Shown here piece after piece: positions 1-64,000 of a stretch of 64,000 nt of DNA (its first letter is position 1; the number at the start of each line of letters is the position of its first letter). The stretch is from Streptomyces sp. MMBL 11-1 (GTDB lineage Bacteria; Actinomycetota; Actinomycetes; Streptomycetales; Streptomycetaceae): positions 2,666,001-2,730,000 of the forward strand of contig NZ_CP117709.1 of the NCBI RefSeq assembly GCF_028622875.1, read 5' to 3'. A program made the translations under genes and the position numbers. The notes beneath the pieces were generated by a model, which saw only the letters and a list, made by a program, of their open reading frames with translations, ran no database searches and was not told where the DNA came from.

Positions 1-644
1 TTGCGGTCGAAGGGCGCGCCCTCGGCGGTGCCCTGGACCTCGACGAAGCGGCCGTCCCCGGTGCAGACGACGTTCATGTCGGTCTCGGCGCGGACGTCCT
101 CCTCGTAGCAGAGGTCGAGGAGCGGAATGCCGTCGACGATGCCGACACTGATGGCGGCGACGGTGTCGGTGAGCGGCTTGCGGCCGGCCTTGACGATCTT
201 CTTGCCCTGGGCCCAGGCGACGGCGTCGGCGAGGGCGACGTAGGCGCCGGTGATGGCGGCCGTACGGGTGCCGCCGTCGGCCTGGAGGACGTCGCAGTCC
301 AGGACGATGGTGTTCTCGCCGAGGGCCTTGCAGTCGATGACGGCGCGCAGGGAACGGCCGATCAGGCGGCTGATCTCGTGGGTGCGTCCGCCGATCTTGC
401 CGCGTACGGCTTCGCGGTCGCCCCGGGTGTTGGTGGAGCGGGGCAGCATGGAGTACTCGGCGGTGACCCAGCCTTCGCCGCTGCCCTTGCGCCAGCGCGG
501 GACGCCTTCGGTGACGGAGGCGGTGCAGAAGACTTTGGTGTCGCCGAAGGAGATGAGGACTGAGCCCTCGGCGTGCTTGCTCCAGCCGCGTTCGATGGTG
601 ACGGGGCGGAGCTGTTCGGGGGTGCGGCCGTCGATGCGAGACAT
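1..644 (-). CDS. rph: Ribonuclease PH, 3' end beyond the window
   Basis: Phosphorolytic 3'-5' exoribonuclease that trims tRNA 3' ends. Reading leftward from an ATG at 644 the protein begins [15 protein letters not shown] and contains typical RNase PH blocks: the [18 protein letters not shown] strand, the [20 protein letters not shown] segment with the substrate-binding arginines, and further on [20 protein letters not shown]. About 214 residues are present of a usual length near 245, so only the C-terminal tail is missing. The gene runs in the same direction as nagF upstream of it, separated by a repeat tract and a hairpin, so it is probably transcribed independently. The family assignment is secure. 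Confidence 0.95.
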
Positions 645-721
645 GGGCCCGACCCTATCCGGTGGTGGGGGTGGCTCCGTTCGGGTGCGGTGGGGCCGCC
701 GTGGATCGCCTGGGCGGGGTG

Positions 722-855
722 TGCGGGCGTGGCGCGGCCCGCCACGGGCATGGCACCGCCCCGTCCTCCGGCGAAGGGTGTACGGGCGTGGCACGGCCCG
801 TCCTCCGACGGGGGTGTACGCGCATGGCACGGCCCCGTCCTCCGGCGGGGGACGG
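722..855. repeat. Imperfect tandem repeat, 36-38 bp unit, about 3.5 copies
   Basis: Units begin near 722 (partial), 746, 784 and 820. Each carries the pattern GGGCRTGGCACGGCCC followed by CGTCCTCCGRCGGGG. The repeat fills most of the rph-nagF intergenic region, and each unit contains the arms of a potential hairpin. The last unit forms the probable nagF terminator. The block looks like local duplication of a terminator-like element and is not coding. Confidence 0.75.
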
Positions 856-859
856 GGCC
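831..859 (-). terminator. Hairpin terminator after nagF
   Basis: GGCCCCGTCC pairs with GGACGGGGCC around a short loop, 28 bp beyond the nagF stop codon. There is no U-tract, which is common for Streptomyces terminators. It coincides with the last unit of the tandem repeat. Confidence 0.65.
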
Positions 860-886
860 TGTGGTGTCCGGCGTGGGGTCAGCCGG

Positions 887-1120
887 TCACATCATGTCTT
901 CGATGTCGGCGGCGATGGGGTCCGCGTCGGTGCCGATGACGACCTGGATCGCGGTGCCCATCTTGACGACGCCGTGGGCGCCGGCGGCCTTGAGGGCGGC
1001 CTCGTCGACCTTGCTCGCGTCGTGGACCTCGGTGCGGAGGCGGGTGATGCAGCCTTCGACCTCGTCGATGTTGTCGATACCGCCGAGCCCGGCGACGATC
1101 TTCTCAGCCTTGGTGGCCAT
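887..1120 (-). CDS. nagF: PTS N-acetylglucosamine-type EIIB component
   Basis: Small cytoplasmic phosphocarrier of the GlcNAc phosphotransferase system. It takes phosphate from EIIA and gives it to sugar bound by the EIIC permease. The 77-residue protein starts MATKAEKIVAGLGG. It has the EIIB motif EGCITRLRTEV, whose cysteine is the phosphorylated residue, and then the GVVKMGTAIQVVIG strand typical of the glucose/GlcNAc EIIB fold. I chose the ATG at 1120 because GGGAGAAG lies just upstream; the longer open frame starting at 1186 lacks such support. It is divergent from nagE1, and the shared intergenic region holds a dre site. In S. coelicolor the equivalent unlinked EIIB is called NagF; the symbol is given by synteny and similarity. 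Confidence 0.88.
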   Translation of the reverse strand: MATKAEKIVAGLGGIDNIDEVEGCITRLRTEVHDASKVDEAALKAAGAHGVVKMGTAIQVVIGTDADPIAADIEDMM

Positions 1121-1281
1121 GTCTTCTCCCTGGTTTCGCGCGCAGACAGCCGCCCGCTGCGGGTCCGTTTCGCCACGGTAACGCACGGTTGGCCCAACTT
1201 CACGAGCGGGTAACCGAATGATCCCTAAAGATGACGATCACCGGCGCCCTGCCTTCGGGAGGGACCCCGGACCGTGACGCA

Positions 1282-1297
1282 ACTGGTCTACACCAGT
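1282..1297. promoter_or_regulatory. dre operator (DasR binding site) before nagE1
   Basis: ACTGGTCTACACCAGT is an almost perfect 16-bp palindrome matching the DasR-responsive element consensus (A/G)(C/T)TGGTCTAGACCA(G/A)(T/C). It lies 43 bp upstream of the nagE1 start and within the nagF/nagE1 divergent region. DasR is the GntR-family GlcNAc regulator of Streptomyces and is released by glucosamine-6-phosphate. Binding here is inferred from the motif and the neighbouring GlcNAc transport genes. Confidence 0.85.
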
Positions 1298-1339
1298 TTG
1301 CAACGACCGCCAAACGTGAAGTGTTCCGGGAGGACGCCC

Positions 1340-2599
1340 ATGAGTTCGAGCGCCGCTGCGGTGCCGCAGCAGAAATGGTGGAACGGACCGGTCCAGGGCC
1401 TGCAGAAGGTCGGGCGGAGCCTCCAGCTCCCGGTGGCCGTCCTCCCCGCCGCCGGCCTGCTCGTCAGCCTCGGCAACCTCTTCGGCTCGTACCTGGACGG
1501 CGCCTTCTGGGACAAGACCTCCAAGGTCCTGCTCAACGGCGGCGGCGCGATCCTCGACGGCGAGCTCGGCCTGCCCCTGTTGTTCTGCATCGGCGTCGCC
1601 ATCGGCTTCGCGAAGAAGGCGGACGGCTCCACCGCGCTGGCGGCCGTCGTCGGCTTCCTGGTCTACCGGGGGGTGCTGACCGCCTTCCCCATGGACGGCA
1701 CCGTGACGGAGGCCCTGCCCGACGGCGAGCCGCAGAACCCCGGCGTGCTCGGCGGCATCCTGATCGGGCTGCTGACCGCGGTCGTCTGGCAGCGCTACCA
1801 CCGCACCAAGCTGGTCGACTGGCTCGGGTTCTTCAACGGGCGGCGCCTGGTGCCGATCCTGATGGCGTTCCTCTGCGTGATCCTCGGCGTGCTGTTCGGC
1901 CTGCTGTGGCAGCCGGTGGGCGACGCGCTCACCTGGTTCTCCAAGCAGCTCATCGACCTCGGCTCCTGGGGTGCGGCGATCTTCGGCTTCGCAAACAGGT
2001 TGCTGATCCCGATCGGCATGCACCAGTTCCTCAACACGTTCTTCTGGTTCCAGGCGGGTGAGTTCACCGGGGCGGACGGCCAGACCGTGCAGGGCGACAT
2101 CTCCCGGTTCTTCGCCCAGGACCCGTCGGCCGGCCAGTTCACCTCGGGCTTCTTCCCGATCATGATGTTCGGCCTGCCCGCCGCGGCGCTGGCGATCACC
2201 CACTGCGCACGGCCCGAGCGCCGCAAGGAAGTGGCGGGCCTGATGGTCTCGGTGGCGCTGACCTCGTTCGTCACGGGCGTGACCGAGCCGATCGAGTTCT
2301 CGTTCATGTTCGTCGCGCCGCTGCTGTACGGCGTGCACGCGGTGCTCACCGGGGCGTCGATGGGCATCACCTGGCTGCTGGGGGTGCACGCGGGGTTCAG
2401 CTTCTCGGCCGGGTTGATCGACTACGTCGTCAACTGGCACCTGGATACAAAACCCTGGCTGATCATCCCGATCGGCGCGGGCTTCGCGGTGATCTACTAC
2501 GTGGTCTTCCGTTTCGCGATCACCAAGTTCGATCTCAAGACGCCGGGGCGCGAACCGGAGGAGATCGAGAGGGAGATCGAGAAGGACCTCACCAAGTAG
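1340..2599 (+). CDS. nagE1: PTS GlcNAc-type EIIC permease, first of two tandem paralogues
   Basis: Integral membrane EIIC domain that translocates amino sugar during phosphorylation. The 419-residue protein starts MSSSAAAVPQQKWW, with GGGAGGA upstream. The open frame extends further 5', but it would run through the dre site, so this start is preferred. It shows the family blocks SLQLPVAVLPAAGLL, IGVAIGFAKKADGSTAL, the substrate loop PIGMHQFLNTFFWFQAGEF and the signature TSFVTGVTEPIEFSFMF, with about ten membrane segments and a charged C-terminus (EPEEIEREIEKD). No EIIB or EIIA domain is fused; the partner EIIB is the divergent nagF. It is closely related to the downstream nagE2. In S. coelicolor the first copy is called NagE1 and has a lesser role than NagE2 in GlcNAc import. 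Confidence 0.88.
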   Translation: MSSSAAAVPQQKWWNGPVQGLQKVGRSLQLPVAVLPAAGLLVSLGNLFGSYLDGAFWDKTSKVLLNGGGAILDGELGLPLLFCIGVAIGFAKKADGSTALAAVVGFLVYRGVLTAFPMDGTVTEALPDGEPQNPGVLGGILIGLLTAVVWQRYHRTKLVDWLGFFNGRRLVPILMAFLCVILGVLFGLLWQPVGDALTWFSKQLIDLGSWGAAIFGFANRLLIPIGMHQFLNTFFWFQAGEFTGADGQTVQGDISRFFAQDPSAGQFTSGFFPIMMFGLPAAALAITHCARPERRKEVAGLMVSVALTSFVTGVTEPIEFSFMFVAPLLYGVHAVLTGASMGITWLLGVHAGFSFSAGLIDYVVNWHLDTKPWLIIPIGAGFAVIYYVVFRFAITKFDLKTPGREPEEIEREIEKDLTK

Positions 2600-2649
2600 C
2601 ACGGAGCGGCAGGACGGCGGGGCTTCGGCTCCGGCGCACGGCACCGCAC

Positions 2650-2681
2650 AAGGCCCTCGGACCACCCGGTCCGGGGGCCTT
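2650..2681 (+). terminator. Hairpin terminator after nagE1
   Basis: AAGGCCCTCGGACC and GGTCCGGGGGCCTT form a 14-bp stem with one G-U pair and a 4-nt loop, 50 bp after the nagE1 stop. It separates nagE1 from the independently controlled nagE2. Confidence 0.8.
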
Positions 2682-2765
2682 CGGCATGTCACCGAACGTG
2701 CCGGATCTGCTACTGCGAATAAGTAGGGAATTGCAGGTTCCTTATCTAACCCTCACCATGCTAAA

Positions 2766-2798
2766 ACTGGTCTACACCACTGAGTGGTCCAGACCACG
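2766..2798. promoter_or_regulatory. Double dre operator (two DasR sites) before nagE2
   Basis: Two dre-like palindromes lie almost end to end: ACTGGTCTACACCACT at 2766-2781 and AGTGGTCCAGACCACG at 2783-2798, separated by one base. Both keep the TGGTC...GACCA/ACACCA core. A doubled operator suggests tighter or cooperative DasR repression of nagE2 than of nagE1, which has one site. The motif call is direct; the regulatory role is inferred. Confidence 0.85.
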
Positions 2799-2877
2799 GC
2801 TGTCTGCCGCCGTCTGCCGAGTCGCCGCCTCCCCGCATCCACCACCTGGGCGGCACCGTGTCCCATGGAGGAAGTTG

Positions 2878-4143
<1,266 letters not shown>

Positions 4144-4163
4144 CCTCCGCCACGCCCGTACGC

Positions 4164-4208
4164 CGAAGCCCCCGCCTCCCGAAGATGTCTTCCGGGGCGG
4201 GGGCTTCG
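4164..4208 (+). terminator. Hairpin terminator after nagE2
   Basis: CGAAGCCCCCGCC and GGCGGGGGCTTCG form a long GC-rich stem, with inner pairing through TCCCGAAGA/TCTTCCGGG, starting 20 bp after the nagE2 stop. It can also act on the convergent GNAT gene. Confidence 0.8.
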
Positions 4209-4230
4209 CCGTGCCTGCCGTACGGTCGCG

Positions 4231-4744
4231 TCACCGCCGGCTCACAGGTACGGGCACGGGTACCGGCAGCCGGTAGACCTGGCGGGAGCCGCCCTCCGGG
4301 CCCGGGCCGGCCGCCTCGCCGGGGCGGAATCCGAGCCGTTCGTAGAAGACCCGGGCCCCGCTCTCCACGGCCCCGGGGTGGTCGGGGCCGAAGGTTGATC
4401 ACCTCTACGGTGCCGGGCCCGGTGACGTACCGGCGCATCGCCTCCGCCATCAGCAGCCGGCCCACGCCCGCACCCCGGCAGCGCTCGGAGGTGACGAGCC
4501 AGTGCACGTGGTACGTGGGCGGTTCGGCGCCGAACAGGAGGCCGCCGACCGGGCCGGACGCGTCGGCCGGCCCGCCGGGTTCCGTCGACTCGGCGACCAG
4601 CGCCGCCCCGTCACGGATGTGGGCTTCCACCGCGCGGTGGAAGCCCGGCTCCTCGACCATCGGCCCGAACCAGTGCTCGACCTGGGACGCCAGGGCCAGG
4701 AAACCGTCGAGGTCGCCGTCCCGGGCGGGTCTGATCGTGATCAT
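4231..4744 (-). pseudogene. GNAT-family N-acetyltransferase, frameshifted
   Basis: The reading frame opens at 4744 with MITIRPARDGDLDGFLALAS and has a clear GNAT acetyl-CoA loop (SERCRGAGVGRLLMAEAMRR). After VEVINL the frame degenerates. Skipping one base near 4393-4395, where an extra C sits in ATCAACCTTC, restores FGPDHPGAVESGARVFYERL and GFRP, the normal GNAT C-terminus, ending at TGA 4231-4233. The full span is 514 bp, that is 171 codons plus one base. Either the gene is inactivated by a single insertion or the base is a sequencing error. The restored protein would be about 170 residues, the normal family size. Substrate unknown. Confidence 0.8.
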
Positions 4745-4787
4745 CCCGGAAGTCTCGCAGAGCGGGCCTCGGCTCGGTGGCCCGCGG

Positions 4788-5540
4788 TCAGAACTCGTAC
4801 ACCGCTCCCGGGGCCGCCAGCTCCACCGGCCCCGGGTAGGCCGCACGGGCGTCGGCGGCGTTGCGGTCGGCGTCGGTCCACGGCGGGATGTGGGTGAGGA
4901 CGAGCCGGCGCGCTCCGGCGCGGGCCGCCGCCTCGCCGGCCTCGCGGCCGTTGAGGTGCAGGTCCGGGATGTCCTCCTTGCCGTCGACGAACGACGCCTC
5001 GCAGAGGAACAGGTCCGCGTCCCGGGCCAGCTCCTCCAGCGCCTCGCAGGCCCCCGTGTCGCCGGAGTAGGTGAGGACGGAGCCGCCGTGCTCGACCCGG
5101 ATGCCGAAGGTGTCGACGGGGTGGCGGAGCCTCTCCGTACGGACCGAGAAGGGGCCGATCTCGAAGGACCCCGACTTGAGGGTGTGGAAGTCGAAGACCT
5201 CGCTCATCGCCCGGTCGGAGGGGGTGTCCCCGTGGGCGGCGGTCAGACGCTGCTCGGTGCTCTCGGGGCCGTAGACCGGGAGAGGGACGGGGCGGGCGCC
5301 GTCGTGGCGGTAGTAGCGCACGACGAAGTACGCGCACATGTCGATGCAGTGGTCGGCGTGCAGATGGCTGAGGAAGATCGCGTCGAGGTCGTACAGACCG
5401 ACGTGGCGCTGCAGCTCGCCGAGGGCGCCGTTGCCCATGTCGAGGAGCAGCCGGAAGCCGTCGGCCTCTACGAGGTAGCTCGAGCATGCCGAACCCGTGG
5501 AGGGGAACGAGCCGGAGCAGCCGACGACGGTGAGCTTCAT
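4788..5540 (-). CDS. MBL-fold metallo-hydrolase
   Basis: A 250-residue cytoplasmic protein starting MKLTVVGCSGSFPSTGSACS, with GGAGG 10 bp upstream. It has the metallo-beta-lactamase fold metal ligands: LSHLHADHCID (HxHxDH), later SGDTGACEAL and a final THIPPW histidine. The opening VGCSGSFPSTGSACSSYLVE resembles the RNase Z-like and cyclic-phosphodiesterase branch (ElaC/CpdA-like ribonuclease Z relatives). The real substrate is not evident. It reads away from the PemK-like gene, with a shared upstream region of about 260 bp. Family confidence is high; activity is open. Confidence 0.88.
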   Translation of the reverse strand: MKLTVVGCSGSFPSTGSACSSYLVEADGFRLLLDMGNGALGELQRHVGLYDLDAIFLSHLHADHCIDMCAYFVVRYYRHDGARPVPLPVYGPESTEQRLTAAHGDTPSDRAMSEVFDFHTLKSGSFEIGPFSVRTERLRHPVDTFGIRVEHGGSVLTYSGDTGACEALEELARDADLFLCEASFVDGKEDIPDLHLNGREAGEAAARAGARRLVLTHIPPWTDADRNAADARAAYPGPVELAAPGAVYEF

Positions 5541-5797
5541 GGAGCGTGAACCTCCGGTACGCGGGAACGGGGAGGGTTCGTGCGATTCCGCCGGAGCTGC
5601 GTACGGGGCCTGCGGAGCTTCGTACGGTTCCAGCGGAATGGGTTCTGCGGTTTGTCGAGCGTAAGGCGCGGAACTCCACGTCGCTCCTCCGCTGCCCTCC
5701 GTTGTGGGGGAACTCACCTGCTCTGTCACCGGTTCGATGGAAGCGCGCCCACCGGCTGTCCCGCCGCGCCCGTTCCGGCCGCCGGTACGGTCGGGGG

Positions 5798-6322
5798 ATG
5801 AACACGTTCTGGTGGGTGGCGCTGGTCGCCGTGGTTCTGCTCGCGCTCGTGGCCGCGGTGGTGGACGGCCGGGGGCGCTCGGACCGCGGTCCCCGCTCGC
5901 GCCGGCCCCGGCAGCCGGCGGGGCCGGCCCGGCCGCCGTCCCGGCCCTCGCGGCCTTCGGGCCCGGAAGGGCGTGGGGACGGGCATGGGGACGGGCGTGT
6001 GCCCCGGGCCGGCGAGGTGTGGTGGGCCGATGTGCCGTACGAGGACGGGCCCGGGTCGAAGGACCGGCCGTGTCTGGTGATCTCGGTACGGGGGCGGGGC
6101 CGGGGGCGCACGGCGCTGGTCGCGAAGATCACCAGCAAGCATCACGAGGAGCGGCCCGGGGTGATCGCGCTGCCCGCGGGGACGGTCGGGGACCGGCAGG
6201 GGCGGCGGAGTTTCCTGGAGACGGACGAGCTGCGCGAGGTGCGGATCGCCGGGTTCCGGCGGCGGGTGGGGGCGGTGGACCCGGAGCTGTGGAAGCGGGT
6301 GCGGGGGCTGGGGGCGGAGTGA
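5798..6322 (+). CDS. Membrane-tethered PemK/MazF-like protein
   Basis: A 174-residue protein starting MNTFWWVALVAVVLLALVAAV, with GGGGG directly upstream. Residues 4-22 form one hydrophobic segment, followed by a basic Arg/Pro/Gly-rich linker to about residue 65. The C-terminal domain has the PemK/MazF pattern: GEVWWADVPYEDGPGSKDRPCLVIS, then TALVAKITSKHHEERPGVIAL and the helix ETDELREVRIAGFRRRVG. MazF-family proteins are usually soluble endoribonuclease toxins of about 110 residues paired with an antitoxin. Here no antitoxin gene adjoins and there is an N-terminal anchor, so it may have another role. Family call moderate to good; toxicity not implied. Confidence 0.78.
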   Translation: MNTFWWVALVAVVLLALVAAVVDGRGRSDRGPRSRRPRQPAGPARPPSRPSRPSGPEGRGDGHGDGRVPRAGEVWWADVPYEDGPGSKDRPCLVISVRGRGRGRTALVAKITSKHHEERPGVIALPAGTVGDRQGRRSFLETDELREVRIAGFRRRVGAVDPELWKRVRGLGAE

Positions 6323-6361
6323 GGGGCGGGGCCCTGGTTCCGGGACTCCGCCCCGGGCCCC

Positions 6362-6586
6362 GCTCCTCAAGCGCCGGAGGGGCTTGAAAAGACGCCCTCG
6401 AACGCCGGACGGTCTGGGATGGCCCGGACGTGCTCGATGCGGCCCGGACCTCCCGGCTGGAAAGACGCCCTCAAGCGCCGGACGGGCCGGGATGGCCCGG
6501 GCGGGCTGGGGCAGGCCGGGAGGGTCCGGGCAGGCTGGGTGGCCCGGGCAGGCTGGGTGGCCCGGGCCCGCTGAGGTGGCCCGGGG
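6362..6586. repeat. GC-rich intergenic repeats with CTCAAGCGCCGGA units
   Basis: The tract between the PemK-like gene and cysM contains related copies of (C)TC(A/G)A(A/G)CGCCGGACGG near 6366, 6402 and 6470, and several repeats of GGGCAGGCTGGGTGGCCC between about 6517 and 6570. The first copy is palindromic (TCAAGC...GCTTGA) and could serve as a bidirectional terminator for the two converging genes. CTCAAGCGCCGGACGGGCT-type elements are scattered through many Streptomyces genomes. Confidence 0.6.
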
Positions 6587-7824
<1,238 letters not shown>

Positions 7825-7922
7825 GGCGTGGGCTCCTGTCGAAAGCGTGGAGGTGGCGTGGGGCGCGCGTTTCTGCCCCCGCGCGGGGGGTGGTGCGTGT
7901 GGGTGGGCGCGCGGACCGCGGC

Positions 7923-8051
7923 TCAGGCCGGGCGGCTCACGGGCAGGCTGCGGGCGGGACAGATCGCGCTGGCGAGCCTGCACAGGTCGACGTGCAGCCG
8001 CGCGACGAGCAGCGTGCCCGGCGTCTTGTTGCTCACGTCATGGGGAACCAT
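7923..8051 (-). CDS. Putative Cys-containing leader peptide upstream of cysO
   Basis: A 42-codon open frame runs from ATG 8051 to TGA 7923. It reads MVPHDVSNKTPGTLLVARLH and then VDLCRLASAICPARSLPVSR, ending PA. A GTG at codon 6 region (VSNKTPG) is an alternative start. The block ARLHVDLCRLASAIC matches the type of short actinobacterial putative leader peptides often found before sulfur and cysteine genes, in which cysteine codons in a short ORF sense Cys-tRNA charging. It ends 98 bp before cysO in the same orientation. Function as an attenuator is inferred; I did not resolve competing RNA hairpins. Confidence 0.6.
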   Translation of the reverse strand: MVPHDVSNKTPGTLLVARLHVDLCRLASAICPARSLPVSRPA

Positions 8052-8120
8052 GCGGGCATCGTATCGATTCCCTGTGCGGAAACCCGAGTGTCATATCAGA
8101 TGCTGGATGGTGAGCGACCG

Positions 8121-8918
8121 CTATGTGGACAGCGCGGGGTGGGTGAGCCCTTCCGGCAGGTAGACGACCGTGGGGGCGCCGGTCTTCGGGTGGGTGCTGA
8201 CCTCGGCGGCGACGCCGTACACCTCGCCCAGCAGCTCGGCCGTGAGCACCTCCTTCGGGGTGCCGGAGGCGATGACGCGGCCGTCCTTGAGGACGTAGAG
8301 GCGGTCGCAGTAGTACGCGGCGAGGTTGAGGTCGTGCAGGGCGAGGAGGCTGGTGGTGCCGAGGTCGCGGACCAGGGAGAGGATCTCCAGCTGGTAGCGG
8401 ATGTCCAGGTGGTTGGTCGGCTCGTCCAGGACGACGAGCGACGGCCGCTGGACCAGGGCGCGGGCGACCAGGGCGCGCTGGCGTTCGCCGCCGGAGAGGG
8501 AGGCGAACGTACGGGGGGCGAGGGCGGCGATGCCGACCCGGGCGAGGGCGTCGGCGACCAGGGCGGCATCGGCGGCGGTGTCCGCCTCCCAGAACCGTTT
8601 GTGCGGGGCGCGGCCCATCGCGACGACCTGGCCGACGGTGAGCTCGAAGCCGGCGTGGCCGTCCTGCGGGACGGTGGCGATGCGCTGGGCGCGGGCCTTC
8701 ACGGGGAGGGCGGCGAGGTCGTCGCCGTCGAGGAGGACGCGGCCGTGGGTGGGGCGCAGGGTGCCGTAGACGCAGCGCAGGAGGGTGGTCTTGCCGCTGC
8801 CGTTGGGGCCGACGAGGCCGACGGTCTCGCCGTCGGCGGCCGTGAGGTCGACGGAGTCGACGAGGTGGCGGCCCTCGCCGACGCCGTACGAGAGTCCCTC
8901 GGTGCGCAGCGTGGTCAT
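8121..8918 (-). CDS. btuD: ABC transporter ATP-binding protein, BtuD/FecE type
   Basis: A 265-residue ATPase starting MTTLRTEGLSYGVGEGRHLV. It has Walker A VGPNGSGKTTLL, signature SLSGGERQRALVARAL, Walker B PSLVVLDEPTNHLD and the switch histidine in LLALHDLNLAAYY. This sequence type energises siderophore, haem and vitamin B12 importers. It follows the permease gene by 28 bp, and the whole operon lies behind a cobalamin riboswitch, which points to corrinoid rather than ferric siderophore uptake. The gene symbol rests on that riboswitch. Confidence 0.85.
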   Translation of the reverse strand: MTTLRTEGLSYGVGEGRHLVDSVDLTAADGETVGLVGPNGSGKTTLLRCVYGTLRPTHGRVLLDGDDLAALPVKARAQRIATVPQDGHAGFELTVGQVVAMGRAPHKRFWEADTAADAALVADALARVGIAALAPRTFASLSGGERQRALVARALVQRPSLVVLDEPTNHLDIRYQLEILSLVRDLGTTSLLALHDLNLAAYYCDRLYVLKDGRVIASGTPKEVLTAELLGEVYGVAAEVSTHPKTGAPTVVYLPEGLTHPALST

Positions 8919-8946
8919 GGGCGGGCTCCCTCTACGGGTGACGTCG

Positions 8947-9987
8947 TCATGCGGGTGCTCCCTCGGGGCGGCGGCGGAGCATCCAGAGGAAGAACGGGCC
9001 GCCGGTCAGCGCGGTGAGGACGCCGACCGGGATGTCCTGCGGGGCGGCGAGTGTCCGGGCGGCCAGGTCGGCGAGGACCAGGAACACCGCTCCGCCGAGG
9101 GCGACGACCGGGAGCAGTGCCCGGTGCGCGGCGCCGACGGCCATCCGGGCCATGTGCGGGACCATCAGCCCGACGAAGCCGATCGCCCCGCTGTACGCGA
9201 CGAGCGCCCCGGTCATGAGGGAGGCGAGGACGAAGACGGCGGCCCGGAAGCGGGCGGTGTCGAGGCCGAGGACGGTCGCGCCCTCCTCCCCCACCAGGAG
9301 CAGGTCGAGCGGCCGGGCCAGGGTGAGGAGTACGGCGGTGCCGACGGCCAGGGTGACCGCGGGGAGCGCGAGCATGTCCCAGCGGGCCGCGCCGAGGCCG
9401 CCGAGGGTCCAGTAGAGAACTTCCTGGAGGTGGTCGGCGCGGGCGGAGGTGACCAGGATCAGGCTGGTCAGGGCGGAGAGGACGTAGGAGACGGCGACCC
9501 CGGCGAGGACGAGCCGGTTGGTGGCGAGGCCGCCTCCGCCGCGCGCCAGGGTGTAGACGAGGAGCAGTGAGAGCAGCGCACCGGCGAAGGCCGCGGCGGG
9601 GATGGTGACGGTGGTGGCGAGGGTCGCGCCGATGCCGAGGACGATCACCAGGACGGCGCCGGTGGAGGCCCCGGAGGAGACGCCGAGGAGGAACGGGTCG
9701 GCGAGCTGGTTGCGTACGAGGGCCTGGAGGACGGTGCCGATGACGGCGAGTCCGGCGCCGACGACGATGCCGAGCAGCACCCGGGGAAGGCGGACGTCCA
9801 GGACGATCGTGCGGAACGGGCTCGCGTCCGCCCGCCCGGTCAGGATGGAGAGGACCTGGCCGGGCGGGATGCGGACGGAGCCGAGGGCGAGTGCGGCGAT
9901 GACGGCGGCGGCGAGGAGCACGGCGAGGGCGCCGAGCACCAGGGTGTAGCGGAGCGGCCGTCGCGGTGCGGCGGTGCGGCAGCTCAC
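8947..9987 (-). CDS. btuC: ABC transporter permease, FecCD/BtuC family
   Basis: Membrane subunit of 346 residues beginning at a GTG (MSCRTAAPRRPLRYTLVLG). The frame has around ten hydrophobic helices, the FecCD motif LPRVLLGIVVGAGLAVIGTV and VRNQLADPFLLGVSSGAS, and near the C-terminus IGFVGLMVPHMARMAVGAAH, the cytoplasmic loop contacting the ATPase. The GTG overlaps the stop of the binding-protein gene (GTGA), so translation is coupled. It probably forms a dimer with BtuD and takes up a corrinoid delivered by the lipoprotein BtuF. Confidence 0.88.
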   Translation of the reverse strand: MSCRTAAPRRPLRYTLVLGALAVLLAAAVIAALALGSVRIPPGQVLSILTGRADASPFRTIVLDVRLPRVLLGIVVGAGLAVIGTVLQALVRNQLADPFLLGVSSGASTGAVLVIVLGIGATLATTVTIPAAAFAGALLSLLLVYTLARGGGGLATNRLVLAGVAVSYVLSALTSLILVTSARADHLQEVLYWTLGGLGAARWDMLALPAVTLAVGTAVLLTLARPLDLLLVGEEGATVLGLDTARFRAAVFVLASLMTGALVAYSGAIGFVGLMVPHMARMAVGAAHRALLPVVALGGAVFLVLADLAARTLAAPQDIPVGVLTALTGGPFFLWMLRRRPEGAPA

Positions 9988-10985
9988 GGGGTGGTGGCCC
10001 CCGGGTGGAGCTGGGCGGCGAGCTTGTCGACGGCGGCGGGGACGCGGACGCCGAGGACCGCGTCGGAGAGCGGCATGACCGCGAAGCGCTTGTTCCTGAT
10101 GGCCGGGATGTCGGCGAGGGCCGGGTCGGTGAGGAGGCGCTTCTTCTTCTGTTCGACGGTGGTGGCCCCGTAGTCGTAGATCACGATCGCCTCGGGCCTG
10201 CGGGCGACGACGTTCTCCCAGGAGGCGTCGCCGAAGGGCTTGTCGAGGTCGGCGAAGACGTTGGTGCCGCCGGCCCGCTCGATCAGTTCGTTGCCGATGC
10301 CTTCGCCGCCGGCGGTGAACGCGGTCTTGTCGCCGCTGTCGTAGACGAAGACGGAGACGGGCTTCAGGCCGGCGAGCTTCTCGGCGGTGGCGGCGTTGTC
10401 GGCCTCGGCCCGCTTGATCCAGGCCTCGGCGCGGTCGCTGACGCCGAAGGTGCGGCCGACCTCGCGGATCTCCTCGTAGAGGGTGTCCATGGGCTGGTCG
10501 CCCTTGGTGCAGCTCTCGGCGTTGAGGCGGGTCTCGATGCCGGACTTCTTCAGCGCCTCGCGCCCGCGCCCGTCGCCTGCCGCGAACGCGCTGGCGTAGC
10601 CGCCGTAGACGAAGTCGGGGTTGGCGGCGAGGACCTGCTCGTAGGAGGGGTACTCCTTCGCGATGACCGGGACGGACGCGTAGTCCTTCGCGTACTTCGG
10701 CAGGACCTGGTCGTCGAGGTAGGCGGTGCCGACGAGGGACTTCGCCAGGCCCAGTTCCAGCATGATCTCGGTGACGTGCTGGTTCATGGTGACGACGCGT
10801 CGCGGCGGGGCCGTGTACGTGGTGGTGACGCCGCAGTTCTTGACGGTGTACGGGAAGCCGTCGCTCCTGGCCGCGGCCTTGTCCCCGGTGGTGGCGGTGT
10901 CGCCGCCGTCCGGGGTGGAGCAGGCGGTGAGGGCGAGCGGGAGCAGCACGGCGGCGGCTATGAGCGCGGGGGTGCGCCGGGGCAT
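9984..10985 (-). CDS. btuF: Corrinoid-type ABC transporter substrate-binding lipoprotein
   Basis: A 333-residue exported lipoprotein. The signal peptide MPRRTPALIAAAVLLPLALT ends at a lipobox with Cys22. The mature part has the periplasmic-binding fold of the BtuF/FhuD class: RRVVTMNQHVTEIMLELG, VYGGYASAFAAGDGRGREAL, and VFADLDKPFGDASWENVVARR, the last a conserved E-containing lobe. The start has GGAGAGG 7 bp upstream. First gene of an operon with btuC and btuD and directly downstream of a cobalamin riboswitch, so the ligand is likely vitamin B12 or a precursor corrinoid. Alternative: another metal chelate, in which case the riboswitch would be hard to explain. Confidence 0.85.
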   Translation of the reverse strand: MPRRTPALIAAAVLLPLALTACSTPDGGDTATTGDKAAARSDGFPYTVKNCGVTTTYTAPPRRVVTMNQHVTEIMLELGLAKSLVGTAYLDDQVLPKYAKDYASVPVIAKEYPSYEQVLAANPDFVYGGYASAFAAGDGRGREALKKSGIETRLNAESCTKGDQPMDTLYEEIREVGRTFGVSDRAEAWIKRAEADNAATAEKLAGLKPVSVFVYDSGDKTAFTAGGEGIGNELIERAGGTNVFADLDKPFGDASWENVVARRPEAIVIYDYGATTVEQKKKRLLTDPALADIPAIRNKRFAVMPLSDAVLGVRVPAAVDKLAAQLHPGATTP

Positions 10986-11029
10986 GGCGTGGCCTCTCCG
11001 GGGGATTTCCGCGTCCCCTGGTCGATGCG

Positions 11030-11215
11030 AGAAGGCGGCGGGCCAGTTCCTGACTTCCGGGCCGCCCTCCGGTGCGTCGTCGTCCGCTGGGGAGTCGTCC
11101 GCGTGGGAGGGGGCCCGGTCACAGTGGCGGGACCGTGCCGGATTCGCACCGGCTTCCTGGTTCCTGCTGCCTTGTTGGGTCTGGGGGCAGTGTGCCAGAC
11201 CCGTGCGGGGCCCTG
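11030..11215 (-). ncRNA. Cobalamin riboswitch
   Basis: On the minus strand the leader of btuF contains the conserved core: GGAAGCCGGTGCGAATCC, then GGTCCCGCCACTGTGACCGG, with the B12-box GCCACTG at about 11122-11128. Further down comes GGAAGTCAGGAACTGGCCCG, matching the conserved AGTCAGGA element near 11040-11060. These elements in this order are diagnostic for the adenosylcobalamin aptamer. The boundaries are approximate. It ends about 45 nt before the btuF start, so control may be translational (masking the GGAGAGG) or by termination. It is expected to switch the transporter off when cobalamin is plentiful. Confidence 0.92.
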
Positions 11216-11233
11216 TGGGGGCACCCGGGTGGG

Positions 11234-11656
11234 TCAGTACGCCTCGACGACCCGTACGTCCTCCTCGGTGATCTCGCCGTCCACGATGCGGTACGAGCGG
11301 AACTGGAAGGGTCCGGCGTCGTCGGTGTCGGCGGTGGAGACCAGGACGTAGTGGGCTCCTGGTTCGTTGGCGTAGGTGACGTCGGTGCGGGAGGGGTAGG
11401 CCTCGGTCGCCGTGTGCGAGTGGTAGACGATCACGGGCTCCTCGTCGCGGTCGTCCATCTCGCGGTAGAGCTTGAGGAGGTCGGCCGAGTCGAACTCGTA
11501 GAACGTGGGCGAGCGGGCGGCGTTGAGCATCGGGATGAAGCGCTCGGGGCGGTCCGTCCCGGCCGGGCCCGCGACCACTCCGCACGCCTCGTCGGGGTGG
11601 TCGGCGCGGGAGTGGGCGACGATCTGGTCGTGGAGCGCCTGGGTGATGGTCAGCAT
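11234..11656 (-). CDS. mec: JAMM/MPN metalloprotease Mec (CysO-cysteine hydrolase)
   Basis: A 140-residue protein starting MLTITQALHDQIVAHSR. It has the JAMM zinc motif: the upstream glutamate in ADHPDEACGVVAG, and HSHTATEAYPSRTD (HxH...SxxD). Mec releases cysteine from the CysO-cysteine adduct; related JAMM enzymes also trim residues after the diglycine of sulfur carriers. cysO in this window ends GGMR, so both activities would be useful. The gene is separated from cysO and cysM by the btu operon and its riboswitch, unlike the contiguous mycobacterial order. Only 18 bp separate its stop codon from the start of the riboswitch region. Confidence 0.87.
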   Translation of the reverse strand: MLTITQALHDQIVAHSRADHPDEACGVVAGPAGTDRPERFIPMLNAARSPTFYEFDSADLLKLYREMDDRDEEPVIVYHSHTATEAYPSRTDVTYANEPGAHYVLVSTADTDDAGPFQFRSYRIVDGEITEEDVRVVEAY

Positions 11657-11672
11657 GGCGCCAGGATAAGCA

Positions 11673-11714
11673 GCGGGCCCCCGGCGTACCGATGGGTGGT
11701 ACGCGGGGGCCCGC
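11673..11714. terminator. Strong hairpin between permease gene and mec
   Basis: GCGGGCCCCCGGCGTACC pairs with GGTACGCGGGGGCCCGC around a short loop, leaving a single-base bulge. It lies 75 bp beyond the permease stop and just upstream of mec, so it should stop transcripts of the permease gene before mec. Confidence 0.8.
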
Positions 11715-11788
11715 ATGCTGGACGCCGTCGGCCGTTGGGGCGGCCGGGGGCGGTCCGGGAGGAGGGCGGTGTGGGGCCTGCCCTCGGG

Positions 11789-13237
11789 TCAGGGGTTGCC
11801 GGCGGTGGCCTTCTCCTCGGGGGTGCGTGACCGGAGCGCCCGGTGGGAGACGAAGAGGATGAGCGCCCACAGCGGTGCGCAGTAGAGCGAGATCCTGGTG
11901 TCCCCGTCGATCGCCATCATCACGATGACCAGGCCGATGAACAGGAGCGCGAACCAGCTCGTGTACGGGGCTCCGGGGGCCTTGAACGAGGACGGCGGGA
12001 GCAGACCGGCGTCGGCCGCGCGGCGGTAGCGGATCTGGCTGATCAGAATCATGATCCAGGCCCACATGCCGGAGATGGTCGCGAAGGAGACGACGTAGGT
12101 GAACGCCTTGCCCGGCCACTGGTAGTTGATCCACACGCCGACGAGCATCAGGGCGGCGGAGAACGTGGTGCCCGCCAGCGGCAGGCCGTTCTTCGTCAGC
12201 CGGGCGAAGGCGCGGGGGCCCTGGCCGTTGAGGGCGAGGTCGCGGAGCATGCGGCCGGTGGAGTACATGCCGGAGTTGCAGGAGGAGAGCGCGGCGGTGA
12301 GGACGACGAAGTTGACGACCGCGGCGCCGACGCCGAGCCCCATCTCCTCGAAGGCCTTCACGAACGGGGAGGCGTCGGGTTCGAAGGTGGACCAGGGCAC
12401 GACCGAGAGGATCATGATCAGCGCGCCGACGTAGAAGACGGCGATGCGCCACGGCACGGTGTTGATGGCCTTGGGCAGCACGGTCTCGGGGTTCTTGGAC
12501 TCCCCGGCGGTGACGCCGACGAGTTCGACGGCGAGGAAGGCGAACATGACGATCTGGAGCGTCATGAGGGTGCCGGTGATGCCGTTGGGGAAGAAGCCGC
12601 CGTCGTTCCAGAGGTTGGCGACGGTGGCGGTGTCGCCGGCGTCGGAGAATCCGACGGTGAGGACGCCCGCGCAGATCAGGATCATGCCGATGATCGCGGT
12701 GACCTTGACCATGGAGAACCAGAACTCCAGCTCGCCGAAGAGCTTCACGGAGATCAGGTTGGCGCCGTACAGAATGACGGTGAAGGCGAGTGCGGACAGC
12801 CACTGGGGAATGTTCCACCAGTACGTCATATAGGTGGCGGCGGCGGTGACTTCGGTGATTCCGGTGACGACCCAGAAGAGCCAGTAGGTCCAGCCGGTGA
12901 CGAATCCGAAGAAGGGGCCGAGGAATTCCCGGGCGTACTCCGAGAAGGAGCCGGATACCGGGCGGTACATGAGCAGTTCACCCAGGGCCCGCATGATGAA
13001 GAAGATGACCAGGCCCGCGATGACGTAGGCCAGGACGAGGCTGGGTCCGGCCCGGTCGATGGCTTTGCCCGCGCCGAGGAAGAGCCCGGTCCCGATGGCT
13101 CCGCCGATGGCGATCATCTGAATCTGACGAGCGCCCAGACCGCGCTGGTATCCCTCGCCACTGGTCCCGGATGTCCCGGCGTCGCCGCCGGGCCGGCCCC
13201 TGTCGGCCTGTCCCTCGTCGACCTGCGCCGATGTCAT
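11789..13237 (-). CDS. Amino acid permease, APC superfamily
   Basis: A 482-residue membrane transporter starting MTSAQVDEGQADRGR, with GGAGAAAGG upstream. After a hydrophilic N-terminus (about 45 residues), the AAT-family signature appears: RGLGARQIQMIAIGGAIGTG with LFLGAGKAI, then GELLMYRPVSGSFSEYA. Twelve hydrophobic segments follow, with the VELVGVTAGESKNPETVLPKA loop. This is the GabP/CycA/ProY/AnsP type of proton-amino acid symporter; the substrate cannot be read from the sequence. It stands alone between two terminators, with an AT-richer upstream region, and is likely monocistronic. Confidence 0.87.
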   Translation of the reverse strand: MTSAQVDEGQADRGRPGGDAGTSGTSGEGYQRGLGARQIQMIAIGGAIGTGLFLGAGKAIDRAGPSLVLAYVIAGLVIFFIMRALGELLMYRPVSGSFSEYAREFLGPFFGFVTGWTYWLFWVVTGITEVTAAATYMTYWWNIPQWLSALAFTVILYGANLISVKLFGELEFWFSMVKVTAIIGMILICAGVLTVGFSDAGDTATVANLWNDGGFFPNGITGTLMTLQIVMFAFLAVELVGVTAGESKNPETVLPKAINTVPWRIAVFYVGALIMILSVVPWSTFEPDASPFVKAFEEMGLGVGAAVVNFVVLTAALSSCNSGMYSTGRMLRDLALNGQGPRAFARLTKNGLPLAGTTFSAALMLVGVWINYQWPGKAFTYVVSFATISGMWAWIMILISQIRYRRAADAGLLPPSSFKAPGAPYTSWFALLFIGLVIVMMAIDGDTRISLYCAPLWALILFVSHRALRSRTPEEKATAGNP

Positions 13238-13528
13238 GGTGGTGCGCCTTTCTCCACGCCGATCCGCGCCTGGACAAGGCTGCGGACCAGGCCCTGGTCC
13301 CCCCGGACATGGATGGAATGCCGTCGGCGTTCGGCCGGTTTCCGGCGCCCCCGGGAACAGGGGTGGCGTTTCCGGGCGGTCGTGAAGATTTATCACGGCC
13401 GCCCGGGGACATGGTGGGACATTCTGTGGCGCACGGCACAGGAAAAAGCGGGCAAGGGGTTATGTCCGGCACGAAAGGGCCGGATCGCTTGGTGAGATCT
13501 TTATACGGATCTGAGCGTCCGTTGAGCG
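13238..13528. other. Non-coding region upstream of the permease gene
   Basis: About 290 bp without a supported gene. It should carry the permease promoter. Near 13495-13513 there is a short AT-rich inverted repeat (AGATCTTTATACGGATCT), which is unusual in this GC-rich context and could be a promoter or operator element. Nothing else was recognised. Confidence 0.4.
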
Positions 13529-13574
13529 AACAGAGGGCGCCTCCCCCGGCACGGCGGGGGAAGCGCCCTCTGTT
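13529..13574 (-). terminator. Hairpin terminator after the DUF2017 gene
   Basis: AACAGAGGGCGCCTCCCCCG is complementary to CGGGGGAAGCGCCCTCTGTT with one mismatch and a very short loop. It starts 68 bp past the DUF2017 stop on the minus strand. Confidence 0.85.
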
Positions 13575-13641
13575 ACGGCCTTACGACCTCATGGCCTTTT
13601 GGCATGACGGCCTCACGGCATCACGGTCTCGGGCCTCCGCC

Positions 13642-14253
13642 TCACGGCATGAGCGTGTCGACGAGCGTTTCCTGGAGCGCGCCGAGCCAGAGGTAGGCCA
13701 TCACCATGGGCTTGCGCGGATCGGTGTCGGGGAGCCGGTAGAGCGAGCCCTCCCCGCCCTCGTCCTCGTCGGAGACCTCCAGCCGGGTGCCGATGGTCAG
13801 GCGCAGGTCGTTGAGGGAGCGGAGCCAGCTGCGGCACTCCTCGCCCGTGAGGGTGAGGACGGCGGCGCCGTCCCCGGCGGGCGAGAGTGCGTCCAGGGTG
13901 CGGACGACGGTGACGGCGTCCTCGCGCTTGCCCGAGCGCAGGTCGTTCTCGGTGAAGCGGCGGAACTCGGAGGACAGCTCGCGCAGCTCCTCCTCCGGCT
14001 TTCCGCCCTCGGCGGGCCGGTCGGGGCCGCCGTAGGCGTCGGGGAAGAGCCGGGCGAGCGCCGGGTCGGACGGCGGCTTGCTGGGGCCCTCGGCGAAGAG
14101 GGCGGCGAGCGGGTCCTCGCCCTCGGCGGGCGTCTCGCCCGGGCCGATCAGTTCGAGCAGCTGGACGGCGAGGGAGCGCAGGATGGAGATCTCGACCTCG
14201 TCGAGCGCGACGGCCGCGCCGCCGCCTGGGGTGGCCTCGAAATGGCCGGCCAT
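13642..14253 (-). CDS. DUF2017 family protein
   Basis: A 203-residue acidic, soluble protein starting MAGHFEATPGGGAAVALDEV. Conserved blocks are EISILRSLAVQLLELIGP at the start, FRRFTENDLRSGKREDAVTV in the middle and SWLRSLNDLRLTIGTRLEV with YLWLGALQETLVDTLMP at the end. DUF2017 genes sit next to clpS in many actinobacteria, as here (85 bp after clpS, same strand), so a role linked to the ClpS/ClpP adaptor system is often supposed but, as far as I know, not shown. No catalytic motif is visible. It probably shares a transcript with clpS and is followed by a strong terminator. Confidence 0.85.
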   Translation of the reverse strand: MAGHFEATPGGGAAVALDEVEISILRSLAVQLLELIGPGETPAEGEDPLAALFAEGPSKPPSDPALARLFPDAYGGPDRPAEGGKPEEELRELSSEFRRFTENDLRSGKREDAVTVVRTLDALSPAGDGAAVLTLTGEECRSWLRSLNDLRLTIGTRLEVSDEDEGGEGSLYRLPDTDPRKPMVMAYLWLGALQETLVDTLMP

Positions 14254-14338
14254 GGATTCTCCGATGGTGGGTCGAACGGGGCGGGATCGGGCGGGTCGGG
14301 CTGATCGGGTGGGCCGGACCGGGCGGGCCCGGGCGGCC

Positions 14339-14656
14339 CTAGTTGCGGTCCTGGGTGAGGGTGGCCCACAGCCCGTATCCGTGCATGGCCTGGACGTCGC
14401 GCTCCATCTCCTCGCGGCTTCCGCTGGAGACGACGGCGCGGCCCTTCTGGTGCACGTCCAGCATGAGCTTGTGGGCCTTGTCCTTCGGGTAGCCGAAGTA
14501 GGCCTGGAAGACGTAGGTCACGTAGCTCATGAGGTTGACCGGGTCATTGTGGACGAGCGTCACCCACGGGACGTCCGGCTCGGGGACCGCGAAGGTCTCC
14601 TCGGCCGAATCGGGACGTTCGATCTCTAGCGGGGTAGCAACGCTCACCTGTCCCAT
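14339..14656 (-). CDS. clpS: ATP-dependent Clp protease adaptor ClpS
   Basis: A 105-residue adaptor that binds N-degron substrates and delivers them to the Clp ATPase. It starts [17 protein letters not shown]; a GTG three codons in is another possible start. It contains the family blocks [20 protein letters not shown] (the N-x-D/P loop of the substrate pocket), [20 protein letters not shown] and [20 protein letters not shown]. It diverges from pncB with only 79 bp between starts, so the two promoters must overlap. It is followed by the DUF2017 gene. Confidence 0.93.
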
Positions 14657-14735
14657 GCTGCCACCCGGGCGGGCCCGGCGCACAAACGGACCCCACATCT
14701 CGTCACTTTGACGAATAGGGGGTAGCATCCCAGCC

Positions 14736-16064
14736 ATGAACTCAGCGGACCTCGGGCGACGGGTCGGCGTTCCGTCGACCGCGCTCTTCACCGACCAGTA
14801 CGAACTGACCATGGTGCAGGCGGCCCTCAGGGCCGGCACCGCCGACCGGCACTCGGTCTTCGAGGCGTTCACCCGCCGGCTGCCCGAGGGGCGGCGCTAC
14901 GGAGTCGTCGCGGGCACCGGCCGGGTGCTGGACGCGGTGGAGAACTTCCACTTCGACGACGAGATGATCGGCTTCCTGCGGCAGCGGAAGATCGTCGACG
15001 AACCCACCCTCGAATGGCTGGCCGGCTACCGCTTCGGCGGCGACATCTGGGGCTACCCGGAGGGCGAGGTCTACTTCCCCGGCTCCCCGATCCTGCGGGT
15101 GGAGGGCTCCTTCGCCGAGTGCGTGCTGCTGGAGACGGTGATCCTCTCCATCCTCAACCACGACTCCGCCATCGCCGCCGCCGCCTCGCGGATGTCGGCC
15201 GCCGCCGGGGACCGCCGGCTGATCGAGATGGGCGCGCGCCGCACCCACGAGCTGTCCGCGGTCGCCTCGGCCCGCGCCGCGTTCGTCGGTGGCTTCGACG
15301 CCACCTCCGACCTGGCGGCCGGCTTCCGCTGGGCGATCCCGACCGTCGGCACGAGCGCGCACTCCTTCACCCTGCTGCACGACAGCGAGCGCGACGCGTT
15401 CCGGGCGCAGGTGGACTCGCTGGGCCGGGGCACGACGCTGCTGGTCGACACGTACGACGTGACCGAGGCGGTCCGGGCGGCCGTCGAGATCGCGGGACCC
15501 GAGCTGGGCGCCGTACGGATCGACTCCGGGGACCTGCTCCTGGTCGCGCACCGGGTGCGGCAGCAGCTGGACGAGCTGGGGGCGACGGACACGAAGATCG
15601 TGGTCACCTCCGACCTGGACGAGTACGCCATCGCCTCGCTGGCCGCCGCGCCGGTGGACGCGTACGGGGTCGGCACCCAGCTGGTCACCGGGAGCGGGCA
15701 CCCCACCTGCTCGATGGTCTACAAGCTGGTGGCCCGCGCCGGCTCGGCGGAACCGGACGCTCCGCTGGTGCCGGTGGCGAAGAAGTCGCTCGGCGCGAAG
15801 GCGTCGAAGGGCGGTCGCAAGTGGGCCGCCCGCCGGACCGACGAGCACGGCGTCGCCGAGGCCGAGGTGGTCGGCACCGGCCCCGTCCCCGAGGAGCTGG
15901 CCGACCGGCAGCTGCTGGTGGAGCTGGTGCGCGGTGGCGAGGTGCTCGCGCGCGAGCCCCTGGAGGCCATCCGGGAGCGGCACGTGGCCGCGCGCGCGGG
16001 GCTGCCGATGTCGGCGATCCAGCTGTCGCGGGGCGAGCCGGTGATCCCGACCGAGTACGCCTGA
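14736..16064 (+). CDS. pncB: Nicotinate phosphoribosyltransferase
   Basis: First committed enzyme of the Preiss-Handler NAD salvage route, turning nicotinate and PRPP into nicotinate mononucleotide. The 442-residue protein starts [20 protein letters not shown] and includes [36 protein letters not shown], the active-site histidine loop [12 protein letters not shown] and the phosphate-binding [19 protein letters not shown]. The C-terminal portion has [23 protein letters not shown]. It is directly followed by a nicotinamidase gene that supplies its substrate, though with a 221-bp gap that may contain a second promoter. Confidence 0.94.
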
Positions 16065-16285
16065 GACCGGCCCGGGGCGGCCCTCGGGGGGCCGCCCCGG
16101 CATCCGGACCGACCGGGTCCGCAACCGGGGGTTTGGCGGGTGGGCTTGATTGTGACGGCCCAGTGCCTAGGCTCGAACCCGCGGACCCACCCGCATCCCC
16201 GCCCCGCTCGGCGCCATCCCGCTCCGGTCCCCACCCGCTCCCGCCCCACCCCATCCGCTCCCGCCCCCACCGAAGGACACCCGCC

Positions 16286-16876
16286 ATGCACCGCGCATTG
16301 ATCGTCGTGGACGTTCAGAACGACTTCTGCGAGGGCGGCAGCCTCGCGGTGGCGGGCGGTGCCGATGTCGCCGCCGCCATCACCGACCTGATCGGCGACG
16401 CCCAGCCCGGCTACCGCCACGTGGTGGCCACCCGCGACCACCACATCGACCCGGGCGACCACTTCTCGCCCAGCCCGGACTTCGAGCACTCCTGGCCGCC
16501 GCACTGCGTCGCCGGCACGGAGGGCGTCGGCTTCCACCCGAACTTCGCGCCCGCCGTCGCCTCCGGCGCGATCGACACGGTGTTCGACAAGGGGGCGTAC
16601 GCGGCCGCGTACAGCGGGTTCGAGGGATCCGACGAGAACGGGACCGGCCTCGCCCAGTGGCTGCGCGACCGCGAGATCACCGAGGTCGACGTGGTCGGCA
16701 TCGCCACCGACCACTGCGTGCGGGCCACCGCGCTGGACGCGGCCCGTGAGGGCTTCGTCACGCACGTGCTGCTCGACCTGACCGCGGGCGTGTCCGGGCC
16801 GACCACGGAACGGGCCCTGGCGGAGCTGCGTACGGCGGGCGTGAAGCTCTCCGGCACACCGGTGGTCGCACCGTAA
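16286..16876 (+). CDS. pncA: Nicotinamidase (isochorismatase family)
   Basis: A 196-residue hydrolase that deamidates nicotinamide to nicotinate for pncB. It starts MHRALIVVDVQNDFCEGGSL; GAAGGA lies 8-13 bp upstream. The catalytic triad is visible as Asp in VVDVQNDF, Lys in DTVFDKGAYAAAYSGFEG and Cys in GIATDHCVRATALDAAREG. The metal site fits TRDHHIDPGDHFS. The upstream leader (16190-16285) is strikingly pyrimidine-rich on this strand. A longer open frame from 15014 overlaps pncB in another frame and was rejected as a start. Pairing with pncB makes the call firm. Confidence 0.93.
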   Translation: MHRALIVVDVQNDFCEGGSLAVAGGADVAAAITDLIGDAQPGYRHVVATRDHHIDPGDHFSPSPDFEHSWPPHCVAGTEGVGFHPNFAPAVASGAIDTVFDKGAYAAAYSGFEGSDENGTGLAQWLRDREITEVDVVGIATDHCVRATALDAAREGFVTHVLLDLTAGVSGPTTERALAELRTAGVKLSGTPVVAP

Positions 16877-16882
16877 CGCCAC

Positions 16883-16968
16883 CGCGCCCGGACCACGCCT
16901 CCGCCGCCCGGATGACGCCTCCCGCGCCCGGATCACGCCTCCGCCGCCCGGACCACGCCTCCCGCGCC
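16883..16968. repeat. Tandem repeat, about 20-bp unit
   Basis: Roughly four alternating copies of GCGCCCGGAYCACGCCTCC and CGCCCGGAYSACGCCTCC between pncA and the next, convergent gene; the unit pair repeats every 41 bp or so. It is non-coding and ends at the stop codon of the minus-strand gene. Confidence 0.7.
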
Positions 16969-17390
16969 TACGCGGCCGGGCGGGCCGGGCCGGCGTACCC
17001 GGCGGGGCCCAGCAGGGCCCTGATCGGGTGCCACAGCTCCTGGCACGCCGGGGGCGCCTGGGGTGACTGGGGCGCGAGGCCCGACGGGCCGGCCGGGCCC
17101 GCCTGCGGTGCGGCCCGCCACAGCAGGCCGTCCGGGTGGTGCAGCACCGCCGTGACCTCGTCCGGCGTGGGCGGCCGGTCGTTGCCGCGCAGGTAGACCG
17201 CCCGCAGCCCCAGGTTGCGCAGCCGGGTCAGGGCGCGCGCCCGGTTCGCCGCGTGCACCAGCACCCGTACCGGGGCTCCGGGCCCCGCTCCCGTACCCCC
17301 GTGGGGGGCTGTTCCGCCGACCGGTCTGGTCAGGGTCAGTGCGACCACCACCGTGCCGTTGGGCAACCTGCAGAAACCTCCGCCTGCCAT
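16968..17390 (-). CDS. Conserved hypothetical protein
   Basis: A 140-residue protein starting MAGGGFCRLPNGTVVVALTL. I preferred this ATG over the upstream one because it begins at the conserved-looking strand; there is no strong ribosome-binding site for either. The first two-thirds reads like a compact alpha/beta domain (VRVLVHAANRARALTRLRNL, LRAVYLRGNDRPPTPDEVTA), while the C-terminus is Pro/Gly/Ala-rich. No enzymatic motif or membrane segment is visible. It lies downstream of, and is co-oriented with, the M6 protease gene, separated by a terminator. Function unknown. Confidence 0.6.
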   Translation of the reverse strand: MAGGGFCRLPNGTVVVALTLTRPVGGTAPHGGTGAGPGAPVRVLVHAANRARALTRLRNLGLRAVYLRGNDRPPTPDEVTAVLHHPDGLLWRAAPQAGPAGPSGLAPQSPQAPPACQELWHPIRALLGPAGYAGPARPAA

Positions 17391-17452
17391 GCTCCGCGCT
17401 CCCCCGTGAGACGTCGTGTCAATAAGGATGTGAACAAGACGCACCTAAACAC

Positions 17453-17488
17453 GATCGGCCGCCGCCCGCTAGAGGGCGACGGCCGATC
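17453..17488 (-). terminator. Hairpin terminator after the M6 protease gene
   Basis: GATCGGCCGCCGCCCGC and GGGCGACGGCCGATC pair over about 15 bp with one mismatch around a short loop, some 27 bp past the protease stop codon. Confidence 0.8.
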
Positions 17489-17514
17489 ACGCTTTGACCT
17501 GCGATTTTACTTGA

Positions 17515-19917
17515 TCAGCGACCCGAGGGGCTGACCAGAACGCTCATCGTCGAGCCGTTGCGGGGCTCGTGGACGATGGAGATGCGGGTGTTCGTGTCAG
17601 GAACCTTGACACCACCCGTGGGGTTCTCCTTGTACCAGTAGGTGCCCTTGCGGTCGTCGAAGACCGGGTTGCCCAGGGCCGGCTTGATGTACAGCGGCAC
17701 GTCCGCGTTGTGGAGCGTGAAGCCCTGGTTCGGGTACCAGCTGAACGGCGCGTCGAACGGCTGGATCTTGTTGCGCAGGAGCGAGCCGTCCTTCCACTTC
17801 AGCGGCTTGGCGTGCGCGTCGATCGGCAGGATCAGACCCTGGCCCGGGTGGACGGAGGTGTTGTTGTCCTTCTGGGAGGTGTCCCAGAGCCAGACCAGCA
17901 GGCCGTTCTGGTACGCGTAGTGCTCGACCCAGTCCGGACGGGTGCCGGAGAAGCCGAAGTTGTACGGTCCGACCTCAAGGGTCTCGTCGTACGACACGTA
18001 CTGGCGGTTCTCCGCGATGTAGTACTGCGGGTAGTCCTGGGTGAAGGACTCACCGACCCGCGAGAAGCCCTTCGCGGTCCAGCCGTTGTCGTCGCCCTCG
18101 GCGTTGTCCGAGAAGAGCGTGGCGCCGTCGGCCGTGATGGTGATCTCGTCGGCCGCGAAGCCCTTGCCGCCCGCGCCGCCGTCCGTCTGGTAGCGGAAGC
18201 GGAGGTCGACCTTCTTGCCCGCGTAGGCGTCCAGCGAGAAGGAGAGCTTCTTGTGCGCGCCGGAGACGTCGGTCAGGGCCGGCTTGTCACTGGCGTCGCG
18301 CGGGATGGCCTTGCCGTCGGCGGTGCCGTCGAGCGCGGTCCAGTTGGCGCCGCCGTTCTCGGACACCTCGGTGTAGAGGTAGTCGTAGTCGGCCTCGATG
18401 TCGTACCAGCCCGAAAGGTCCAGCGTGGCCTTGGACTTGCCGGTCAGGTCGACCGAGCGGGTCAGGGTGTTCGACAGGTCGTCGCCCATGTCGCTCCACC
18501 ACTGCTTCGCACCCTCGGCGGGCTTGACGACAGTGGTGGTGACGGCCTTCTTCGGCAGCTCGACGACGAGCGCCTGCGGGTTCTTGGTGTTGTACGCCGA
18601 GACACCCAGCTTGTGCAGCGAGGTCTTGCCCGCCTTGGCCTTGTCGTAGTCGAGCCAGCCGAGCTGGAGCTTGTCCCACGAGGTCATGTCGCCCGGCAGG
18701 TTGCCGATCTCGCCCGTGCCGGTGCCGAGCCAGGAGCCCGCCGACATCAGGGACCAGAAGCCGACCGAGTTCTCGCCGCCGCCGGAGGTGTCGTACAGGT
18801 CCGGGAGGCCGAGGTCATGGGCGTACTCGTGGGCGAAGACGCCCAGGCCGCCGTTCTCGGGCTGGACGGTGTAGTCACCGACCCAGATGCCCGTGTCGCC
18901 GATCTGGGCGCCACCGGCCTTGTTGTCCGCGGGCCCGGTCGCGCCGGCGTTGGTGCCGTACGCGTACCAGCGGTGCGCCCAGATGGCGTTGGTGCCCTCG
19001 GCGCCGCCGCCGGCCGACTCGTCCTCGCCGGCGTGGACCAGCTGGAAGTGGTCGATGTAGCCGTCGGGCTCGTTGAAGTTGCCGTCACCGTCGAAGTCGT
19101 AGCGGTCCCACTCGTCGTACTCGGCGAGGTTCGCCTTGATCTCCGCGTCGGTGCGGCCCTTGGCCTGCTGGTCCGCGACCCAGGCGTTCACGCCGTCGCG
19201 CACCGCGTCCCACACGTTGGCGCAGTTGGACTGGCCGCAGTAGTTGGAGCCGTAACGGGCCTCGTTGTACGGGACCTTGACCCAGTCGGAGACCTCTCCC
19301 TCGACCGAGTAGCGGCCCGAGGAGGTCTTCTCGTAGTAGGTCTTGAGCGAGTGGACGCCCTTGCCCTCGCCGAAGTAGAGCTCCTGGAAGTGCTCGCGGT
19401 TGTAGTCCTCCTTCCAGGCGGTGCTGTTGTCCTTCTTCGGGTCCGGCTTGGCGATCTTGTTGTGCGCCGGGCCCGGGGCGCCCCCGAACTTCTTGACGGG
19501 CGGCTTGGGGCCGTCGCCGTCGGGGTCGAACATCGTGGTGTCGTCGACCTGGTCGCCGAACTCCAGCAGGATGGTGAAGATCTTGTCGGTCTTCTCCCGG
19601 CCGAGCTCCACGTACTTCTTGTCGCCGAGCTTGACGACCTTGGAGCCGCCCCGGTTCGCCACCTTCTTCTCGCCGGAGAGCACCTGCTCCAGCGCGGCCT
19701 CGCGCTGGGCGGCCTGCTGCTCGCTGAAGGGGCCCTCCAGGTTGTGCTCCACGTGCCCCTTGGCCGGCGCCGGGTCACGGCGGTCGACGGTGGAGACGCC
19801 GGAGCCTGATGAGCCGTCATGCGCCTGGGCGGTGGCGAAGGTCGACGCCGTCGCGGCGGTCGCAGCCATGGCCACGACAACGGCGGCGGCGCGAAGCGCC
19901 TGTCTCTGATTGGTCAC
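17515..19917 (-). CDS. Secreted M6-family metalloprotease (immune inhibitor A-like)
   Basis: An 800-residue secreted zinc protease. I chose the GTG at 19917 (MTNQRQALRAAAVVVAMAAT...) because GGGGAGGA lies about 10 bp upstream; the next longer frame adds 29 unlikely residues. A signal peptide ends near AQAHDG at residue 32. After a propeptide-like stretch comes a region with calcium-type repeats (DPDGDG, DFDGDGNFNEPDG). The zinc site is FAHEYAHDLGLPDLYD (HExxH) and the Met-turn FWSLMSAGSW. A beta-rich C-terminal domain follows. InhA proteases degrade host or prey proteins in Bacillus; in Streptomyces a nutritional role is more likely. It is monocistronic, with its own terminator. Confidence 0.9.
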   Translation of the reverse strand: MTNQRQALRAAAVVVAMAATAATASTFATAQAHDGSSGSGVSTVDRRDPAPAKGHVEHNLEGPFSEQQAAQREAALEQVLSGEKKVANRGGSKVVKLGDKKYVELGREKTDKIFTILLEFGDQVDDTTMFDPDGDGPKPPVKKFGGAPGPAHNKIAKPDPKKDNSTAWKEDYNREHFQELYFGEGKGVHSLKTYYEKTSSGRYSVEGEVSDWVKVPYNEARYGSNYCGQSNCANVWDAVRDGVNAWVADQQAKGRTDAEIKANLAEYDEWDRYDFDGDGNFNEPDGYIDHFQLVHAGEDESAGGGAEGTNAIWAHRWYAYGTNAGATGPADNKAGGAQIGDTGIWVGDYTVQPENGGLGVFAHEYAHDLGLPDLYDTSGGGENSVGFWSLMSAGSWLGTGTGEIGNLPGDMTSWDKLQLGWLDYDKAKAGKTSLHKLGVSAYNTKNPQALVVELPKKAVTTTVVKPAEGAKQWWSDMGDDLSNTLTRSVDLTGKSKATLDLSGWYDIEADYDYLYTEVSENGGANWTALDGTADGKAIPRDASDKPALTDVSGAHKKLSFSLDAYAGKKVDLRFRYQTDGGAGGKGFAADEITITADGATLFSDNAEGDDNGWTAKGFSRVGESFTQDYPQYYIAENRQYVSYDETLEVGPYNFGFSGTRPDWVEHYAYQNGLLVWLWDTSQKDNNTSVHPGQGLILPIDAHAKPLKWKDGSLLRNKIQPFDAPFSWYPNQGFTLHNADVPLYIKPALGNPVFDDRKGTYWYKENPTGGVKVPDTNTRISIVHEPRNGSTMSVLVSPSGR

Positions 19918-20344
19918 TTGATGCAGTCCTCCCCGGGCGTCCGCGCAGCGGCCAGGGGGGTAGGAAACGGGCCGCGCGCGTAAACGCGTCACAAGTGACG
20001 ACATTCGATCGGAGTTATGAGAGAAAAGACAGACCTTGACTTGAACAGACCAAGTGCACTATGCGGAGCGCTTTTCCGGTATGCGGACGGTAGGGGGCGG
20101 GTATGGGAACGGTAAAAGAACGGACGCGGCCCGGACCTGGCCGTTCGCCTCACCCCAACCGGCGCGTCCCGCTGTCCGGTTGGTGAGAGGCGTGAACCCG
20201 TGCGCCCCCTGTGCACCGGTACCGTGTGTTAGGTCACGCTTACTACCGGTCCCGGTCGGGCATTCACCGTCGTAGGGTCGTTCGGCGCGCACGACCGTGC
20301 CGAACGCCGCCCGCCCATCCGACGTCCCGAGGACGGAAACCGCC
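19918..20344. other. Intergenic region with one long inverted repeat
   Basis: No supported gene in this 427-bp divergent region; it should hold promoters for the M6 protease and the small membrane protein. An imperfect inverted repeat, CTCACCCCAACCGG at 20149-20162 and CCGGTTGGTGAG at 20176-20187, could form a hairpin or be an operator. No other feature was recognised. Confidence 0.4.
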
Positions 20345-20674
20345 ATGCCGCGTCCGACTGCCGCACAGTTCGCCTACGGTTCGGCCACCGTCGTCGTCAC
20401 GACGCTCGCCCTGCTGCTGCTGTTCCGCACGGAGTCCGGCATCGGCGTCGCCGCCGTCGGCACGACCGCGCTGGCCCTCGGCCTCCTGGTCGCCGTACGG
20501 CTGCCTCTCCCCCGCCACCGTGGAGCGGAGGGGGCCGGACGGACCACGACCGAGCAGGCCGCCGCCCGAACCCACCGCGCCCTGGAGGGCGTCGGCACCC
20601 GGGAGCGCGTCCCGGCGGCCCGGTCATCGGCGTCGGCATCGGCATCGGCGGACGAACACTCGCTGCGTCGCTGA
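20345..20674 (+). CDS. Small membrane protein, hypothetical
   Basis: A 109-residue protein starting MPRPTAAQFAYGSATVVVTT. Residues 8-27 and 32-50 are hydrophobic, forming two membrane helices (SATVVVTTLALLLLF and IGVAAVGTTALALGLLVAV). The remaining half is a charged, Ala/Arg-rich cytoplasmic tail without motifs. It converges on the RDD protein gene, and a perfect palindrome lies between the two stops. I do not recognise a family. Codon usage is typical of the region, so it is likely real. Confidence 0.6.
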   Translation: MPRPTAAQFAYGSATVVVTTLALLLLFRTESGIGVAAVGTTALALGLLVAVRLPLPRHRGAEGAGRTTTEQAAARTHRALEGVGTRERVPAARSSASASASADEHSLRR

Positions 20675-20698
20675 ACGGGCGGCGAGGGACCAGAGGCC

Positions 20699-20720
20699 GG
20701 CCGTCCGCTAGCGGACGGCC
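20699..20720. terminator. Perfect 22-bp palindrome, bidirectional terminator
   Basis: GGCCGTCCGCTAGCGGACGG plus CC reads identically on both strands. It contains the TAG stop codon of the RDD protein (20708-20710) and lies 25 bp beyond the stop of the opposing gene. It is therefore probably a shared terminator built into the end of a coding sequence. Confidence 0.7.
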
Positions 20721-21373
20721 ACCACGACCGTCTTGGCGGCCTTGTCCTGAAGCCCCTGCCGGTAGGGCTTGTCCGTGAACATCAGCACGATGTTGATCAG
20801 CCACCACAGGCACGGGCAGCACAGCAGCGCCGGGGCCCACAGCACGACGGCCCGCATCAGCGCGGCCCCGGTGTCGGGCACCCGCCCGTCGTTGAGCATC
20901 GCGACGCGCAGCTTCAGCAGCCGCTTGCCCAGCGTGCGGCCGTCCTTGTGGGTGAAGTACGTGTCGTAGGCGACGTAGACCACCAGGCCGATGATCGACC
21001 ACAACAGCTGGCTCCCGCCGTACCCGTTGGCGACGGCGTCGCCGAACCCGTCGTCGCCGTCCCCGTTGACGTCGACCGCGCCGCCCCAGGGCAGCGAGAT
21101 CAGGTACAGCGGGATCGAGATGACGAGGAAGTCGATGAGCCGCGCCAGGATCCGCTTGCCCGGCTCGGCGAGCGGCGGCATCCCGGCCAGCGGATCGGGC
21201 GCGCCGAAGCCGGCGCCGCCACCGTACGGATCGTTCGGCGGGGGCGGAGGCGGCGGGGGCGGCACACTGCCGTACGGCTGACCCTCGGACGGCGGCGAGG
21301 GCTCCTGCGGCTTCTTGAGGAACGGATCGTCGTCCTCGGGCGGCTGGCCGGGCGTCGGCTGGTCGTTGCTCAT
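20708..21373 (-). CDS. RDD family membrane protein
   Basis: A 221-residue protein starting MSNDQPTPGQPPEDDDPF. Residues 1-70 are low complexity with a run of nine prolines (VPPPPPPPPPNDPYGGG). The C-terminal part is an RDD domain: GKRILARLIDFLVISIPLYL with the Arg-Asp pair, and DGRTLGKRLLKLRVAMLNDG, with three to four membrane helices and an unusual LLCCPCLWWLI helix. RDD proteins are of mostly unknown function; some act in ion transport. The next gene upstream on the same strand encodes a second, larger RDD protein, making this a pair of paralogues. Confidence 0.85.
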   Translation of the reverse strand: MSNDQPTPGQPPEDDDPFLKKPQEPSPPSEGQPYGSVPPPPPPPPPNDPYGGGAGFGAPDPLAGMPPLAEPGKRILARLIDFLVISIPLYLISLPWGGAVDVNGDGDDGFGDAVANGYGGSQLLWSIIGLVVYVAYDTYFTHKDGRTLGKRLLKLRVAMLNDGRVPDTGAALMRAVVLWAPALLCCPCLWWLINIVLMFTDKPYRQGLQDKAAKTVVVAVR

Positions 21374-21490
21374 GGGGGCAGTGCATCCCGCGTCACCGGG
21401 CCCCGCAACGGCTCAGGTGCGTTCGGGGGACGCGGAGCGGCATACGAGTCTAAACGGGCGGACCGCCCCCCGCCCGGCCACGCGTTCCCG

Positions 21491-21600
21491 GGGCCCGCTC
21501 AGCCCGCCCAGCGGTTCCTTGTGGGTCCCGCTCAGCCCGCCCAGCGCTTCCTTGTGGGTCCCGCTCAGCCGTTCCTGTGGGGCCCGCTCAGCCCGCCACG
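21491..21600. repeat. Tandem repeat, about 33-bp unit, 3-4 copies
   Basis: GGGTCCCGCTCAGCCCGCCC followed by AGCGSTTCCTTGTG recurs at about 21491, 21525 and 21558, and a partial copy reaches into the last codons of the RDD gene ending at 21588. The stop codon and the residues before it are thus part of the repeat, which suggests duplication of the 3' end of the gene. Confidence 0.75.
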
Positions 21601-23282
21601 AAGGTGCGGGCCGCCTTGTCGTGCCAGCACTGGCGCCAGGGGCGGTCGATCAGGCACCAGAGAACGTTGACCACGCCGATGACGAGCAGTCCCAGCACCC
21701 CGTAGACGAGCCAGCGGCGCAGGGCCGCGCCCAGGGTGGGCGCGTCGTGGGACTCGATGTCCCGTACGTCGAGTCCGCAGAGCTTCTTGCCCAGCGTCCG
21801 GCCCCACTTGGCCGTCGGCAGTGCCTCCAGGAGGAACCCGATGAGCAGGAACGCGGCGAGCAGAGCCCCCAGCAGCGCCCCGGTGGTGGAGTCCAGCAGC
21901 CAGACGGTGACCGTCTCGCCCGTCTCCTTCGCCGCGGTGATCTTCCGGTCGATGTGGTCGAGCGCCCGGGTCGCCAGGGGGACGGCCGCCGCCCCGACGG
22001 CCGCGCCGAGCACGAGGCTGTCGACCAGCCGGGCGGCGAACCGCTTGCCGAGGCCGGCGGGCCGGGCCGAGGCCTGGTTGCGGGCGAGTTGCTGGAAGGG
22101 GTCGTCGACCGGCGGCTTCCAGGGCACGACGGGCTGGTCCGCGCCCGCCCCCTGGCGCTGGTGCGACTGCGGTTGCTGGTGCGGTGGCTGATGCTGCTGC
22201 GGTTCGGGCCGGGCCAGTTGGTGGACCTGCTGCGCCCAGGAGGCCGAGCCTCCGCCGGGGCCCGGCGTCAGCGGGGCGTGCGGGGCCGCCGGGGGCGCGG
22301 GGGCGGGGGACGGAGCAGGCACGGGAGCCGGGGACGGGGTGGGCACGGGAGCCGGGGCCTGGACCGGCCCCTGCCGCACTTCCTGCGGCAGGGGGGCGGG
22401 AGCCGGGGCGGGCGCCGGCAGCGGTGCCCGCTGCACCTGAGCCTGCTGTGCCCGCTGTCCCTGGACGTGCTCCGGCTGCTGTGGCTGCGGGTGCTGGACC
22501 TGCGGTGCCGGTGGCCGCGCGTGCTGGGCCGGTGGCTGCTGTGCGTGCTGTGTCCGCGCCGGCAGGGCCCGGGGCGCCGGAGCCGGTGGGAGACTGTTCT
22601 GCGCCGCGCCCACGTTCTGCGGCCCCTGCTGCGTACCGGCGTTCTGCGGCGCCGGGGACGGAGCCGGGGCCGGAGACGGCTGTACGGCGTCGGGCCCCGG
22701 GGTGCGCGGACCCACCGCGCGGATCGTGACCGTCCCTTCGGCCGGCGGACGCGCCCCGGCCTCCTCGGCGGACCGGCCGCCGTCCCGCGTGTCCGGCAGC
22801 GCGCCGCCCGCCGGGCCCTGGGCCAGCGGCGCCCTCGGGTCGGCCTGCGGCGACGGGCGGCCGGCGGGCTCGGGCGCCGGCCCGCCCCAGTCGGCCCGGC
22901 GGTCCTGTTCGCCGCCGAAACCGTGCCGGCCCGCGGTGTCCGCCTGCCGGGCGGACGCGGAGTCCGCGTGGTCCGGGGCGGGTTCACCGGTCCCGGCCGG
23001 GGCCACGGGGCCGCCCTGGAGGCCACCCCGGGGGCCGTCCTCCTCGTCGAAGAAGATCGGCCCGGTCTCCTCCACCGGCGCGTCCTGCGCACCGGCCGCG
23101 GGGGCGGCGGCCACCGAGGCGGCGGGGGCGGCGGCCGGACCCGTCTGCCGGGGCGCGGGGCGGCTCGTGCCGGGGACCCAGGACGCGCCGTTCCAGTACC
23201 GGACGTAGCCGGGGATGGAGGGGTCGGGGTAGTAGCCCTCACGGGGGCTTTCGTCACCGGGTGCCGGAGTTGGCGCGCTCAT
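21588..23282 (-). CDS. RDD family membrane protein with DUF2510 and long Pro/Gln-rich linker
   Basis: A 564-residue protein starting MSAPTPAPGDESPREGYYPD. Residues about 15-40 (GYYPDPSIPGYVRYWNGASW) are a DUF2510 module. Residues 45-400 are an extremely biased Pro/Ala/Gln linker with many PAPAP and QHPQPQQP stretches, probably disordered. The RDD domain occupies about 420-560: LGKRFAARLVDSLVLGAAVG, WGRTLGKKLCGLDVRDIE and a last helix before RPWRQCWHDKAARTFVAG. Such DUF2510-linker-RDD proteins are common in Streptomyces and probably sit at the membrane with a cytosolic low-complexity tail. Start supported by position only; ribosome-binding site weak. Confidence 0.82.
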   Translation of the reverse strand: MSAPTPAPGDESPREGYYPDPSIPGYVRYWNGASWVPGTSRPAPRQTGPAAAPAASVAAAPAAGAQDAPVEETGPIFFDEEDGPRGGLQGGPVAPAGTGEPAPDHADSASARQADTAGRHGFGGEQDRRADWGGPAPEPAGRPSPQADPRAPLAQGPAGGALPDTRDGGRSAEEAGARPPAEGTVTIRAVGPRTPGPDAVQPSPAPAPSPAPQNAGTQQGPQNVGAAQNSLPPAPAPRALPARTQHAQQPPAQHARPPAPQVQHPQPQQPEHVQGQRAQQAQVQRAPLPAPAPAPAPLPQEVRQGPVQAPAPVPTPSPAPVPAPSPAPAPPAAPHAPLTPGPGGGSASWAQQVHQLARPEPQQHQPPHQQPQSHQRQGAGADQPVVPWKPPVDDPFQQLARNQASARPAGLGKRFAARLVDSLVLGAAVGAAAVPLATRALDHIDRKITAAKETGETVTVWLLDSTTGALLGALLAAFLLIGFLLEALPTAKWGRTLGKKLCGLDVRDIESHDAPTLGAALRRWLVYGVLGLLVIGVVNVLWCLIDRPWRQCWHDKAARTFVAG

Positions 23283-23529
23283 CAGCGGGTCCCGTATCTC
23301 TTCGAGGCCTCAGGCCGTCCCCGCCGGGCGGGCGGACGGCCTCAATACAAGGGTCCACATCTATCAGACAGCCGGCCGCCCCCGGGCCGGTCCACCTGTT
23401 TGGGACCACTTTCGGGACCGCATGAAGTTTTTTCGGGAAGTCGCGTCATAGGTGGAGGGGAGGGCGCTCTCTCCTTGTGCGGGACGGTCACGGGACCGGC
23501 CCATGAGCACCGGAAGGTTGTGCATTCTC

Positions 23530-24012
23530 ATGCTGAGCATCGTGGAACGTGAGCTGGAGATGAAGCTGGTCCTGTCCCCCGAGCGGTCCATCCCGGTACC
23601 CGCCCGGCTGACGTATCGCACGGACGACCCGTACGCCGTCCATATCGCCTTCCACATCGGGTCCGAGTCGCCCGTGCACTGGACGTTCGCCCGGGAGCTG
23701 CTGGTGGAGGGCGTGTTCCGGCCGTGCGGGCACGGGGACGTACGGATCTGGCCGACGAAGGTCGGGGGCCGCAGCGTCATCTGTGTGGCCCTCACCTCCC
23801 CCGACGGCAACGCCCTGCTCGAGATGTCCTCGCCCGCCGTGGCCGCCTGGGTGGAGCGGACCCTGCGGGTGGTGCCGCCGGGCGCGGAGAGCGACCGGCT
23901 CGGCATCGACGAGGCGCTGGCGGAGCTGCTGGCCCCGCTGCCGGCCGACGACCTCTGGCTCGGCGACCCGTGGTCGGCGGACGACGCGTCGTCCCAGGAC
24001 GGCGAGGTGTGA
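23530..24012 (+). CDS. ssgG: SsgA-like sporulation/cell division protein (SALP)
   Basis: A 160-residue soluble protein starting MLSIVERELEMKLVLSPERS, with GGAAGG 12 bp upstream; an ATG at 23502 is an alternative start. It has the SALP blocks PVPARLTYRTDDPYAVHIAF, VHWTFARELLVEGVFRPCG, GDVRIWPTK and LTSPDGNALLEMSSPAV. SALPs exist only in sporulating actinomycetes and guide septum placement and wall remodelling. SsgG in S. coelicolor is involved in positioning of sporulation septa. The specific identity is given from synteny (SsgG lies in the same neighbourhood in S. coelicolor, from memory), not from residue-level proof. The gene converges on the FAD oxidase gene. Confidence 0.75.
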   Translation: MLSIVERELEMKLVLSPERSIPVPARLTYRTDDPYAVHIAFHIGSESPVHWTFARELLVEGVFRPCGHGDVRIWPTKVGGRSVICVALTSPDGNALLEMSSPAVAAWVERTLRVVPPGAESDRLGIDEALAELLAPLPADDLWLGDPWSADDASSQDGEV

Positions 24013-24037
24013 GGGCGGCCGGACAGGAGGGCCGCTG

Positions 24038-25405
24038 TCAGAAGAGCTTGCCGGGGTTGAGGAGGCCGAGCGGGTCGAAGGCCGCCTTGATGGAGCGCTG
24101 CAGTTCGATGCCGGTCTCGCCCAGTTCGCGGGCGAGCCACTCCTTCTTGAGGACTCCGACGCCGTGTTCGCCGGTGATGGTCCCGCCCAGTTCCAGGCCG
24201 AGCGCCATGATCGCGTCGAAGGACGCCCGGGCCCGGCGGGACTCGTCGGGGTCGGTGTGGTCGAAGCAGACGGTGGGATGCGTGTTGCCGTCGCCCGCGT
24301 GGGCGCAGACGCCGATGGTGAGGTCGTACTCCTCGGCGATGGCGGCCGTGCCCGCGAGCATCGCGCCGAGCTGCGAGCGCGGTACGCAGACGTCGTCGAT
24401 CATCGTGGCGGACTTGACGGCTTCCAGGGCGGTGAGCGACATCCGGCGGGCCTGGAGGAGGAGTTCGGATTCGGCGTGGTTATCGGCGGGGACCACCTCG
24501 GTGGCCCCGGCGGCGGTGCACAGCTCTCCGACGGCGGCGAGGTCGGCGAGAGGGTCGGGGGTGTCGAAGGCGCAGAGCAGCAGGGCCTCGGTGGTCTCGG
24601 GCAGGCCCATGGAGGCCAGCGCGTTGACGGCACGCACGGTCGTACGGTCCATCAGTTCGAGGAGTGACGGGGTGTGACCACGCTCCATGATCCGGCACAC
24701 AGCGTCACACGCGGCGGCGGCCGAGGAGAACTCGGCGGCGACGACGAGCTGCTGGGGCGGCTGCGGCCTGAGCGCGAGGACGGCCTGGACGACGATCCCG
24801 AGACTGCCCTCGGAGCCGACGAAGAGCCGGGTCAGGTCGTACCCGGCGACGCCCTTGGCGGTGCGGCGGCCGGTGGTGAGGAGCCGTCCGTCGGCGAGAA
24901 CGACGTCCAGGCCCAGGACGTACTCGGCGGTGACCCCGTACTTTACGCAGCACAGACCGCCGGACGCGGTGCCGATGTTGCCGCCGATGGTGCACGTCTC
25001 CCAGCTGGAGGGGTCCGGCGGGTAGTACAGACCGTGTTCGTTCACCGCGCGTGACAGGACGGCGTTGACGACGCCCGGTTCGACGACGGCGATCCGGTCG
25101 ACCGGGCTGATCTCCAGGATCCGGTCCATCTTCACCAGGGAGAGCACGACGCAGCCGTCCGAGGCGTTGGCCGCGCCGGACAGGCCGGTACGGGCGCCCT
25201 GCGGGACGACCGGGACGCGCAGCGCGGTGGCGGTGCGCATGACGTGCTGGACCTGCTCGACCGTGCGCGGGAGCACGACGACGGCCGGGGTGCCGGCCTC
25301 GCAGAAGCTCGCCATGTCGTGGGCGTAGGACGCGGTGACGTCCGGATCGGTGATCAGCGCTTCCGGGGGCAGTCCCGCGCGCAGCCGTTCGAGAAGATCG
25401 CTCAT
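24038..25405 (-). CDS. FAD-linked oxidase, GlcD/glycolate-D-lactate dehydrogenase type
   Basis: A 455-residue flavoprotein starting MSDLLERLRAGLPPEALITD. The PCMH-type FAD domain has VVVLPRTVEQVQHVMRTA, VPQGARTGLSGAANASDGCV and PPDPSSWETCTIGGNIGTAS. The C-terminal oxidase domain has VCAHAGDGNTHPTVCFD and the final GTITGEHGVGVLKKEWLAREL, with GEHG metal/substrate histidine. The protein ends AAFDPLGLLNPGKLF, the normal terminus. The family oxidises 2-hydroxyacids (glycolate, D-lactate); the exact substrate is not evident. It is isolated, convergent to the SALP gene and divergent from the TPR gene. Confidence 0.9.
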   Translation of the reverse strand: MSDLLERLRAGLPPEALITDPDVTASYAHDMASFCEAGTPAVVVLPRTVEQVQHVMRTATALRVPVVPQGARTGLSGAANASDGCVVLSLVKMDRILEISPVDRIAVVEPGVVNAVLSRAVNEHGLYYPPDPSSWETCTIGGNIGTASGGLCCVKYGVTAEYVLGLDVVLADGRLLTTGRRTAKGVAGYDLTRLFVGSEGSLGIVVQAVLALRPQPPQQLVVAAEFSSAAAACDAVCRIMERGHTPSLLELMDRTTVRAVNALASMGLPETTEALLLCAFDTPDPLADLAAVGELCTAAGATEVVPADNHAESELLLQARRMSLTALEAVKSATMIDDVCVPRSQLGAMLAGTAAIAEEYDLTIGVCAHAGDGNTHPTVCFDHTDPDESRRARASFDAIMALGLELGGTITGEHGVGVLKKEWLARELGETGIELQRSIKAAFDPLGLLNPGKLF

Positions 25406-25503
25406 GGTCCGAGCGTGGCACCCGGGGCCAATGGTGTGAACCCGTGGGGCGGCGACGATCCCAAGACGCGGTGTGCTCGTATGACTGACGCACAGTGAGG
25501 GCC

Positions 25504-27174
25504 ATGGATGTCATGCCGCAGCAGGATCCGGAGTCCCGCCAGCCGCCCGAGCCGTCCCCGCGGGACCCCTACGCGATGCCCGCCGAAGGCGCCACCGCCG
25601 TACCCCCACCGCCGCCCACCCTGCGGACGACGCTGCGCAGGGCCGCGGTCGGCGCGGTCGCCGCCGGGGTGCTGCTGGCCGGGGCGCTGGTGGCGGTGGA
25701 GGACGGGGAGGGCGACGGGCCGAGGGAGCCGGGGCCGGTCGAGCGGGCCGAGGCGGCGACGGCCGCGGGCTCCCCCGCCTCGCTCCCGGACCTCACCGCA
25801 CTGATCGGGGACCGGCAGAAGTGGGTGGAGTCCCACCCGTCCGACGCCCCGGCCCTGGCGACGCTCGGCACGGCGTACGTGGAGTGGGCGCGGCGTTCGG
25901 CGGACACGACGTACTACGCGCGCGCCGAGGAGGTCCTGAAGCGCTCGCTGGAGGCGCGGGCGGGCGAGCGGGGGAACGCGGAGGCGTGGGTGGGCCTGGC
26001 GGCCCTGGCCAACGCCCGGCACGACTTCGTCGCGGCGAAGCGCTGGGGCGAGACCGTGAAGAAGCAGCGGCCGAAGGCCTGGAGCGTGTACCCGGTCCTC
26101 ATCGACGCGTACACCGGGCTCGGCGACCAGAAGGCGGCGACCGCGGCGACGGAGAGGTTCGGCGAGCTGCGCAAGGGCGTTCCGGCGCTGGCCCGCACCG
26201 CCGAGCTGTACCGGGGCCAGGGCTGGCGGGAGGACGCGCTGGCCACCGCCCGGGAGGCGGCGGACCGGGCGACGGGGCCCGCTGAGAAGGCCGAGGCGCT
26301 GCACCGTCTCGGCGAGCTGGCCTGGGAGCGCGGCGAACCGGAGGAGGCGGTGGCGCAGTTCGACGCCGCACTCCGCACGGACGCCGGCCACCACGCCTCA
26401 CTGGCCGGCCGGGCGCGGGCCCTGGTGGCGCTGGAGCGCACCGACGAGGCGCTGGCCGCGTACAGGAGCGCGCTGGAGAAGCTCCCGCGCCCGGAGTACG
26501 CCCTGGAGCTGGGCGAGCTGTACGAGTCGCTGGGGCTGGACGGGGACGCCCGCACCCAGTACGCCCGGCTGCGGAAGATGGTGGCCGGGGCGGAGAAGGC
26601 CGGGGTCGACGAGTCCCTGCTGCTGGCCCGCTACGAGGCCGACCACGGGGACCCGGAGGAGGCGGTGGAGCTGCTGCGCGGCCAGTGGGCGAAGCAGCAC
26701 CGCAGTGCGGCGGTGGCGGACGCGCTGGGCTGGGCGCTGCACCGGGCGGGCGAGTCGGAGGAGGGCCTGGAGTACGCCCAGCGGGCCGCGGACACCGGCG
26801 TGCGGAACGCCTCGTACGCGTATCACCTGGGCGTGATCCAGCGGGAGCTGGGGGACTACGGTCCCGCGCGGCGGAATCTGGAGCAGGCCGTGCGCACCAA
26901 CCCGGCCTTCTCGCCGCTCGCCGCGCCGCTGGCCCGTCAGGCGCTGGAGGCGCTGGGCGAGCCGCCGCCGGGCGGGCCGGGCGACACGCAGCCGCCCCCG
27001 CCGCCGCCTGCCCCGGAACCGAAGCCGACGCCTACGCCGACGCCGGAACCGGAGCGGGAGGCGGGGGCGGAGGCTCCGGCCCCCTCGAAGACGGCCCCTT
27101 CCCAGTCCCCGGCCCCGCCCCCGTCGGGGACCGCGGCGAGCAGCCCGGCGGCCGAGGCCTCGAAGAGTCCGTGA
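25504..27174 (+). CDS. Tetratricopeptide repeat protein with one membrane helix
   Basis: A 556-residue protein, likely starting at the ATG 25504 (MDVMPQQDPESRQPPEPS). A basic stretch then a single hydrophobic segment (residues about 44-63, AAVGAVAAGVLLAGALVAV) anchors it. From about residue 90 to 450 it is built of Ala/Leu/Glu-rich TPR helices, for example ALHRLGELAWERGEPEEAVA, SLAGRARALVALERTDEALA and YAYHLGVIQRELGDYGPARR. The last 75 residues are Pro/Ala-rich. It probably is an extracytoplasmic scaffold, but the orientation is not certain. No partner genes are adjacent. Confidence 0.8.
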   Translation: MDVMPQQDPESRQPPEPSPRDPYAMPAEGATAVPPPPPTLRTTLRRAAVGAVAAGVLLAGALVAVEDGEGDGPREPGPVERAEAATAAGSPASLPDLTALIGDRQKWVESHPSDAPALATLGTAYVEWARRSADTTYYARAEEVLKRSLEARAGERGNAEAWVGLAALANARHDFVAAKRWGETVKKQRPKAWSVYPVLIDAYTGLGDQKAATAATERFGELRKGVPALARTAELYRGQGWREDALATAREAADRATGPAEKAEALHRLGELAWERGEPEEAVAQFDAALRTDAGHHASLAGRARALVALERTDEALAAYRSALEKLPRPEYALELGELYESLGLDGDARTQYARLRKMVAGAEKAGVDESLLLARYEADHGDPEEAVELLRGQWAKQHRSAAVADALGWALHRAGESEEGLEYAQRAADTGVRNASYAYHLGVIQRELGDYGPARRNLEQAVRTNPAFSPLAAPLARQALEALGEPPPGGPGDTQPPPPPPAPEPKPTPTPTPEPEREAGAEAPAPSKTAPSQSPAPPPSGTAASSPAAEASKSP

Positions 27175-27210
27175 CCGGTGACGGGTGACGGGGTGCGGTG
27201 AAGGACGTGG

Positions 27211-27249
27211 GCCGCCGCGGTCCGGGGTACTGCCCCGGGCCGCGGCGGC
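27211..27249. terminator. Strong bidirectional terminator
   Basis: GCCGCCGCGGTCCGGGG pairs with CCCCGGGCCGCGGCGGC around TACTG, followed by GTTTT on the plus strand. It separates the convergent TPR and hpd genes, 36 bp and 21 bp from their stops. Confidence 0.88.
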
Positions 27250-27270
27250 GTTTTGCGTACGGGACGCGGA

Positions 27271-28481
<1,211 letters not shown>

Positions 28482-28538
28482 AGCAGATGGCCATGATGGC
28501 CGGACTATCTGTACAGGATGACCATCGAAGGCGGGCTC

Positions 28539-29036
28539 ATGGCGATCGATCATCTGGACGGGCGGCTCATCGTGCTCCTGGCGCGCGAACCGCGGATCGG
28601 CGTCCTCGAAGCGTCCCGGCGGCTCGGGGTGGCGCGCGGGACCGTGCAGGCGCGGCTGGACCGCCTTCAGTCGAACGGCGTCATCCGGGGATTCGGCCCG
28701 GACGTGGATCCGGCGGCGCTCGGCTACCCGGTCACCGCGTTCGCCACGCTGGAGATCAAACAGGGCCAAGGGGCCGACGTACGCGCCCACTTGGGCGGCG
28801 TACCGGAAGTGCTGGAGCTGCACACCACCACCGGGCACGGCGACATGTTCTGCCGGCTGGTCGCCCGTTCCAACGCCGACCTTCAACGGGTGATCGACCG
28901 GGTTGTCGGATTTGATGGCATTGTCCGGGCCTCCACGGCGATCGTCATGGAGAACCCGGTTCCCCTGCGGGTCATCCCTCTGGTGGAACAGGCGGCCGAG
29001 GACACCGACCGGCCCGAGGCCCCGGGGCGTCATTGA
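28539..29036 (+). CDS. Lrp/AsnC family transcriptional regulator
   Basis: A 165-residue regulator starting MAIDHLDGRLIVLLAREPRI, with AAGGCGGG upstream; an ATG at 28518 is another possible start. The N-terminal helix-turn-helix is ASRRLGVARGTVQARLDRLQ. The C-terminal RAM domain has FATLEIKQGQGADVRAHLGG and LELHTTTGHGDMFCRLVARS. Divergent from hpd, so tyrosine or related aromatic amino acids may be the ligand (inference). The next gene of the osmoprotectant transporter starts only 16 bp after its stop, so read-through into that operon is possible. Confidence 0.88.
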   Translation: MAIDHLDGRLIVLLAREPRIGVLEASRRLGVARGTVQARLDRLQSNGVIRGFGPDVDPAALGYPVTAFATLEIKQGQGADVRAHLGGVPEVLELHTTTGHGDMFCRLVARSNADLQRVIDRVVGFDGIVRASTAIVMENPVPLRVIPLVEQAAEDTDRPEAPGRH

Positions 29037-29052
29037 TCAGAAGGAGTGCCGT

Positions 29053-29700
29053 GTGAGCTTCTGGGAGTACCTGACCACCCGCCACCAGCAGCTCCTCACG
29101 GACGCGTTCCAGCACATCAGCGCGGTCTTCCAGTGCATGGTCATCGCGACCGTGCTGGGGGTGGCCATCGGGGTGGTGAGCTACCGCAGCGGCTGGGGCG
29201 GCTCGCTGGCCATCACCTCCACGGCGACGATCCTCACCATCCCGTCCCTGGCCGCGATCGGTCTGCTGATCCCGCTGGTCGGCCTCGGCGTCGCACCGAC
29301 GGTGATCACCCTGACGCTGTACGGGCTGCTGCCGATCGTCCGGAACTCCGTCGTCGGGCTGCGGGGCGTCGATCCGTCGCTGGTCGACGCGGCGACGGGC
29401 ATCGGGATGTCACGGTCGGCGCGGCTGTGCCGGGTGGAGCTGCCGCTCGCCTGGCCGCCGATCCTGACCGGCATCCGGGTCTCCACCCAGATGCTGATGG
29501 GCATCGCCGCCATCGCCGCGTACGCCTCCGGGCCCGGCCTCGGCAACGAGATCTTCCGGGGCATCGCCTCGCTGGGCAGCGCGAACGCGATCAACCAGGT
29601 CCTCGCGGGCACGCTCGGCATCGTCGTCCTCGCCCTGCTCTTCGACGCCGCGTACGTCCTGCTGGGACGGCTGACCATCCCGAGGGGGATCCGTGCCTGA
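29053..29700 (+). CDS. opuCB: Quaternary amine ABC transporter permease (OpuC type), first
   Basis: A 215-residue membrane protein starting with GTG (MSFWEYLTTRHQQLLTDAFQ), with AAGGAG 6 bp upstream. It has about five to six helices and the permease loop VDAATGIGMSRSARLCRVEL. Sequence features ASGPGLGNEIFRGIA and the NxxGxxxP-like VVGLRGVDPSLVDAATG match OpuCB/OpuBB-type permeases of the glycine betaine/carnitine/choline family. The 3' end overlaps the ATPase gene by 8 bp. With the next three genes it forms a complete importer. Substrate probably betaine or choline. Confidence 0.87.
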   Translation: MSFWEYLTTRHQQLLTDAFQHISAVFQCMVIATVLGVAIGVVSYRSGWGGSLAITSTATILTIPSLAAIGLLIPLVGLGVAPTVITLTLYGLLPIVRNSVVGLRGVDPSLVDAATGIGMSRSARLCRVELPLAWPPILTGIRVSTQMLMGIAAIAAYASGPGLGNEIFRGIASLGSANAINQVLAGTLGIVVLALLFDAAYVLLGRLTIPRGIRA

Positions 29701-30964
29701 GACCGCGACCGACACCAGGGCCCCCGCCGCGGGCGGGGCCGCCGCCACCTCCGGGGCCACCATCCAGCTGGAGAACCTCACCAAGAGCTACCCGGGTAAC
29801 CCGAACCCGGCCGTCGAGAACGTGTCGATGGAGATCAGGGCGGGTGAGACCGTGGTCTTCGTCGGGCCCTCCGGCTGCGGGAAGTCCACCACCCTGAAGA
29901 TGATCAACCGGCTGATCGAGCCGACGTCGGGCCGGATCCGCATCGACGACGAGGACGTCACGGACATCGATCCGGTGAAGCTGCGCCGCAAGATCGGCTA
30001 CGCCATCCAGTCCTCCGGTCTCTTCCCGCACATGACGGTCGCGGACAACATCGCCCTGGTCCCGAGGATGGTCGGCTGGTCCAAGTCCCGGGTCAGGGAC
30101 CGGGTGGAGGAGATGCTCGACCTGGTGGGCCTGGACCCGCGCGAGTTCCACGGCCGCTATCCGCGCCAGCTCTCCGGCGGGCAGCAGCAGCGGGTGGGCG
30201 TGGCGCGGGCGCTGGCAGCCGACCCTCCCGTACTGCTGATGGACGAGCCGTTCGGGGCGGTCGACCCGATCACCCGCGACCACCTCCAGGACGAGCTGAT
30301 CCGGCTCCAGCACGAGCTGCACAAGACGATCGTGTTCGTCACCCACGACTTCGACGAGGCGATCAAGATCGGCGACCGGATCGCGGTGCTGCGGGAGCGC
30401 TCGCACATCGCGCAGTTCGACACCCCCGAGGCGATCCTCACCAACCCGACGGACGACTTCGTCTCCGGCTTCGTCGGCGCGGGCGCGGCCCTGAAGCGGC
30501 TGAATCTGACCCGGGTGCGGGATGTGGGCATCGCGGACTTCCCGACGGTGACGGTCGAGGACCCGCTCCAGTCGATCTTCAACAAGCTGCGCAGCGGCCC
30601 AACCAACGAGCTGCTGATGCTGGACCGCCGCAACCGCCCGTACAAGTGGCTGCGGCGCGGCGACCTGATGCGGGCGCGCGGTTCGCTGGCGCGGGCCGGG
30701 CAACTGGTGCACGACACGGTGACCCGGGACGCCACCCTGCACGACGCGCTGGAGGCGGTCCTCACCGACAGCGGCGGCCGGGTCGCGGTGACCGGGCGGC
30801 GCGGCGAGTTCATCGGGGTCGTCGACATGAAGACGCTGATGGACAACGTGCAGGAGCTGCTGGAGGCCGACCGGCTGACGGCGATGGAGCACCAGCACGA
30901 GCTGGAGGAGCTGCGGGTCCACCAGACGGAGCAGGAGCTGGAGGGGGGTGGCGGCGGCCGATGA
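29693..30964 (+). CDS. opuCA: Quaternary amine ABC transporter ATP-binding protein with CBS pair
   Basis: A 423-residue ATPase starting at GTG 29693 (MPETATDTRAPAAGGAAATS). It has Walker A VGPSGCGKSTTL, signature RYPRQLSGGQQQRVGVARAL, Walker B VLLMDEPFGAVDP and FVTHDFDEAIKIGDRIAV. After about residue 255 the protein has an OpuCA-like C-terminal region with two CBS-like motifs, including VEDPLQSIFNKLRSGPTNEL and VTRDATLHDALEAVLTDSGG. In Lactococcus OpuA such CBS domains sense ionic strength. The last residues (HQTEQELEGGGGGR) are linker-like. It overlaps both neighbours, so translational coupling is likely. Confidence 0.9.
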   Translation: MPETATDTRAPAAGGAAATSGATIQLENLTKSYPGNPNPAVENVSMEIRAGETVVFVGPSGCGKSTTLKMINRLIEPTSGRIRIDDEDVTDIDPVKLRRKIGYAIQSSGLFPHMTVADNIALVPRMVGWSKSRVRDRVEEMLDLVGLDPREFHGRYPRQLSGGQQQRVGVARALAADPPVLLMDEPFGAVDPITRDHLQDELIRLQHELHKTIVFVTHDFDEAIKIGDRIAVLRERSHIAQFDTPEAILTNPTDDFVSGFVGAGAALKRLNLTRVRDVGIADFPTVTVEDPLQSIFNKLRSGPTNELLMLDRRNRPYKWLRRGDLMRARGSLARAGQLVHDTVTRDATLHDALEAVLTDSGGRVAVTGRRGEFIGVVDMKTLMDNVQELLEADRLTAMEHQHELEELRVHQTEQELEGGGGGR

Positions 30965-31827
30965 GTCCCAGCCATCCGGCCGGCCCCGGCAAGGGCCCCG
31001 CCCCGGCCCGGCCGCCGGGCGAACACGACGTCAAGGGCCACGCGTTCCACGACGAGGAGAACGACCCCTCCCCCGCCCCGGCGGGGCCCGCGCGCCGGTT
31101 CACCTGGCGGAAGCTGGTGGTCCTGCCGGTGGTGCTGGCGGTGCTCCTGGTCGTCACCTACGTATGGATCACCAACACCCATCTGGACTCGATCGCGGAG
31201 AACTCGCTGACCGGCGGCAATGTGCAGCTGCGCTGGTGGCAGCATGTGCGGCTGACGGCGATCTCCACGTTCTGGGTGCTGATCATCGCGATCCCGCTGG
31301 GCATCGCCCTGACCCGGCGGCGGCTGCGGAAGGCGGCCCCGGCGTTCACCGCGCTGGCCAACATCGGGCAGGCGACGCCCGCGATCGGCCTGCTGGCGCT
31401 GCTGGTGATCTGGCTGGGCATCGGCCCGCGCACCGCGATCATCGGCATCGTGATCTACGCGGTGCTGCCGGTGCTCTCCAACACGGTGGCGGGCCTGCGG
31501 GCGATCGAGCCGAACATGATCGAGGCGGCGCGCGGGATGGGGATGTCCGGCCGGGGCGTCCTGATGAAGGTGGAGCTGCCGCTCGCGGTGCCGCTGATCC
31601 TGGCCGGAGTACGTACGGCACTCGTCCTGAACGTCGGCACGGCGACGCTGGCGACGTTCGGAGGGGGCGGCGGACTGGGCGACCTGATCACCTCGGGGAT
31701 CCAGACGCAGCGGATGCCGGTGCTGATCATCGGCTCGGTGCTGACGGTGGTGCTGGCCCTGCTGGTGGACTGGCTGGCCTCGCTGGCCGAACTGGCGCTG
31801 ACGCCGCGCGGGCTGGAGGAGCGGTGA
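30961..31827 (+). CDS. opuCD: Quaternary amine ABC transporter permease (OpuC type), second
   Basis: A 288-residue permease starting MSPSHPAGPGKGPAPARPPG, the ATG overlapping the stop of opuCA (ATGA). The first 45 residues are low complexity (Pro/Gly, then HDEENDPSPAPAGP). Then comes one helix (VVLPVVLAVLLVVTYVW) and a 5-6 helix permease core with the loop EPNMIEAARGMGMSGRGVLM and GLGDLITSGIQTQRMPVLI. Homologous to the first permease; the two should form a heterodimeric channel. An N-terminal extra helix is normal for some OpuCD proteins. Confidence 0.87.
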   Translation: MSPSHPAGPGKGPAPARPPGEHDVKGHAFHDEENDPSPAPAGPARRFTWRKLVVLPVVLAVLLVVTYVWITNTHLDSIAENSLTGGNVQLRWWQHVRLTAISTFWVLIIAIPLGIALTRRRLRKAAPAFTALANIGQATPAIGLLALLVIWLGIGPRTAIIGIVIYAVLPVLSNTVAGLRAIEPNMIEAARGMGMSGRGVLMKVELPLAVPLILAGVRTALVLNVGTATLATFGGGGGLGDLITSGIQTQRMPVLIIGSVLTVVLALLVDWLASLAELALTPRGLEER

Positions 31828-32825
31828 GGAGGGCGAGGAGGGCGAGGGGAGCGAGGGGAGCGAGGGGGAAACTGCTGCTGATGGTGGTGCCGGTGCTGCT
31901 GCTGGGCGGCTGCGGGCTGAAGAGCGGTTCGCCGATGGTGGACGACGTGTCGCCCGGGTCGGTCGGGCAGGGCGAGCCGCTGAAGGGCGCGACGCTGACG
32001 GTGACGTCGAAGAACTTCAGCGAGAACATCATCCTGGGCCAGATGACCGGCCTGGTCCTCAAGGCGGCCGGAGCGGAAGTCCTGGACCGGACGAACCTGC
32101 CGGGTTCGATCAGCGCGCGCGAGGCCATCATCAACGGCGACGCCGACGTCCAGTGGGACTACACCGGCACGGGCTGGATCACCTTCCTGGGCCACGCGGA
32201 CCCGATCGTCGACCCGAAGAAGCAGTATGAGGCGGTACGGGACGAGGACAAGGGCAACGGGGTCATCTGGCTGCCGCCGGCCCCGCTCGACAACACGTAC
32301 GCGCTGGCGATCAGCAAGAAGAACAACGCGAAGTACGGGCTGAAGACCCTCTCGGACGTGGCGGCCCTGGCGAAGAAGGACCCGGGCGCGGTGACGATCT
32401 GCGTGGAGAACGAGTTCGCCTCCCGCGACGACGGGCTGCCCGGTATGGAGAAGAAGTACGGGATGAGGATCCCGGCCGGCAACATCCGGAAGATGGACGC
32501 CGGGATCATCTACACCCAGGTGTCCGAGTCCAGCTCCTGCCTGCTGGGCGAGGTCTTCACCACGGACGGCCGGATCAAGGCCATGAACCTGGACGTCCTG
32601 GAGGACGACAAGCACTTCTTCCCCAACTACAACGCCTCCCCGGTCGTCCACGAGGCCACCTTCGAGAAGTACCCGGTGATCGCGGAGCTGCTGGACCCGC
32701 TCGCGGAGAAGCTGACGACCGAGGTGGCGCAGACGCTGAACGCCAAGGTGGACGTGGACGGCGAGGACCCGCACGAGGTGGCGAAGGACTGGCTGGTGGA
32801 GGAGGGGTTCATCGAGGAGGGGTGA
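31824..32825 (+). CDS. opuCC: Quaternary amine ABC transporter substrate-binding lipoprotein
   Basis: A 333-residue lipoprotein. It starts at GTG 31824, overlapping the upstream stop by four bases, with a repetitive basic N-terminus (MRRARRARGARGARGK) encoded by GAGGGCGAG repeats. This is followed by LLLMVVPVLLLGG and the lipobox Cys30. The mature domain has TLTVTSKNFSENIILGQMTG, INGDADVQWDYTGTGWITF, PAPLDNTYALAISKKN and NYNASPVVHEATFEKYPVIA, the OpuAC/ProX-like pattern of betaine/choline binding. It ends the operon. The ArsR-type gene begins 77 bp later behind its own operator array. Confidence 0.88.
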   Translation: MRRARRARGARGARGKLLLMVVPVLLLGGCGLKSGSPMVDDVSPGSVGQGEPLKGATLTVTSKNFSENIILGQMTGLVLKAAGAEVLDRTNLPGSISAREAIINGDADVQWDYTGTGWITFLGHADPIVDPKKQYEAVRDEDKGNGVIWLPPAPLDNTYALAISKKNNAKYGLKTLSDVAALAKKDPGAVTICVENEFASRDDGLPGMEKKYGMRIPAGNIRKMDAGIIYTQVSESSSCLLGEVFTTDGRIKAMNLDVLEDDKHFFPNYNASPVVHEATFEKYPVIAELLDPLAEKLTTEVAQTLNAKVDVDGEDPHEVAKDWLVEEGFIEEG

Positions 32826-32840
32826 GTTGCCCGGAAGTCG

Positions 32841-32886
32841 TTGCAAAGAGTTCGTTGCAAAAAAGCCTTGCAAAGCGTTCTTTGCA
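32841..32886. promoter_or_regulatory. Iterated TTGCAAAG operator array before the ArsR-type gene
   Basis: TTGCAAAG occurs at 32841, TTGCAAAA at 32855 and TTGCAAAG at 32869, each starting exactly 14 bp after the previous. The last forms an inverted repeat with CTTTGCA at 32880-32886 (TGCAAAG-CGTT-CTTTGCA). The array is AT-rich for this genome and ends 16 bp before the start codon at 32903. It is probably the autoregulatory site of the following wHTH regulator. Confidence 0.7.
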
Positions 32887-32902
32887 TCTCTACTGTCGAC
32901 GC

Positions 32903-33520
32903 ATGACGGAGAACGAGGACGCCTCCCGCCCCCACCGCCACGACGAAGCCGACCGCAGGATCCACAACGTCGACGCCCGAACACTGCGCGCCGTCGCGCA
33001 CCCCCTGCGGATCCGCCTGCTGAAGGCGCTGCGCGAGTTCGGCCCCGCCACCGCATCCCAACTCGGCGAAAGGCTCGGCGAGTCCAGCGGTGCGACCAGC
33101 TACCACCTGCGCCAGTTGGCGGAGAGCGGGCTGGTCGAAGACGCTCCGGAGCTGGGCAAGGGGCGCGAGCGCTGGTGGCGGTCGGTGCACGAAGGCTCGA
33201 TGTTCGAGACAACGGACTTCCGGACGCATGCCGACCCGGAGGTGCGCGGGGCCATCGACTTCGTCCTGTACGAGACGGCCACGTCCCACGCCCAGGAGCT
33301 GAACACCTGGCTGGGCACCGTGGACGACTGGTCGCAGGAGTGGCAGCGCAGCTGGGACATGAGTGACTTCACGCTCCGCCTCACCCCGGAACTCGCCCTG
33401 GAGATGTCCCAGAAGGTCCACGAAGTGATGGAGAGCTACCGGGGCCGCGTCCCCGACGACACCGAGGGATCGGCCGTCGTCCGGACCCACCTGCATGCCT
33501 TCCCGCGCCGCTCCGAATGA
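32903..33520 (+). CDS. ArsR-family winged-helix regulator
   Basis: A 205-residue protein starting MTENEDASRPHRHDEADRRI. The HTH region is RAVAHPLRIRLLKALREFGP followed by SQLGERLGESSGATSYHLRQ and LVEDAPELGKGRERWWRSVH, a typical HTH_20/ArsR winged helix without a visible metal-binding CxC motif. The remaining helical part (EVRGAIDFVLYETATSHAQE, WDMSDFTLRLTPELALEMSQ) is shared by a large actinobacterial group placed beside MFS efflux genes. Downstream are a small ORF and an MFS gene, so it probably represses that exporter and itself. Confidence 0.88.
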   Translation: MTENEDASRPHRHDEADRRIHNVDARTLRAVAHPLRIRLLKALREFGPATASQLGERLGESSGATSYHLRQLAESGLVEDAPELGKGRERWWRSVHEGSMFETTDFRTHADPEVRGAIDFVLYETATSHAQELNTWLGTVDDWSQEWQRSWDMSDFTLRLTPELALEMSQKVHEVMESYRGRVPDDTEGSAVVRTHLHAFPRRSE

Positions 33521-33566
33521 AGCCGCCGCACACCGCGACTCGCCACCATCTGAAGGGAATCCCGTT

Positions 33567-33761
33567 ATGCACGCGGACGTCCACCACCTCCTGCACGCCA
33601 CCCGGGCCGCCGAACTTCACCACGCGGCAACGGCGTTCCGCCTCCCCCGCACCAGCCTGCGCACCCGGGTCGGCTGGACCCTGGTCGAGGTGGGGCTGCG
33701 CCTGACGACCCAGAGCCGGGAGGCGACCGCGCCTAGCGCCGCCGCCTTCCATCCGGCGTAA
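33567..33761 (+). CDS. Small hypothetical protein between regulator and MFS gene
   Basis: A 64-residue protein starting MHADVHHLLHATRAAELHHA, with GAAGGGA 8-14 bp upstream. It is rich in His near the N-terminus (MHADVHHLLH) and then amphipathic (TSLRTRVGWTLVEVGLRLTT). No known motif. The good Shine-Dalgarno sequence, the 46-bp and 25-bp spacing to its neighbours and typical codon use support it being translated as part of the regulator-transporter operon. Confidence 0.6.
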   Translation: MHADVHHLLHATRAAELHHAATAFRLPRTSLRTRVGWTLVEVGLRLTTQSREATAPSAAAFHPA

Positions 33762-33786
33762 CCATCGACTCGGGGGAGACAACACC

Positions 33787-35160
33787 ATGGGGCACCGCAC
33801 CCCGCTCGCCGCTACGCTCGCGGCCAACTCCATTTCCACCGCGGGCACTTCACTGACCCTGATCGGCGTCCCCTGGTTCGTCCTGGAGACCACCGGCAGC
33901 GCGGGTCGGGCCGGGGTCGTCGCCTTCTGCGCCACCCTGCCGATCGTCGTCGCCGCGCTGGTCGGCGGACCGGTCATCGACCGGATCGGCCGCCGCCGGG
34001 CCGCCATCGCCTCCGACGCCGTCTGCGCGGCCGCCATCGCCGCGATCCCGCTGCTGCACTTCGCCGGCGCCCTCGACTTCTGGATGCTGTGCGCGCTCAT
34101 GGCGCTCAACGGGTTCGCCCACACCCCGGGCAACACCGCGCGCTACGTCCTGATCCCGGACCTGGCCGAGCACGCCGGAACCACGCTCGCCCGGGCCGCC
34201 AGCCTCTTCGACGCCGTCTCGCGCGGGGCCCGCATGGTCGGCGCGGCCCTCGCCGGGGTCCTCATCGCCTTCGTCGGCGCGGAGACGGTCCTGCTGCTGG
34301 ACGCGGCGACCTTCGGACTGTCGGCCCTGCTGATCGCCGCAGGGGTACGGGGAGTACGCGCGGCCGAACCGCGGAAGGCGGAGGCCCCGGTCTCGCTGCG
34401 CGCCTACGGCACCGAGCTCCGCGAGGGTTACGCCCACGTGCTCGGCAACCGGCTGCTGCTGGCGGTCGTGGTGATGGTGATGTTCATGAACGGCACCGAC
34501 CAGGGCTGGAACGCGGTCCTGCTCCCGGTGCACGCCGAGGGCGAGCTGAGCGGCGCGCCCGCCATCGGGCTGCTCACCGCCCTGTTCGGCGCGGGCGGCC
34601 TGACCGGGGCGCTGCTGTACGGGGCGGTGGGGCACCGGTTCTCGCGCCGGGCGGTGTTCACGGTGTGCGTGATCCTGTGCGGTGCGCCGAGGTTCCTGGT
34701 CGCCGCGGTGACCGGGACGACGCTTCCCCTCGCGGTGACGATGCTGCTCGGCGGGATCGCGGCCGGCGCGCTGAACCCGATCCTGACGACGGTGATCTAC
34801 GAGCGCGTGCCGGACCGGCTGCGCAGCCGGGTGGCGGGGGCGCTGACAGCGGGGTGCGAGTTCGCGATGCCGGTGGGCGGGCTCGCGGCCGGACTGCTGG
34901 TGGAGGGCGCCGGGGCGACGGGGGCGCTGCTGCTGATGGGCGGGGTCTACTTCCTGGCCACGCTGAGCCCGCTGGTGTTCCCGTCCTGGCGGACGCTGGA
35001 CGACGCACCGGTGACGGAGAGCGGGGAGGTCACGGAGACCGGGGTGACCAGGGAGGCCAGGGAGGCCAGGGAGAGCGGGGAGACTGCGGATTTTCCGGGG
35101 CCCCGCGTGGAGCCGCTGGTCAGCAGCTCGGCACCGGTCCGCCCGTCTCCAGGCTCTTGA
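33787..35160 (+). CDS. MFS transporter (EntS/MdtH-like efflux)
   Basis: A 457-residue membrane transporter starting MGHRTPLAATLAANSISTAG, with GGGGGAGA upstream. It has about twelve helices with the MFS loop GGPVIDRIGRRRAAIASDAV and the GNTARYVLIPDLAEHAG segment seen in EntS-type exporters, and VIYERVPDRLRSRVAGALTA in the second half. The last 60 residues are hydrophilic and repetitive (TREAREARESGE). Its 3' end overlaps the convergent Lon-like protease gene by 41 bp. Substrate unknown; the upstream ArsR-type repressor suggests inducible efflux. Confidence 0.86.
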   Translation: MGHRTPLAATLAANSISTAGTSLTLIGVPWFVLETTGSAGRAGVVAFCATLPIVVAALVGGPVIDRIGRRRAAIASDAVCAAAIAAIPLLHFAGALDFWMLCALMALNGFAHTPGNTARYVLIPDLAEHAGTTLARAASLFDAVSRGARMVGAALAGVLIAFVGAETVLLLDAATFGLSALLIAAGVRGVRAAEPRKAEAPVSLRAYGTELREGYAHVLGNRLLLAVVVMVMFMNGTDQGWNAVLLPVHAEGELSGAPAIGLLTALFGAGGLTGALLYGAVGHRFSRRAVFTVCVILCGAPRFLVAAVTGTTLPLAVTMLLGGIAAGALNPILTTVIYERVPDRLRSRVAGALTAGCEFAMPVGGLAAGLLVEGAGATGALLLMGGVYFLATLSPLVFPSWRTLDDAPVTESGEVTETGVTREAREARESGETADFPGPRVEPLVSSSAPVRPSPGS

Positions 35161-35908
35161 GCGAGCCGACCGCGTCCTTCAGCGTGGAGACGGGCACGAC
35201 CCGCAGCCCGTCGGGCGCCTCGGCCTCCGCCTGAGCGCACTCGGCCTTCGGCACGAGGAAGACACTCGCCCCGTCGCGATGGGCGCCCTGGGCCTTCATC
35301 GCCACCCCGCCGACCGCGCCGACCTTGCCGTCCGCGTCGATCGTCCCCGTACCGGCGATGGTGCGGCCGCCGGTGAGGTCGCCGCCGGAGCCGTTGCCGT
35401 CGAGCTTGTCGATGATGCCGAGGGAGAGGAAGAGGCCCGCGCTCGGGCCGCCAACGTCGCCGAGGTCCACCTCGACGCGCATCGATCCGGGCTCGCGGTC
35501 CAGGTAGTTCAGGGCGGCGTCGACGGCGACGTTCTGCGACTGCTTCATGTCGTCGAGGTTGTGCTTCTCGATCTCCTTCTCGGAGCCGCCGGTGGGGTAG
35601 ACGGAGTCGCGCGGCATGACCGCCCGGTCGGTCCGGAACCAGCCGTCGATCACCTCGCCGACACGGACGTCCGCCTTCGGCCCGGTGGCGAGGATCGTCG
35701 TCATCCTCAGCTGCCCGTCGGTGGGCCGGGTCTCGGCGCCGGTGATGGTGATCACCGGCCGCCCGTCGTCCTCGCCGAGCACGTCCGCGGTCAGTCCGGG
35801 CCGGGCCAGGGTGAACGGCAGCGGTGCGAAGGCCGCCGTACCGAAGAGGGCGAGGACCGGCAGCGCGCAGAGGGCGAGGACGCGGGGGCGCGTGAGACGA
35901 GTGAGCAC
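35120..35908 (-). CDS. Membrane-anchored Lon-like (S16) serine protease
   Basis: A 262-residue protein starting at GTG 35908 (MLTRLTRPRVLALCALPVLA). A single N-terminal hydrophobic segment serves as anchor. The C-terminal half is a Lon proteolytic domain: the nucleophile serine is in DVGGPSAGLFLSLGIID and the general-base lysine in DGKVGAVGGVAMKAQGA. No AAA+ domain is present, so the enzyme is ATP-independent or takes its unfolding elsewhere. Related proteins in Streptomyces and Mycobacterium carry a PDZ domain; here the middle region (about residues 70-150) is too short and divergent to be sure. Its 3' end overlaps the MFS gene. Confidence 0.85.
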   Translation of the reverse strand: MLTRLTRPRVLALCALPVLALFGTAAFAPLPFTLARPGLTADVLGEDDGRPVITITGAETRPTDGQLRMTTILATGPKADVRVGEVIDGWFRTDRAVMPRDSVYPTGGSEKEIEKHNLDDMKQSQNVAVDAALNYLDREPGSMRVEVDLGDVGGPSAGLFLSLGIIDKLDGNGSGGDLTGGRTIAGTGTIDADGKVGAVGGVAMKAQGAHRDGASVFLVPKAECAQAEAEAPDGLRVVPVSTLKDAVGSLKSLETGGPVPSC

Positions 35909-36076
35909 GCACCCAATCTAACCGCCGTCCTCCGGCCGGAACGCGCCAGGCGTACGCCGCCCCCGACGCCGCCCCCGACGCCGTTTCTGCCCGCACGGCG
36001 TCGACGCGTTCGACGCGTACCGGCCGGGGAGTGCCCGGGCGAAGGCGGGTGCGGGCGCTCCCCTGCCGGTACGGCC

Positions 36077-36721
36077 CTACCGCAGCGCGTCGGCCACTTC
36101 CCGGGCGGCGTCGAGCACGCGGGGCCCGACCCGTTCCGGTACGGCGTCGGCGAGCATGACGACGCCGACACTGCCCTCCACGCCCGAGACCCCGACCAGG
36201 GGCGCGGCCGCCCCGCTGGCCCCGGCCTCGAGTTCGCCGTGGGTGAGGGTGTATCCGGGGTGTCCGGCCTCCGTCGTCTGCCGGGCGGACAGGATGGCCC
36301 GGCCTGCCGCGCCCCGGTCCAGCGGGTGCCGGAAGCCGGCCCGGTAGGCGACGTGGTAGTCGGTCCAGGTGGGCTCGACGACGGCGACCGCGAGGGCGTC
36401 ACTGCCGTCGACGAGCGTGAGGTGGGCGGTGGCCCCGATGTCCTCGGCCAGGGAGCGCAGCGCGGGCAGCGCGGCCTCCCGGACGAGCGGGTGCACCTGT
36501 CGGCCGAGCCGCAGCACACCGAGGCCAACACGGGCGCGGCCGCCCAGGTCCCGGCGGACCAGTGCGTGCTGCTCCAGCGTGGCGAGCAAACGGTAGACGA
36601 CGGTCCGGTTGACACCGAGCTTGTTGGACAACTCCGTCACGGTCAGGCCGTGATCGGTGTCGGCGAGCAGTTTGAGGACGCGCAGTCCTCGGTCGAGCGT
36701 CTGGGAGGTCTCCGCTGTCAC
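36077..36721 (-). CDS. IclR family transcriptional regulator
   Basis: A 214-residue regulator starting at GTG 36721 (MTAETSQTLDRGLRVLKLLA). The winged helix reads LTVTELSNKLGVNRTVVYRL and LATLEQHALVRRDLGGRARV. The C-terminal effector domain has RSLAEDIGATAHLTLVDGSD, YRAGFRHPLDRGAAGRAILS and GVSGVEGSVGVVMLADAVPE. The domain is slightly shorter than in standard IclR proteins (about 250 residues). No divergent target gene is close by, so the regulated pathway is not evident from context. Confidence 0.88.
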   Translation of the reverse strand: MTAETSQTLDRGLRVLKLLADTDHGLTVTELSNKLGVNRTVVYRLLATLEQHALVRRDLGGRARVGLGVLRLGRQVHPLVREAALPALRSLAEDIGATAHLTLVDGSDALAVAVVEPTWTDYHVAYRAGFRHPLDRGAAGRAILSARQTTEAGHPGYTLTHGELEAGASGAAAPLVGVSGVEGSVGVVMLADAVPERVGPRVLDAAREVADALR

Positions 36722-37157
36722 GACGCCCTCTCCTCTTCGGGGTGAGCGACGACGGTCCTACTCCGGCGGGGTTGCGACGCCGGTCCCAGCGGCGACGCAC
36801 GGAGAGGCCGCCGGCCTGGCAAGGCACCGGCTGCGCTCCGCGGCGGCGTTGCCACGGGGCGTTCATATGGCGGGGACAGTAGCGAGCCAGTCCGCTCAGC
36901 GGAAGTCCTCGTCCAGAATCCGGTCTCCGGACACGGAGGCCCGCAACGGCGCACGCATAAGGGCCGGTCAGCGGGGCGGCGTCCGGAAAGCGAACATCTA
37001 CGCGCGTTCACGTGTCACGACACCGACAGGGACGCACGTCCACAGATGTGAACCAACGTTAACAGTGTGTGAACGGCCACCGAGAAAATTTCCCGGAACC
37101 AACGGCCGGAAACGTCTCCGCGGAAGCCGGGAAATGTCGCCGCCCTGCCCGGGAACG
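36722..37157. other. Long intergenic region without a supported gene
   Basis: About 435 bp. It contains the promoter region of the IclR gene and two TGTGAAC direct repeats near 37047 and 37067 that flank a short AT-rich stretch around a central AACGTT. No convincing coding frame was found on either strand. Confidence 0.35.
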
Positions 37158-37200
37158 CCGTCGGCCCGTACGGAGGTTGAGCCTCCGTACGGGCCGGCGG
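37158..37200 (-). terminator. Strong hairpin terminator after the helicase gene
   Basis: CCGTCGGCCCGTACGGAGG and CCTCCGTACGGGCCGGCGG pair over 19 bp with one mismatch around TTGAG, 20 bp beyond the helicase stop. Confidence 0.9.
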
Positions 37201-37219
37201 GAACGGACGGCACCGGGGG

Positions 37220-39004
37220 TCACGTCATCCGGGTCGCCCACTCCTGGACCTTCACGATGCGCTGCTGGATCTGGTGGGCCGTGGCCTCGGCGCTCGGCGG
37301 GCCGCCGCAGACCCGGCGCAGCTCGGTGTGGATGACACCGTGGGGCTTGCCGCTCTGGTGGGTGTAGGCGGAGACCATCGTGTTGAGCTGCTTGCGCAGG
37401 CTCAGCAGCTGCTTGTGGGTGACCACGGGCCGGGCGTCGGCGGGCTTCTCCAGGAGGTCGGCCTCCGAGGCCGGCTTCTGGCGGCTGTGCGCGATCTGCC
37501 GGCTCTGCCGCTTCTGGAGGAGGAGCTGGACCTGGTCGGGTTCGAGGAGACCGGGGATGCCGAGGTAGTCCTGTTCCTCCTCCGAGCCGGGGTGGGCCTG
37601 CATGCCGAACTCGGCGCCGTCGTACAGCACACGGTCGAAGACGGCGTCGGACTCCAGCGCCTCGAAGGGCAGCTGCTCCTCGGTCTCCTCGTCCTCCAGC
37701 TTCTCCGCGTCGGCGAGGAGCTTGTCCTCCTCGGAGAACGGGTTCTCCTCGTCGCTGCCCTTCTTCGGCTTGTCGAGCACGTGGTCGCGCTCGACCTCCA
37801 TCTCGTTGGCGAAGTCGAGAAGCATCGGGATGGTCGGGACGAAGACGGAGGCCGTCTCGCCGCGCCTGCGGGAGCGCACGAAGCGGCCGACGGCCTGGGC
37901 GAAGAAGAGGGGGGTGGAGATGGTGGTCGCGTACACGCCGACGGCGAGGCGGGGCACGTCGACGCCTTCGGACACCATGCGCACCGCGACCATCCAGCGC
38001 GACTCGTCCGCGCTGAACTTGTCGATCTTCTTGGAGGCGGCCTTCTCGTCGGAGAGGACCACGGTCGGCGTCTCGCCGGTGACCTTCTTGAGGATCTTGG
38101 CGTAGGCGCGTGCCGACTCCTGGTCGGTCGCGATGACGAGGCCGCCCGCGTCGGGGATGCCCTTGCGGACCTCGGTGAGCCGCTTGTCGGCGGCGGAGAG
38201 CACGTTGGGGATCCACTCGCCGGTGGGCGCCAGCGCGGTGCGCCAGGCCTGCCCGATGGCGTCCTTGGTCATCGGCTCGCCGAGCCGCGCGGCGATCTCG
38301 TCGCCCGCCTTCGTGCGCCAGCGCATGTTGCCGCTGTAGCTGAGGAAGATGACCGGGCGGACGACGCCGTCGGCGAGCGCGTTGCCGTAGCCGTAGGTGT
38401 AGTCGGCGGAGGAGCGGCGGATGCCGTCGTTGCCCTCCTCGTACGCCACGAACGGGATCGGGTTGGTGTCCGAACGGAACGGCGTACCGGTCAGCGCGAG
38501 CCGTCGGGTCGCCGGGTCGAACGCCTCCTGGCAGGCCTCGCCCCAGGACTTCGAGTCACCGGCGTGGTGGATCTCGTCGAGGATCACGAGCGTCTTGCGC
38601 TGCTCGCAGCGGTTGCGGTGCAGCATCGGACGGACGCCGACACCGGCGTACGTCACGGCGACCCCGTGGTACTCCTTGCTCAGCGGGCCCGCGCTGTAGT
38701 CGGGGTCGAGCTTGATCCCTATCCGCGCCGCCGCCTCCGCCCACTGCTTCTTGAGGTGCTCGGTCGGGGCGACGACGGTGATCTGCTGCACGACATGGTG
38801 GTGCAGCAGCCACGACGCGAGGGTCAGCGCGAACGTGGTCTTGCCTGCGCCGGGCGTCGCGACGGCGAGGAAGTCGCGCGGCTGCTCCTGGATGTACCTC
38901 TCCATGGCGCCCTGCTGCCAGGCTCGCAGCTTGCCGGCGGTGCCCCAGGGGGCGCGGCCGGGAAAGGCGGGTGAGAGGTGGTGGGAGGCGGTGGTAGTAG
39001 TCAC
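37220..39004 (-). CDS. Superfamily 2 DEAD/DEAH-box helicase
   Basis: A 594-residue protein, start assigned to GTG 39004 (MTTTTASHHLSPAFPGRAPW) with CGGAGA just upstream. N-terminal helicase domain: Q/W-rich LRAWQQGAMERYIQEQPRDF, Walker A VATPGAGKTTFALTLASWLL, DEIHH (motif II) and LTGTPFRSDTNPIPF (motif III). C-terminal domain: MVSEGVDVPRLAVGVYATTI and QAVGRFVRSRRRGETASVFV (motif VI). An acidic linker (DKPKKGSDEENPFSEEDKLL) and a helical tail with VVTHKQLLSLRKQLNTMVSA follow. Close relatives are annotated as DNA repair or radiation-response helicases (RadD/XPB-like), but the role here is not evident. Own terminator downstream; toxin-antitoxin genes upstream. Confidence 0.87.
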   Translation of the reverse strand: MTTTTASHHLSPAFPGRAPWGTAGKLRAWQQGAMERYIQEQPRDFLAVATPGAGKTTFALTLASWLLHHHVVQQITVVAPTEHLKKQWAEAAARIGIKLDPDYSAGPLSKEYHGVAVTYAGVGVRPMLHRNRCEQRKTLVILDEIHHAGDSKSWGEACQEAFDPATRRLALTGTPFRSDTNPIPFVAYEEGNDGIRRSSADYTYGYGNALADGVVRPVIFLSYSGNMRWRTKAGDEIAARLGEPMTKDAIGQAWRTALAPTGEWIPNVLSAADKRLTEVRKGIPDAGGLVIATDQESARAYAKILKKVTGETPTVVLSDEKAASKKIDKFSADESRWMVAVRMVSEGVDVPRLAVGVYATTISTPLFFAQAVGRFVRSRRRGETASVFVPTIPMLLDFANEMEVERDHVLDKPKKGSDEENPFSEEDKLLADAEKLEDEETEEQLPFEALESDAVFDRVLYDGAEFGMQAHPGSEEEQDYLGIPGLLEPDQVQLLLQKRQSRQIAHSRQKPASEADLLEKPADARPVVTHKQLLSLRKQLNTMVSAYTHQSGKPHGVIHTELRRVCGGPPSAEATAHQIQQRIVKVQEWATRMT

Positions 39005-39162
39005 GGTCTCCGGTTCGGGGCTCTCGGGTACGTGGGGCGCTGTCCGCTCCGGACCCGGCCCTTGATCGGCCCGGCCCGCGATACGACAACCGGGCCACCC
39101 TACCGGGGGCCCGGTGGAAACCCGGTACGAACGAGCCGCGCCCGGGCCGGACGAGACGGTGC

Positions 39163-39552
39163 TCACATCGTGTCGAGGACCAGGTCCCGCAGCCCCTGGG
39201 AGATCGTCTTGATCTCGTCCGTCGCCCCCGTGGCGACATCGATGACCAGCCGTTCCGCCGCGTCGATGTCCGGGCGCAGTTCAACGCCATTCATGGCCAG
39301 GAACGTGACACAGGACAGCCAGGCAGTCCTTTTGTTGCCGTCGAAAAGGGGGTGGTTGACCGCCAGGGACTGGAGGAGCGCCGCCGCCTTGTCGATCAGA
39401 TCGGGGTAGGCCTCCTCGCCGAACATGGAGGCGGAGGGGCGGTGCGCCGCCGACTCCAGCAGTCCGGCGTCCCGAAGGACGATTCGCATGTCGTCGCAGG
39501 CATGCTCGGCGATCACGAGGATGTCCTCGGAACTCAGATAGACACAGCTCAC
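39163..39552 (-). CDS. Fic/Doc family toxin
   Basis: A 129-residue Fic/Doc-fold protein starting at GTG 39552 (MSCVYLSSEDILVIAEHACD), the GTG overlapping the antitoxin stop as GTGA. The catalytic loop is NHPLFDGNKRTAWLSCVTFL, matching the Doc-type HxFx(D/N)(G/A)NKR signature of enzymes that phosphorylate or AMPylate targets such as EF-Tu. The helix LIDKAAALLQSLAVNHP before it is also typical. It forms a type II toxin-antitoxin pair with the preceding small gene. Target and activity here are inferred from the family. Confidence 0.88.
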   Translation of the reverse strand: MSCVYLSSEDILVIAEHACDDMRIVLRDAGLLESAAHRPSASMFGEEAYPDLIDKAAALLQSLAVNHPLFDGNKRTAWLSCVTFLAMNGVELRPDIDAAERLVIDVATGATDEIKTISQGLRDLVLDTM

Positions 39553-39749
39553 TTCAGCCGCTCCATCAGCTCGCTCCACTTGGCCGCCTGCTCCTTGGCC
39601 GTCTTGCGGACGATGGCCTGTTGCGCGGTCCTGGCGAGGTAGTCGTCCACGGCCTGGAGCAGTATGGCGTGCATGCTGGTGCCCTCCTGCTCGGCACGCT
39701 GCTTGAGGGCTTCGGTCTGGTCGTCACGGAGACGCAGGTTCATAGCCAT
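39549..39749 (-). CDS. Antitoxin of the Fic/Doc pair (ribbon-helix-helix type)
   Basis: A 66-residue protein starting MAMNLRLRDDQTEALKQRAE; a second ATG two codons in is possible, and no clear Shine-Dalgarno is present, so a leaderless mRNA is likely. The N-terminal MNLRLRDDQTEALKQRAEQE followed by GTSMHAILLQAVDDYLAR fits a ribbon-helix-helix DNA-binding fold, and the C-terminal helix KTAKEQAAKWSELMERLK would bind the toxin. Its stop overlaps the toxin start by four bases. Direct repeats immediately upstream are the probable operator. Confidence 0.85.
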   Translation of the reverse strand: MAMNLRLRDDQTEALKQRAEQEGTSMHAILLQAVDDYLARTAQQAIVRKTAKEQAAKWSELMERLK

Positions 39750-39750
39750 A

Positions 39751-39787
39751 CCAGAACGGTACCAGCGAATGGGGCCAGAGTGGTACC
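39751..39787. promoter_or_regulatory. Direct-repeat operator upstream of the Fic/Doc antitoxin
   Basis: On the plus strand CCAGAACGGTACC (39751-39763) and CCAGAGTGGTACC (39775-39787) are direct repeats 24 bp apart, each containing GGTACC. The first copy begins one base outside the antitoxin start codon, so a bound repressor would directly block transcription. The layout fits autoregulation by the ribbon-helix-helix antitoxin. Confidence 0.7.
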
Positions 39788-39788
39788 G

Positions 39789-41294
39789 CTACTTCTCCCG
39801 TCCGACCACCCGCGTAGCCACCCACGCCCCCACCAGCGCCACCGCCGCCATCGGCAGGAACACGGCGGCGAACGCGCCCGGGTGCGAGCCGGCGGCTCCC
39901 GCCTCCACCGCCCCGTGCGCTGCCGCGCCCACCGCCCCGCCGCCGAGCGCGGCGAAGGCCGCACCGCCGCCGGCCAGCAGCAGCACGTTGGAGAGCCCGT
40001 CGGAGATCTGGAGGGCTGCGGAGTTGGAGCCCGCCTCCTCCGGGGCCGAGAGCTTCAGCAGCAGCACGCTGGTGGAGGCGATCACCATGCCCATCCCGAA
40101 GCAGCCGAAGGCCCAGGCGACGGCGACGGTCCAGACCGGTACCCCCTCGATCAGCACGGAGGGCGCCACCGCGATCGAGGCGGCGACCAGCACCATGCCG
40201 CTGACCATGAGCCGCTCCCGGTGGGGCTCCATACGGGGCCGGGACTGTACGAACGAACCGAGCGCCCACGTCGCCCCGCCCACGGCCAGCGAGAGCCCGG
40301 CCATGGTCGGGGACAGCCCGCGCTGGGTGACCAGCATCAGCGGTACGAAGGACTCGGCGGCGACGAACGCCCCGGCGGCGACCCCGCGCAGCAGGACCAC
40401 CGAGGGAAGCCCGCGCCCCGCCCGTACGGTCCCGGTGGGCAGGAGCCCGCGGACGGCGGGCACCAGCAGGGCGGTGCCGAGGGCGGCCGGCAGGAGCGCG
40501 AGCCAGGTGAGCTCCTGCCCCGCGTACTGGAGCAGCCCGGCCCCGGCCGATATCCCCAGCGCCAGCCGGATCCGGCGGCGGTCGTACGGTTCGCCGGCGG
40601 CCTCCGGGTCCGCGGGCCCGGAGGCCGTACGCCGGATCGCCGGGAGGGCCAGGACGAGCGGGATCACGATGAGGGCCGGGATGCCGACGAAGACCCAGCG
40701 CCAGCCGAGGTGCTCGGTCACCGTCCCGGAGGCCAGCGGCCCGACGACGGAGGGGATCACCCAGCTCGCGGCGAAGGCGGCCAGGATCGCGGGCCTGATG
40801 CGCTCGGGGTAGGCCCGCCCGATGACCACGTACAGGGCGACGATCACCAGCCCGCCGCCGAGTCCCTGGACCGCCCGGCCGGCGATGAAGATCCACATGC
40901 TGGTGGCCGCCCCGGAGAGCAGCAGGCCGACACCGAACGCGGTGATCCCGGTGGCGAGCGGCTGCAGCGGCCCGCGCCGGTCGGCCCACTGCCCGGAGAG
41001 GACCATGGCGAACAGGCTGGTGGTGAAGTAGGCGGAGAAGGCGAACGCGTAGAGCGGGATCCCGTTCAGCTCGCGCGCGGCGACCGGCATGGCCGTGCCG
41101 ACCGCCGTGGCCTCGAACGCGATGAGGAACACCACGGAGACGATGCCGATACTGAGCGCCCGGTAGGTGCGCCCGAGGACCCCTTCGACGGCTGCGAGGG
41201 GGATGTCGGACAACGGGTCCGAGGAGTGATCGTCGGTCGCGGGCGGCGCGAGGTGTGCGGCATCGGTGCCGTCACGCGGTTCGAGGGCGGTCAT
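39789..41294 (-). CDS. MFS transporter, drug/H+ antiporter type
   Basis: A 501-residue protein starting MTALEPRDGTDAAHLAPPAT. A hydrophilic N-terminus of about 45 residues precedes an array of about 14 helices. Motif A is SGQWADRRGPLQPLATGITA, and motif C-like RAVQGLGGGLVIVALYVVIG follows. The C-terminus is Ala/Gly-rich (FAALGGGAVGAAAHGAVEAG). This pattern matches the DHA2/EmrB-type multidrug exporters. The gene ends two bases from the toxin-antitoxin operator and points toward it, so its transcript could run into the antitoxin gene. Substrate unknown; it stands alone next to a tRNA. Confidence 0.86.
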   Translation of the reverse strand: MTALEPRDGTDAAHLAPPATDDHSSDPLSDIPLAAVEGVLGRTYRALSIGIVSVVFLIAFEATAVGTAMPVAARELNGIPLYAFAFSAYFTTSLFAMVLSGQWADRRGPLQPLATGITAFGVGLLLSGAATSMWIFIAGRAVQGLGGGLVIVALYVVIGRAYPERIRPAILAAFAASWVIPSVVGPLASGTVTEHLGWRWVFVGIPALIVIPLVLALPAIRRTASGPADPEAAGEPYDRRRIRLALGISAGAGLLQYAGQELTWLALLPAALGTALLVPAVRGLLPTGTVRAGRGLPSVVLLRGVAAGAFVAAESFVPLMLVTQRGLSPTMAGLSLAVGGATWALGSFVQSRPRMEPHRERLMVSGMVLVAASIAVAPSVLIEGVPVWTVAVAWAFGCFGMGMVIASTSVLLLKLSAPEEAGSNSAALQISDGLSNVLLLAGGGAAFAALGGGAVGAAAHGAVEAGAAGSHPGAFAAVFLPMAAVALVGAWVATRVVGREK

Positions 41295-41529
41295 GGGCCC
41301 AGCGTAAGAGGCGTGGAGCAGTTTGAACCCTGTCCATGTGCGGCACCGCGCTCGGCCCTTGGTCGTAGGTCCCGGGCCCCGGCACCGGGCCGGGTGTGAA
41401 CGGCGTGTGGCAGTCGCGTTGCGGGCCCGCCGGACGCCTTGAGACGGCGGACGGAGACCCGTAGCGTCGTGGACGGCAAGGGAACGGAGCACCGCACCAC
41501 AGCACCACCGCACCCGCAGCACCACACCC

Positions 41530-41604
41530 GACCGTGTGCCCGAGAGGCTCAGGGGCTCGACTGCAACTCGAGTTACACCGGTTCGAATCCGGTCACGGTC
41601 TCCA
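41530..41604 (+). tRNA. tRNA-Cys (GCA), with encoded CCA
   Basis: The acceptor arms GACCGTG (41530-41536) and CACGGTC (41594-41600) pair perfectly, followed by U73 and CCA (41602-41604). The D arm is a 3-bp CCC/GGG stem with a loop containing GG; the anticodon stem is CTCGA/TCGAG with loop CTGCAAC, so the anticodon at 41563-41565 is GCA. The variable loop has four bases, and the T arm is ACCGG-TTCGAAT-CCGGT. U73 is the cysteinyl-tRNA synthetase identity base. The acceptor and D stems differ from what I remember of the usual Streptomyces tRNA-Cys, so it may be a second isoacceptor. Confidence 0.88.
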
Positions 41605-41611
41605 TCCCCGG

Positions 41612-41641
41612 GCGGCCGTCCCCACGACAGGGGGCGGCCGC
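41612..41641. terminator. Hairpin between tRNA-Cys and the following gene
   Basis: GCGGCCGTCCCC and GGGGGCGGCCGC form a 12-bp stem around a short loop, 8 bp after the tRNA. It can end the tRNA transcript and, on the other strand, the convergent hypothetical gene. Confidence 0.8.
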
Positions 41642-41657
41642 TCCGGTTCGCGGCCGG

Positions 41658-42431
41658 TCAGCCGGCCTTCAGGGCCTTCATCACCTCGCGCGTATCGCTG
41701 ATCAGATCGGCCCGGTGGGCGAGCATCTCGGGTTGGTCCACCACATCGGGCAGCGATTTCGTTCCGGTGTCGATGTCCGGAGGAGACATCCAGGAGGTCA
41801 GGGTGAGCGTCGCGACGAAACCGCCGTCCACCACCCGCACGCGCAGGGACTCGTCCTCCAGGACCAGCAGATAGGCCAGGTCCCCGAGGTCCGGTACGCG
41901 CTCCACCCGGTCCACGCCCGTCCCGTCGACCTCCGTCAGCGTGCTGCTCGCCTCGAACTCGGGGCGCGGGTCGGTCTCCTTGTGCAACTCGGCCGTGAGG
42001 GACGCCTGATAACCGGTGGACCAGCCCGACTCCTCCTCGCCCTCCGGCGCGCGCACCACCGCCACCGCGAAGTCGACGGTGCAGCGGATGCGGTGGAGGG
42101 CGGGGTGCTCGATGCCGTCCAGTTCGGTCGCCGGTTCGGCCGCCGGCTTCCCCACCGACCGGGCGAGCGCCGTCAGCTCCACCGCCGCGCAGGAGTCGGA
42201 CTCCACGCGGTAGCCGCGCGGATCGGGCTTCCGGTCGCCGCCGATCCCGTACGCGAAGACCGCCGTCGCCCAGACCGCCGAGGCCACCAGCGCTCCGGCC
42301 GCGGCCCAGAGCAGCCGCCGCACCCGGCGGCGGCCACCTGCCGGGACCTCCTGCCCCGGGTCGAACCCGCTCACCACATCAGCGGGCTCCGGCGGCCCGG
42401 GCTCGCCCACCAACTCCGGTTCAGTGATCAC
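41658..42431 (-). CDS. Hypothetical single-pass membrane protein
   Basis: A 257-residue protein starting at GTG 42431 (MITEPELVGEPGPPEPADVV). Residues 1-35 are hydrophilic, and RVRRLLWAAAGALVASAVWATAV is a membrane helix. The rest is extracytoplasmic, with a conserved-looking opening DSCAAVELTALARSVGKP reminiscent of DUF3558-like surface proteins (Cys then LA...VGKP), and strand-rich segments FAVAVVRAPEGEEESG and SLRVRVVDGGFVATLTLTSW. No catalytic motif. It lies at the end of the minus-strand block of lipoprotein and WXG-type genes and may belong to it, although 232 bp separate it from the secreted-protein gene. Confidence 0.7.
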   Translation of the reverse strand: MITEPELVGEPGPPEPADVVSGFDPGQEVPAGGRRRVRRLLWAAAGALVASAVWATAVFAYGIGGDRKPDPRGYRVESDSCAAVELTALARSVGKPAAEPATELDGIEHPALHRIRCTVDFAVAVVRAPEGEEESGWSTGYQASLTAELHKETDPRPEFEASSTLTEVDGTGVDRVERVPDLGDLAYLLVLEDESLRVRVVDGGFVATLTLTSWMSPPDIDTGTKSLPDVVDQPEMLAHRADLISDTREVMKALKAG

Positions 42432-42663
42432 GTACGGGCACTCCCCTGGTCGGACGACGGTACGGGCCTGCGGCCGGGTCCGGCCCTTCGCGGCATTCTC
42501 CGGCTGTCCGGCCCGGCCCGGCCCGGCCCGGCCCGGCCCGGAAGTATCCAGGAGTCTTTGTCGTCACGGGAAGCCTCTCGCTCCGGCAGGGGACGCGAAG
42601 GGCCCCGCACGGAACCGGGAAGCCGGGGGTTCACGCGCGGGGCCGCTCACAGGGCTCGGGCCG

Positions 42664-44004
42664 TCAGACGGCGTCCAGGGAGTACGTGCCCGTACCGTCC
42701 TGCCTGCCGCTGGAGAACTGGCGGACGAACTCCCCGTCCGCGTACCGGTCGTGGCCCATCATGGATCCGGTGTACTTGTTCTGCACGCCGATCTTCGAGC
42801 TGCCGGGCACGTCGCGGTAGACGTAGAACCGCTGGAGGTCGTCCTCCGCGCAGGTGGCCGTCCTCAGGACCGCCCGGTCGGTGCCCGCGTCCGGCGCGGC
42901 GATGGTCGCGCACCCGCCGTTGCCCCAGTTCCACAGGGTCGCCTCGATGACCCCGTTGCTCTCCGTGACGTTGCACAGGCGCCAGTGGTCCAGGTGGGCG
43001 CTGAAGATCGTCGAGGGCCGCAGGCGGACACCGTCGCTCGCCAGGAGCGGCGCGCCCCAGGACAGGGGCTTTCCGGGCACGGCGATCTTGTAGACCTGGG
43101 TCTGGCAGTCGAGAGCGGCCCGCGCGCTGCTCCCGGTGGACGCGGGCTGTTCGGCGGACATGCTGCTGGTACGGGCCGGAGGCTGCGCGAGGCGGTCCTG
43201 TTCCTGTTCCCGGTCCTGGTCCTGGCCGCCCTGTTCCCGGTCCTGCTTCTGCTTCTCCGTCGGTGCCACCGCGCCCGCCGGGTGCTCGGCCTTCGCGGCG
43301 GGCGAGCCACAGTCGAGCAGCCCCTGCGCCTTGGCCATGATGCTGCCCGCGGGCACCGTGTCCTGGCAGCTCACCGCGCCTTCCTCAAGGGTGGTGTAGG
43401 TGGTGAAGCTGCCGCTTCCGGGCCCCTCCGCCCACTTCAGCGCCCAGCTTCCGTCGCTCTGCTGGGAGCGGTTGCAGTTGAGGCTTCCGTAGGTGCCGGT
43501 GACCTTCTTCGTGCCCTTGTAGACGCCGTAGTAGCCGGGCTGGTTGAAGCTCCACGCAACCGTGTTCGACTCGCTGCTGGTGGAGGCGTAGTCAACCTTC
43601 ACCTCCAGACCGAGGCTCGCTTTGGCCGCTTCGAGGGTCGCGACGGCGAAACTGCCCTCGACGCCGCCGGTGAGACCGACGGATACCGTGATGACCGTCT
43701 CGGTGCTGGTGACGACGGTGTGGTTGCCGGTGGTGCCCTCGGTGACGAACCAGCCCTTGAAGTGGGTGATCGTCGGGGACACTTCGGTGTTCTTGACGTA
43801 CGGGTGGCGGGTGCCGAGGTCGGCCGCGGTGCAGGCGCCGCCGAGCTGAGGCGCCGTCGCGTTGGCGGGTGCCGTCGCGTTGGCGGGTGCGGCAACGGCC
43901 GGTGAGGCGGCGAAGCCCATGGTGGCGACCGCTACGGCGACCGCGGGGGCGGTCACTGCCGTGAATGATCTACCGGTACGGCTCCTGGATTTCCTGGGAC
44001 GCAT
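42664..44004 (-). CDS. Secreted protein with beta-rich N-terminal and trefoil-like C-terminal part
   Basis: A 446-residue protein starting MRPRKSRSRTGRSFTAVTAP, with GGGGGAAA upstream. A signal peptide ends around ASPAVA (residue 38) and a short duplicated tract (ANATAPANATAP) follows. Residues 60-230 are beta-rich (TVVTSTETVITVSVGLTGGV, TVAWSFNQPGYYGVYKGTKK), with Cys residues in pairs. A Gln/Arg/Glu/Asp-rich linker (KQKQDREQGGQDQDREQEQD) separates a C-terminal domain (CQTQVYKIAVPGKPLSWGAP ... LRTATCAEDDLQRFYVYRDV) that looks like a ricin-type or similar trefoil. No enzyme motif is visible, and I do not recognise the family. It follows the lipoprotein cluster on the same strand. Confidence 0.72.
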   Translation of the reverse strand: MRPRKSRSRTGRSFTAVTAPAVAVAVATMGFAASPAVAAPANATAPANATAPQLGGACTAADLGTRHPYVKNTEVSPTITHFKGWFVTEGTTGNHTVVTSTETVITVSVGLTGGVEGSFAVATLEAAKASLGLEVKVDYASTSSESNTVAWSFNQPGYYGVYKGTKKVTGTYGSLNCNRSQQSDGSWALKWAEGPGSGSFTTYTTLEEGAVSCQDTVPAGSIMAKAQGLLDCGSPAAKAEHPAGAVAPTEKQKQDREQGGQDQDREQEQDRLAQPPARTSSMSAEQPASTGSSARAALDCQTQVYKIAVPGKPLSWGAPLLASDGVRLRPSTIFSAHLDHWRLCNVTESNGVIEATLWNWGNGGCATIAAPDAGTDRAVLRTATCAEDDLQRFYVYRDVPGSSKIGVQNKYTGSMMGHDRYADGEFVRQFSSGRQDGTGTYSLDAV

Positions 44005-44162
44005 GGCTGTCTGTTTCCCCCTGGTCGATTCCACCCGGCCCGGTCCGGACCGGACAGAGGTGAATGTAGCGGCCACAGAGGGTGCCGGAGTGAGGCCCGA
44101 ACGAGCCAGGAATTTACGGGGAGGGGCTTATTCCTCCCCCGTCGCAGCCGCGCGTCACCGGG

Positions 44163-44834
44163 TCACACGGGGTCCAGTGACGGCCGGGCCTCCAGCCCCC
44201 CGTTGTTCTCGCAGCCCAGCTCTTTCGCCATGGCCAGCGCGACGGAGTGGGCGACGGTCGCGTAGGCGTCCTTCAACTTCTCCGGGTCACCCTCGGGTTC
44301 CTCGGGCGACCAGCGCTCCACGCCGACATCAATGTGAGCGGGCTGGGAGCCGAGCAGCTTCTTGTTTCGGCAGGCGAACTGGACGACACCGGCGTCCGGG
44401 GCGGCCAGCGCGCGTTCCCCCATCGGGAGCACCGTGAACTTCGAAGCGGGTTCGCCCTCCGGTGGGCCTCCGATCAGTTCCCAGGTGACCTCCAGCCGAT
44501 CGCTCTGGGCGGCATCGACCGCGAACACCTGGCAGATGTCCCCGTCATCGGCGGCAGGGGAAGAGAACGCCTCACTCAACAAACTGGCGGCACGTGCGAC
44601 GGTGGATCCCTCGGCCGGGGCAGCGAACCGCGAGGACCCCGTGATCATCTCCACCCCTTCTGCCGCGTCGGGCGACAGGGCGGTGCCGCCGCAGAGCTGT
44701 GCAGCCTCCACAGCCTTGTCGTTCTCCTTCGCGGCACCGCCCCCTCCACTACAGCCGACGGCTCCGAGGGCCAGTGAGCCGGCCACGGCCACGGCCAGGA
44801 GCCCATCGCGTACAGCCCTGCGGCTGATCACCAT
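44163..44834 (-). CDS. Lipoprotein A, paralogue of the next upstream gene
   Basis: A 223-residue lipoprotein starting MVISRRAVRDGLLAVAVAGS, lipobox LGAVGC with Cys28. The mature region begins EAAQLCGGTALSPDAAEGVE, then MITGSSRF, and ends HSVALAMAKELGCENNGGLE. These blocks match the neighbouring lipoprotein (EVCDEVF..., TVTGATSF, HSASLALAEKLECQDNAGLP), so the two are tandem paralogues. Conserved Cys pairs suggest disulfides. No known domain recognised. Start chosen at the ATG preceding the signal peptide. The gene is the last complete lipoprotein of the operon-like block 49175 to 44163. Confidence 0.78.
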   Translation of the reverse strand: MVISRRAVRDGLLAVAVAGSLALGAVGCSGGGGAAKENDKAVEAAQLCGGTALSPDAAEGVEMITGSSRFAAPAEGSTVARAASLLSEAFSSPAADDGDICQVFAVDAAQSDRLEVTWELIGGPPEGEPASKFTVLPMGERALAAPDAGVVQFACRNKKLLGSQPAHIDVGVERWSPEEPEGDPEKLKDAYATVAHSVALAMAKELGCENNGGLEARPSLDPV

Positions 44835-44901
44835 CTGCCGCCTCTGCCGTCGACAGCCCGATCGGCCACGCCCGTCAGCGATTCCGTCCGGTGCGACATC
44901 G

Positions 44902-45585
44902 TCAAGAGTCCGACTCCGTCTCGCGAGCAACCGGCGGAAGCTCCTTCAGATCCGGGTCCAGTTCCGCCGGGAGACCGGCGTTGTCCTGGCATTCGAGCTT
45001 TTCGGCCAACGCCAAGGACGCGGAGTGAACAACGCGAAGGTTGTCCATCAAGTTCTCCCGGGCGTCACCCCGGTCACTGGCTTTTCCCAGCCCTCCGTAG
45101 ATCCGTGCCGGGTGGTTCTTCGAACCTTCGAGCTGCGGGCTGACGCATTCAAAATAGATGCCGGCCGAGCGAACGTTGGCTACCGCTTCCTTGCCCACCG
45201 AGAACCGCTTCGTTCCTTCAGGATTCCCCGGGTAATTGACGTCCTGTGGAGCATATATATGGAAGGCCAGGGTCGTCTCTGCACCACTGCGGCCCCCCTT
45301 CGCAGCCATCTCGCAGAGCTCTTCCCTCGGCGACCAGCTGCGACCGGAGGCGTACCCCTTCTCGATCTCTTCGACGAGCTGCTCCATGCCACCACCCGCT
45401 CGCCGCTCGAAGGACGTCGCGCCCGTCACGGTCTCCAGCGTCGTCTCCAGGTCACCCGCGAACACCTCATCGCACACCTCCGCCGCGTTGACGTACGGAG
45501 ACTGAGGCTCCGGGTCCGATGAGCATGCGGTGGCGCAGACGGCCACGAGCAGGCCGACGATCAGGTTCTTTCCGTTCCGGTACAC
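44902..45585 (-). CDS. Lipoprotein B, paralogue of lipoprotein A
   Basis: A 227-residue lipoprotein, start placed at GTG 45585 (MYRNGKNLIVGLLVAVCATA, lipobox ending at Cys21); an ATG five codons upstream at 45600 is the alternative, and the AAAGGTAGAGG between them could serve as ribosome-binding site for the GTG. The mature part has AAEVCDEVFAGDLETTLETV and TGATSFERRAGGGMEQLVEE, a central AETTLAFHIYAPQDVNYPGN and the closing HSASLALAEKLECQDNAGLP shared with lipoprotein A. Function unknown. It lies 67 bp upstream of lipoprotein A and just downstream of a decayed copy fragment. Confidence 0.76.
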   Translation of the reverse strand: MYRNGKNLIVGLLVAVCATACSSDPEPQSPYVNAAEVCDEVFAGDLETTLETVTGATSFERRAGGGMEQLVEEIEKGYASGRSWSPREELCEMAAKGGRSGAETTLAFHIYAPQDVNYPGNPEGTKRFSVGKEAVANVRSAGIYFECVSPQLEGSKNHPARIYGGLGKASDRGDARENLMDNLRVVHSASLALAEKLECQDNAGLPAELDPDLKELPPVARETESDS

Positions 45586-45600
45586 ACCTCTACCTTTCAT

Positions 45601-45770
45601 CGTGCCCGGGGCGGCCGCAGCCTGTCTCCGACTTCACACCCTGCTGGTTCTCCCGGGCGATACCGTCCGGCCTCGGCGTCCTTCAGCTTCTCCGGGTCGC
45701 TTTCGGGTCCTCGGGCGACCAGCGCTTCACGCCGACGGAACAGGGCGGGACCGCCGGCCCTCACGCGGAC
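45601..45770 (-). pseudogene. Fragment of a lipoprotein A-type gene
   Basis: Positions 45680-45743 are nearly identical to the 3' part of lipoprotein A (44267-44330): both encode VGV(K/E)RWSPE and then DPEKLKDA. The copy has a one-base deletion within GAGGACCCG (versus GAGGAACCC), which puts it out of frame, and the sequence after DPEKLKDA has lost the normal helix. A weaker match to ENNGGLE remains near 45650. It has no start or signal peptide and looks like debris from an earlier third copy of the lipoprotein gene, left between lipoproteins C and B. Confidence 0.65.
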
Positions 45771-46417
45771 GGAGGCAACGCGGAGGGAATGACGGGAGAC
45801 TTCGCGCAGCCCATCTCTTCCGTCACCGAGCGGGCGAACGTGCTCAGCGTCTTCCATCGGAGTTCCGCTCCCAGGCTCTCCCCCGCCACCTCGAACTGGA
45901 GTGGCAGGTCGGACGGTTGGGAGGCAATGGCACCGGGCACAGCGCATACCGCGATCAACTGCATACGGGACGGCCCGGGTTCCGGTGCCACGAACACCGA
46001 TTCGTTCGCCCGCCGCCAGGTACGGCTGTTCTCCGGGCTGTCCATCATCCCCAGGGAGAGGACAGACCACTTCACCGACGCATCAACAGTGCCGCTGGTC
46101 TGATCGCCTTCGAACATGTCCATGCGACAGCCGGTGTAGCCGGTGTGCTGCAGATCCGACTGCTGCCATTTCTTCGCCTCTGCCACGAGGCTCTTCGCCA
46201 AGACATCCGCCTGAGGCGTCCCGGCCACCTCGACATCACCGCCACCGGCCGACTCGACCGCCGCGTCCACGTTGCCGGCACCGAGCAACGACTTGCACTG
46301 TTTCAGCTTCGGTGACTCCGCCCGCTCCTCTCCCCCGGAGCAGCCCGAGAGAAGACCAGCTACGGTCAGAGCGACGACAGCCGTCATCCAGTTCCTGTGA
46401 TGACGCAGTATCGTCAC
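45761..46417 (-). CDS. Lipoprotein C, translationally coupled to the WXG-like gene
   Basis: A 218-residue lipoprotein starting at GTG 46417 (MTILRHHRNWMTAVVALTVA), lipobox LLSGC with Cys26. Its GTG overlaps the stop of the 772-residue gene as GTGA. The mature part opens SPKLKQCKSLLGAGNVDAAV, has SDLQHTGYTGCRMDMFEGD, and ends STFARSVTEEMGCAKSPVIP. The overall plan (Cys near the start, central strands, C-terminal helix with Cys) resembles lipoproteins A and B, but direct identity is low. It should be made together with the WXG-like protein; a surface partner or protective role is possible (inference). Confidence 0.78.
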   Translation of the reverse strand: MTILRHHRNWMTAVVALTVAGLLSGCSGGEERAESPKLKQCKSLLGAGNVDAAVESAGGGDVEVAGTPQADVLAKSLVAEAKKWQQSDLQHTGYTGCRMDMFEGDQTSGTVDASVKWSVLSLGMMDSPENSRTWRRANESVFVAPEPGPSRMQLIAVCAVPGAIASQPSDLPLQFEVAGESLGAELRWKTLSTFARSVTEEMGCAKSPVIPSALPPSA

Positions 46418-48732
46418 TTAACCCTCCCCTGGTCACCGGCCGCCGTCTTGCCGTTCCCGTAATAGGTCTCGATGTCCAGGGCAAGCTGTCGCTTCTCGTC
46501 AGCCGAGAGCCCGACTTCATCCGCATAGTTCAGCAGGGGCGTCACTGCGCCACGCTCCCCTTCGGCCTTGAACTTGTCGATGCCTGTCAACGCATCGTCG
46601 TTGTTGTCGTACTCGCGCTGCTTCAGATAGTCCATCGTCTCGCCGGCGTACCCCGTATCGATGGCCGCGGTCGCCGTATCCATGACGAGGGGAACCGCCG
46701 TAGCAGCCACGACGCCCGCAGCGGGACCCAGAACCACCGCCGTACCGACCCCCACGACAGCGCCCACACCAGAACTGACGCCGAACTTCCGCCACTCGGC
46801 TTCCTTCTCCATCTCCAGGATCTTGGCTTCTTCCTCACCCTTGAACTGCTGATGGATGCCGTCGATGCGCGCCTCGTCGAGAATTCCGTGCACCTTTGCG
46901 CCGCCGTATCCGAAGTGCAGCCCTAGTTCCTTCTCCTCGGCTCCAAAGGCCTTCAGTCCGCTTGCCTCGTACATCTGCTGCGCCGACGACAACGACCTCC
47001 AGCCCTCCTCATCGGCTGCCACGACGCCCATGAACCTGCGCGCAGCCGCCTCGCCGAAGTCGGTCCGCTCGGAGCCGTCACTGCTGTTCGCGAACAACTT
47101 GTCGCGCCCGAGTTCGTCACCCGCCGACCCGAAGTTGTACGTGGAGTAGTTCAGGTCGTCGATGTACGCGGCCCCCATGCGCCCCAAATTGTCCTTCAGC
47201 GCTTCGTGCCGGCTGAGCAGGCCCGAATCCGATCCGTAGCTGTCGATGACGTTCTTCATGATGCCCGCCGTCACCTCGTCCCGCTTGAGCGTGGGCGAGG
47301 GGTCGTCCCAGGCGTGCCCGGTGGTCGCCGCCTCCAACGCCTTCCCGAGCGCGTCGGGCATGTACTGCATGGACTTCTTCGCGTCATCGGGGTCGTGACC
47401 CGTGATGTCGTAGAAGGGCTCGTAGTCCTCGTTCTGGAAGAAGTCCAGATAACTGGTGATCGCCTGCCCGTCCTTGTCCTTGCCCAGGTCCGCGTCACCG
47501 CTCTTCGGGGTGCCGTCCTCGTTGTAGGCGGTGGGCTCGGCGGAGAAGAACTGCTTCGCGGCTTCCGGGCTGTGCCCCAAGGCCTCCATCATGCTGGTCA
47601 CCGGGTCGTAGCCGGAGCCATTGACACCCGAAGGGTTGAACGGGTTCTCCGGCCCGCCAGGCATGCCCTTCGACCCGTAGAAGAAGTCGTGGTCCTTCTG
47701 CCTCAACTGGACCACGTGCTCGGCAATCGGGTTGAGGAACTGTGCGTCGTATTTCCCGTACCGCATGATGCCGCCGAGCAGCTGGTAGCCGTACGGTCCG
47801 CCGCTGTTGTCGTACTTGGACAGCGGGATCTGCTGGGTCCCCAGCTTGCGGAGCTCCGGCCCCCACTCCGCCGTGAACGCCTTGTCGTGCGACGCGGTGG
47901 CGAGGTTCAGGCCGAGGTTGCGCTGGAGTTCCTGCACGTCCGCCAGGCGGGTCTTGTCGACCTTGGCGTAGTCGTGCGTGTCCGTGGCCAGCTGGCCGAA
48001 GAAGGCGAGGGACTTCTCCGGGCCGAGCTTCTCGTAGAAGGCCTTCGCGAACTCCGGCGACTTTCCGTTGTCGCGCAGCAGCTCGTTGAGCGACTGGAGT
48101 TCGGTGTGGGTGAGGTCGCGGCCCTTGGCGGCCAGCGCGGCGGCCCGCCCCGCCTCCTCCTGGTCGAACTTCGTGTACTTGGGGGCGCTGAAGTCCTTGC
48201 GGTCGGTGACGTTGGCCTCAAGGGAGTTCTTGAAGGTCACATCGGTGTCGTTGCAGTTGTCGACGATGAGGTCGATCCGCCGCTGCCACGACTCGATGTT
48301 CTCCCTCTCCTGCTGGAGGTACTTGCTGAAGTCGGGGTCGTGGCGGGCCGCGTTGTTCTCGGAGATCGGAGAACGCGCCCTCGCCTTGCCCCTGCCGTCC
48401 ACCTTGATGCCGGCCGCCGGCCCTTCGTGGTCCCGGATGTTGACCAGGTCGTCCTTGGCCTTCTTGAAGGCCGTGTAGCCCTCTTCCAGCAGCGTCTTGA
48501 CGCCCTTGGCCTCGGCGGCGGCGTCCGCGAACTCCTTGGCGGTCTTGCCTATGAACTCCCGGGTGACCCCGGCGTTGAGGCCCTCCCAGCTCGCCTTGCT
48601 CGCTTTCGCCTTCATCCCGTCGCGGGCCTGGGTGGCGAGCCTGTCGAGATTGGCCGCCATTTCCGACCAGTCGTCGGCCGCGGCCTTCAGCTTTCCCAAC
48701 GGGGCTTCGACGATGTCCTCGTAACTCAGCAT
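46414..48732 (-). CDS. Large WXG-like protein, DUF6571-type
   Basis: A 772-residue protein starting MLSYEDIVEAPLGKLKAAAD. Residues 1-100 form a helical hairpin with a W-E-G turn at 49-51 (KASWEGLNAGV), like WXG100 proteins exported by type VII systems. The middle is helical and acidic, with SLNELLRDNGKSPEFAKAFY, GGPYGYQLLGGIMRYGKYDA and NPSGVNGSGYDPVTSMMEAL. Around residues 652-692 there is a hydrophobic, Gly/Ala-rich stretch (VGAVVGVGTAVVLGPAAGVV), followed by a charged C-terminal helix. The pattern matches what I recall of DUF6571 proteins in Streptomyces. No nuclease or other catalytic motif is seen. It is preceded by a 140-residue partner (20 bp gap) and overlaps lipoprotein C. Export by an ESX-type system is plausible but unproven. 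Confidence 0.78.
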   Translation of the reverse strand: MLSYEDIVEAPLGKLKAAADDWSEMAANLDRLATQARDGMKAKASKASWEGLNAGVTREFIGKTAKEFADAAAEAKGVKTLLEEGYTAFKKAKDDLVNIRDHEGPAAGIKVDGRGKARARSPISENNAARHDPDFSKYLQQERENIESWQRRIDLIVDNCNDTDVTFKNSLEANVTDRKDFSAPKYTKFDQEEAGRAAALAAKGRDLTHTELQSLNELLRDNGKSPEFAKAFYEKLGPEKSLAFFGQLATDTHDYAKVDKTRLADVQELQRNLGLNLATASHDKAFTAEWGPELRKLGTQQIPLSKYDNSGGPYGYQLLGGIMRYGKYDAQFLNPIAEHVVQLRQKDHDFFYGSKGMPGGPENPFNPSGVNGSGYDPVTSMMEALGHSPEAAKQFFSAEPTAYNEDGTPKSGDADLGKDKDGQAITSYLDFFQNEDYEPFYDITGHDPDDAKKSMQYMPDALGKALEAATTGHAWDDPSPTLKRDEVTAGIMKNVIDSYGSDSGLLSRHEALKDNLGRMGAAYIDDLNYSTYNFGSAGDELGRDKLFANSSDGSERTDFGEAAARRFMGVVAADEEGWRSLSSAQQMYEASGLKAFGAEEKELGLHFGYGGAKVHGILDEARIDGIHQQFKGEEEAKILEMEKEAEWRKFGVSSGVGAVVGVGTAVVLGPAAGVVAATAVPLVMDTATAAIDTGYAGETMDYLKQREYDNNDDALTGIDKFKAEGERGAVTPLLNYADEVGLSADEKRQLALDIETYYGNGKTAAGDQGRVK

Positions 48733-48752
48733 TGCGCGTGCTCCCCCGAGCC

Positions 48753-49175
48753 CTACTTCATGTATTCCGAAAGCACGGAGACCGATGTCAGGTCCCCGCC
48801 GATCTTCACGTCGTCCTTGGCGTGCTGGGCCTTGGTGTAGTCAAGGTGGTTCGAGATGTGCGCACAGGAATCCAGCAGCGTCCTGAGGTGGGTCTGCCAG
48901 AAGTCGTGCACCTTGAGCACCGCCGAACCGCTCGCGAAGTTGCCGTTGGTGAGCGCGGTCGCCGCTTCGAAGGTGGCAGGACGGGCGTGATCACCGTCCT
49001 TCGAGAGCTTCGTCCTCAGCTCGTAGGCGTCATTCCCGATAGCGCCCAGATCATCCCGGTTCACCACCAGATCGGAACTGCCACCGCCCCCTGCGGCCGG
49101 AGCGCTGTTGAGCTGCATGGCACTTCGTTCTGCCGCTGCCGCGCGCAGTTCGGCCCATTCCTTCTCGAACGTCAC
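48753..49175 (-). CDS. Small helical protein, probable partner of the WXG-like protein
   Basis: A 140-residue protein starting MTFEKEWAELRAAAAERSAM. The first 25 residues and residues 60-125 are predicted helical (DLGAIGNDAYELRTKLSKDG, AVLKVHDFWQTHLRTLLDSC), separated by a Gly/Ser linker (AAGGGGSSD). The pattern of an N-terminal helix pair, a conserved Trp and a C-terminal helix ending TSVSVLSEYMK is like small ESX-type or WXG-related proteins. It ends 20 bp before the large WXG-like gene, on the same strand, so they are likely co-translated and may form a complex, as EsxA/EsxB do. Function unknown. Confidence 0.72.
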   Translation of the reverse strand: MTFEKEWAELRAAAAERSAMQLNSAPAAGGGGSSDLVVNRDDLGAIGNDAYELRTKLSKDGDHARPATFEAATALTNGNFASGSAVLKVHDFWQTHLRTLLDSCAHISNHLDYTKAQHAKDDVKIGGDLTSVSVLSEYMK

Positions 49176-49287
49176 GAATTCCCCAAGTCCGCTTGCGTCG
49201 ACCGCTTTATCGCAAGAATGCGGCCACCTGCCCGCTTACCGTATCGGGTTCATCGCCACCCGGGGTGAGCAACGGGTGAAGACCGTT

Positions 49288-51636
49288 TCACTTGGGTGTC
49301 GCCACCGCCGCCTGCGGTCGGATGGGCAGGCGGTTCACCGGGCGGCCCGTCGCCGAGCGGACTGCCGAGGCGACCGCCGCGGGGGCCGTGACGACCGGGA
49401 CGGCCGAGGCCGGCTTCGCGCCGAAGGGGGCCACCACGTCGCGTTCCTCGATCAGTTTCACGATGCGGATGTCCGGCGCGTCCAGCGAGGTCGGGAGCGC
49501 GTAGCCGGTCAGGTCGGGGTGGCGGATCAGGCCGCGGGCGGTGCGGAGGTTCTCCGTGAGGGCCGCGCCGATGCCCTGGGTGATGCCCGCCTCGATGCGG
49601 ATCGCCAGCTGGGCAGGGTTCAGGACGCGGCCGACGTCCTGGGCGACCGCCATCTCCACCACGCGGACGGAGCCGAGCTCGATGTCGACGTCGACCACCG
49701 CCCGAACCGCGCAGAACGCGAGGCCGACGAACGCGTCGCCCTGGCCGGACTCGTCCAGCGGTTCCGTGGGGTGGGGGCGGCACTGGGCGGTGGCCCAGAG
49801 TTCCTTGCCGTCCAGCTCCTCCGTGACCGTCGTGGACAGCACCCCGTCGTACGAGGTGATCTTGCCGTCGGCGATCTGGAGCAGCTCCGTGGACATGCCG
49901 AACTTGTGGGCCAGCGGCTGGAGGAGCTGGGTGCGGACCATCTTCGCCGCGCGCTCCACCGCCCCGCCCGACACCCAGGTGTGGCGGCCGTGCGTCGCCG
50001 GGCCCGCCGGGGGCTGGTCGGTGTCGACGGCGGCCACATGGACCTCTTCGATGCCCAGGGTCTCCTGGACGATCTGGCGGGCGAGGGTGGTGAAGCCCTG
50101 GCCCGTCTCCACCGCCGCGCAGATCACCGTGGCCACACCGTCGTGGACCCGGACCGTGGCCGTGGAGACCTCGTCCGTGCCCTCGGCGCCGAGCATGTGG
50201 ACCATGCCCAGGCCGTAGCCCACGCCCCGGCGCACCGCCCCGGGCTCCCCCGCGCCCTCGGGGCCGCCCGGCAGCAGCCAGTCGTCCTCCGGGGCGTCCT
50301 TGGGGAGAGCGGGGAGCGGGTAGTCGCGGACGGCCTGGAGCAGTTCGGCCACGGGGGCCGGGCAGGTCACCGTCTGGCCCGTGGGCAGGATGTCGCCCGT
50401 GGAGAGGGTGTTGCGCAGGCGCAGCTCGGCCGGGTCGATGCCCAGCTTGGCGGCCAGCTTGTCCATCTGGCCCTCGTACGCCGCGCAGACCTGCATCGCG
50501 CCCTCGCCGCGCACGTGGCCCGAGGGCGGGTTGTTCGTCCGGACCGCCCAGCCCTCGATGAAGGCGTGGGGGACGACGTACGGGCCGCAGGCGAAGGCCA
50601 CGGCTGCGGCCAGGGATTCGGAGGAGGCGTCGGCGTACGCGCCCGCGTCCAGGAGGATCTGTGCCTCCACCTTGACCAGCCGGCCCTCCGCGTCCGCGTG
50701 GTGGCGGTAGCGCAGGAGCGTGGGGTGGCGGTGGGTGTGGCCGAGGAAGGACTCCTCGCGGCTCGCGGCCAGCTTCACCGGGCAGCCGGTACGCAGCGCG
50801 AGCAGCCCCAGCGGGATCTGGAATCCCGGGTCCTCGCGGTCGCCGGTCGCGCCCGGCACGCCGGTCACGACGACCTTGACCCGGTCCGGTTCCAGGCCGA
50901 AGCAGGCGGCGATCAGGTCGCGGTCGGTGTGCGGGTCGGTGGAGGCGGTGTAGATCTCCACGCCGCCGTCCGGGCGGGGCACGGCGAGGCCGGCCTCCGC
51001 GCCGATCGGGGCCGGGTCCTGGCGGCCGATGCGGTACAGGCCCTCGACGACGACCTCGCCCGTCGCCTCCGCGTCGCCGTACCGCAGCGGGATGTGCCGG
51101 ATCAGGTTGCCGTCGGGGTGCAGGGGCTCGGCCGCGAACGCCTTCTCCGGGTCCGTGACCGGCTCCAGCACCTCGTACCGTACGGCGATGGCGGCGGCGG
51201 CCAGCCGAGCCGTGTCCGGGTGGTCGGCGGCGACAGCGGCGATCGCCTCGCCGTGGTGGCGTACCAGGTCGGACGCGAACACCGGGCGGTCCACGACGTG
51301 GCGGCCGTAGTTGCTGTCGCCCGGCACGTCCTCGTGCGTGACGACCGCCCGCACCCCGGGCATCTCCTCGGCGCCCGAGGTGTCGATGGACAGGATCCGC
51401 GCGTGCGGGTGCGGGGAGCGCAGCACCGCCGCCCACAGCAGGCCCTCGGCCCAGAGGTCCGCGGCGTACGGGAAGGTGCCCTCGGTCTTCGCACGGGCGT
51501 CGGCGGCCGGCAGCGAGGCGCCGAGGCCCAGCAGGGGCTGCGCCTCGTCCGGGCCGGAGCCCGCGCCCGGTCCGCCGCCCATGGCGTCGATCCTGGGCAG
51601 GGTGGTGCTGGTCGCGTTGGCCGCGTCGCCGCTCAC
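49288..51636 (-). CDS. Xanthine dehydrogenase family, molybdopterin-binding subunit
   Basis: A 782-residue large subunit starting at GTG 51636 (MSGDAANATSTTLPRIDAMG). It has the a/b hammerhead (ADARAKTEGTFPYAADLWAE), GATGDREDPGFQIPLGLLAL and the RGxG-type cofactor motif SGHVRGEGAMQVCAAYE, later VETGQGFTTLARQIVQETLG and QDVGRVLNPAQLAIRIEAGI. At the C-terminal end, where relatives have GVGEPP with the active-site Glu, this protein reads VAPFGAKPASAVPVV (about 735-749): the GAK is kept but the GVGE is absent. It is the third gene of an operon with the iron-sulfur and FAD subunits. The substrate is probably not plain hypoxanthine/xanthine, or the enzyme is atypical. Confidence 0.85.
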   Translation of the reverse strand: MSGDAANATSTTLPRIDAMGGGPGAGSGPDEAQPLLGLGASLPAADARAKTEGTFPYAADLWAEGLLWAAVLRSPHPHARILSIDTSGAEEMPGVRAVVTHEDVPGDSNYGRHVVDRPVFASDLVRHHGEAIAAVAADHPDTARLAAAAIAVRYEVLEPVTDPEKAFAAEPLHPDGNLIRHIPLRYGDAEATGEVVVEGLYRIGRQDPAPIGAEAGLAVPRPDGGVEIYTASTDPHTDRDLIAACFGLEPDRVKVVVTGVPGATGDREDPGFQIPLGLLALRTGCPVKLAASREESFLGHTHRHPTLLRYRHHADAEGRLVKVEAQILLDAGAYADASSESLAAAVAFACGPYVVPHAFIEGWAVRTNNPPSGHVRGEGAMQVCAAYEGQMDKLAAKLGIDPAELRLRNTLSTGDILPTGQTVTCPAPVAELLQAVRDYPLPALPKDAPEDDWLLPGGPEGAGEPGAVRRGVGYGLGMVHMLGAEGTDEVSTATVRVHDGVATVICAAVETGQGFTTLARQIVQETLGIEEVHVAAVDTDQPPAGPATHGRHTWVSGGAVERAAKMVRTQLLQPLAHKFGMSTELLQIADGKITSYDGVLSTTVTEELDGKELWATAQCRPHPTEPLDESGQGDAFVGLAFCAVRAVVDVDIELGSVRVVEMAVAQDVGRVLNPAQLAIRIEAGITQGIGAALTENLRTARGLIRHPDLTGYALPTSLDAPDIRIVKLIEERDVVAPFGAKPASAVPVVTAPAAVASAVRSATGRPVNRLPIRPQAAVATPK

Positions 51637-51694
51637 GCCGCCTCCTTGTCGTTCGCGTGGTGCTGCTGTCGTACGGCGGGACCGCGGGCGTGCC

Positions 51695-53491
51695 TCACAG
51701 CGCCTCTCCCTCGTGCGGGTGGGGCCCCTGCTGCACGCCGCCGGCGCCGGGCTCGGCCTGGTGCGGGATGCGGGCCTCGTCCTGGGCCGCCGTGGCCGCC
51801 TCGGCGCTCGCCTCGCGGGCCGCGACGACGTCCGCCACCGCGTCGAGCACGCCCCGGTAGCCGGAACAGCGGCAGAGGTTGCCGCAGAGTGCCTGGCGGG
51901 TCTCCAGCTCGCTGGGGGCGTGGTTGCCCTCCAGCAGGTCGTGGACGGTCATCGCCATGCCGGGGATGCAGAAGCCGCACTGGACGGCTCCGCAGGCGGA
52001 CAGGGCGCGCTGGACGTCGGACGGTTCGCCGTCGACGGCGAGGCCCTCGACCGTACGCACCTCGCTGCCCGCCGCCGTGGCCGCGGGGACCAGGCAGGAG
52101 GCGACCAGCCGGCCGTCGACCTGGACGTTGCAGGCGCCGCACTCACCCTGCGAGCAGCCGTCCTTCGCCCCGGCCAGGCCGAGGCGCTCGCGGAGCACGT
52201 AGAGCAGGGACTCGCCGATCCAGGCGTCGGCGACCGGGCGGTCCACGCCGTTCACATGGAGCAGGTAGGACGCGGAGGGGTGCTGACTCGGAGCGTCGAG
52301 GAGGACGGCGGCGGGGGCGACTCCCGCTTCCGCTTCCGGCATCGGGTCCGGCGTCGGGTCCGGAAGCGGGTCCGTTTCCGGGGCCGCGCTCGGTGCCGCG
52401 TTCACGTCGGCCTCGGGAGCGGGTGCCGCGTCGGGTGCCGTCCCGGCTTCCTCCGTGGCGGGGCCCTCGGTGTCGGCGGGGGTGGCGGGGCCCTCGGTGT
52501 CGGCGGGGGCGGAGGGCTCCGCGGCCGTCGCCTGAGCTGTCTGTTCCGCCGGTTCGCCCGTCGCCGGTTCGTCCGTCGTCGGTTCGCCCGACGCCGGTTC
52601 CGCTTCCGGGGTCTGCTCCGCCATGGGTCCGGGTTCGGCCGCCGGTTCCGGTTCCGGCTTCGGTTCCGGTTCCGGGGTGGCCCAGGGAGCGGCGGCGCCG
52701 CCGGGCAGCGTCGCGGGGCGCGCGCTGTCCGCGTACCACTGCGGCGTGTGCGGCGTGTGCGCCGAGGCCAGGAACTCGCCCGATTCGTCCGGGAGATCCC
52801 CGTCCGCCACCGGGATCGTCCACTGACCTGTATGGCCGGCGTGGTCGGCGTGGGTGGTGTGGTCGGCGGGAACGTCGTGGCCGGCGTGGCCGGTAGGACC
52901 GGTGTGGTCGACGGGAACGTCGTGGCTCGCCCGCTCCGGGTGGTCGAAGTGCCCGGCCTCCGGAAGCGACCCCGCCTCCGGGGCCGTGGCGGTCGCCTCC
53001 GGAGCCGTCGGCGCCTCCGGAACCGCCGTCCCGCCGAACCCCTCGGTGAAGTTCCACTGGGCCGTGGCGTGCGACGTGTCCTGGTAGGGGCCCTGGTATC
53101 CGACCTGCCCGCCCTGCTGGTTCGGGTCCGGCCAGTGGACCGCGCCGGGCTGCTGAGCGTCGGCCTCCTGGGCGCGCTGTTCGGTCCGCGCCTGCTGGGT
53201 CTGCGCCTGCTGGGTCTGCGTCTGGAGCACCCAGCTGCCCGTCGCCGCCGGGTCCAGACCCGCGGCCGGGGTCAGCGGCAGGATCATCGGCGGGACGTAC
53301 CCCTGGCCGGGCGCGGCCAGCGGGATGTTCGCCAGGTCCTCCGGCGGGAGGTGGACGAACGCCGTGGCGTCGGCGTCGTACCCGTCGCCCTGCGGCGTCG
53401 GCTCCCAGCCGCCGTAGCGGGGGTCCGGGCCCTCGGAATGGCCCTGCTGCCCGTGCTGCCCCTGCTGGTCGGGGTATTCCTCATTGCTCAC
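51695..53491 (-). CDS. Xanthine dehydrogenase family [2Fe-2S] subunit with ~400-residue extension
   Basis: A 598-residue protein starting at GTG 53491 (MSNEEYPDQQGQHGQQGHSE). Residues 1 to about 405 are low complexity: Gln-rich (QTQTQQAQTQQARTEQ), a His/Asp/Gly repeat (HVPADHTTHADHAGHTG-like) and a Pro/Glu/Ala/Thr section (PEPEPKPEPEPAAEPGP). The conserved domain starts at about 408 (SYLLHVNGVDRPVADAW), with Cys sets DGCSQGECGACNVQVDG and CGFCIPGM ... CGNLCRCSGY for two [2Fe-2S] clusters. Normal small subunits have 150-180 residues. The extension is in frame, with no stop, and has codon bias like a real gene. It overlaps the FAD gene stop (GTGA). Confidence 0.88.
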   Translation of the reverse strand: MSNEEYPDQQGQHGQQGHSEGPDPRYGGWEPTPQGDGYDADATAFVHLPPEDLANIPLAAPGQGYVPPMILPLTPAAGLDPAATGSWVLQTQTQQAQTQQARTEQRAQEADAQQPGAVHWPDPNQQGGQVGYQGPYQDTSHATAQWNFTEGFGGTAVPEAPTAPEATATAPEAGSLPEAGHFDHPERASHDVPVDHTGPTGHAGHDVPADHTTHADHAGHTGQWTIPVADGDLPDESGEFLASAHTPHTPQWYADSARPATLPGGAAAPWATPEPEPKPEPEPAAEPGPMAEQTPEAEPASGEPTTDEPATGEPAEQTAQATAAEPSAPADTEGPATPADTEGPATEEAGTAPDAAPAPEADVNAAPSAAPETDPLPDPTPDPMPEAEAGVAPAAVLLDAPSQHPSASYLLHVNGVDRPVADAWIGESLLYVLRERLGLAGAKDGCSQGECGACNVQVDGRLVASCLVPAATAAGSEVRTVEGLAVDGEPSDVQRALSACGAVQCGFCIPGMAMTVHDLLEGNHAPSELETRQALCGNLCRCSGYRGVLDAVADVVAAREASAEAATAAQDEARIPHQAEPGAGGVQQGPHPHEGEAL

Positions 53492-54384
53492 GACAGTGCC
53501 CTCCCCAGCGCGCGTCGGGCGAGCGCGGCGACGGTGCGCCGCAGGTGCAGTACGGCCGGGGACAGCGGCGGGGCCTCTGTTCCGTCGTCCGGTGGTGCGT
53601 GGTCCGGGATGCAGGCCGCGGCGACGTACTCGCCGAAGGCGGCCAGCGCGTCGGGGGCCAGGCCCCGCTCGCCGTCCCAGTCGATCAGCGAGGCGATCCA
53701 GCGTTCGGCCTCCAGCGGGCGCAGCGGCATCGGGGCGATGGCGCCGACCGCGCAGCGCACGCCGCGGCGGGCCGGGTCCAGGACGATGGCGACCGAGGCG
53801 GTGGCGCGGCCCGGGCCGGTGCGGCCGGTGGCCTTCAGGAACACCTGCGGGGCGTGCAGCAGCGGTACGCGGACGAAGCCGATCAGCTCCGCGGGCTCCA
53901 GCAGTTCACGGCCGGCCAGCAGGTGGGAGACGGGGATCTCGCGGCGGGTGCCGCCGGGGCCCACGATGACCAGCTCGGCCTCCAGCGCGGCCAGCACCGG
54001 CAGGGCGTCGCCGGTGGGCGCGGAGGTGACGATGTTGCCGCCGAGCGTGCCGGCGTTGCGGATCTGCGGCGGCCCCGCGGCGCGGGCAGAGGCGGCGAGG
54101 GCCGGGATCAGGGCGGCGAAGTCGGGGCGCCCCATGCGGGCGTGGGTGAGTCCGGCGCCGAGGAGGGCGTGGCCGTCCTGGTAGTGCCAGCCGCGCAGCT
54201 CGCTGATCCGGCCGAGGCCGACCAGCCCCGAGGGGCGCAGAAGCCCCTTGTTGACGGCTGCCATCAGGTCCGTGCCGCCCGCGACCGGAACGGCCGCGGG
54301 CATGGCGCCGAGCGCCGCCACGGCCTCGTCCAACGAGGCCGGCAGCGTCACCGGCTGCATCGTCTGCGGTGCGTGCGTGGTCAA
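53488..54384 (-). CDS. Xanthine dehydrogenase family FAD-binding subunit
   Basis: A 298-residue flavoprotein. No ATG or GTG sits at the right point; I place the start at TTG 54384 (MTTHAPQTMQPVTLPASLDE), which has GGAAGGGG upstream, while the next ATG (54360, MQPVTL) is an alternative. The FAD motifs are VPVAGGTDLMAAVNKGLL and RNAGTLGGNIVTSAPTGDAL. The C-terminal CO-dehydrogenase flavoprotein domain follows (FLKATGRTGPGRATASVAIV). It is the first gene of the three-gene oxidoreductase operon; its stop overlaps the start of the iron-sulfur subunit gene. The order FAD - FeS - Mo is usual for such enzymes. Confidence 0.85.
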   Translation of the reverse strand: MTTHAPQTMQPVTLPASLDEAVAALGAMPAAVPVAGGTDLMAAVNKGLLRPSGLVGLGRISELRGWHYQDGHALLGAGLTHARMGRPDFAALIPALAASARAAGPPQIRNAGTLGGNIVTSAPTGDALPVLAALEAELVIVGPGGTRREIPVSHLLAGRELLEPAELIGFVRVPLLHAPQVFLKATGRTGPGRATASVAIVLDPARRGVRCAVGAIAPMPLRPLEAERWIASLIDWDGERGLAPDALAAFGEYVAAACIPDHAPPDDGTEAPPLSPAVLHLRRTVAALARRALGRALS

Positions 54385-54668
54385 CCCAGCTGCCCCTTCC
54401 CGGTCTCCCGGCTGTCCCGCCTGTTCCGCCGTACGGTACGTGTTCACAGCCCGGACGTGGCAACTCTGGCACATCTTCCGATCGGACCGTCGCGAGGGTC
54501 CACGAAGGGTGGATCCGTCCCTGACCTGCTGGATGTTCCGATTTCGCACTTCTTCGGCGGGGAGGGTGAATTGCCACTCTTCAGCGATGCTTGTACGACT
54601 TATGTGGTTCGCGGCCTCGCTCCGGCGCGTGCCGGCAGGGTAGTTCGACGCCCGGTCCCGGACGCGCG
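54385..54668. other. Region upstream of the xanthine dehydrogenase-type operon
   Basis: About 280 bp between the FAD subunit start and the GH20 terminator. It should hold the operon promoter. AT-richer stretches occur near 54536-54600 (for example TTCCGATTTCGCACTTCTTC). No gene or clear operator was recognised. Confidence 0.35.
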
Positions 54669-54705
54669 CCGGCCGCGGCGGTCCCGGAGGACGGCCGCGG
54701 CCGGG
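54669..54705 (-). terminator. Hairpin terminator after the hexosaminidase operon
   Basis: GCCGGCCGCGGC and GCCGCGGCCGGGC, with flanking GTCC/GGAC pairing, form a long GC stem about 17 bp past the GH20 stop codon on the minus strand. Confidence 0.7.
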
Positions 54706-54721
54706 CGGTGCGGTGCGGGGG

Positions 54722-56383
54722 TCACACCACCGGCGGCGCTCCCTCACGCGGGAAGCCGAGGACGCCGGGGCGCTGCTGCCGCGGGTACGGGCCGCCCGGC
54801 GGGCGGTAGTCCACGCCGAGGGCGTCGAGCCGGGCGTAGTGGGAGGTCATCCGGGCGTCGAAGGCGGCGAAGTCCCGGTCGGCCGGGGCGGGCAGGGCGG
54901 ACCAGGCGACCTCGGCGAAGGCGGCGAGGCGCGGGAAGACCTGGTAGTCGACGCGGGCCCGGTTCTGCATGACCTCGGTCCAGACGTTGGCCTGGGTGCC
55001 CAGGATGTGCCGGACCGCCTCCTCGCTCAGGCCCGGCGGGACGGGCTCGAAGCGGTAGACGTCCTCCAGGCTCCGGACGTACCCGATGGGCATCGGCTCG
55101 TCGGGGCCGCCGTCCTGACGGTGGTCCAGATACACCTGCTGCTCGGGGCACATGACGACGTCGTGCCCGGCCTCGGCGGCCGCGATGCCGCCGCCGTAAC
55201 CGCGCCAGGAGGAGACCGCGGCCCCTTCGGCGAGGCCTCCTTCGAGGATCTCGTCCCAGCCGATGAGGCGGCGGCCCCGCTCGGTGAGCCAGGCGTCGAA
55301 GTGCCGGATGAACCAGGACTGGAGCCCGTCCTCGTCGTTCACGCCGAGTTCGGCGATCCGGGCCTGGGCGAGCGGGGACTCCTTCCACTGGTCCTTCGGG
55401 CACTCGTCGCCGCCCATGTGGACGAAGGGCGAGGTCTCGGCGGGGAAGAGTTCCAGGACCTCCTCCAGGACGCCCTCGAAGAAGCGGAGGGTGGTGTCGG
55501 TGGGGGCGAGTACGTTCGGGCTGACGCCCCAGTTGTCCCAGACGGAGAGGGCGGTGGTGTCGATGACGTCGGTGTTGCCCAGCTCGGGGTAGGCGGTGAT
55601 GGTCGCCTGCGAGTGGCCCGGGATGTCGATCTCGGGGACGACCCGGATGTGCCGTGCGGCGGCGTAGGCGACGATCTCGCGGATGTCGTCCTGGGTGTAG
55701 AAGCCGCCGTAGGGGGTCTCGTCCCACAGTTCGGAGGCCCGGTGGCCGTATTTGGTGCGCGCGCGCCAGGAGCCGACCTCGGTCAGGCGCGGGTAGCGCT
55801 TGATCTCGATGCGCCAGCCCTGGTCGTCGGTGAGGTGGAAGTGGAAGACGTTCAGCTTGTGGGCGGCCAGCAGGTCCAGGTAGCGCAGGACGTCGTCCTT
55901 GGGCAGGAAGTGCCGCGAGACGTCGAGCATCATGCCGCGCCAGCCGAAGCGGGGTTCGTCCTCGACGACGACCGCCGGGACCTCCCAGGCGCGGTCCGCG
56001 GCGAGGGGCGCCCTCCGGAAGGCGTCCGGTCCGAGGAGCTGACGGAGGGTCTGCGCGCCCCGGAAGACGCCCGCGGCGCTGCCGCCCGTGAGGCGTACGG
56101 CATCGGTCCCGACGGCGAGACGGTAGGCCTCGGGGGCCAGTTCCCCGTCGAGGGCGAGCACGATGCCGCGGTCGCCCGTGCCCTCCGCGAGCGAGAGCCC
56201 GGTGGCCGCGCCGAGCGTGGTGCGCAGCCAGCGGGCGACGTCCTCCGTGCCCGGTGCGGCGGTCAGGCGGGTCTCCGGGCCCAGCGGGTACGGCCGCCCG
56301 GAAGGGGCCGCCGTCAGGGTGCGCGGTGCCGGGATCAGACCGAGAGCCGCGGTGTCCACGGTGTCCGTGTTCTCGGGTGTCAT
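54722..56383 (-). CDS. Beta-N-acetylhexosaminidase, GH20
   Basis: A 553-residue cytoplasmic enzyme (no signal peptide) starting MTPENTDTVDTAALGLIPAP. It has the GH20b N-terminal domain and the catalytic barrel: GMMLDVSRHFLPKDDVLRYL, HLTDDQGWRIEIKRYPRLTE, PEIDIPGHSQATITAYPELG and the catalytic Asp-Glu pair FVHMGGDECPKDQWKESPLA, ending GTQANVWTEVMQNRARVDYQ. It releases terminal GlcNAc from chitobiose or related glycans. As the last gene of an operon with a sugar ABC importer (4 bp after the second permease), it should split the imported disaccharide. A dre site upstream of the operon fits DasR control. Confidence 0.93.
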   Translation of the reverse strand: MTPENTDTVDTAALGLIPAPRTLTAAPSGRPYPLGPETRLTAAPGTEDVARWLRTTLGAATGLSLAEGTGDRGIVLALDGELAPEAYRLAVGTDAVRLTGGSAAGVFRGAQTLRQLLGPDAFRRAPLAADRAWEVPAVVVEDEPRFGWRGMMLDVSRHFLPKDDVLRYLDLLAAHKLNVFHFHLTDDQGWRIEIKRYPRLTEVGSWRARTKYGHRASELWDETPYGGFYTQDDIREIVAYAAARHIRVVPEIDIPGHSQATITAYPELGNTDVIDTTALSVWDNWGVSPNVLAPTDTTLRFFEGVLEEVLELFPAETSPFVHMGGDECPKDQWKESPLAQARIAELGVNDEDGLQSWFIRHFDAWLTERGRRLIGWDEILEGGLAEGAAVSSWRGYGGGIAAAEAGHDVVMCPEQQVYLDHRQDGGPDEPMPIGYVRSLEDVYRFEPVPPGLSEEAVRHILGTQANVWTEVMQNRARVDYQVFPRLAAFAEVAWSALPAPADRDFAAFDARMTSHYARLDALGVDYRPPGGPYPRQQRPGVLGFPREGAPPVV

Positions 56384-56387
56384 GACA

Positions 56388-57341
56388 TCAGTCCTTTACC
56401 GCTCCGCCCAGTCCGGAGACGAGGCGTCGCTGTACGAGTACGAAGAAGACCAGTACGGGAATGGTCATCACCGTCGAGGCTGCCATGATCCCTCCCCAGT
56501 CGTTCTCGTCCGGTTTGAAGAAGACCAGCAGCGCCATGGGCAGCGTCGACTGGGAGGTGTCGCTGATGATGAAGGACTTCGCGAACAGGAAGTCGTTCCA
56601 GGTGGTGATGAAGGAGAACACGCTGGTCGCCACGAGGCCCGGGAAGACCAGGGGGAAGAGGATCTGCCACAGGAAGCGGGTGCGGCTGGCCCCGTCGATG
56701 TAGGCGGCCTCCTCCAGGGCTTCGGGGACGGCCTTGACGAAGCCGCGCAGCATCCAGATGGCGAACGGCAGCGAGAAGGCGAGGTGCGGCAGGATCAGCG
56801 AGCCGAGGGTGTTCAGCTGGCCGAAGTCCCGCATCAGGAAGAACAGCGGGATGGTCAGCGCCTCCACCGGCACCATCTGCGCGACCAGGAACATGATCAG
56901 CAGCGTGGTGCGGAACTTGAAGCGGAAGCGGGTCACCGCGGTGGCGGCGAGGAAGGCGATCAGCGCGGAGAGGATGACGACCGTGCCCGCCACCAGCAGG
57001 CTGTTGAGGAAGTAGCGCCCGAAGTCCTGCTGTTCGAAGACCCGGCGGAACGAGTCGAGCGAAGGGGCCAGCGTCCAGGGGCGGGCGTCGGTGGACTGGA
57101 TCTCCCCGGCCGGTTTGAAGGCGGAGAGCACCATCCAGTAGAGGGGGAAGGCGACCGCGACGGCGATCAGCAGGGCGGCGGCCTCCGCTACGAGCCTGCC
57201 GGGCCGCTGGACGCGCAGCAGTCCGGCGATGCCGCCGCCGCGCGTGCCGCCGCGCACGGGACGGTCGGGTACGGGGCGGTCGGGTACGGCAGGCCCGGGT
57301 ACGGCAGGTTCGGGTACGGCACGGTCGGTGGTCGCGCTCAC
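56388..57341 (-). CDS. Sugar ABC transporter permease, MalG type
   Basis: A 317-residue permease starting at GTG 57341, which overlaps the stop of the upstream permease gene as GTGA. The first 50 residues contain imperfect repeats (PEPAVPGPAVPDRPVPDRPV) coded by a 15-bp DNA repeat around 57260-57330. About six helices follow, with the MalG loop EALEEAAYIDGASRTRFLWQ and TTWNDFLFAKSFIISD. It forms the channel with the MalF-type partner. In the NgcEFG system of S. olivaceoviridis the analogous subunits carry GlcNAc and chitobiose; substrate assignment rests on the linked GH20 gene and dre site. Confidence 0.88.
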   Translation of the reverse strand: MSATTDRAVPEPAVPGPAVPDRPVPDRPVRGGTRGGGIAGLLRVQRPGRLVAEAAALLIAVAVAFPLYWMVLSAFKPAGEIQSTDARPWTLAPSLDSFRRVFEQQDFGRYFLNSLLVAGTVVILSALIAFLAATAVTRFRFKFRTTLLIMFLVAQMVPVEALTIPLFFLMRDFGQLNTLGSLILPHLAFSLPFAIWMLRGFVKAVPEALEEAAYIDGASRTRFLWQILFPLVFPGLVATSVFSFITTWNDFLFAKSFIISDTSQSTLPMALLVFFKPDENDWGGIMAASTVMTIPVLVFFVLVQRRLVSGLGGAVKD

Positions 57342-58318
57342 AGTTCTTCTCCCTGGCGCCTCACCAGGCGCAGATAGACCAGCGTGACGGCCAGCAGGAT
57401 CACCAGCATCACGACGCCGATCGCGGATCCGAGGCTGTACTGCGAGGACGCGAACGCCTTCTGGTACGCGTACACGTTGAGCACCAGGTTCTGGCCGGCG
57501 ATGCCACCGCCGTTGGTCATGACGTAGATCTGGGTGAAGACCTTGAAGTCCCAGATGATCGACTGGATGGTGACGACGATCAGGATGGGCTTGAGCATCG
57601 GCGCCATGATGGTGCGCCAGATCCGCCACTGGGACGCGCCGTCCAACGAGGCGGCCTCCAGCACCTCGGTCGGGATGGCCCGGATGCCCGCGTACACGGT
57701 GACCATCACGAACGGGAACGAGCACCACAGGACTTCGAGGAGCACCAGGGCGAAGGCGCTGTAGCGCCCGTACGTCCAGGAGAAGTCGCCGAGGCCCAGC
57801 ACCTTGTTGACCGGTCCGAAGTCGGGGTCGAAGAGGAAGACCCAGACGGTGGAGCCGGTGATCGCGGGGGTGGCCCAGGCGCCGAGCGCGGCCATCATCA
57901 GCGCGAGCCGGGGCAGGGCGCGGATGCGGGTGAGCATGACGGCCAGGGCGCAGCCGACGAACAGGGTGGACACCACGCAGGCCGCGGCGAAGAGCACGGT
58001 GGCGAGGAGGACCTGCCAGAACTGGCTGTCGTTGAAGAGGGTGGCGTAGTTGCCGAAGCCCTGGAAGGTGGTGGGTTCGCCGCCGCTGACCTGAGCCTGG
58101 GTGTACTCCAGGAACGAGATCAGGCCGAGCTGGTAGATCGGGTAGACCAGCAGCCCGGCGAGCAGGACGAGCGCCGGCAGGAGGTAGAGCCACGGGGTCC
58201 AGCCGGAGCGGTTCGCGGGCGAGACGGAACGGCCGCGCCGGGGCGGGCGGGCGGCCGGGGAGCCGCCGCCCTTCCCGGCCGCGGGCGGCGCCTTGAGCGA
58301 GGTGGTGTGCGTGGTCAT
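57338..58318 (-). CDS. Sugar ABC transporter permease, MalF type
   Basis: A 326-residue permease starting MTTHTTSLKAPPAAGKGGGS, only 2 bp after the binding-protein gene. The first 40 residues are basic and Pro/Gly-rich. Six helices follow, with WTPWLYLLPALVLLAGLLVY and the loop EVLEAASLDGASQWRIWRTI (EAA motif). It is the partner of the MalG-type permease; an ATPase gene is not in the operon, so a shared multiple-sugar ATPase such as MsiK is likely used (family knowledge). Confidence 0.88.
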   Translation of the reverse strand: MTTHTTSLKAPPAAGKGGGSPAARPPRRGRSVSPANRSGWTPWLYLLPALVLLAGLLVYPIYQLGLISFLEYTQAQVSGGEPTTFQGFGNYATLFNDSQFWQVLLATVLFAAACVVSTLFVGCALAVMLTRIRALPRLALMMAALGAWATPAITGSTVWVFLFDPDFGPVNKVLGLGDFSWTYGRYSAFALVLLEVLWCSFPFVMVTVYAGIRAIPTEVLEAASLDGASQWRIWRTIMAPMLKPILIVVTIQSIIWDFKVFTQIYVMTNGGGIAGQNLVLNVYAYQKAFASSQYSLGSAIGVVMLVILLAVTLVYLRLVRRQGEEL

Positions 58319-58320
58319 CG

Positions 58321-59625
58321 TCAGCCCGCGTCGGTGAAGGCGGCGTCCATCTTCTTCGCCGCGTCGTCCGAGGCCTCGGCCACGTCCTTACGGCCGGAGA
58401 CGATCTCCTGGAACATCGTGGGCAGGACCAGCGAGGCGTCGATCTGGCCCCAGGCGGGCGAGGCGGGGACGAACTTGGCGCCCGCGCCCAGGGTCTCGAC
58501 GAACGGGGCGACGAAGGGCTCCTTCTTCGCGGCGTTGTCCAGGACGTCGGAGTAGGTGGGCAGGAAGCCCATCGCGTCGAACATCGCCGCCTGGGTCTTC
58601 TTGCCGCTGAGCGACTTCATCAGGTCGACGGCGAGGGTGCGGTGCGAACTGCTCTTGAGGACGCCCAGGTTGTTGCCTCCCGCGAAGGCGGGGGCGATGG
58701 AGTTCGGGGCGACGCCGGGCAGCGGGACGACGGCGTACTTGCCCTTGACCGCGCCGGCCTCGACGGCCGCGTGGCTGAAGTCGCCGCCGATGGCCATGGC
58801 GGCCTTGCCGGAGGCGAAGGCGGTCACGGTGGCGTTGCCGCCCATGGAGGCGCACTTGGCGGCCGGGCAGTTGTCGTCGCCGAAGAGGGAGGTGTAGGCC
58901 TCGATGCCCTTGCGGGACTTCTCGCTGTTGATGCCCGACTTGTACGTCCCGTCGGTCTCGCCCGCGAGTTCGCCGCCGTTGGCCCAGATGAAGGGCATCG
59001 CGCCGTAGGTGTACGCGCCGCCGACCGCGAGGCCGTAGAGGTCGGGCTTCGCCTTGCGGATCTTCTTCGCGGTGGAGATCAGCTCGGCCTGCGACTTGGG
59101 AGCCTCGATGCCGAGGTCCTTGAAGACGTCGGTGCGGTAGTAGAGGGCCCGGACGCCGACGAAGAAGGGCGCGCCGTAGACCTTGCCGCCGACGGTCACG
59201 GACTGCTTGGCGATCGGGTCGGTGTCCTTGGCCTCGTCCCAGGCGCCGAACTCCTCGGTGATGTCCGCGAGTCCGCCGTCCTTGACGTATCCGGCGGTGT
59301 CGGAGTTGCCGTACTCGATGAGGTCCGGGGCGCTCTTGGGGTCGTTGAAAGCGGCCTTGATCCGCTGTGCGCGGGTGTCGACCGGTATGTACTCGACCTC
59401 GACCTTCGCGCCCTCGTGGGCCTTCTCGAACTCGGCGACGGCCGTGTCGACGACCTTCTCCTTGGGCTTGTTGCCGACCTCCTGGAAGAGCCAGACACGG
59501 AGCGTGCCGCTCTTCTCGTCACCCTTCGCACTGGTGTCGGAGGTCTGCGGCGCGCAGGCGGTGGCGGTGAGGCCGGCCAGCACAAGCGCCGCAGCCGGGG
59601 CGGCAATTCGGGCAGAAAGCTTCAT
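58321..59625 (-). CDS. Sugar ABC transporter substrate-binding lipoprotein
   Basis: A 434-residue lipoprotein starting MKLSARIAAPAAALVLAGLT, lipobox ending at Cys24. The mature region has the family-1 extracellular solute-binding fold: SGTLRVWLFQEVGNKPKEKV, IEYGNSDTAGYVKDGGLADI, GGAYTYGAMPFIWANGGELA and PASPAWGQIDASLVLPTMFQ. Residues NGGEL and the aromatic-rich central part fit an oligosaccharide ligand, likely chitobiose or GlcNAc given the linked hexosaminidase. It is the first gene of the operon and lies behind a promoter with an adjacent dre site and a second inverted repeat. The C-terminus RKDVAEASDDAAKKMDAAFTD is normal. Confidence 0.9.
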   Translation of the reverse strand: MKLSARIAAPAAALVLAGLTATACAPQTSDTSAKGDEKSGTLRVWLFQEVGNKPKEKVVDTAVAEFEKAHEGAKVEVEYIPVDTRAQRIKAAFNDPKSAPDLIEYGNSDTAGYVKDGGLADITEEFGAWDEAKDTDPIAKQSVTVGGKVYGAPFFVGVRALYYRTDVFKDLGIEAPKSQAELISTAKKIRKAKPDLYGLAVGGAYTYGAMPFIWANGGELAGETDGTYKSGINSEKSRKGIEAYTSLFGDDNCPAAKCASMGGNATVTAFASGKAAMAIGGDFSHAAVEAGAVKGKYAVVPLPGVAPNSIAPAFAGGNNLGVLKSSSHRTLAVDLMKSLSGKKTQAAMFDAMGFLPTYSDVLDNAAKKEPFVAPFVETLGAGAKFVPASPAWGQIDASLVLPTMFQEIVSGRKDVAEASDDAAKKMDAAFTDAG

Positions 59626-59647
59626 CCGGAACCCCTACCGGTCATGC

Positions 59648-59664
59648 GTTGCATCATGTGCAAC
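59648..59664. promoter_or_regulatory. Inverted repeat between the promoter and the sugar-operon start
   Basis: GTTGCATCATGTGCAAC is a perfect 6-bp arm inverted repeat with a 5-bp spacer. It lies about 28 bp downstream of the -10 box, within the 5' leader, 22 bp before the binding-protein ATG. Its sequence is not a dre site, so a second regulator is possible (for instance a LacI-type protein, an inference). It could also be an RNA hairpin. Confidence 0.6.
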
Positions 59665-59692
59665 GTGCGTTTCGTTCTGCACAACTGGCAGG

Positions 59693-59721
59693 AGAGTAGA
59701 TCCGCGTTCCGGCGACGACAA
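59693..59721 (-). promoter_or_regulatory. Promoter of the sugar ABC/hexosaminidase operon
   Basis: On the minus strand TTGTCG (59716-59721) and TACTCT (59693-59698) are separated by 17 bp, close to -35/-10 consensus. The -35 box shares its first base with the end of the dre site, so DasR bound there would overlap RNA polymerase. Start of transcription expected near 59685. Confidence 0.65.
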
Positions 59722-59736
59722 GTGGTCTCGACCACT
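59721..59736. promoter_or_regulatory. dre operator (DasR site) before the sugar ABC/hexosaminidase operon
   Basis: AGTGGTCTCGACCACT is a palindrome over all but the two central bases and matches the dre consensus. It abuts the -35 box of the operon promoter on its upstream side. With the dre sites in front of nagE1 and nagE2, it places PTS uptake and ABC uptake of amino sugars under the same regulator. Confidence 0.85.
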
Positions 59737-59767
59737 CTGTGACCAGCGGATGCAGCCCGTGCAACGC

Positions 59768-59800
59768 GCATGCCCGGTCACCGTGGGTGACCGGGCATGC
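59768..59800. terminator. Perfect 15-bp hairpin downstream of the DUF3039 gene
   Basis: GCATGCCCGGTCACC and GGTGACCGGGCATGC pair perfectly around GTG. It lies directly next to a second hairpin (59804-59843). The pair sits between the DUF3039 gene and the sugar operon promoter, both on the minus strand, and should insulate them. Confidence 0.7.
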
Positions 59801-59803
59801 GGA

Positions 59804-59843
59804 AGGCCCCCGGGGCGTGCGGTGTCGCACGCCCCGGGGGCCT
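59804..59843 (-). terminator. Perfect 18-bp hairpin terminator of the DUF3039 gene
   Basis: AGGCCCCCGGGGCGTGCG and CGCACGCCCCGGGGGCCT pair perfectly around GTGT, 21 bp past the DUF3039 stop. Confidence 0.88.
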
Positions 59844-59864
59844 GACAGCGGGTGAGGTCCGGAC

Positions 59865-60161
59865 CTACTTCTTGTCCTTGCCGCCGCCCTTGCCCTTGTC
59901 CTTGTCGCCGCCGGCGCCCATGGACTCGTAGATCTCCTTGCACATGGGACAGACCGGGTACTTCTTGGGGTCGCGCCCCGGCACCCAGACCTTCCCGCAC
60001 AGCGCGACCACGGGAGTGCCCTCCAGGGCGCTCGCCATGATCTTGTCCTTCTGTACGTAATGGGCGTAGCGCTCGTGGTCGCCGTCGCCCCTCGACACCT
60101 GCGGCGTCGGCTCGACGAGGGTCCCCGTACCTGCCCCGCGATCGGGCTCAAGAGTGCTCAT
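59865..60161 (-). CDS. DUF3039 family protein
   Basis: A 98-residue protein starting MSTLEPDRGAGTGTLVEPTP. The conserved core is ERYAHYVQKDKIMASALEGT and then VVALCGKVWVPGRDPKKYPV followed by CPMCKEIYESMGAG; the Cys residues (C...CPxC) are a probable zinc site. The Gly/Lys-rich end (DKDKGKGGGKDKK) is low complexity. DUF3039 proteins are widespread in actinobacteria next to murA and yqgE, as here, and their function is unknown to me. It is preceded by the yqgE gene on the same strand (121 bp) and followed by a strong terminator pair. Confidence 0.88.
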   Translation of the reverse strand: MSTLEPDRGAGTGTLVEPTPQVSRGDGDHERYAHYVQKDKIMASALEGTPVVALCGKVWVPGRDPKKYPVCPMCKEIYESMGAGGDKDKGKGGGKDKK

Positions 60162-60194
60162 AACCGCCAAGGGTACTGAAAGAGACGGCCTCCG

Positions 60195-60306
60195 GTTGAG
60201 GGAAGGGCCACCCCCGGCCGAGCGAAGGTTCGTCCCCCAGTTGAACGACGGGGCGCCCCTCGGCCGAGCGGCGGTTCGTCGCTCAGTTGAGCGAAGGGTC
60301 GTCCGG
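60195..60306. repeat. Imperfect tandem repeat, 45-46 bp, at the 3' end of yqgE
   Basis: Units start at 60195, 60240 and 60286 with GTTGARSGA(A/C)GGG. Each has CCGAGCG(A/G)(A/C)GGTTCGTC in the second half. The third unit covers the stop codon and last residues of YqgE, so the other two are degenerate copies of the gene end. The tract is non-coding. Confidence 0.75.
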
Positions 60307-60843
60307 ATACGTGGCGATCATCGCCAGCTCGCTGCGCTGGCGTCGGAGCACCGCGCGCCATAGCCGTTCGGGGCGCGGCGAGGAGACGTCGCCGGGCTCC
60401 GACGCGACCACGTACCACGCGCCCTCGTTCAGCTCGCCCTCCAGCTGACCGGGGCCCCAGCCCGCGTATCCGGCGAAGATCCGCAGCGAACCGAGGGCGG
60501 GGCCCAGCAGTTCGGGCGGGGTCTCCAGGTCGACCAGGCCGATCGCCCCGTGCACCCGGCGCCAGCCGAGCGGGCCCTCGTCGCCGGGGATCACCGCCAC
60601 GCCGAGCGCGGAGTCGAGCGAGACCGGGCCGCCCTGGAAGACGACGTCCGGCTCGCCGGCCAGACCGGCCCAGGACGCGAGGATGTCGCCGACGCCGACC
60701 GGAGTCGGACGGTTGAGGACCACGCCGAGGGAGCCCTCCTCGTCGTGGTCGAGGAGCAGCACCACCGCCCGGTCGAAGTTCGGGTCCGTGAGGGCGGGTG
60801 CGGCCACGAGCAGCCGCCCTGTGAGCGAGGACACCTCCGTCAT
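60283..60843 (-). CDS. YqgE/AlgH family protein
   Basis: A 186-residue protein starting MTEVSSLTGRLLVAAPALTD. The family blocks are VVLLLDHDEEGSLGVVLNRP, VVFQGGPVSLDSALGVAVIP, SLRIFAGYAGWGPGQLEGEL and EGAWYVVASEPGDV. YqgE (AlgH, UPF0301) is conserved in bacteria but has no established activity. Divergent from murA (287 bp). Its 3' end lies within a tandem repeat. Confidence 0.9.
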   Translation of the reverse strand: MTEVSSLTGRLLVAAPALTDPNFDRAVVLLLDHDEEGSLGVVLNRPTPVGVGDILASWAGLAGEPDVVFQGGPVSLDSALGVAVIPGDEGPLGWRRVHGAIGLVDLETPPELLGPALGSLRIFAGYAGWGPGQLEGELNEGAWYVVASEPGDVSSPRPERLWRAVLRRQRSELAMIATYPDDPSLN

Positions 60844-61045
60844 GGCAGGAATGATCCCGCATCTTCACCCTTCACGGGGGCCGAGTGACCGTAATGCCGC
60901 CCTCAGCGGAGCGAGCGCAGCTCAGGGCGCACGGAGGCACGGGGAGCGCACCGTCGGGCGGGCGCGCGGTGGGCCATCCGGACGGTGACCCTCCGCAAGA
61001 TCGGATGCGCGGAGGGTGTTGTGGCGGATTCATGACGTTCGTACA

Positions 61046-61071
61046 CCCCCCTTCGCCTTACGGAAGGGGGG
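61046..61071 (+). promoter_or_regulatory. Hairpin in the murA leader
   Basis: CCCCCCTTCG and CGGAAGGGGGG form a stem of about 8-10 bp around CCTTA, 59 bp upstream of the murA start and followed by GTAGGAGG. It could be an attenuator or a structural element in the murA leader; position suggests the transcript starts upstream of it. Confidence 0.45.
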
Positions 61072-61130
61072 TAGGAGGCCATTACCCTTTTCGTTGGCCC
61101 CCTGCCCGACCACTCCGGAACGCGAGATAC

Positions 61131-62471
61131 ATGACCGGCACAGACGATGTCCTGCTTGTCCACGGCGGAACCCCGCTGGAGGGCGAGATCCGCGTCCGAG
61201 GCGCCAAGAACCTGGTGCCGAAGGCCATGGTCGCCGCGCTGCTCGGCAGCGGGCCCAGCCGCCTCCGCAATGTTCCCGACATCCGTGACGTACGGGTGGT
61301 CCGGGGGCTCCTCCAGCTCCACGGCGTGACCGTCCGGCCCGGCGACGAGCCGGGCGAACTGGTCCTCGACCCCTCGCACGTCGAGTCGGCGAACGTCGCC
61401 GACATCGATGCCCACGCGGGCTCGTCGCGCATCCCGATCCTGTTCTGCGGCCCGTTGCTGCACCGCCTCGGCCACGCCTTCATCCCGGGCCTGGGCGGCT
61501 GCGACATCGGCGGCCGGCCGATCGACTTCCACTTCGAGGTGCTGCGCCAGTTCGGCGCGACCATCGAGAAGCGGGCGGACGGCCAGTACCTGGAGGCCCC
61601 GCAGCGGCTGCGCGGCACCAAGATCCGGCTGCCGTACCCGTCGGTGGGCTCCACCGAGCAGGTGCTGCTCACCGCCGTCCTCGCCGAGGGCGTCACCGAG
61701 CTGTCCAACGCGGCCGTCGAGCCGGAGATCGAGGACCTCATCTGCGTACTGCAGAAGATGGGCGCGATCATCTCCATGGACACCGACCGGACCATCCGGA
61801 TCACCGGTGTCGACAAGCTCGACGGATACACCCACCGGGCGCTCCCGGACCGCCTGGAGGCGGCTTCCTGGGCGTCGGCGGCGCTGGCGACCGAGGGCAA
61901 CATCTATGTGCGCGGAGCCCAGCAGCGCTCGATGATGACCTTCCTGAACACCTTCCGCCGGGTCGGCGGCGCCTTCGAGATCGACGACGAGGGCATCCGC
62001 TTCTGGCACCCGGGCGGCGCGCTGAACGCCATCGCGCTGGAGACGGACGTGCACCCCGGCTTCCAGACGGACTGGCAGCAGCCCCTGGTCGTCGCGCTGA
62101 CGCAGGCCGCCGGTCTGTCGATCGTCCACGAGACGGTGTACGAGTCGCGGCTCGGCTTCACCTCCGCGCTCAACCAGATGGGCGCGCACATCCAGCTGTA
62201 CCGCGAGTGCCTCGGCGGTTCGGACTGCCGCTTCGGCCAGCGCAACTTCCTGCACTCGGCGGTCGTTTCCGGACCGACCAAGCTCCAGGGCGCCGACCTG
62301 GTCATCCCGGACCTCCGGGGCGGCTTCTCGTACCTGATCGCGGCGCTGGCGGCGCAGGGCACCTCCCGGGTGCACGGCATCGACCTGATCAACCGCGGTT
62401 ACGAGAACTTCATGGAGAAGCTGGAGAAGCTCGGCGCGAAGGTCGAACTGCCGGGCGGTTCGCTCGTCTGA
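61131..62471 (+). CDS. murA: UDP-N-acetylglucosamine 1-carboxyvinyltransferase
   Basis: First committed enzyme of peptidoglycan synthesis, adding enolpyruvate to UDP-GlcNAc. The 446-residue protein starts MTGTDDVLLVHGGTPLEGEI. It has VRGAKNLVPKAMVAALLGSG (Lys22/Asn23 motif), the loop FIPGLGGCDIGGRPIDFHFE with the fosfomycin-target cysteine and, later, DVHPGFQTDWQQPLVVALTQ with the catalytic Asp. The C-terminus has GGFSYLIAALAAQGTSRVHG. The longer open frame from 60885 runs through the leader and was rejected. It belongs to the actinobacterial branch with slightly extended N-terminus. A terminator follows. Confidence 0.94.
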   Translation: MTGTDDVLLVHGGTPLEGEIRVRGAKNLVPKAMVAALLGSGPSRLRNVPDIRDVRVVRGLLQLHGVTVRPGDEPGELVLDPSHVESANVADIDAHAGSSRIPILFCGPLLHRLGHAFIPGLGGCDIGGRPIDFHFEVLRQFGATIEKRADGQYLEAPQRLRGTKIRLPYPSVGSTEQVLLTAVLAEGVTELSNAAVEPEIEDLICVLQKMGAIISMDTDRTIRITGVDKLDGYTHRALPDRLEAASWASAALATEGNIYVRGAQQRSMMTFLNTFRRVGGAFEIDDEGIRFWHPGGALNAIALETDVHPGFQTDWQQPLVVALTQAAGLSIVHETVYESRLGFTSALNQMGAHIQLYRECLGGSDCRFGQRNFLHSAVVSGPTKLQGADLVIPDLRGGFSYLIAALAAQGTSRVHGIDLINRGYENFMEKLEKLGAKVELPGGSLV

Positions 62472-62552
62472 CCGTCCCCGTGCGCCGTGAAGGCCGCACA
62501 GTGCTGCCGCACACAGCATTGCGCGCACCGCGCGGTTCCCGCGTGAGCGGCC

Positions 62553-62588
62553 CGCCGCCCCGGTTCCGGACTCGGAGCCGGGGCGGCG
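62553..62588 (+). terminator. Hairpin terminator after murA
   Basis: CGCCGCCCCGG pairs with CCGGGGCGGCG, extended inside by TTCCG/CGGA pairing, about 80 bp beyond the murA stop. Confidence 0.75.
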
Positions 62589-62633
62589 TGCTGTCGGGCG
62601 TCAGAAAGGCACCTGAAGGCCTTGTGGGCGGAC

Positions 62634-62801
62634 ATGACGGGCGTGTTCACCGCTGACCTCTTCGGCACGGGGAACGGCCGGGACAACCGGGCGGCCGTAC
62701 GGGCGGTGGGGCGTGACGCGCTCGATCCGGGGGGTCTCGCCGTGTACGGGCCGCGCGACGCCGTGGGCAAGGCCCTCAAGGGCGCGCGGACGGATCCCTG
62801 A
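62634..62801 (+). CDS. Possible small ORF or gene remnant
   Basis: A 55-codon frame from ATG 62634 to TGA 62799-62801 reads MTGVFTADLFGTGNGRDNRA then AVRAVGRDALDPGGLAVYGP. There is no good ribosome-binding site and no family match that I recognise, but codon third-position GC is high. It lies between the murA and hup terminators. It may be a remnant or a chance frame. Confidence 0.25.
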   Translation: MTGVFTADLFGTGNGRDNRAAVRAVGRDALDPGGLAVYGPRDAVGKALKGARTDP

Positions 62802-62884
62802 GCCCCTCACCGCGCTGGAGAGCCCCCGCGATGCCCGGCACGGTACGGGGGCTCCTGCGGGGCGCATGTGCCCGCGGCATACGC

Positions 62885-62920
62885 GAGGGCGGCCACCCCT
62901 GGTCAGGAGTGGCCGCCCTC
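62885..62920 (-). terminator. Hairpin terminator after hup
   Basis: GAGGGCGGCCACCCCT pairs with AGGAGTGGCCGCCCTC with one mismatch around GGTC, 17 bp past the HU gene stop. Confidence 0.85.
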
Positions 62921-62937
62921 TGTTGCGCCGTTGAGGG

Positions 62938-63219
62938 TTACTTGCCCTTGGCGGCTTCCTTGAGCTTCGAGCCCGCGGAGACCTTCACGCTGTAGCCGGC
63001 GGGGATGTTGATCGGGTCGCCGGTCTGCGGGTTGCGAGCGGTGCGAGCGGCACGGTGGGTGCGCTCGAAGGTCAGGAAGCCGGGGATGGTGACCTTCTCG
63101 TCGCCCTTGGCGACAATCTCACCGACGGTCTCGGCGAGCGCGGCCAGCACGGCGTCGGCGTCCTTGCGAGTCACCTCGGCGCGGTCGGCCAGGGCGGCCA
63201 CCAGCTCACTGCGGTTCAT
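62938..63219 (-). CDS. hup: HU family DNA-binding protein
   Basis: A 93-residue histone-like protein starting MNRSELVAALADRAEVTRKD. It has the HU helices ADAVLAALAETVGEIVAKGD and the DNA-clamp arm GFLTFERTHRAARTARNPQT followed by GDPINIPAGYSVKVSAGSKL. No Lys/Ala-rich C-terminal extension is present, so this is the short, vegetative-type HU (HupA in S. coelicolor), not the sporulation-specific HupS. An inverted repeat (GGTCTGA-TG-TCAGACC, 63304-63319) lies 84 bp upstream. Confidence 0.95.
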   Translation of the reverse strand: MNRSELVAALADRAEVTRKDADAVLAALAETVGEIVAKGDEKVTIPGFLTFERTHRAARTARNPQTGDPINIPAGYSVKVSAGSKLKEAAKGK

Positions 63220-63595
63220 GTTGTTACTCCCGTGTTCTTCTTGCCTGTGAGGCGTGAGATCGAAGCCGATGCTGCCAGGGCCCTCTGACAGTCCCCGGAC
63301 CCGGGTCTGATGTCAGACCCTCTCGCCCGATTACGCATCCTGCCCCCACCAGCGGCGGGAAAGCCAATCCGGAACCCTTCGGGGTCAATGAGAAGCGCCA
63401 CGGTTTGCTCGTGGTGACGCTCCGTCGACTTGGCCGAGCGGTCCGCAGCGGATGCCGGGCCCCGCAGGGCCCACTGCCCGCCCACCCTAAAGGGGCGTTT
63501 GGGGCGCCGCGACCCGCGACGCGCCGTACGGCACGGGCGGGTGCGGCCCGGGGTGTCCTGCGGCTGCCCCGTGACAGACCCCCGAAACGGTGGGA
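63220..63595. other. Intergenic region upstream of hup, with an inverted repeat
   Basis: About 375 bp between hup and the malic enzyme gene, both on the minus strand; it holds the hup promoter. GGGTCTGATGTCAGACCC at 63303-63320 is an inverted repeat with 8-bp arms, possibly an operator. No gene is supported; a tRNA-like look near 63410-63470 did not fold. Confidence 0.45.
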
Positions 63596-64000
63596 TCAGA
63601 CCGATGTGGAGGGGGCTGCTCCGGCGCCCGCGGCGGCCTTCGCGGCGGCCCGGACGGCTCCGGCGACCGCGCCCGCCACCTTGTCGTTGAAGACCGAGGG
63701 AATGATGTAGTTCGCGTTGACCTCGTCCTCGGCGACCACGTCGGCGAGCGCGCCGGCCGCGGCGAGCATCATCTCCGTGTTGACGGTGCGGGACTGAGCG
63801 TCCAGCAGACCGCGGAAAACGCCCGGGAAGACCAGCACGTTGTTGATCTGGTTGGGGAAATCGGAGCGGCCGGTGGCGACGACCGCCGCCGTCCGACGGG
63901 CGATCGCGGGGTCGACCTCGGGGTCCGGGTTCGCGAGCGCGAACACGATCGCACCGTCCGCCATCGCGGCGACGTCCTCGCCGTTCAGCACGTTCGGGGC
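63596..64000 (-). CDS. NAD-dependent malic enzyme, C-terminal part
   Basis: The C-terminal 134 or so residues of a malic enzyme that decarboxylates malate to pyruvate. The sequence (PNVLNGEDVAAMADGAIVFA, LANPDPEV, RSDFPNQINNVLVFPGVFRG, ANYIIPSVFNDKVAGAVAGA) is the conserved NAD(P)-binding end with the NPxPE motif. The frame stays open across the window edge, so the start and the remaining domain are outside. The protein ends with a short Ala-rich tail (AAAGAGAAPSTSV). The family call is firm; cofactor preference is not visible. Confidence 0.9.
   Translation of the reverse strand, partial: APNVLNGEDVAAMADGAIVFALANPDPEVDPAIARRTAAVVATGRSDFPNQINNVLVFPGVFRGLLDAQSRTVNTEMMLAAAGALADVVAEDEVNANYIIPSVFNDKVAGAVAGAVRAAAKAAAGAGAAPSTSV

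Follow-up and report, generated by a model that had tools for sequence, protein, structure and literature searches.

Organization of the locus

The window analysed here is a stretch of 64,000 nucleotides (contig 1, positions 2666001-2730000) from a Streptomyces genome of 8.5 Mb. An ORF check of the window found all five minus-strand genes of the initial annotation in place; the 20 bp between the genes for the 140-residue and 772-residue proteins and the GTGA overlap of the latter gene with lipC are both present, and the 772-residue protein has both the W-E-G turn at residues 49-51 and the Gly/Ala-rich hydrophobic stretch (about residues 650-690) that had been described. The features are listed below; tip types are labelled CT and lipoprotein classes LIP, and L059 and L109 are related loci.

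48753..49175, minus strand: 140-residue partner protein (named 'AG1 protein' in some databases); probably exported together with the 772-residue protein
46414..48732, minus strand: 772-residue protein with a WXG-type front (named 'AG2 protein' or 'DUF6571 family' in some databases); proposed to be a polymorphic toxin
48580..48588, minus strand: W49-E-G51 turn of the WXG-type front domain; W in 104/104 and G in 102/104 genes
46417..47148, minus strand: C-terminal tip, about residues 529-772, type CT1; the DNA alignments to L059 and L109 stop at 47148; proposed toxin domain
46663..46785, minus strand: Gly/Ala-rich hydrophobic stretch, about residues 650-690; hydropathy peak; proposed membrane-inserting part
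45761..46417, minus strand: LipC, lipoprotein; GTGA overlap; class LIP1; proposed to give immunity to its cognate tip, CT1
45675..45736, minus strand: remnant, 3' part of a lipA-like gene; 57/63 aligned bases as in lipA, E = 1e-20
44902..45600, minus strand: LipB, lipoprotein; class LIP0; 86% identical in DNA to the lipoprotein gene that follows the CT0 gene of L059; proposed orphan immunity protein
44163..44834, minus strand: LipA, lipoprotein; same class as LipB, LIP0 (tblastn, 57% identity); five conserved cysteines; proposed orphan immunity protein

A codon-usage gene caller also called all five genes, with somewhat later starts for LipB and LipC, and its products include a lipobox in all three lipoproteins. 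LipA more probably begins at 44834 than at 44930, where the longest ORF begins. LipB and LipA had been described as paralogues, but the identity between them is only 22%. LipC is 11% identical to LipB and 16% identical to LipA, and the feature common to the three is a set of five aligned cysteines. Part of the gap between lipC and lipB is filled by the remnant at 45675-45736, which the initial annotation did not mention and which suggests that the array has gained and lost lipoprotein genes. The cluster is flanked upstream by three molybdopterin oxidase subunits and downstream by proteins of 470 and 257 residues with no Pfam match and by an MFS transporter.

Distribution and gene order

Relatives of the 772-residue protein were found in 177 of 295 sampled genomes of the same genus (E <= 1e-20), and the 49 loci with a named host that were found via the large protein are all from Streptomyces or [Kitasatospora] papulosa. 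A class-wide profile search gave matches in 52 of 394 genomes. The matches within the genus (33 genomes) are mostly long; those in other genera (19 genomes) lie mostly in a DUF6571-like middle region, and in one genome the front alone is matched. Both searches scored two to three candidates per genome, which makes the copy numbers minimum values. A further 58 regions of the genus were chosen from the list of relatives, best matches first and then a spread of distant ones, and 20 front-only regions and 12 regions from outside the genus were likewise picked by hand from the search lists. The set of 104 genes used below comprises distinct genes of more than 700 residues, the window gene included, with identical proteins counted once; genes of 700 residues or fewer or with E > 1e-15 were left out (for example L149, L152, L153, L113_12, L147_1 and L147_6).

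For 53 of 67 such genes, counting the one in the window, the start of a lipoprotein ORF lies no more than 100 nt downstream, compared with 4 of 289 controls, which were the other genes of more than 300 residues at these loci (p = 4.8e-45). When the lipobox is defined strictly, 91 of the 104 genes are followed by a lipoprotein ORF within 160 nt. The consistent association of the lipoproteins with the large protein, on which the initial proposal depended, is thus borne out (53/67 versus 4/289). The next downstream ORF also encodes a lipoprotein for eight of the 12 middle-domain proteins in the regions from outside the genus, and six of these eight have a same-strand gene of 95-116 residues in front.

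On the other side of the large gene, a same-strand gene of 80-200 residues lies directly upstream in 99 of 104 cases. The initial annotation had the small protein as a partner, and the two are indeed inherited together: 97 of the 99 are homologous to the 140-residue protein, and this partner tracks the front. The partner goes with the front and not with the tip, with a partial rank correlation of 0.85 to the front (first 110 residues) given the tip (0/499 permutations) and of -0.06 to the tip given the front (404/499 permutations).

The front domain and the export route

The designation of the large protein as WXG-type can be kept with one reservation. W49 is conserved in all 104 genes compared and G51 in 102, giving W-x-G in 102/104, but no WXG100 profile passes the threshold for the window protein (WXG100_2, E = 0.97). 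Among 18 relatives, three match PPE (best E = 5.6e-5) and one matches WXG100 (E = 4.8e-4), these matches being recorded without positions, and two relatives, L178 and L203, have TIGR03930 (WXG100) matches below the cut-off that cover the front (residues 9-91 and 11-90). The partner family (22 members) has no Pfam match better than E = 0.042.

The genome holding the window has four EccC_a and four EccD genes over the cut-off, with no EccC or EccD match inside the window itself. The ESX signal is rare in partners ([YF]xxx[DE] within the last 45 residues of 6/99) and in fronts (YxxxD/E at residues 79-125 in 5/104). The large proteins have no strongly hydrophobic N-terminus, which makes Sec export unlikely; the lipoproteins matched to them lie outside the cell, as judged by the lipobox. 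Together, the W-x-G motif, the weak WXG100 and PPE matches in some relatives and the four ESX ATPase genes point to type VII export. What the ESX systems of Streptomyces export, and why, is poorly understood.

Behind the front, DUF6571 (PF20211) was matched in the close relatives P0007 and P0013 at residues 159-291 with E values of 1.2e-05 and 6e-06, the scores of 24.5 and 25.5 bits comparing with a cut-off of 27. It was found in four of 18 family members (best E = 1.4e-9), with better matches in more distant members (best E = 1.3e-20), and there was no match to the window protein at E <= 1. Pfam lists DUF6571 as a family of unknown function.

The front is also found without this middle domain. 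Of 17 Streptomyces genes of this kind, 13 have one unrelated C-terminal domain in common; a lipobox-bearing ORF follows all 13 and none of the other four. Outside the genus, the front of L203 matches that of the window protein and the same protein has an Abhydrolase_8 match (E = 2.8e-34). The front and its partner thus appear, from their domain combinations, to serve as a vehicle for other C-terminal parts too. In L182 and L184 the lipobox-bearing ORF may instead be a membrane segment.

Exchange of the C-terminal tips

The C-terminal tips have been exchanged independently of the constant front. At 40% identity the tips of the 104 genes form 11 clusters (of 59, 17, 8, 5, 4, 4 and 3 members and four singles), and on a quick tree of the fronts (first 300 residues of the same genes) there are at least 22 changes of tip type. 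In many relatives whose front is nearly identical, identity falls off in the second half. L059, for example, is 92% identical to the window protein over residues 1-110, 96% over 111-300, 64% over 301-500, 29% over 501-640 and 17% over 701-772; over the whole of 501-772 the values are 17-32%, compared with 92-96% over 1-300. The change takes place in two steps, with about 40-72% identity from about residue 325 and about 8-32% after residue 525. L058 shows the reverse trend, with 55-57% identity in the front and 58-68% over residues 501-700.

Correspondence between tips and lipoproteins

With self hits left out, 96 of 98 genes have, as their first downstream lipoprotein, one whose class matches the tip. 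The two exceptions are L037, which has only a weak, off-class lipoprotein match, and the single-member L045. Six of the 104 genes have no scorable lipoprotein match once self hits are left out, and at four of the 104 loci (L035, L048, L050 and L089) no lipoprotein match was found. All 17 CT1 genes have LIP1 as the first lipoprotein downstream, a result which holds with self hits left out. All of the 37 loci added later (29 CT0, 3 CT1 and 5 CT2) agree with the tip class; these were not used to define the classes and are not identical to earlier loci, although they include close relatives.

Ten of ten phylogenetically independent pairs agree on the class of tip and lipoprotein (p = 0.002), and among 60 pairs each lipoprotein cluster is found with one tip cluster only. 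Partial Mantel correlations for the 60 pairs are 0.72 between tip and lipoprotein given the front (0/999) and 0.05 between front and lipoprotein given the tip (179/999). Within CT0 (n = 57) the coupling of tip and lipoprotein is weak, 0.14 (0/499), with 0.00 for front and lipoprotein (213/499); within CT1 (n = 15) the front-lipoprotein value of 0.48 is no weaker than the tip-lipoprotein value of 0.41 (both 0/499). As the tip and lipoprotein genes adjoin, the association could partly be plain linkage.

The lipoproteins themselves have little in common. An alignment of 62 mature sequences has five fully conserved cysteines and little else, and the mature part contains exactly five cysteines in all 91 strict-lipobox lipoproteins; with a relaxed lipobox there is one lipoprotein, from the CT0 set, with six. 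Judging from this pattern, two disulfides are likely, with one of the five cysteines being lipid-anchored. Within CT0, lipoproteins share a mean identity of 0.36, compared with 0.65 among tips and 0.67 among fronts. Such faster divergence of the lipoproteins is as expected for an arms race; relaxed constraint would have the same effect. A relative of LipC, P0160, carries the name DUF3558, but no DUF3558 match was obtained for 26 LipC-type proteins, P0160 included, and the name was rejected. A sequence search of LipC and of the 140-residue partner against solved structures gave nothing at E <= 1. We predict that these proteins form a family of surface immunity lipoproteins, one that Pfam and NCBIfam do not recognize in the window.

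Lipoproteins without a tip

LipC belongs to the CT1 class, matching its own tip, and LipB and LipA belong to the CT0 class (LIP0). The search for a tip matching the extra lipoproteins covered the window's own genome, and no CT0 tip was found there: the 280-residue tip of L059 as a query found only the window's own tip (32% identity). The CT0-class genes lipB and lipA are therefore without a cognate in this genome, in which the only other match to LipB is LipA (27%).

Comparison of the DNA with that of L059 (CT0) gives 91.4% identity in one alignment from 52000 to 47148, ending inside the gene at about codon 528. Identity resumes at lipB (45652-44913), with 86% to L059's own lipoprotein, and further matches are located at 44327-44146 and 42515-39792. 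With Streptomyces griseus NCTC13033 (L109) the break is also at 47148, and the lipB match is 80%. The simplest reading of these alignments would be that CT1 together with LipC replaced a CT0 tip and that the old immunity gene stayed.

Lipoprotein genes of the other class, or pieces of them, are found at six of 17 CT1 loci (window included) and at four of 59 CT0 loci, where they are mostly fragments. Orphan tips are present as well as orphan lipoproteins: L055 has a complete CT1 gene and then a separate CT0 tip beside a LIP0 lipoprotein, and L143 and L033 have separate tips, each with a class-matched lipoprotein next to it.

Properties of the tip

The hydropathy peak of the window tip is at residues 656-676, with a Kyte-Doolittle mean of 2.0 over 21 residues. 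A comparable stretch is found in tip clusters CT0, 3 and 4 and is weaker or lacking in the others; a strong hydrophobic stretch is thus limited to CT0, 1, 3 and 4, which account for 85 of the 104 genes. CT2, 9 and 10 have mean hydropathy peaks of 1.0 or less, so that one membrane mechanism cannot cover all tips. A glycine-zipper pattern near the peak occurs in 15/17 CT1 and 43/59 CT0 tips, counts that come with no control set and are weak evidence. By analogy with staphylococcal TspA or EsxX, the Gly/Ala-rich stretch suggests that the toxin would act on membranes.

No window protein gave anything above the cut-off in Pfam, NCBIfam or PADLOC, and no recognized toxin domain was found in them with Pfam or NCBIfam; the initial annotation had likewise seen no catalytic domain. 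An enzymatic tip was considered; no family matched. An anti-phage role also found no support, the PADLOC search having given nothing above the cut-off. Against solved structures, the 772-residue protein gave one chance-level match (E = 0.097).

Interpretation of the cluster

We consider it probable that the cluster is a polymorphic toxin-immunity locus, with an exported toxin carrying a swappable tip, LipC as its cognate immunity protein and LipB and LipA as orphan immunity proteins against CT0. The gene order, the swapping of tips, the match between tip and lipoprotein class and the lipoproteins without a tip in their own genome were all observed by computation; to these we add a mechanism for which we infer the helical fold, the export route, toxicity, the action on the membrane and the immunity activity. 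The 140-residue protein and the WXG-type front of the 772-residue protein would form a helical export pair for ESX (type VII, T7SSa), and the middle region would carry the swappable tip. The tip would act from outside on the membrane of neighbouring cells, the target being close relatives of the Streptomyces strain, and probably inserts its Gly/Ala-rich helical segment, which would depolarize the membrane; tips that have no hydrophobic stretch (CT2, 9 and 10) would have to work otherwise. On the outer face of the producer's own membrane, the downstream lipoprotein would block the tip type encoded beside it. LipC would thus be the cognate immunity protein for CT1, and LipB and LipA would give immunity to the CT0 tip of related strains, having been kept after the strain's own tip was replaced.

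The initial annotation left the choice between an exported surface complex and an effector with membrane-anchored partners. A surface complex, in which each lipoprotein would be the anchor or receptor for one tip and keep the exported protein on the producer for adhesion or development, would also yield tip-specific lipoproteins, and a title cited in PMC8401907 links EsxA/EsxB of Streptomyces coelicolor to sporulation. It leaves unexplained, however, why LipB and LipA should be present for a tip that is absent from the strain, why separate tips should occur with their lipoproteins (L055, L033 and L143) and why the lipoproteins should diverge faster than the tips (0.36 versus 0.65), and we regard it as unlikely. 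The swapping of tips, the tip-matched and orphan lipoproteins and the orphan tips favour the toxin-immunity reading within the pair first proposed. An antibacterial role, previously called speculative, is likewise favoured by the comparative evidence, with toxicity as such still a supposition.

Less likely again is that the tip and the next gene simply recombine as a block and that the lipoprotein is functionally unrelated to the tip. In favour of linkage, the two genes adjoin or overlap, the partner gene varies with the front, its own neighbour, in the same way, and in CT1 the lipoprotein is coupled to front and tip to about the same degree. Against it, a lipoprotein lies directly behind 53 of 67 genes compared with 4 of 289 controls, and the layout recurs with an unrelated C-terminal domain (13/13) and outside the genus (8/12 middle-domain proteins). 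Mycobacterial WXG effectors act on hosts, and the prey that we assign to the tip is itself conjectural, both of which leave room for an effector directed at a host or at other organisms in the environment (e.g. fungi, protozoa or plants), with lipoproteins for self-protection only. Immunity-like genes against the tip of another strain, and the exchange of tips between close relatives, speak instead for strains competing with each other, and we judge this last explanation very improbable.

Comparison with known systems

The polymorphic toxin-immunity locus proposed here resembles several known systems in part. CDI and Rhs systems also have displaced orphan modules; unlike the present locus, they use other export systems, are Gram-negative and have mostly cytoplasmic targets. 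They are alike in having a polymorphic C-terminal tip with a cognate immunity gene, as described in the available part of PMC3150448.

TspA/TsaI of Staphylococcus aureus, as described in PMC7456083, is also a T7SS substrate with a helical front and a polymorphic, membrane-depolarizing C-terminus acting from outside (the helical front, export and toxicity being what we infer here); it too has multiple immunity genes at the locus and is encoded away from the core locus. TsaI, by the same text, is membrane-bound and not a lipoprotein, the front is of the LXG type and the system is from Bacillota; the likeness is one of description. EsxX with ExiAB/ExiCD, as far as the available part of PMC12744356 goes, shares a membrane-depolarizing glycine-zipper tip, a separate outer-face protection and immunity genes that are also found in islands of strains without the toxin. 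It differs in that outer protection is by polytopic membrane proteins alongside a cytoplasmic pair, with the word lipoprotein absent from the text, and it is again from Bacillota. TslA/TilA (PMC10730906, available part) is a T7SS antibacterial effector with small helical partners, a lipoprotein immunity protein and variable numbers of tilA homologues; here the differences are that the lipase is N-terminal, the domain order being reversed, that TilA is a DUF576 protein and that the host is of the Bacillota.

The idea of T7SS-linked toxins in Streptomyces is already known. WXG-fronted polymorphic toxins are listed for actinobacteria (PMC3482391), and alarmone synthetases beside T7SS genes and putative immunity genes are reported in Streptomyces (PMC12691689); PMC11217815 does not mention Streptomyces. 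For the array of lipoprotein genes there are precedents as well: TilA for a lipoprotein as immunity protein, and esaG and tipC for tandem immunity genes that recombine with one another (PMC9484751). The literature searched, which mostly excluded subscription papers, gave no description of such a system, no paper on DUF6571, none on a Streptomyces 'AG2 protein' and none of relevance pairing 'AG1 protein' with 'AG2 protein'. What is new would be a polymorphic toxin-immunity system in Streptomyces, probably T7SS-type, with tip-matched five-cysteine lipoproteins.

A wider proposal, which we put forward tentatively and with slightly less than even confidence, is that T7SSa/ESX is a strain-against-strain weapon of Streptomyces. 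It would combine a common WXG front with at least 11 tip clusters, four of which (85/104 genes) would be membrane-active from outside and be countered by fast-evolving lipoproteins with little but five cysteines conserved, and a related layout (a DUF6571-like protein, then a lipoprotein, often with a gene of 95-116 residues in front) would be found in at least two further families of this class. The locus studied here gives a concrete prediction, with the tips and lipoproteins named: a major genus of antibiotic producers would use T7SSa against bacteria and to discriminate kin. The proteins concerned are at present named only as hypothetical, 'AG1' or 'AG2'.

Fronts with other C-terminal ends

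The WXG-type front of the 772-aa protein is also found joined to an unrelated C-terminal domain ('...DRYNWD...') in 13 genes of the relatives' loci (L174–L177, L179–L182, L184–L187 and L193). The L174 protein had no match in Pfam, and the L174 and L182 proteins had none in NCBIfam. Each of the 13 genes is followed by a lipobox-bearing open reading frame (in L182 and L184 possibly a membrane segment instead), with three cysteines in 11 cases, and we regard these genes as a candidate second toxin class.

Second and third copies of the front lie on contig 1 of the own genome:

3110069–3112243: second copy (L051), whose tip differs (cluster CT10)
4493891–4494430: third copy (L003, L052), 502-aa open frame

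Behind the CT10 tip stands a pair of related lipoproteins, of which the second is an 86% match to the first. The third copy has its own partner-size gene upstream, as judged by eye, and a partly hydrophobic C-terminus that by eye resembles those of L178 and L183, for which the fetched regions contain no lipoprotein downstream.

Genes downstream of the cluster

Two window genes follow the cluster, neither protein matching Pfam:

42664–44076, minus strand: 470-aa protein, hydrophobic N-terminal segment
41658–42431, minus strand: 257-aa protein, one predicted membrane segment, two cysteines

By eye, the first half of the 470-aa protein is presumably beta-rich and pore-former-like and its end ricin-like; L107, L109 (Streptomyces griseus NCTC13033) and L141 have genes of 416–437 aa after the locus. 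The 257-aa protein may be a relative of the lipoproteins that is anchored in the membrane, and genes of 253–258 aa lie downstream of the loci in many relatives.

ESX components

Above the cut-off, the own genome has EccC_a and EccD genes, four of each, but its WXG100 proteins number only three; some of its ESX loci may therefore use divergent small substrates.
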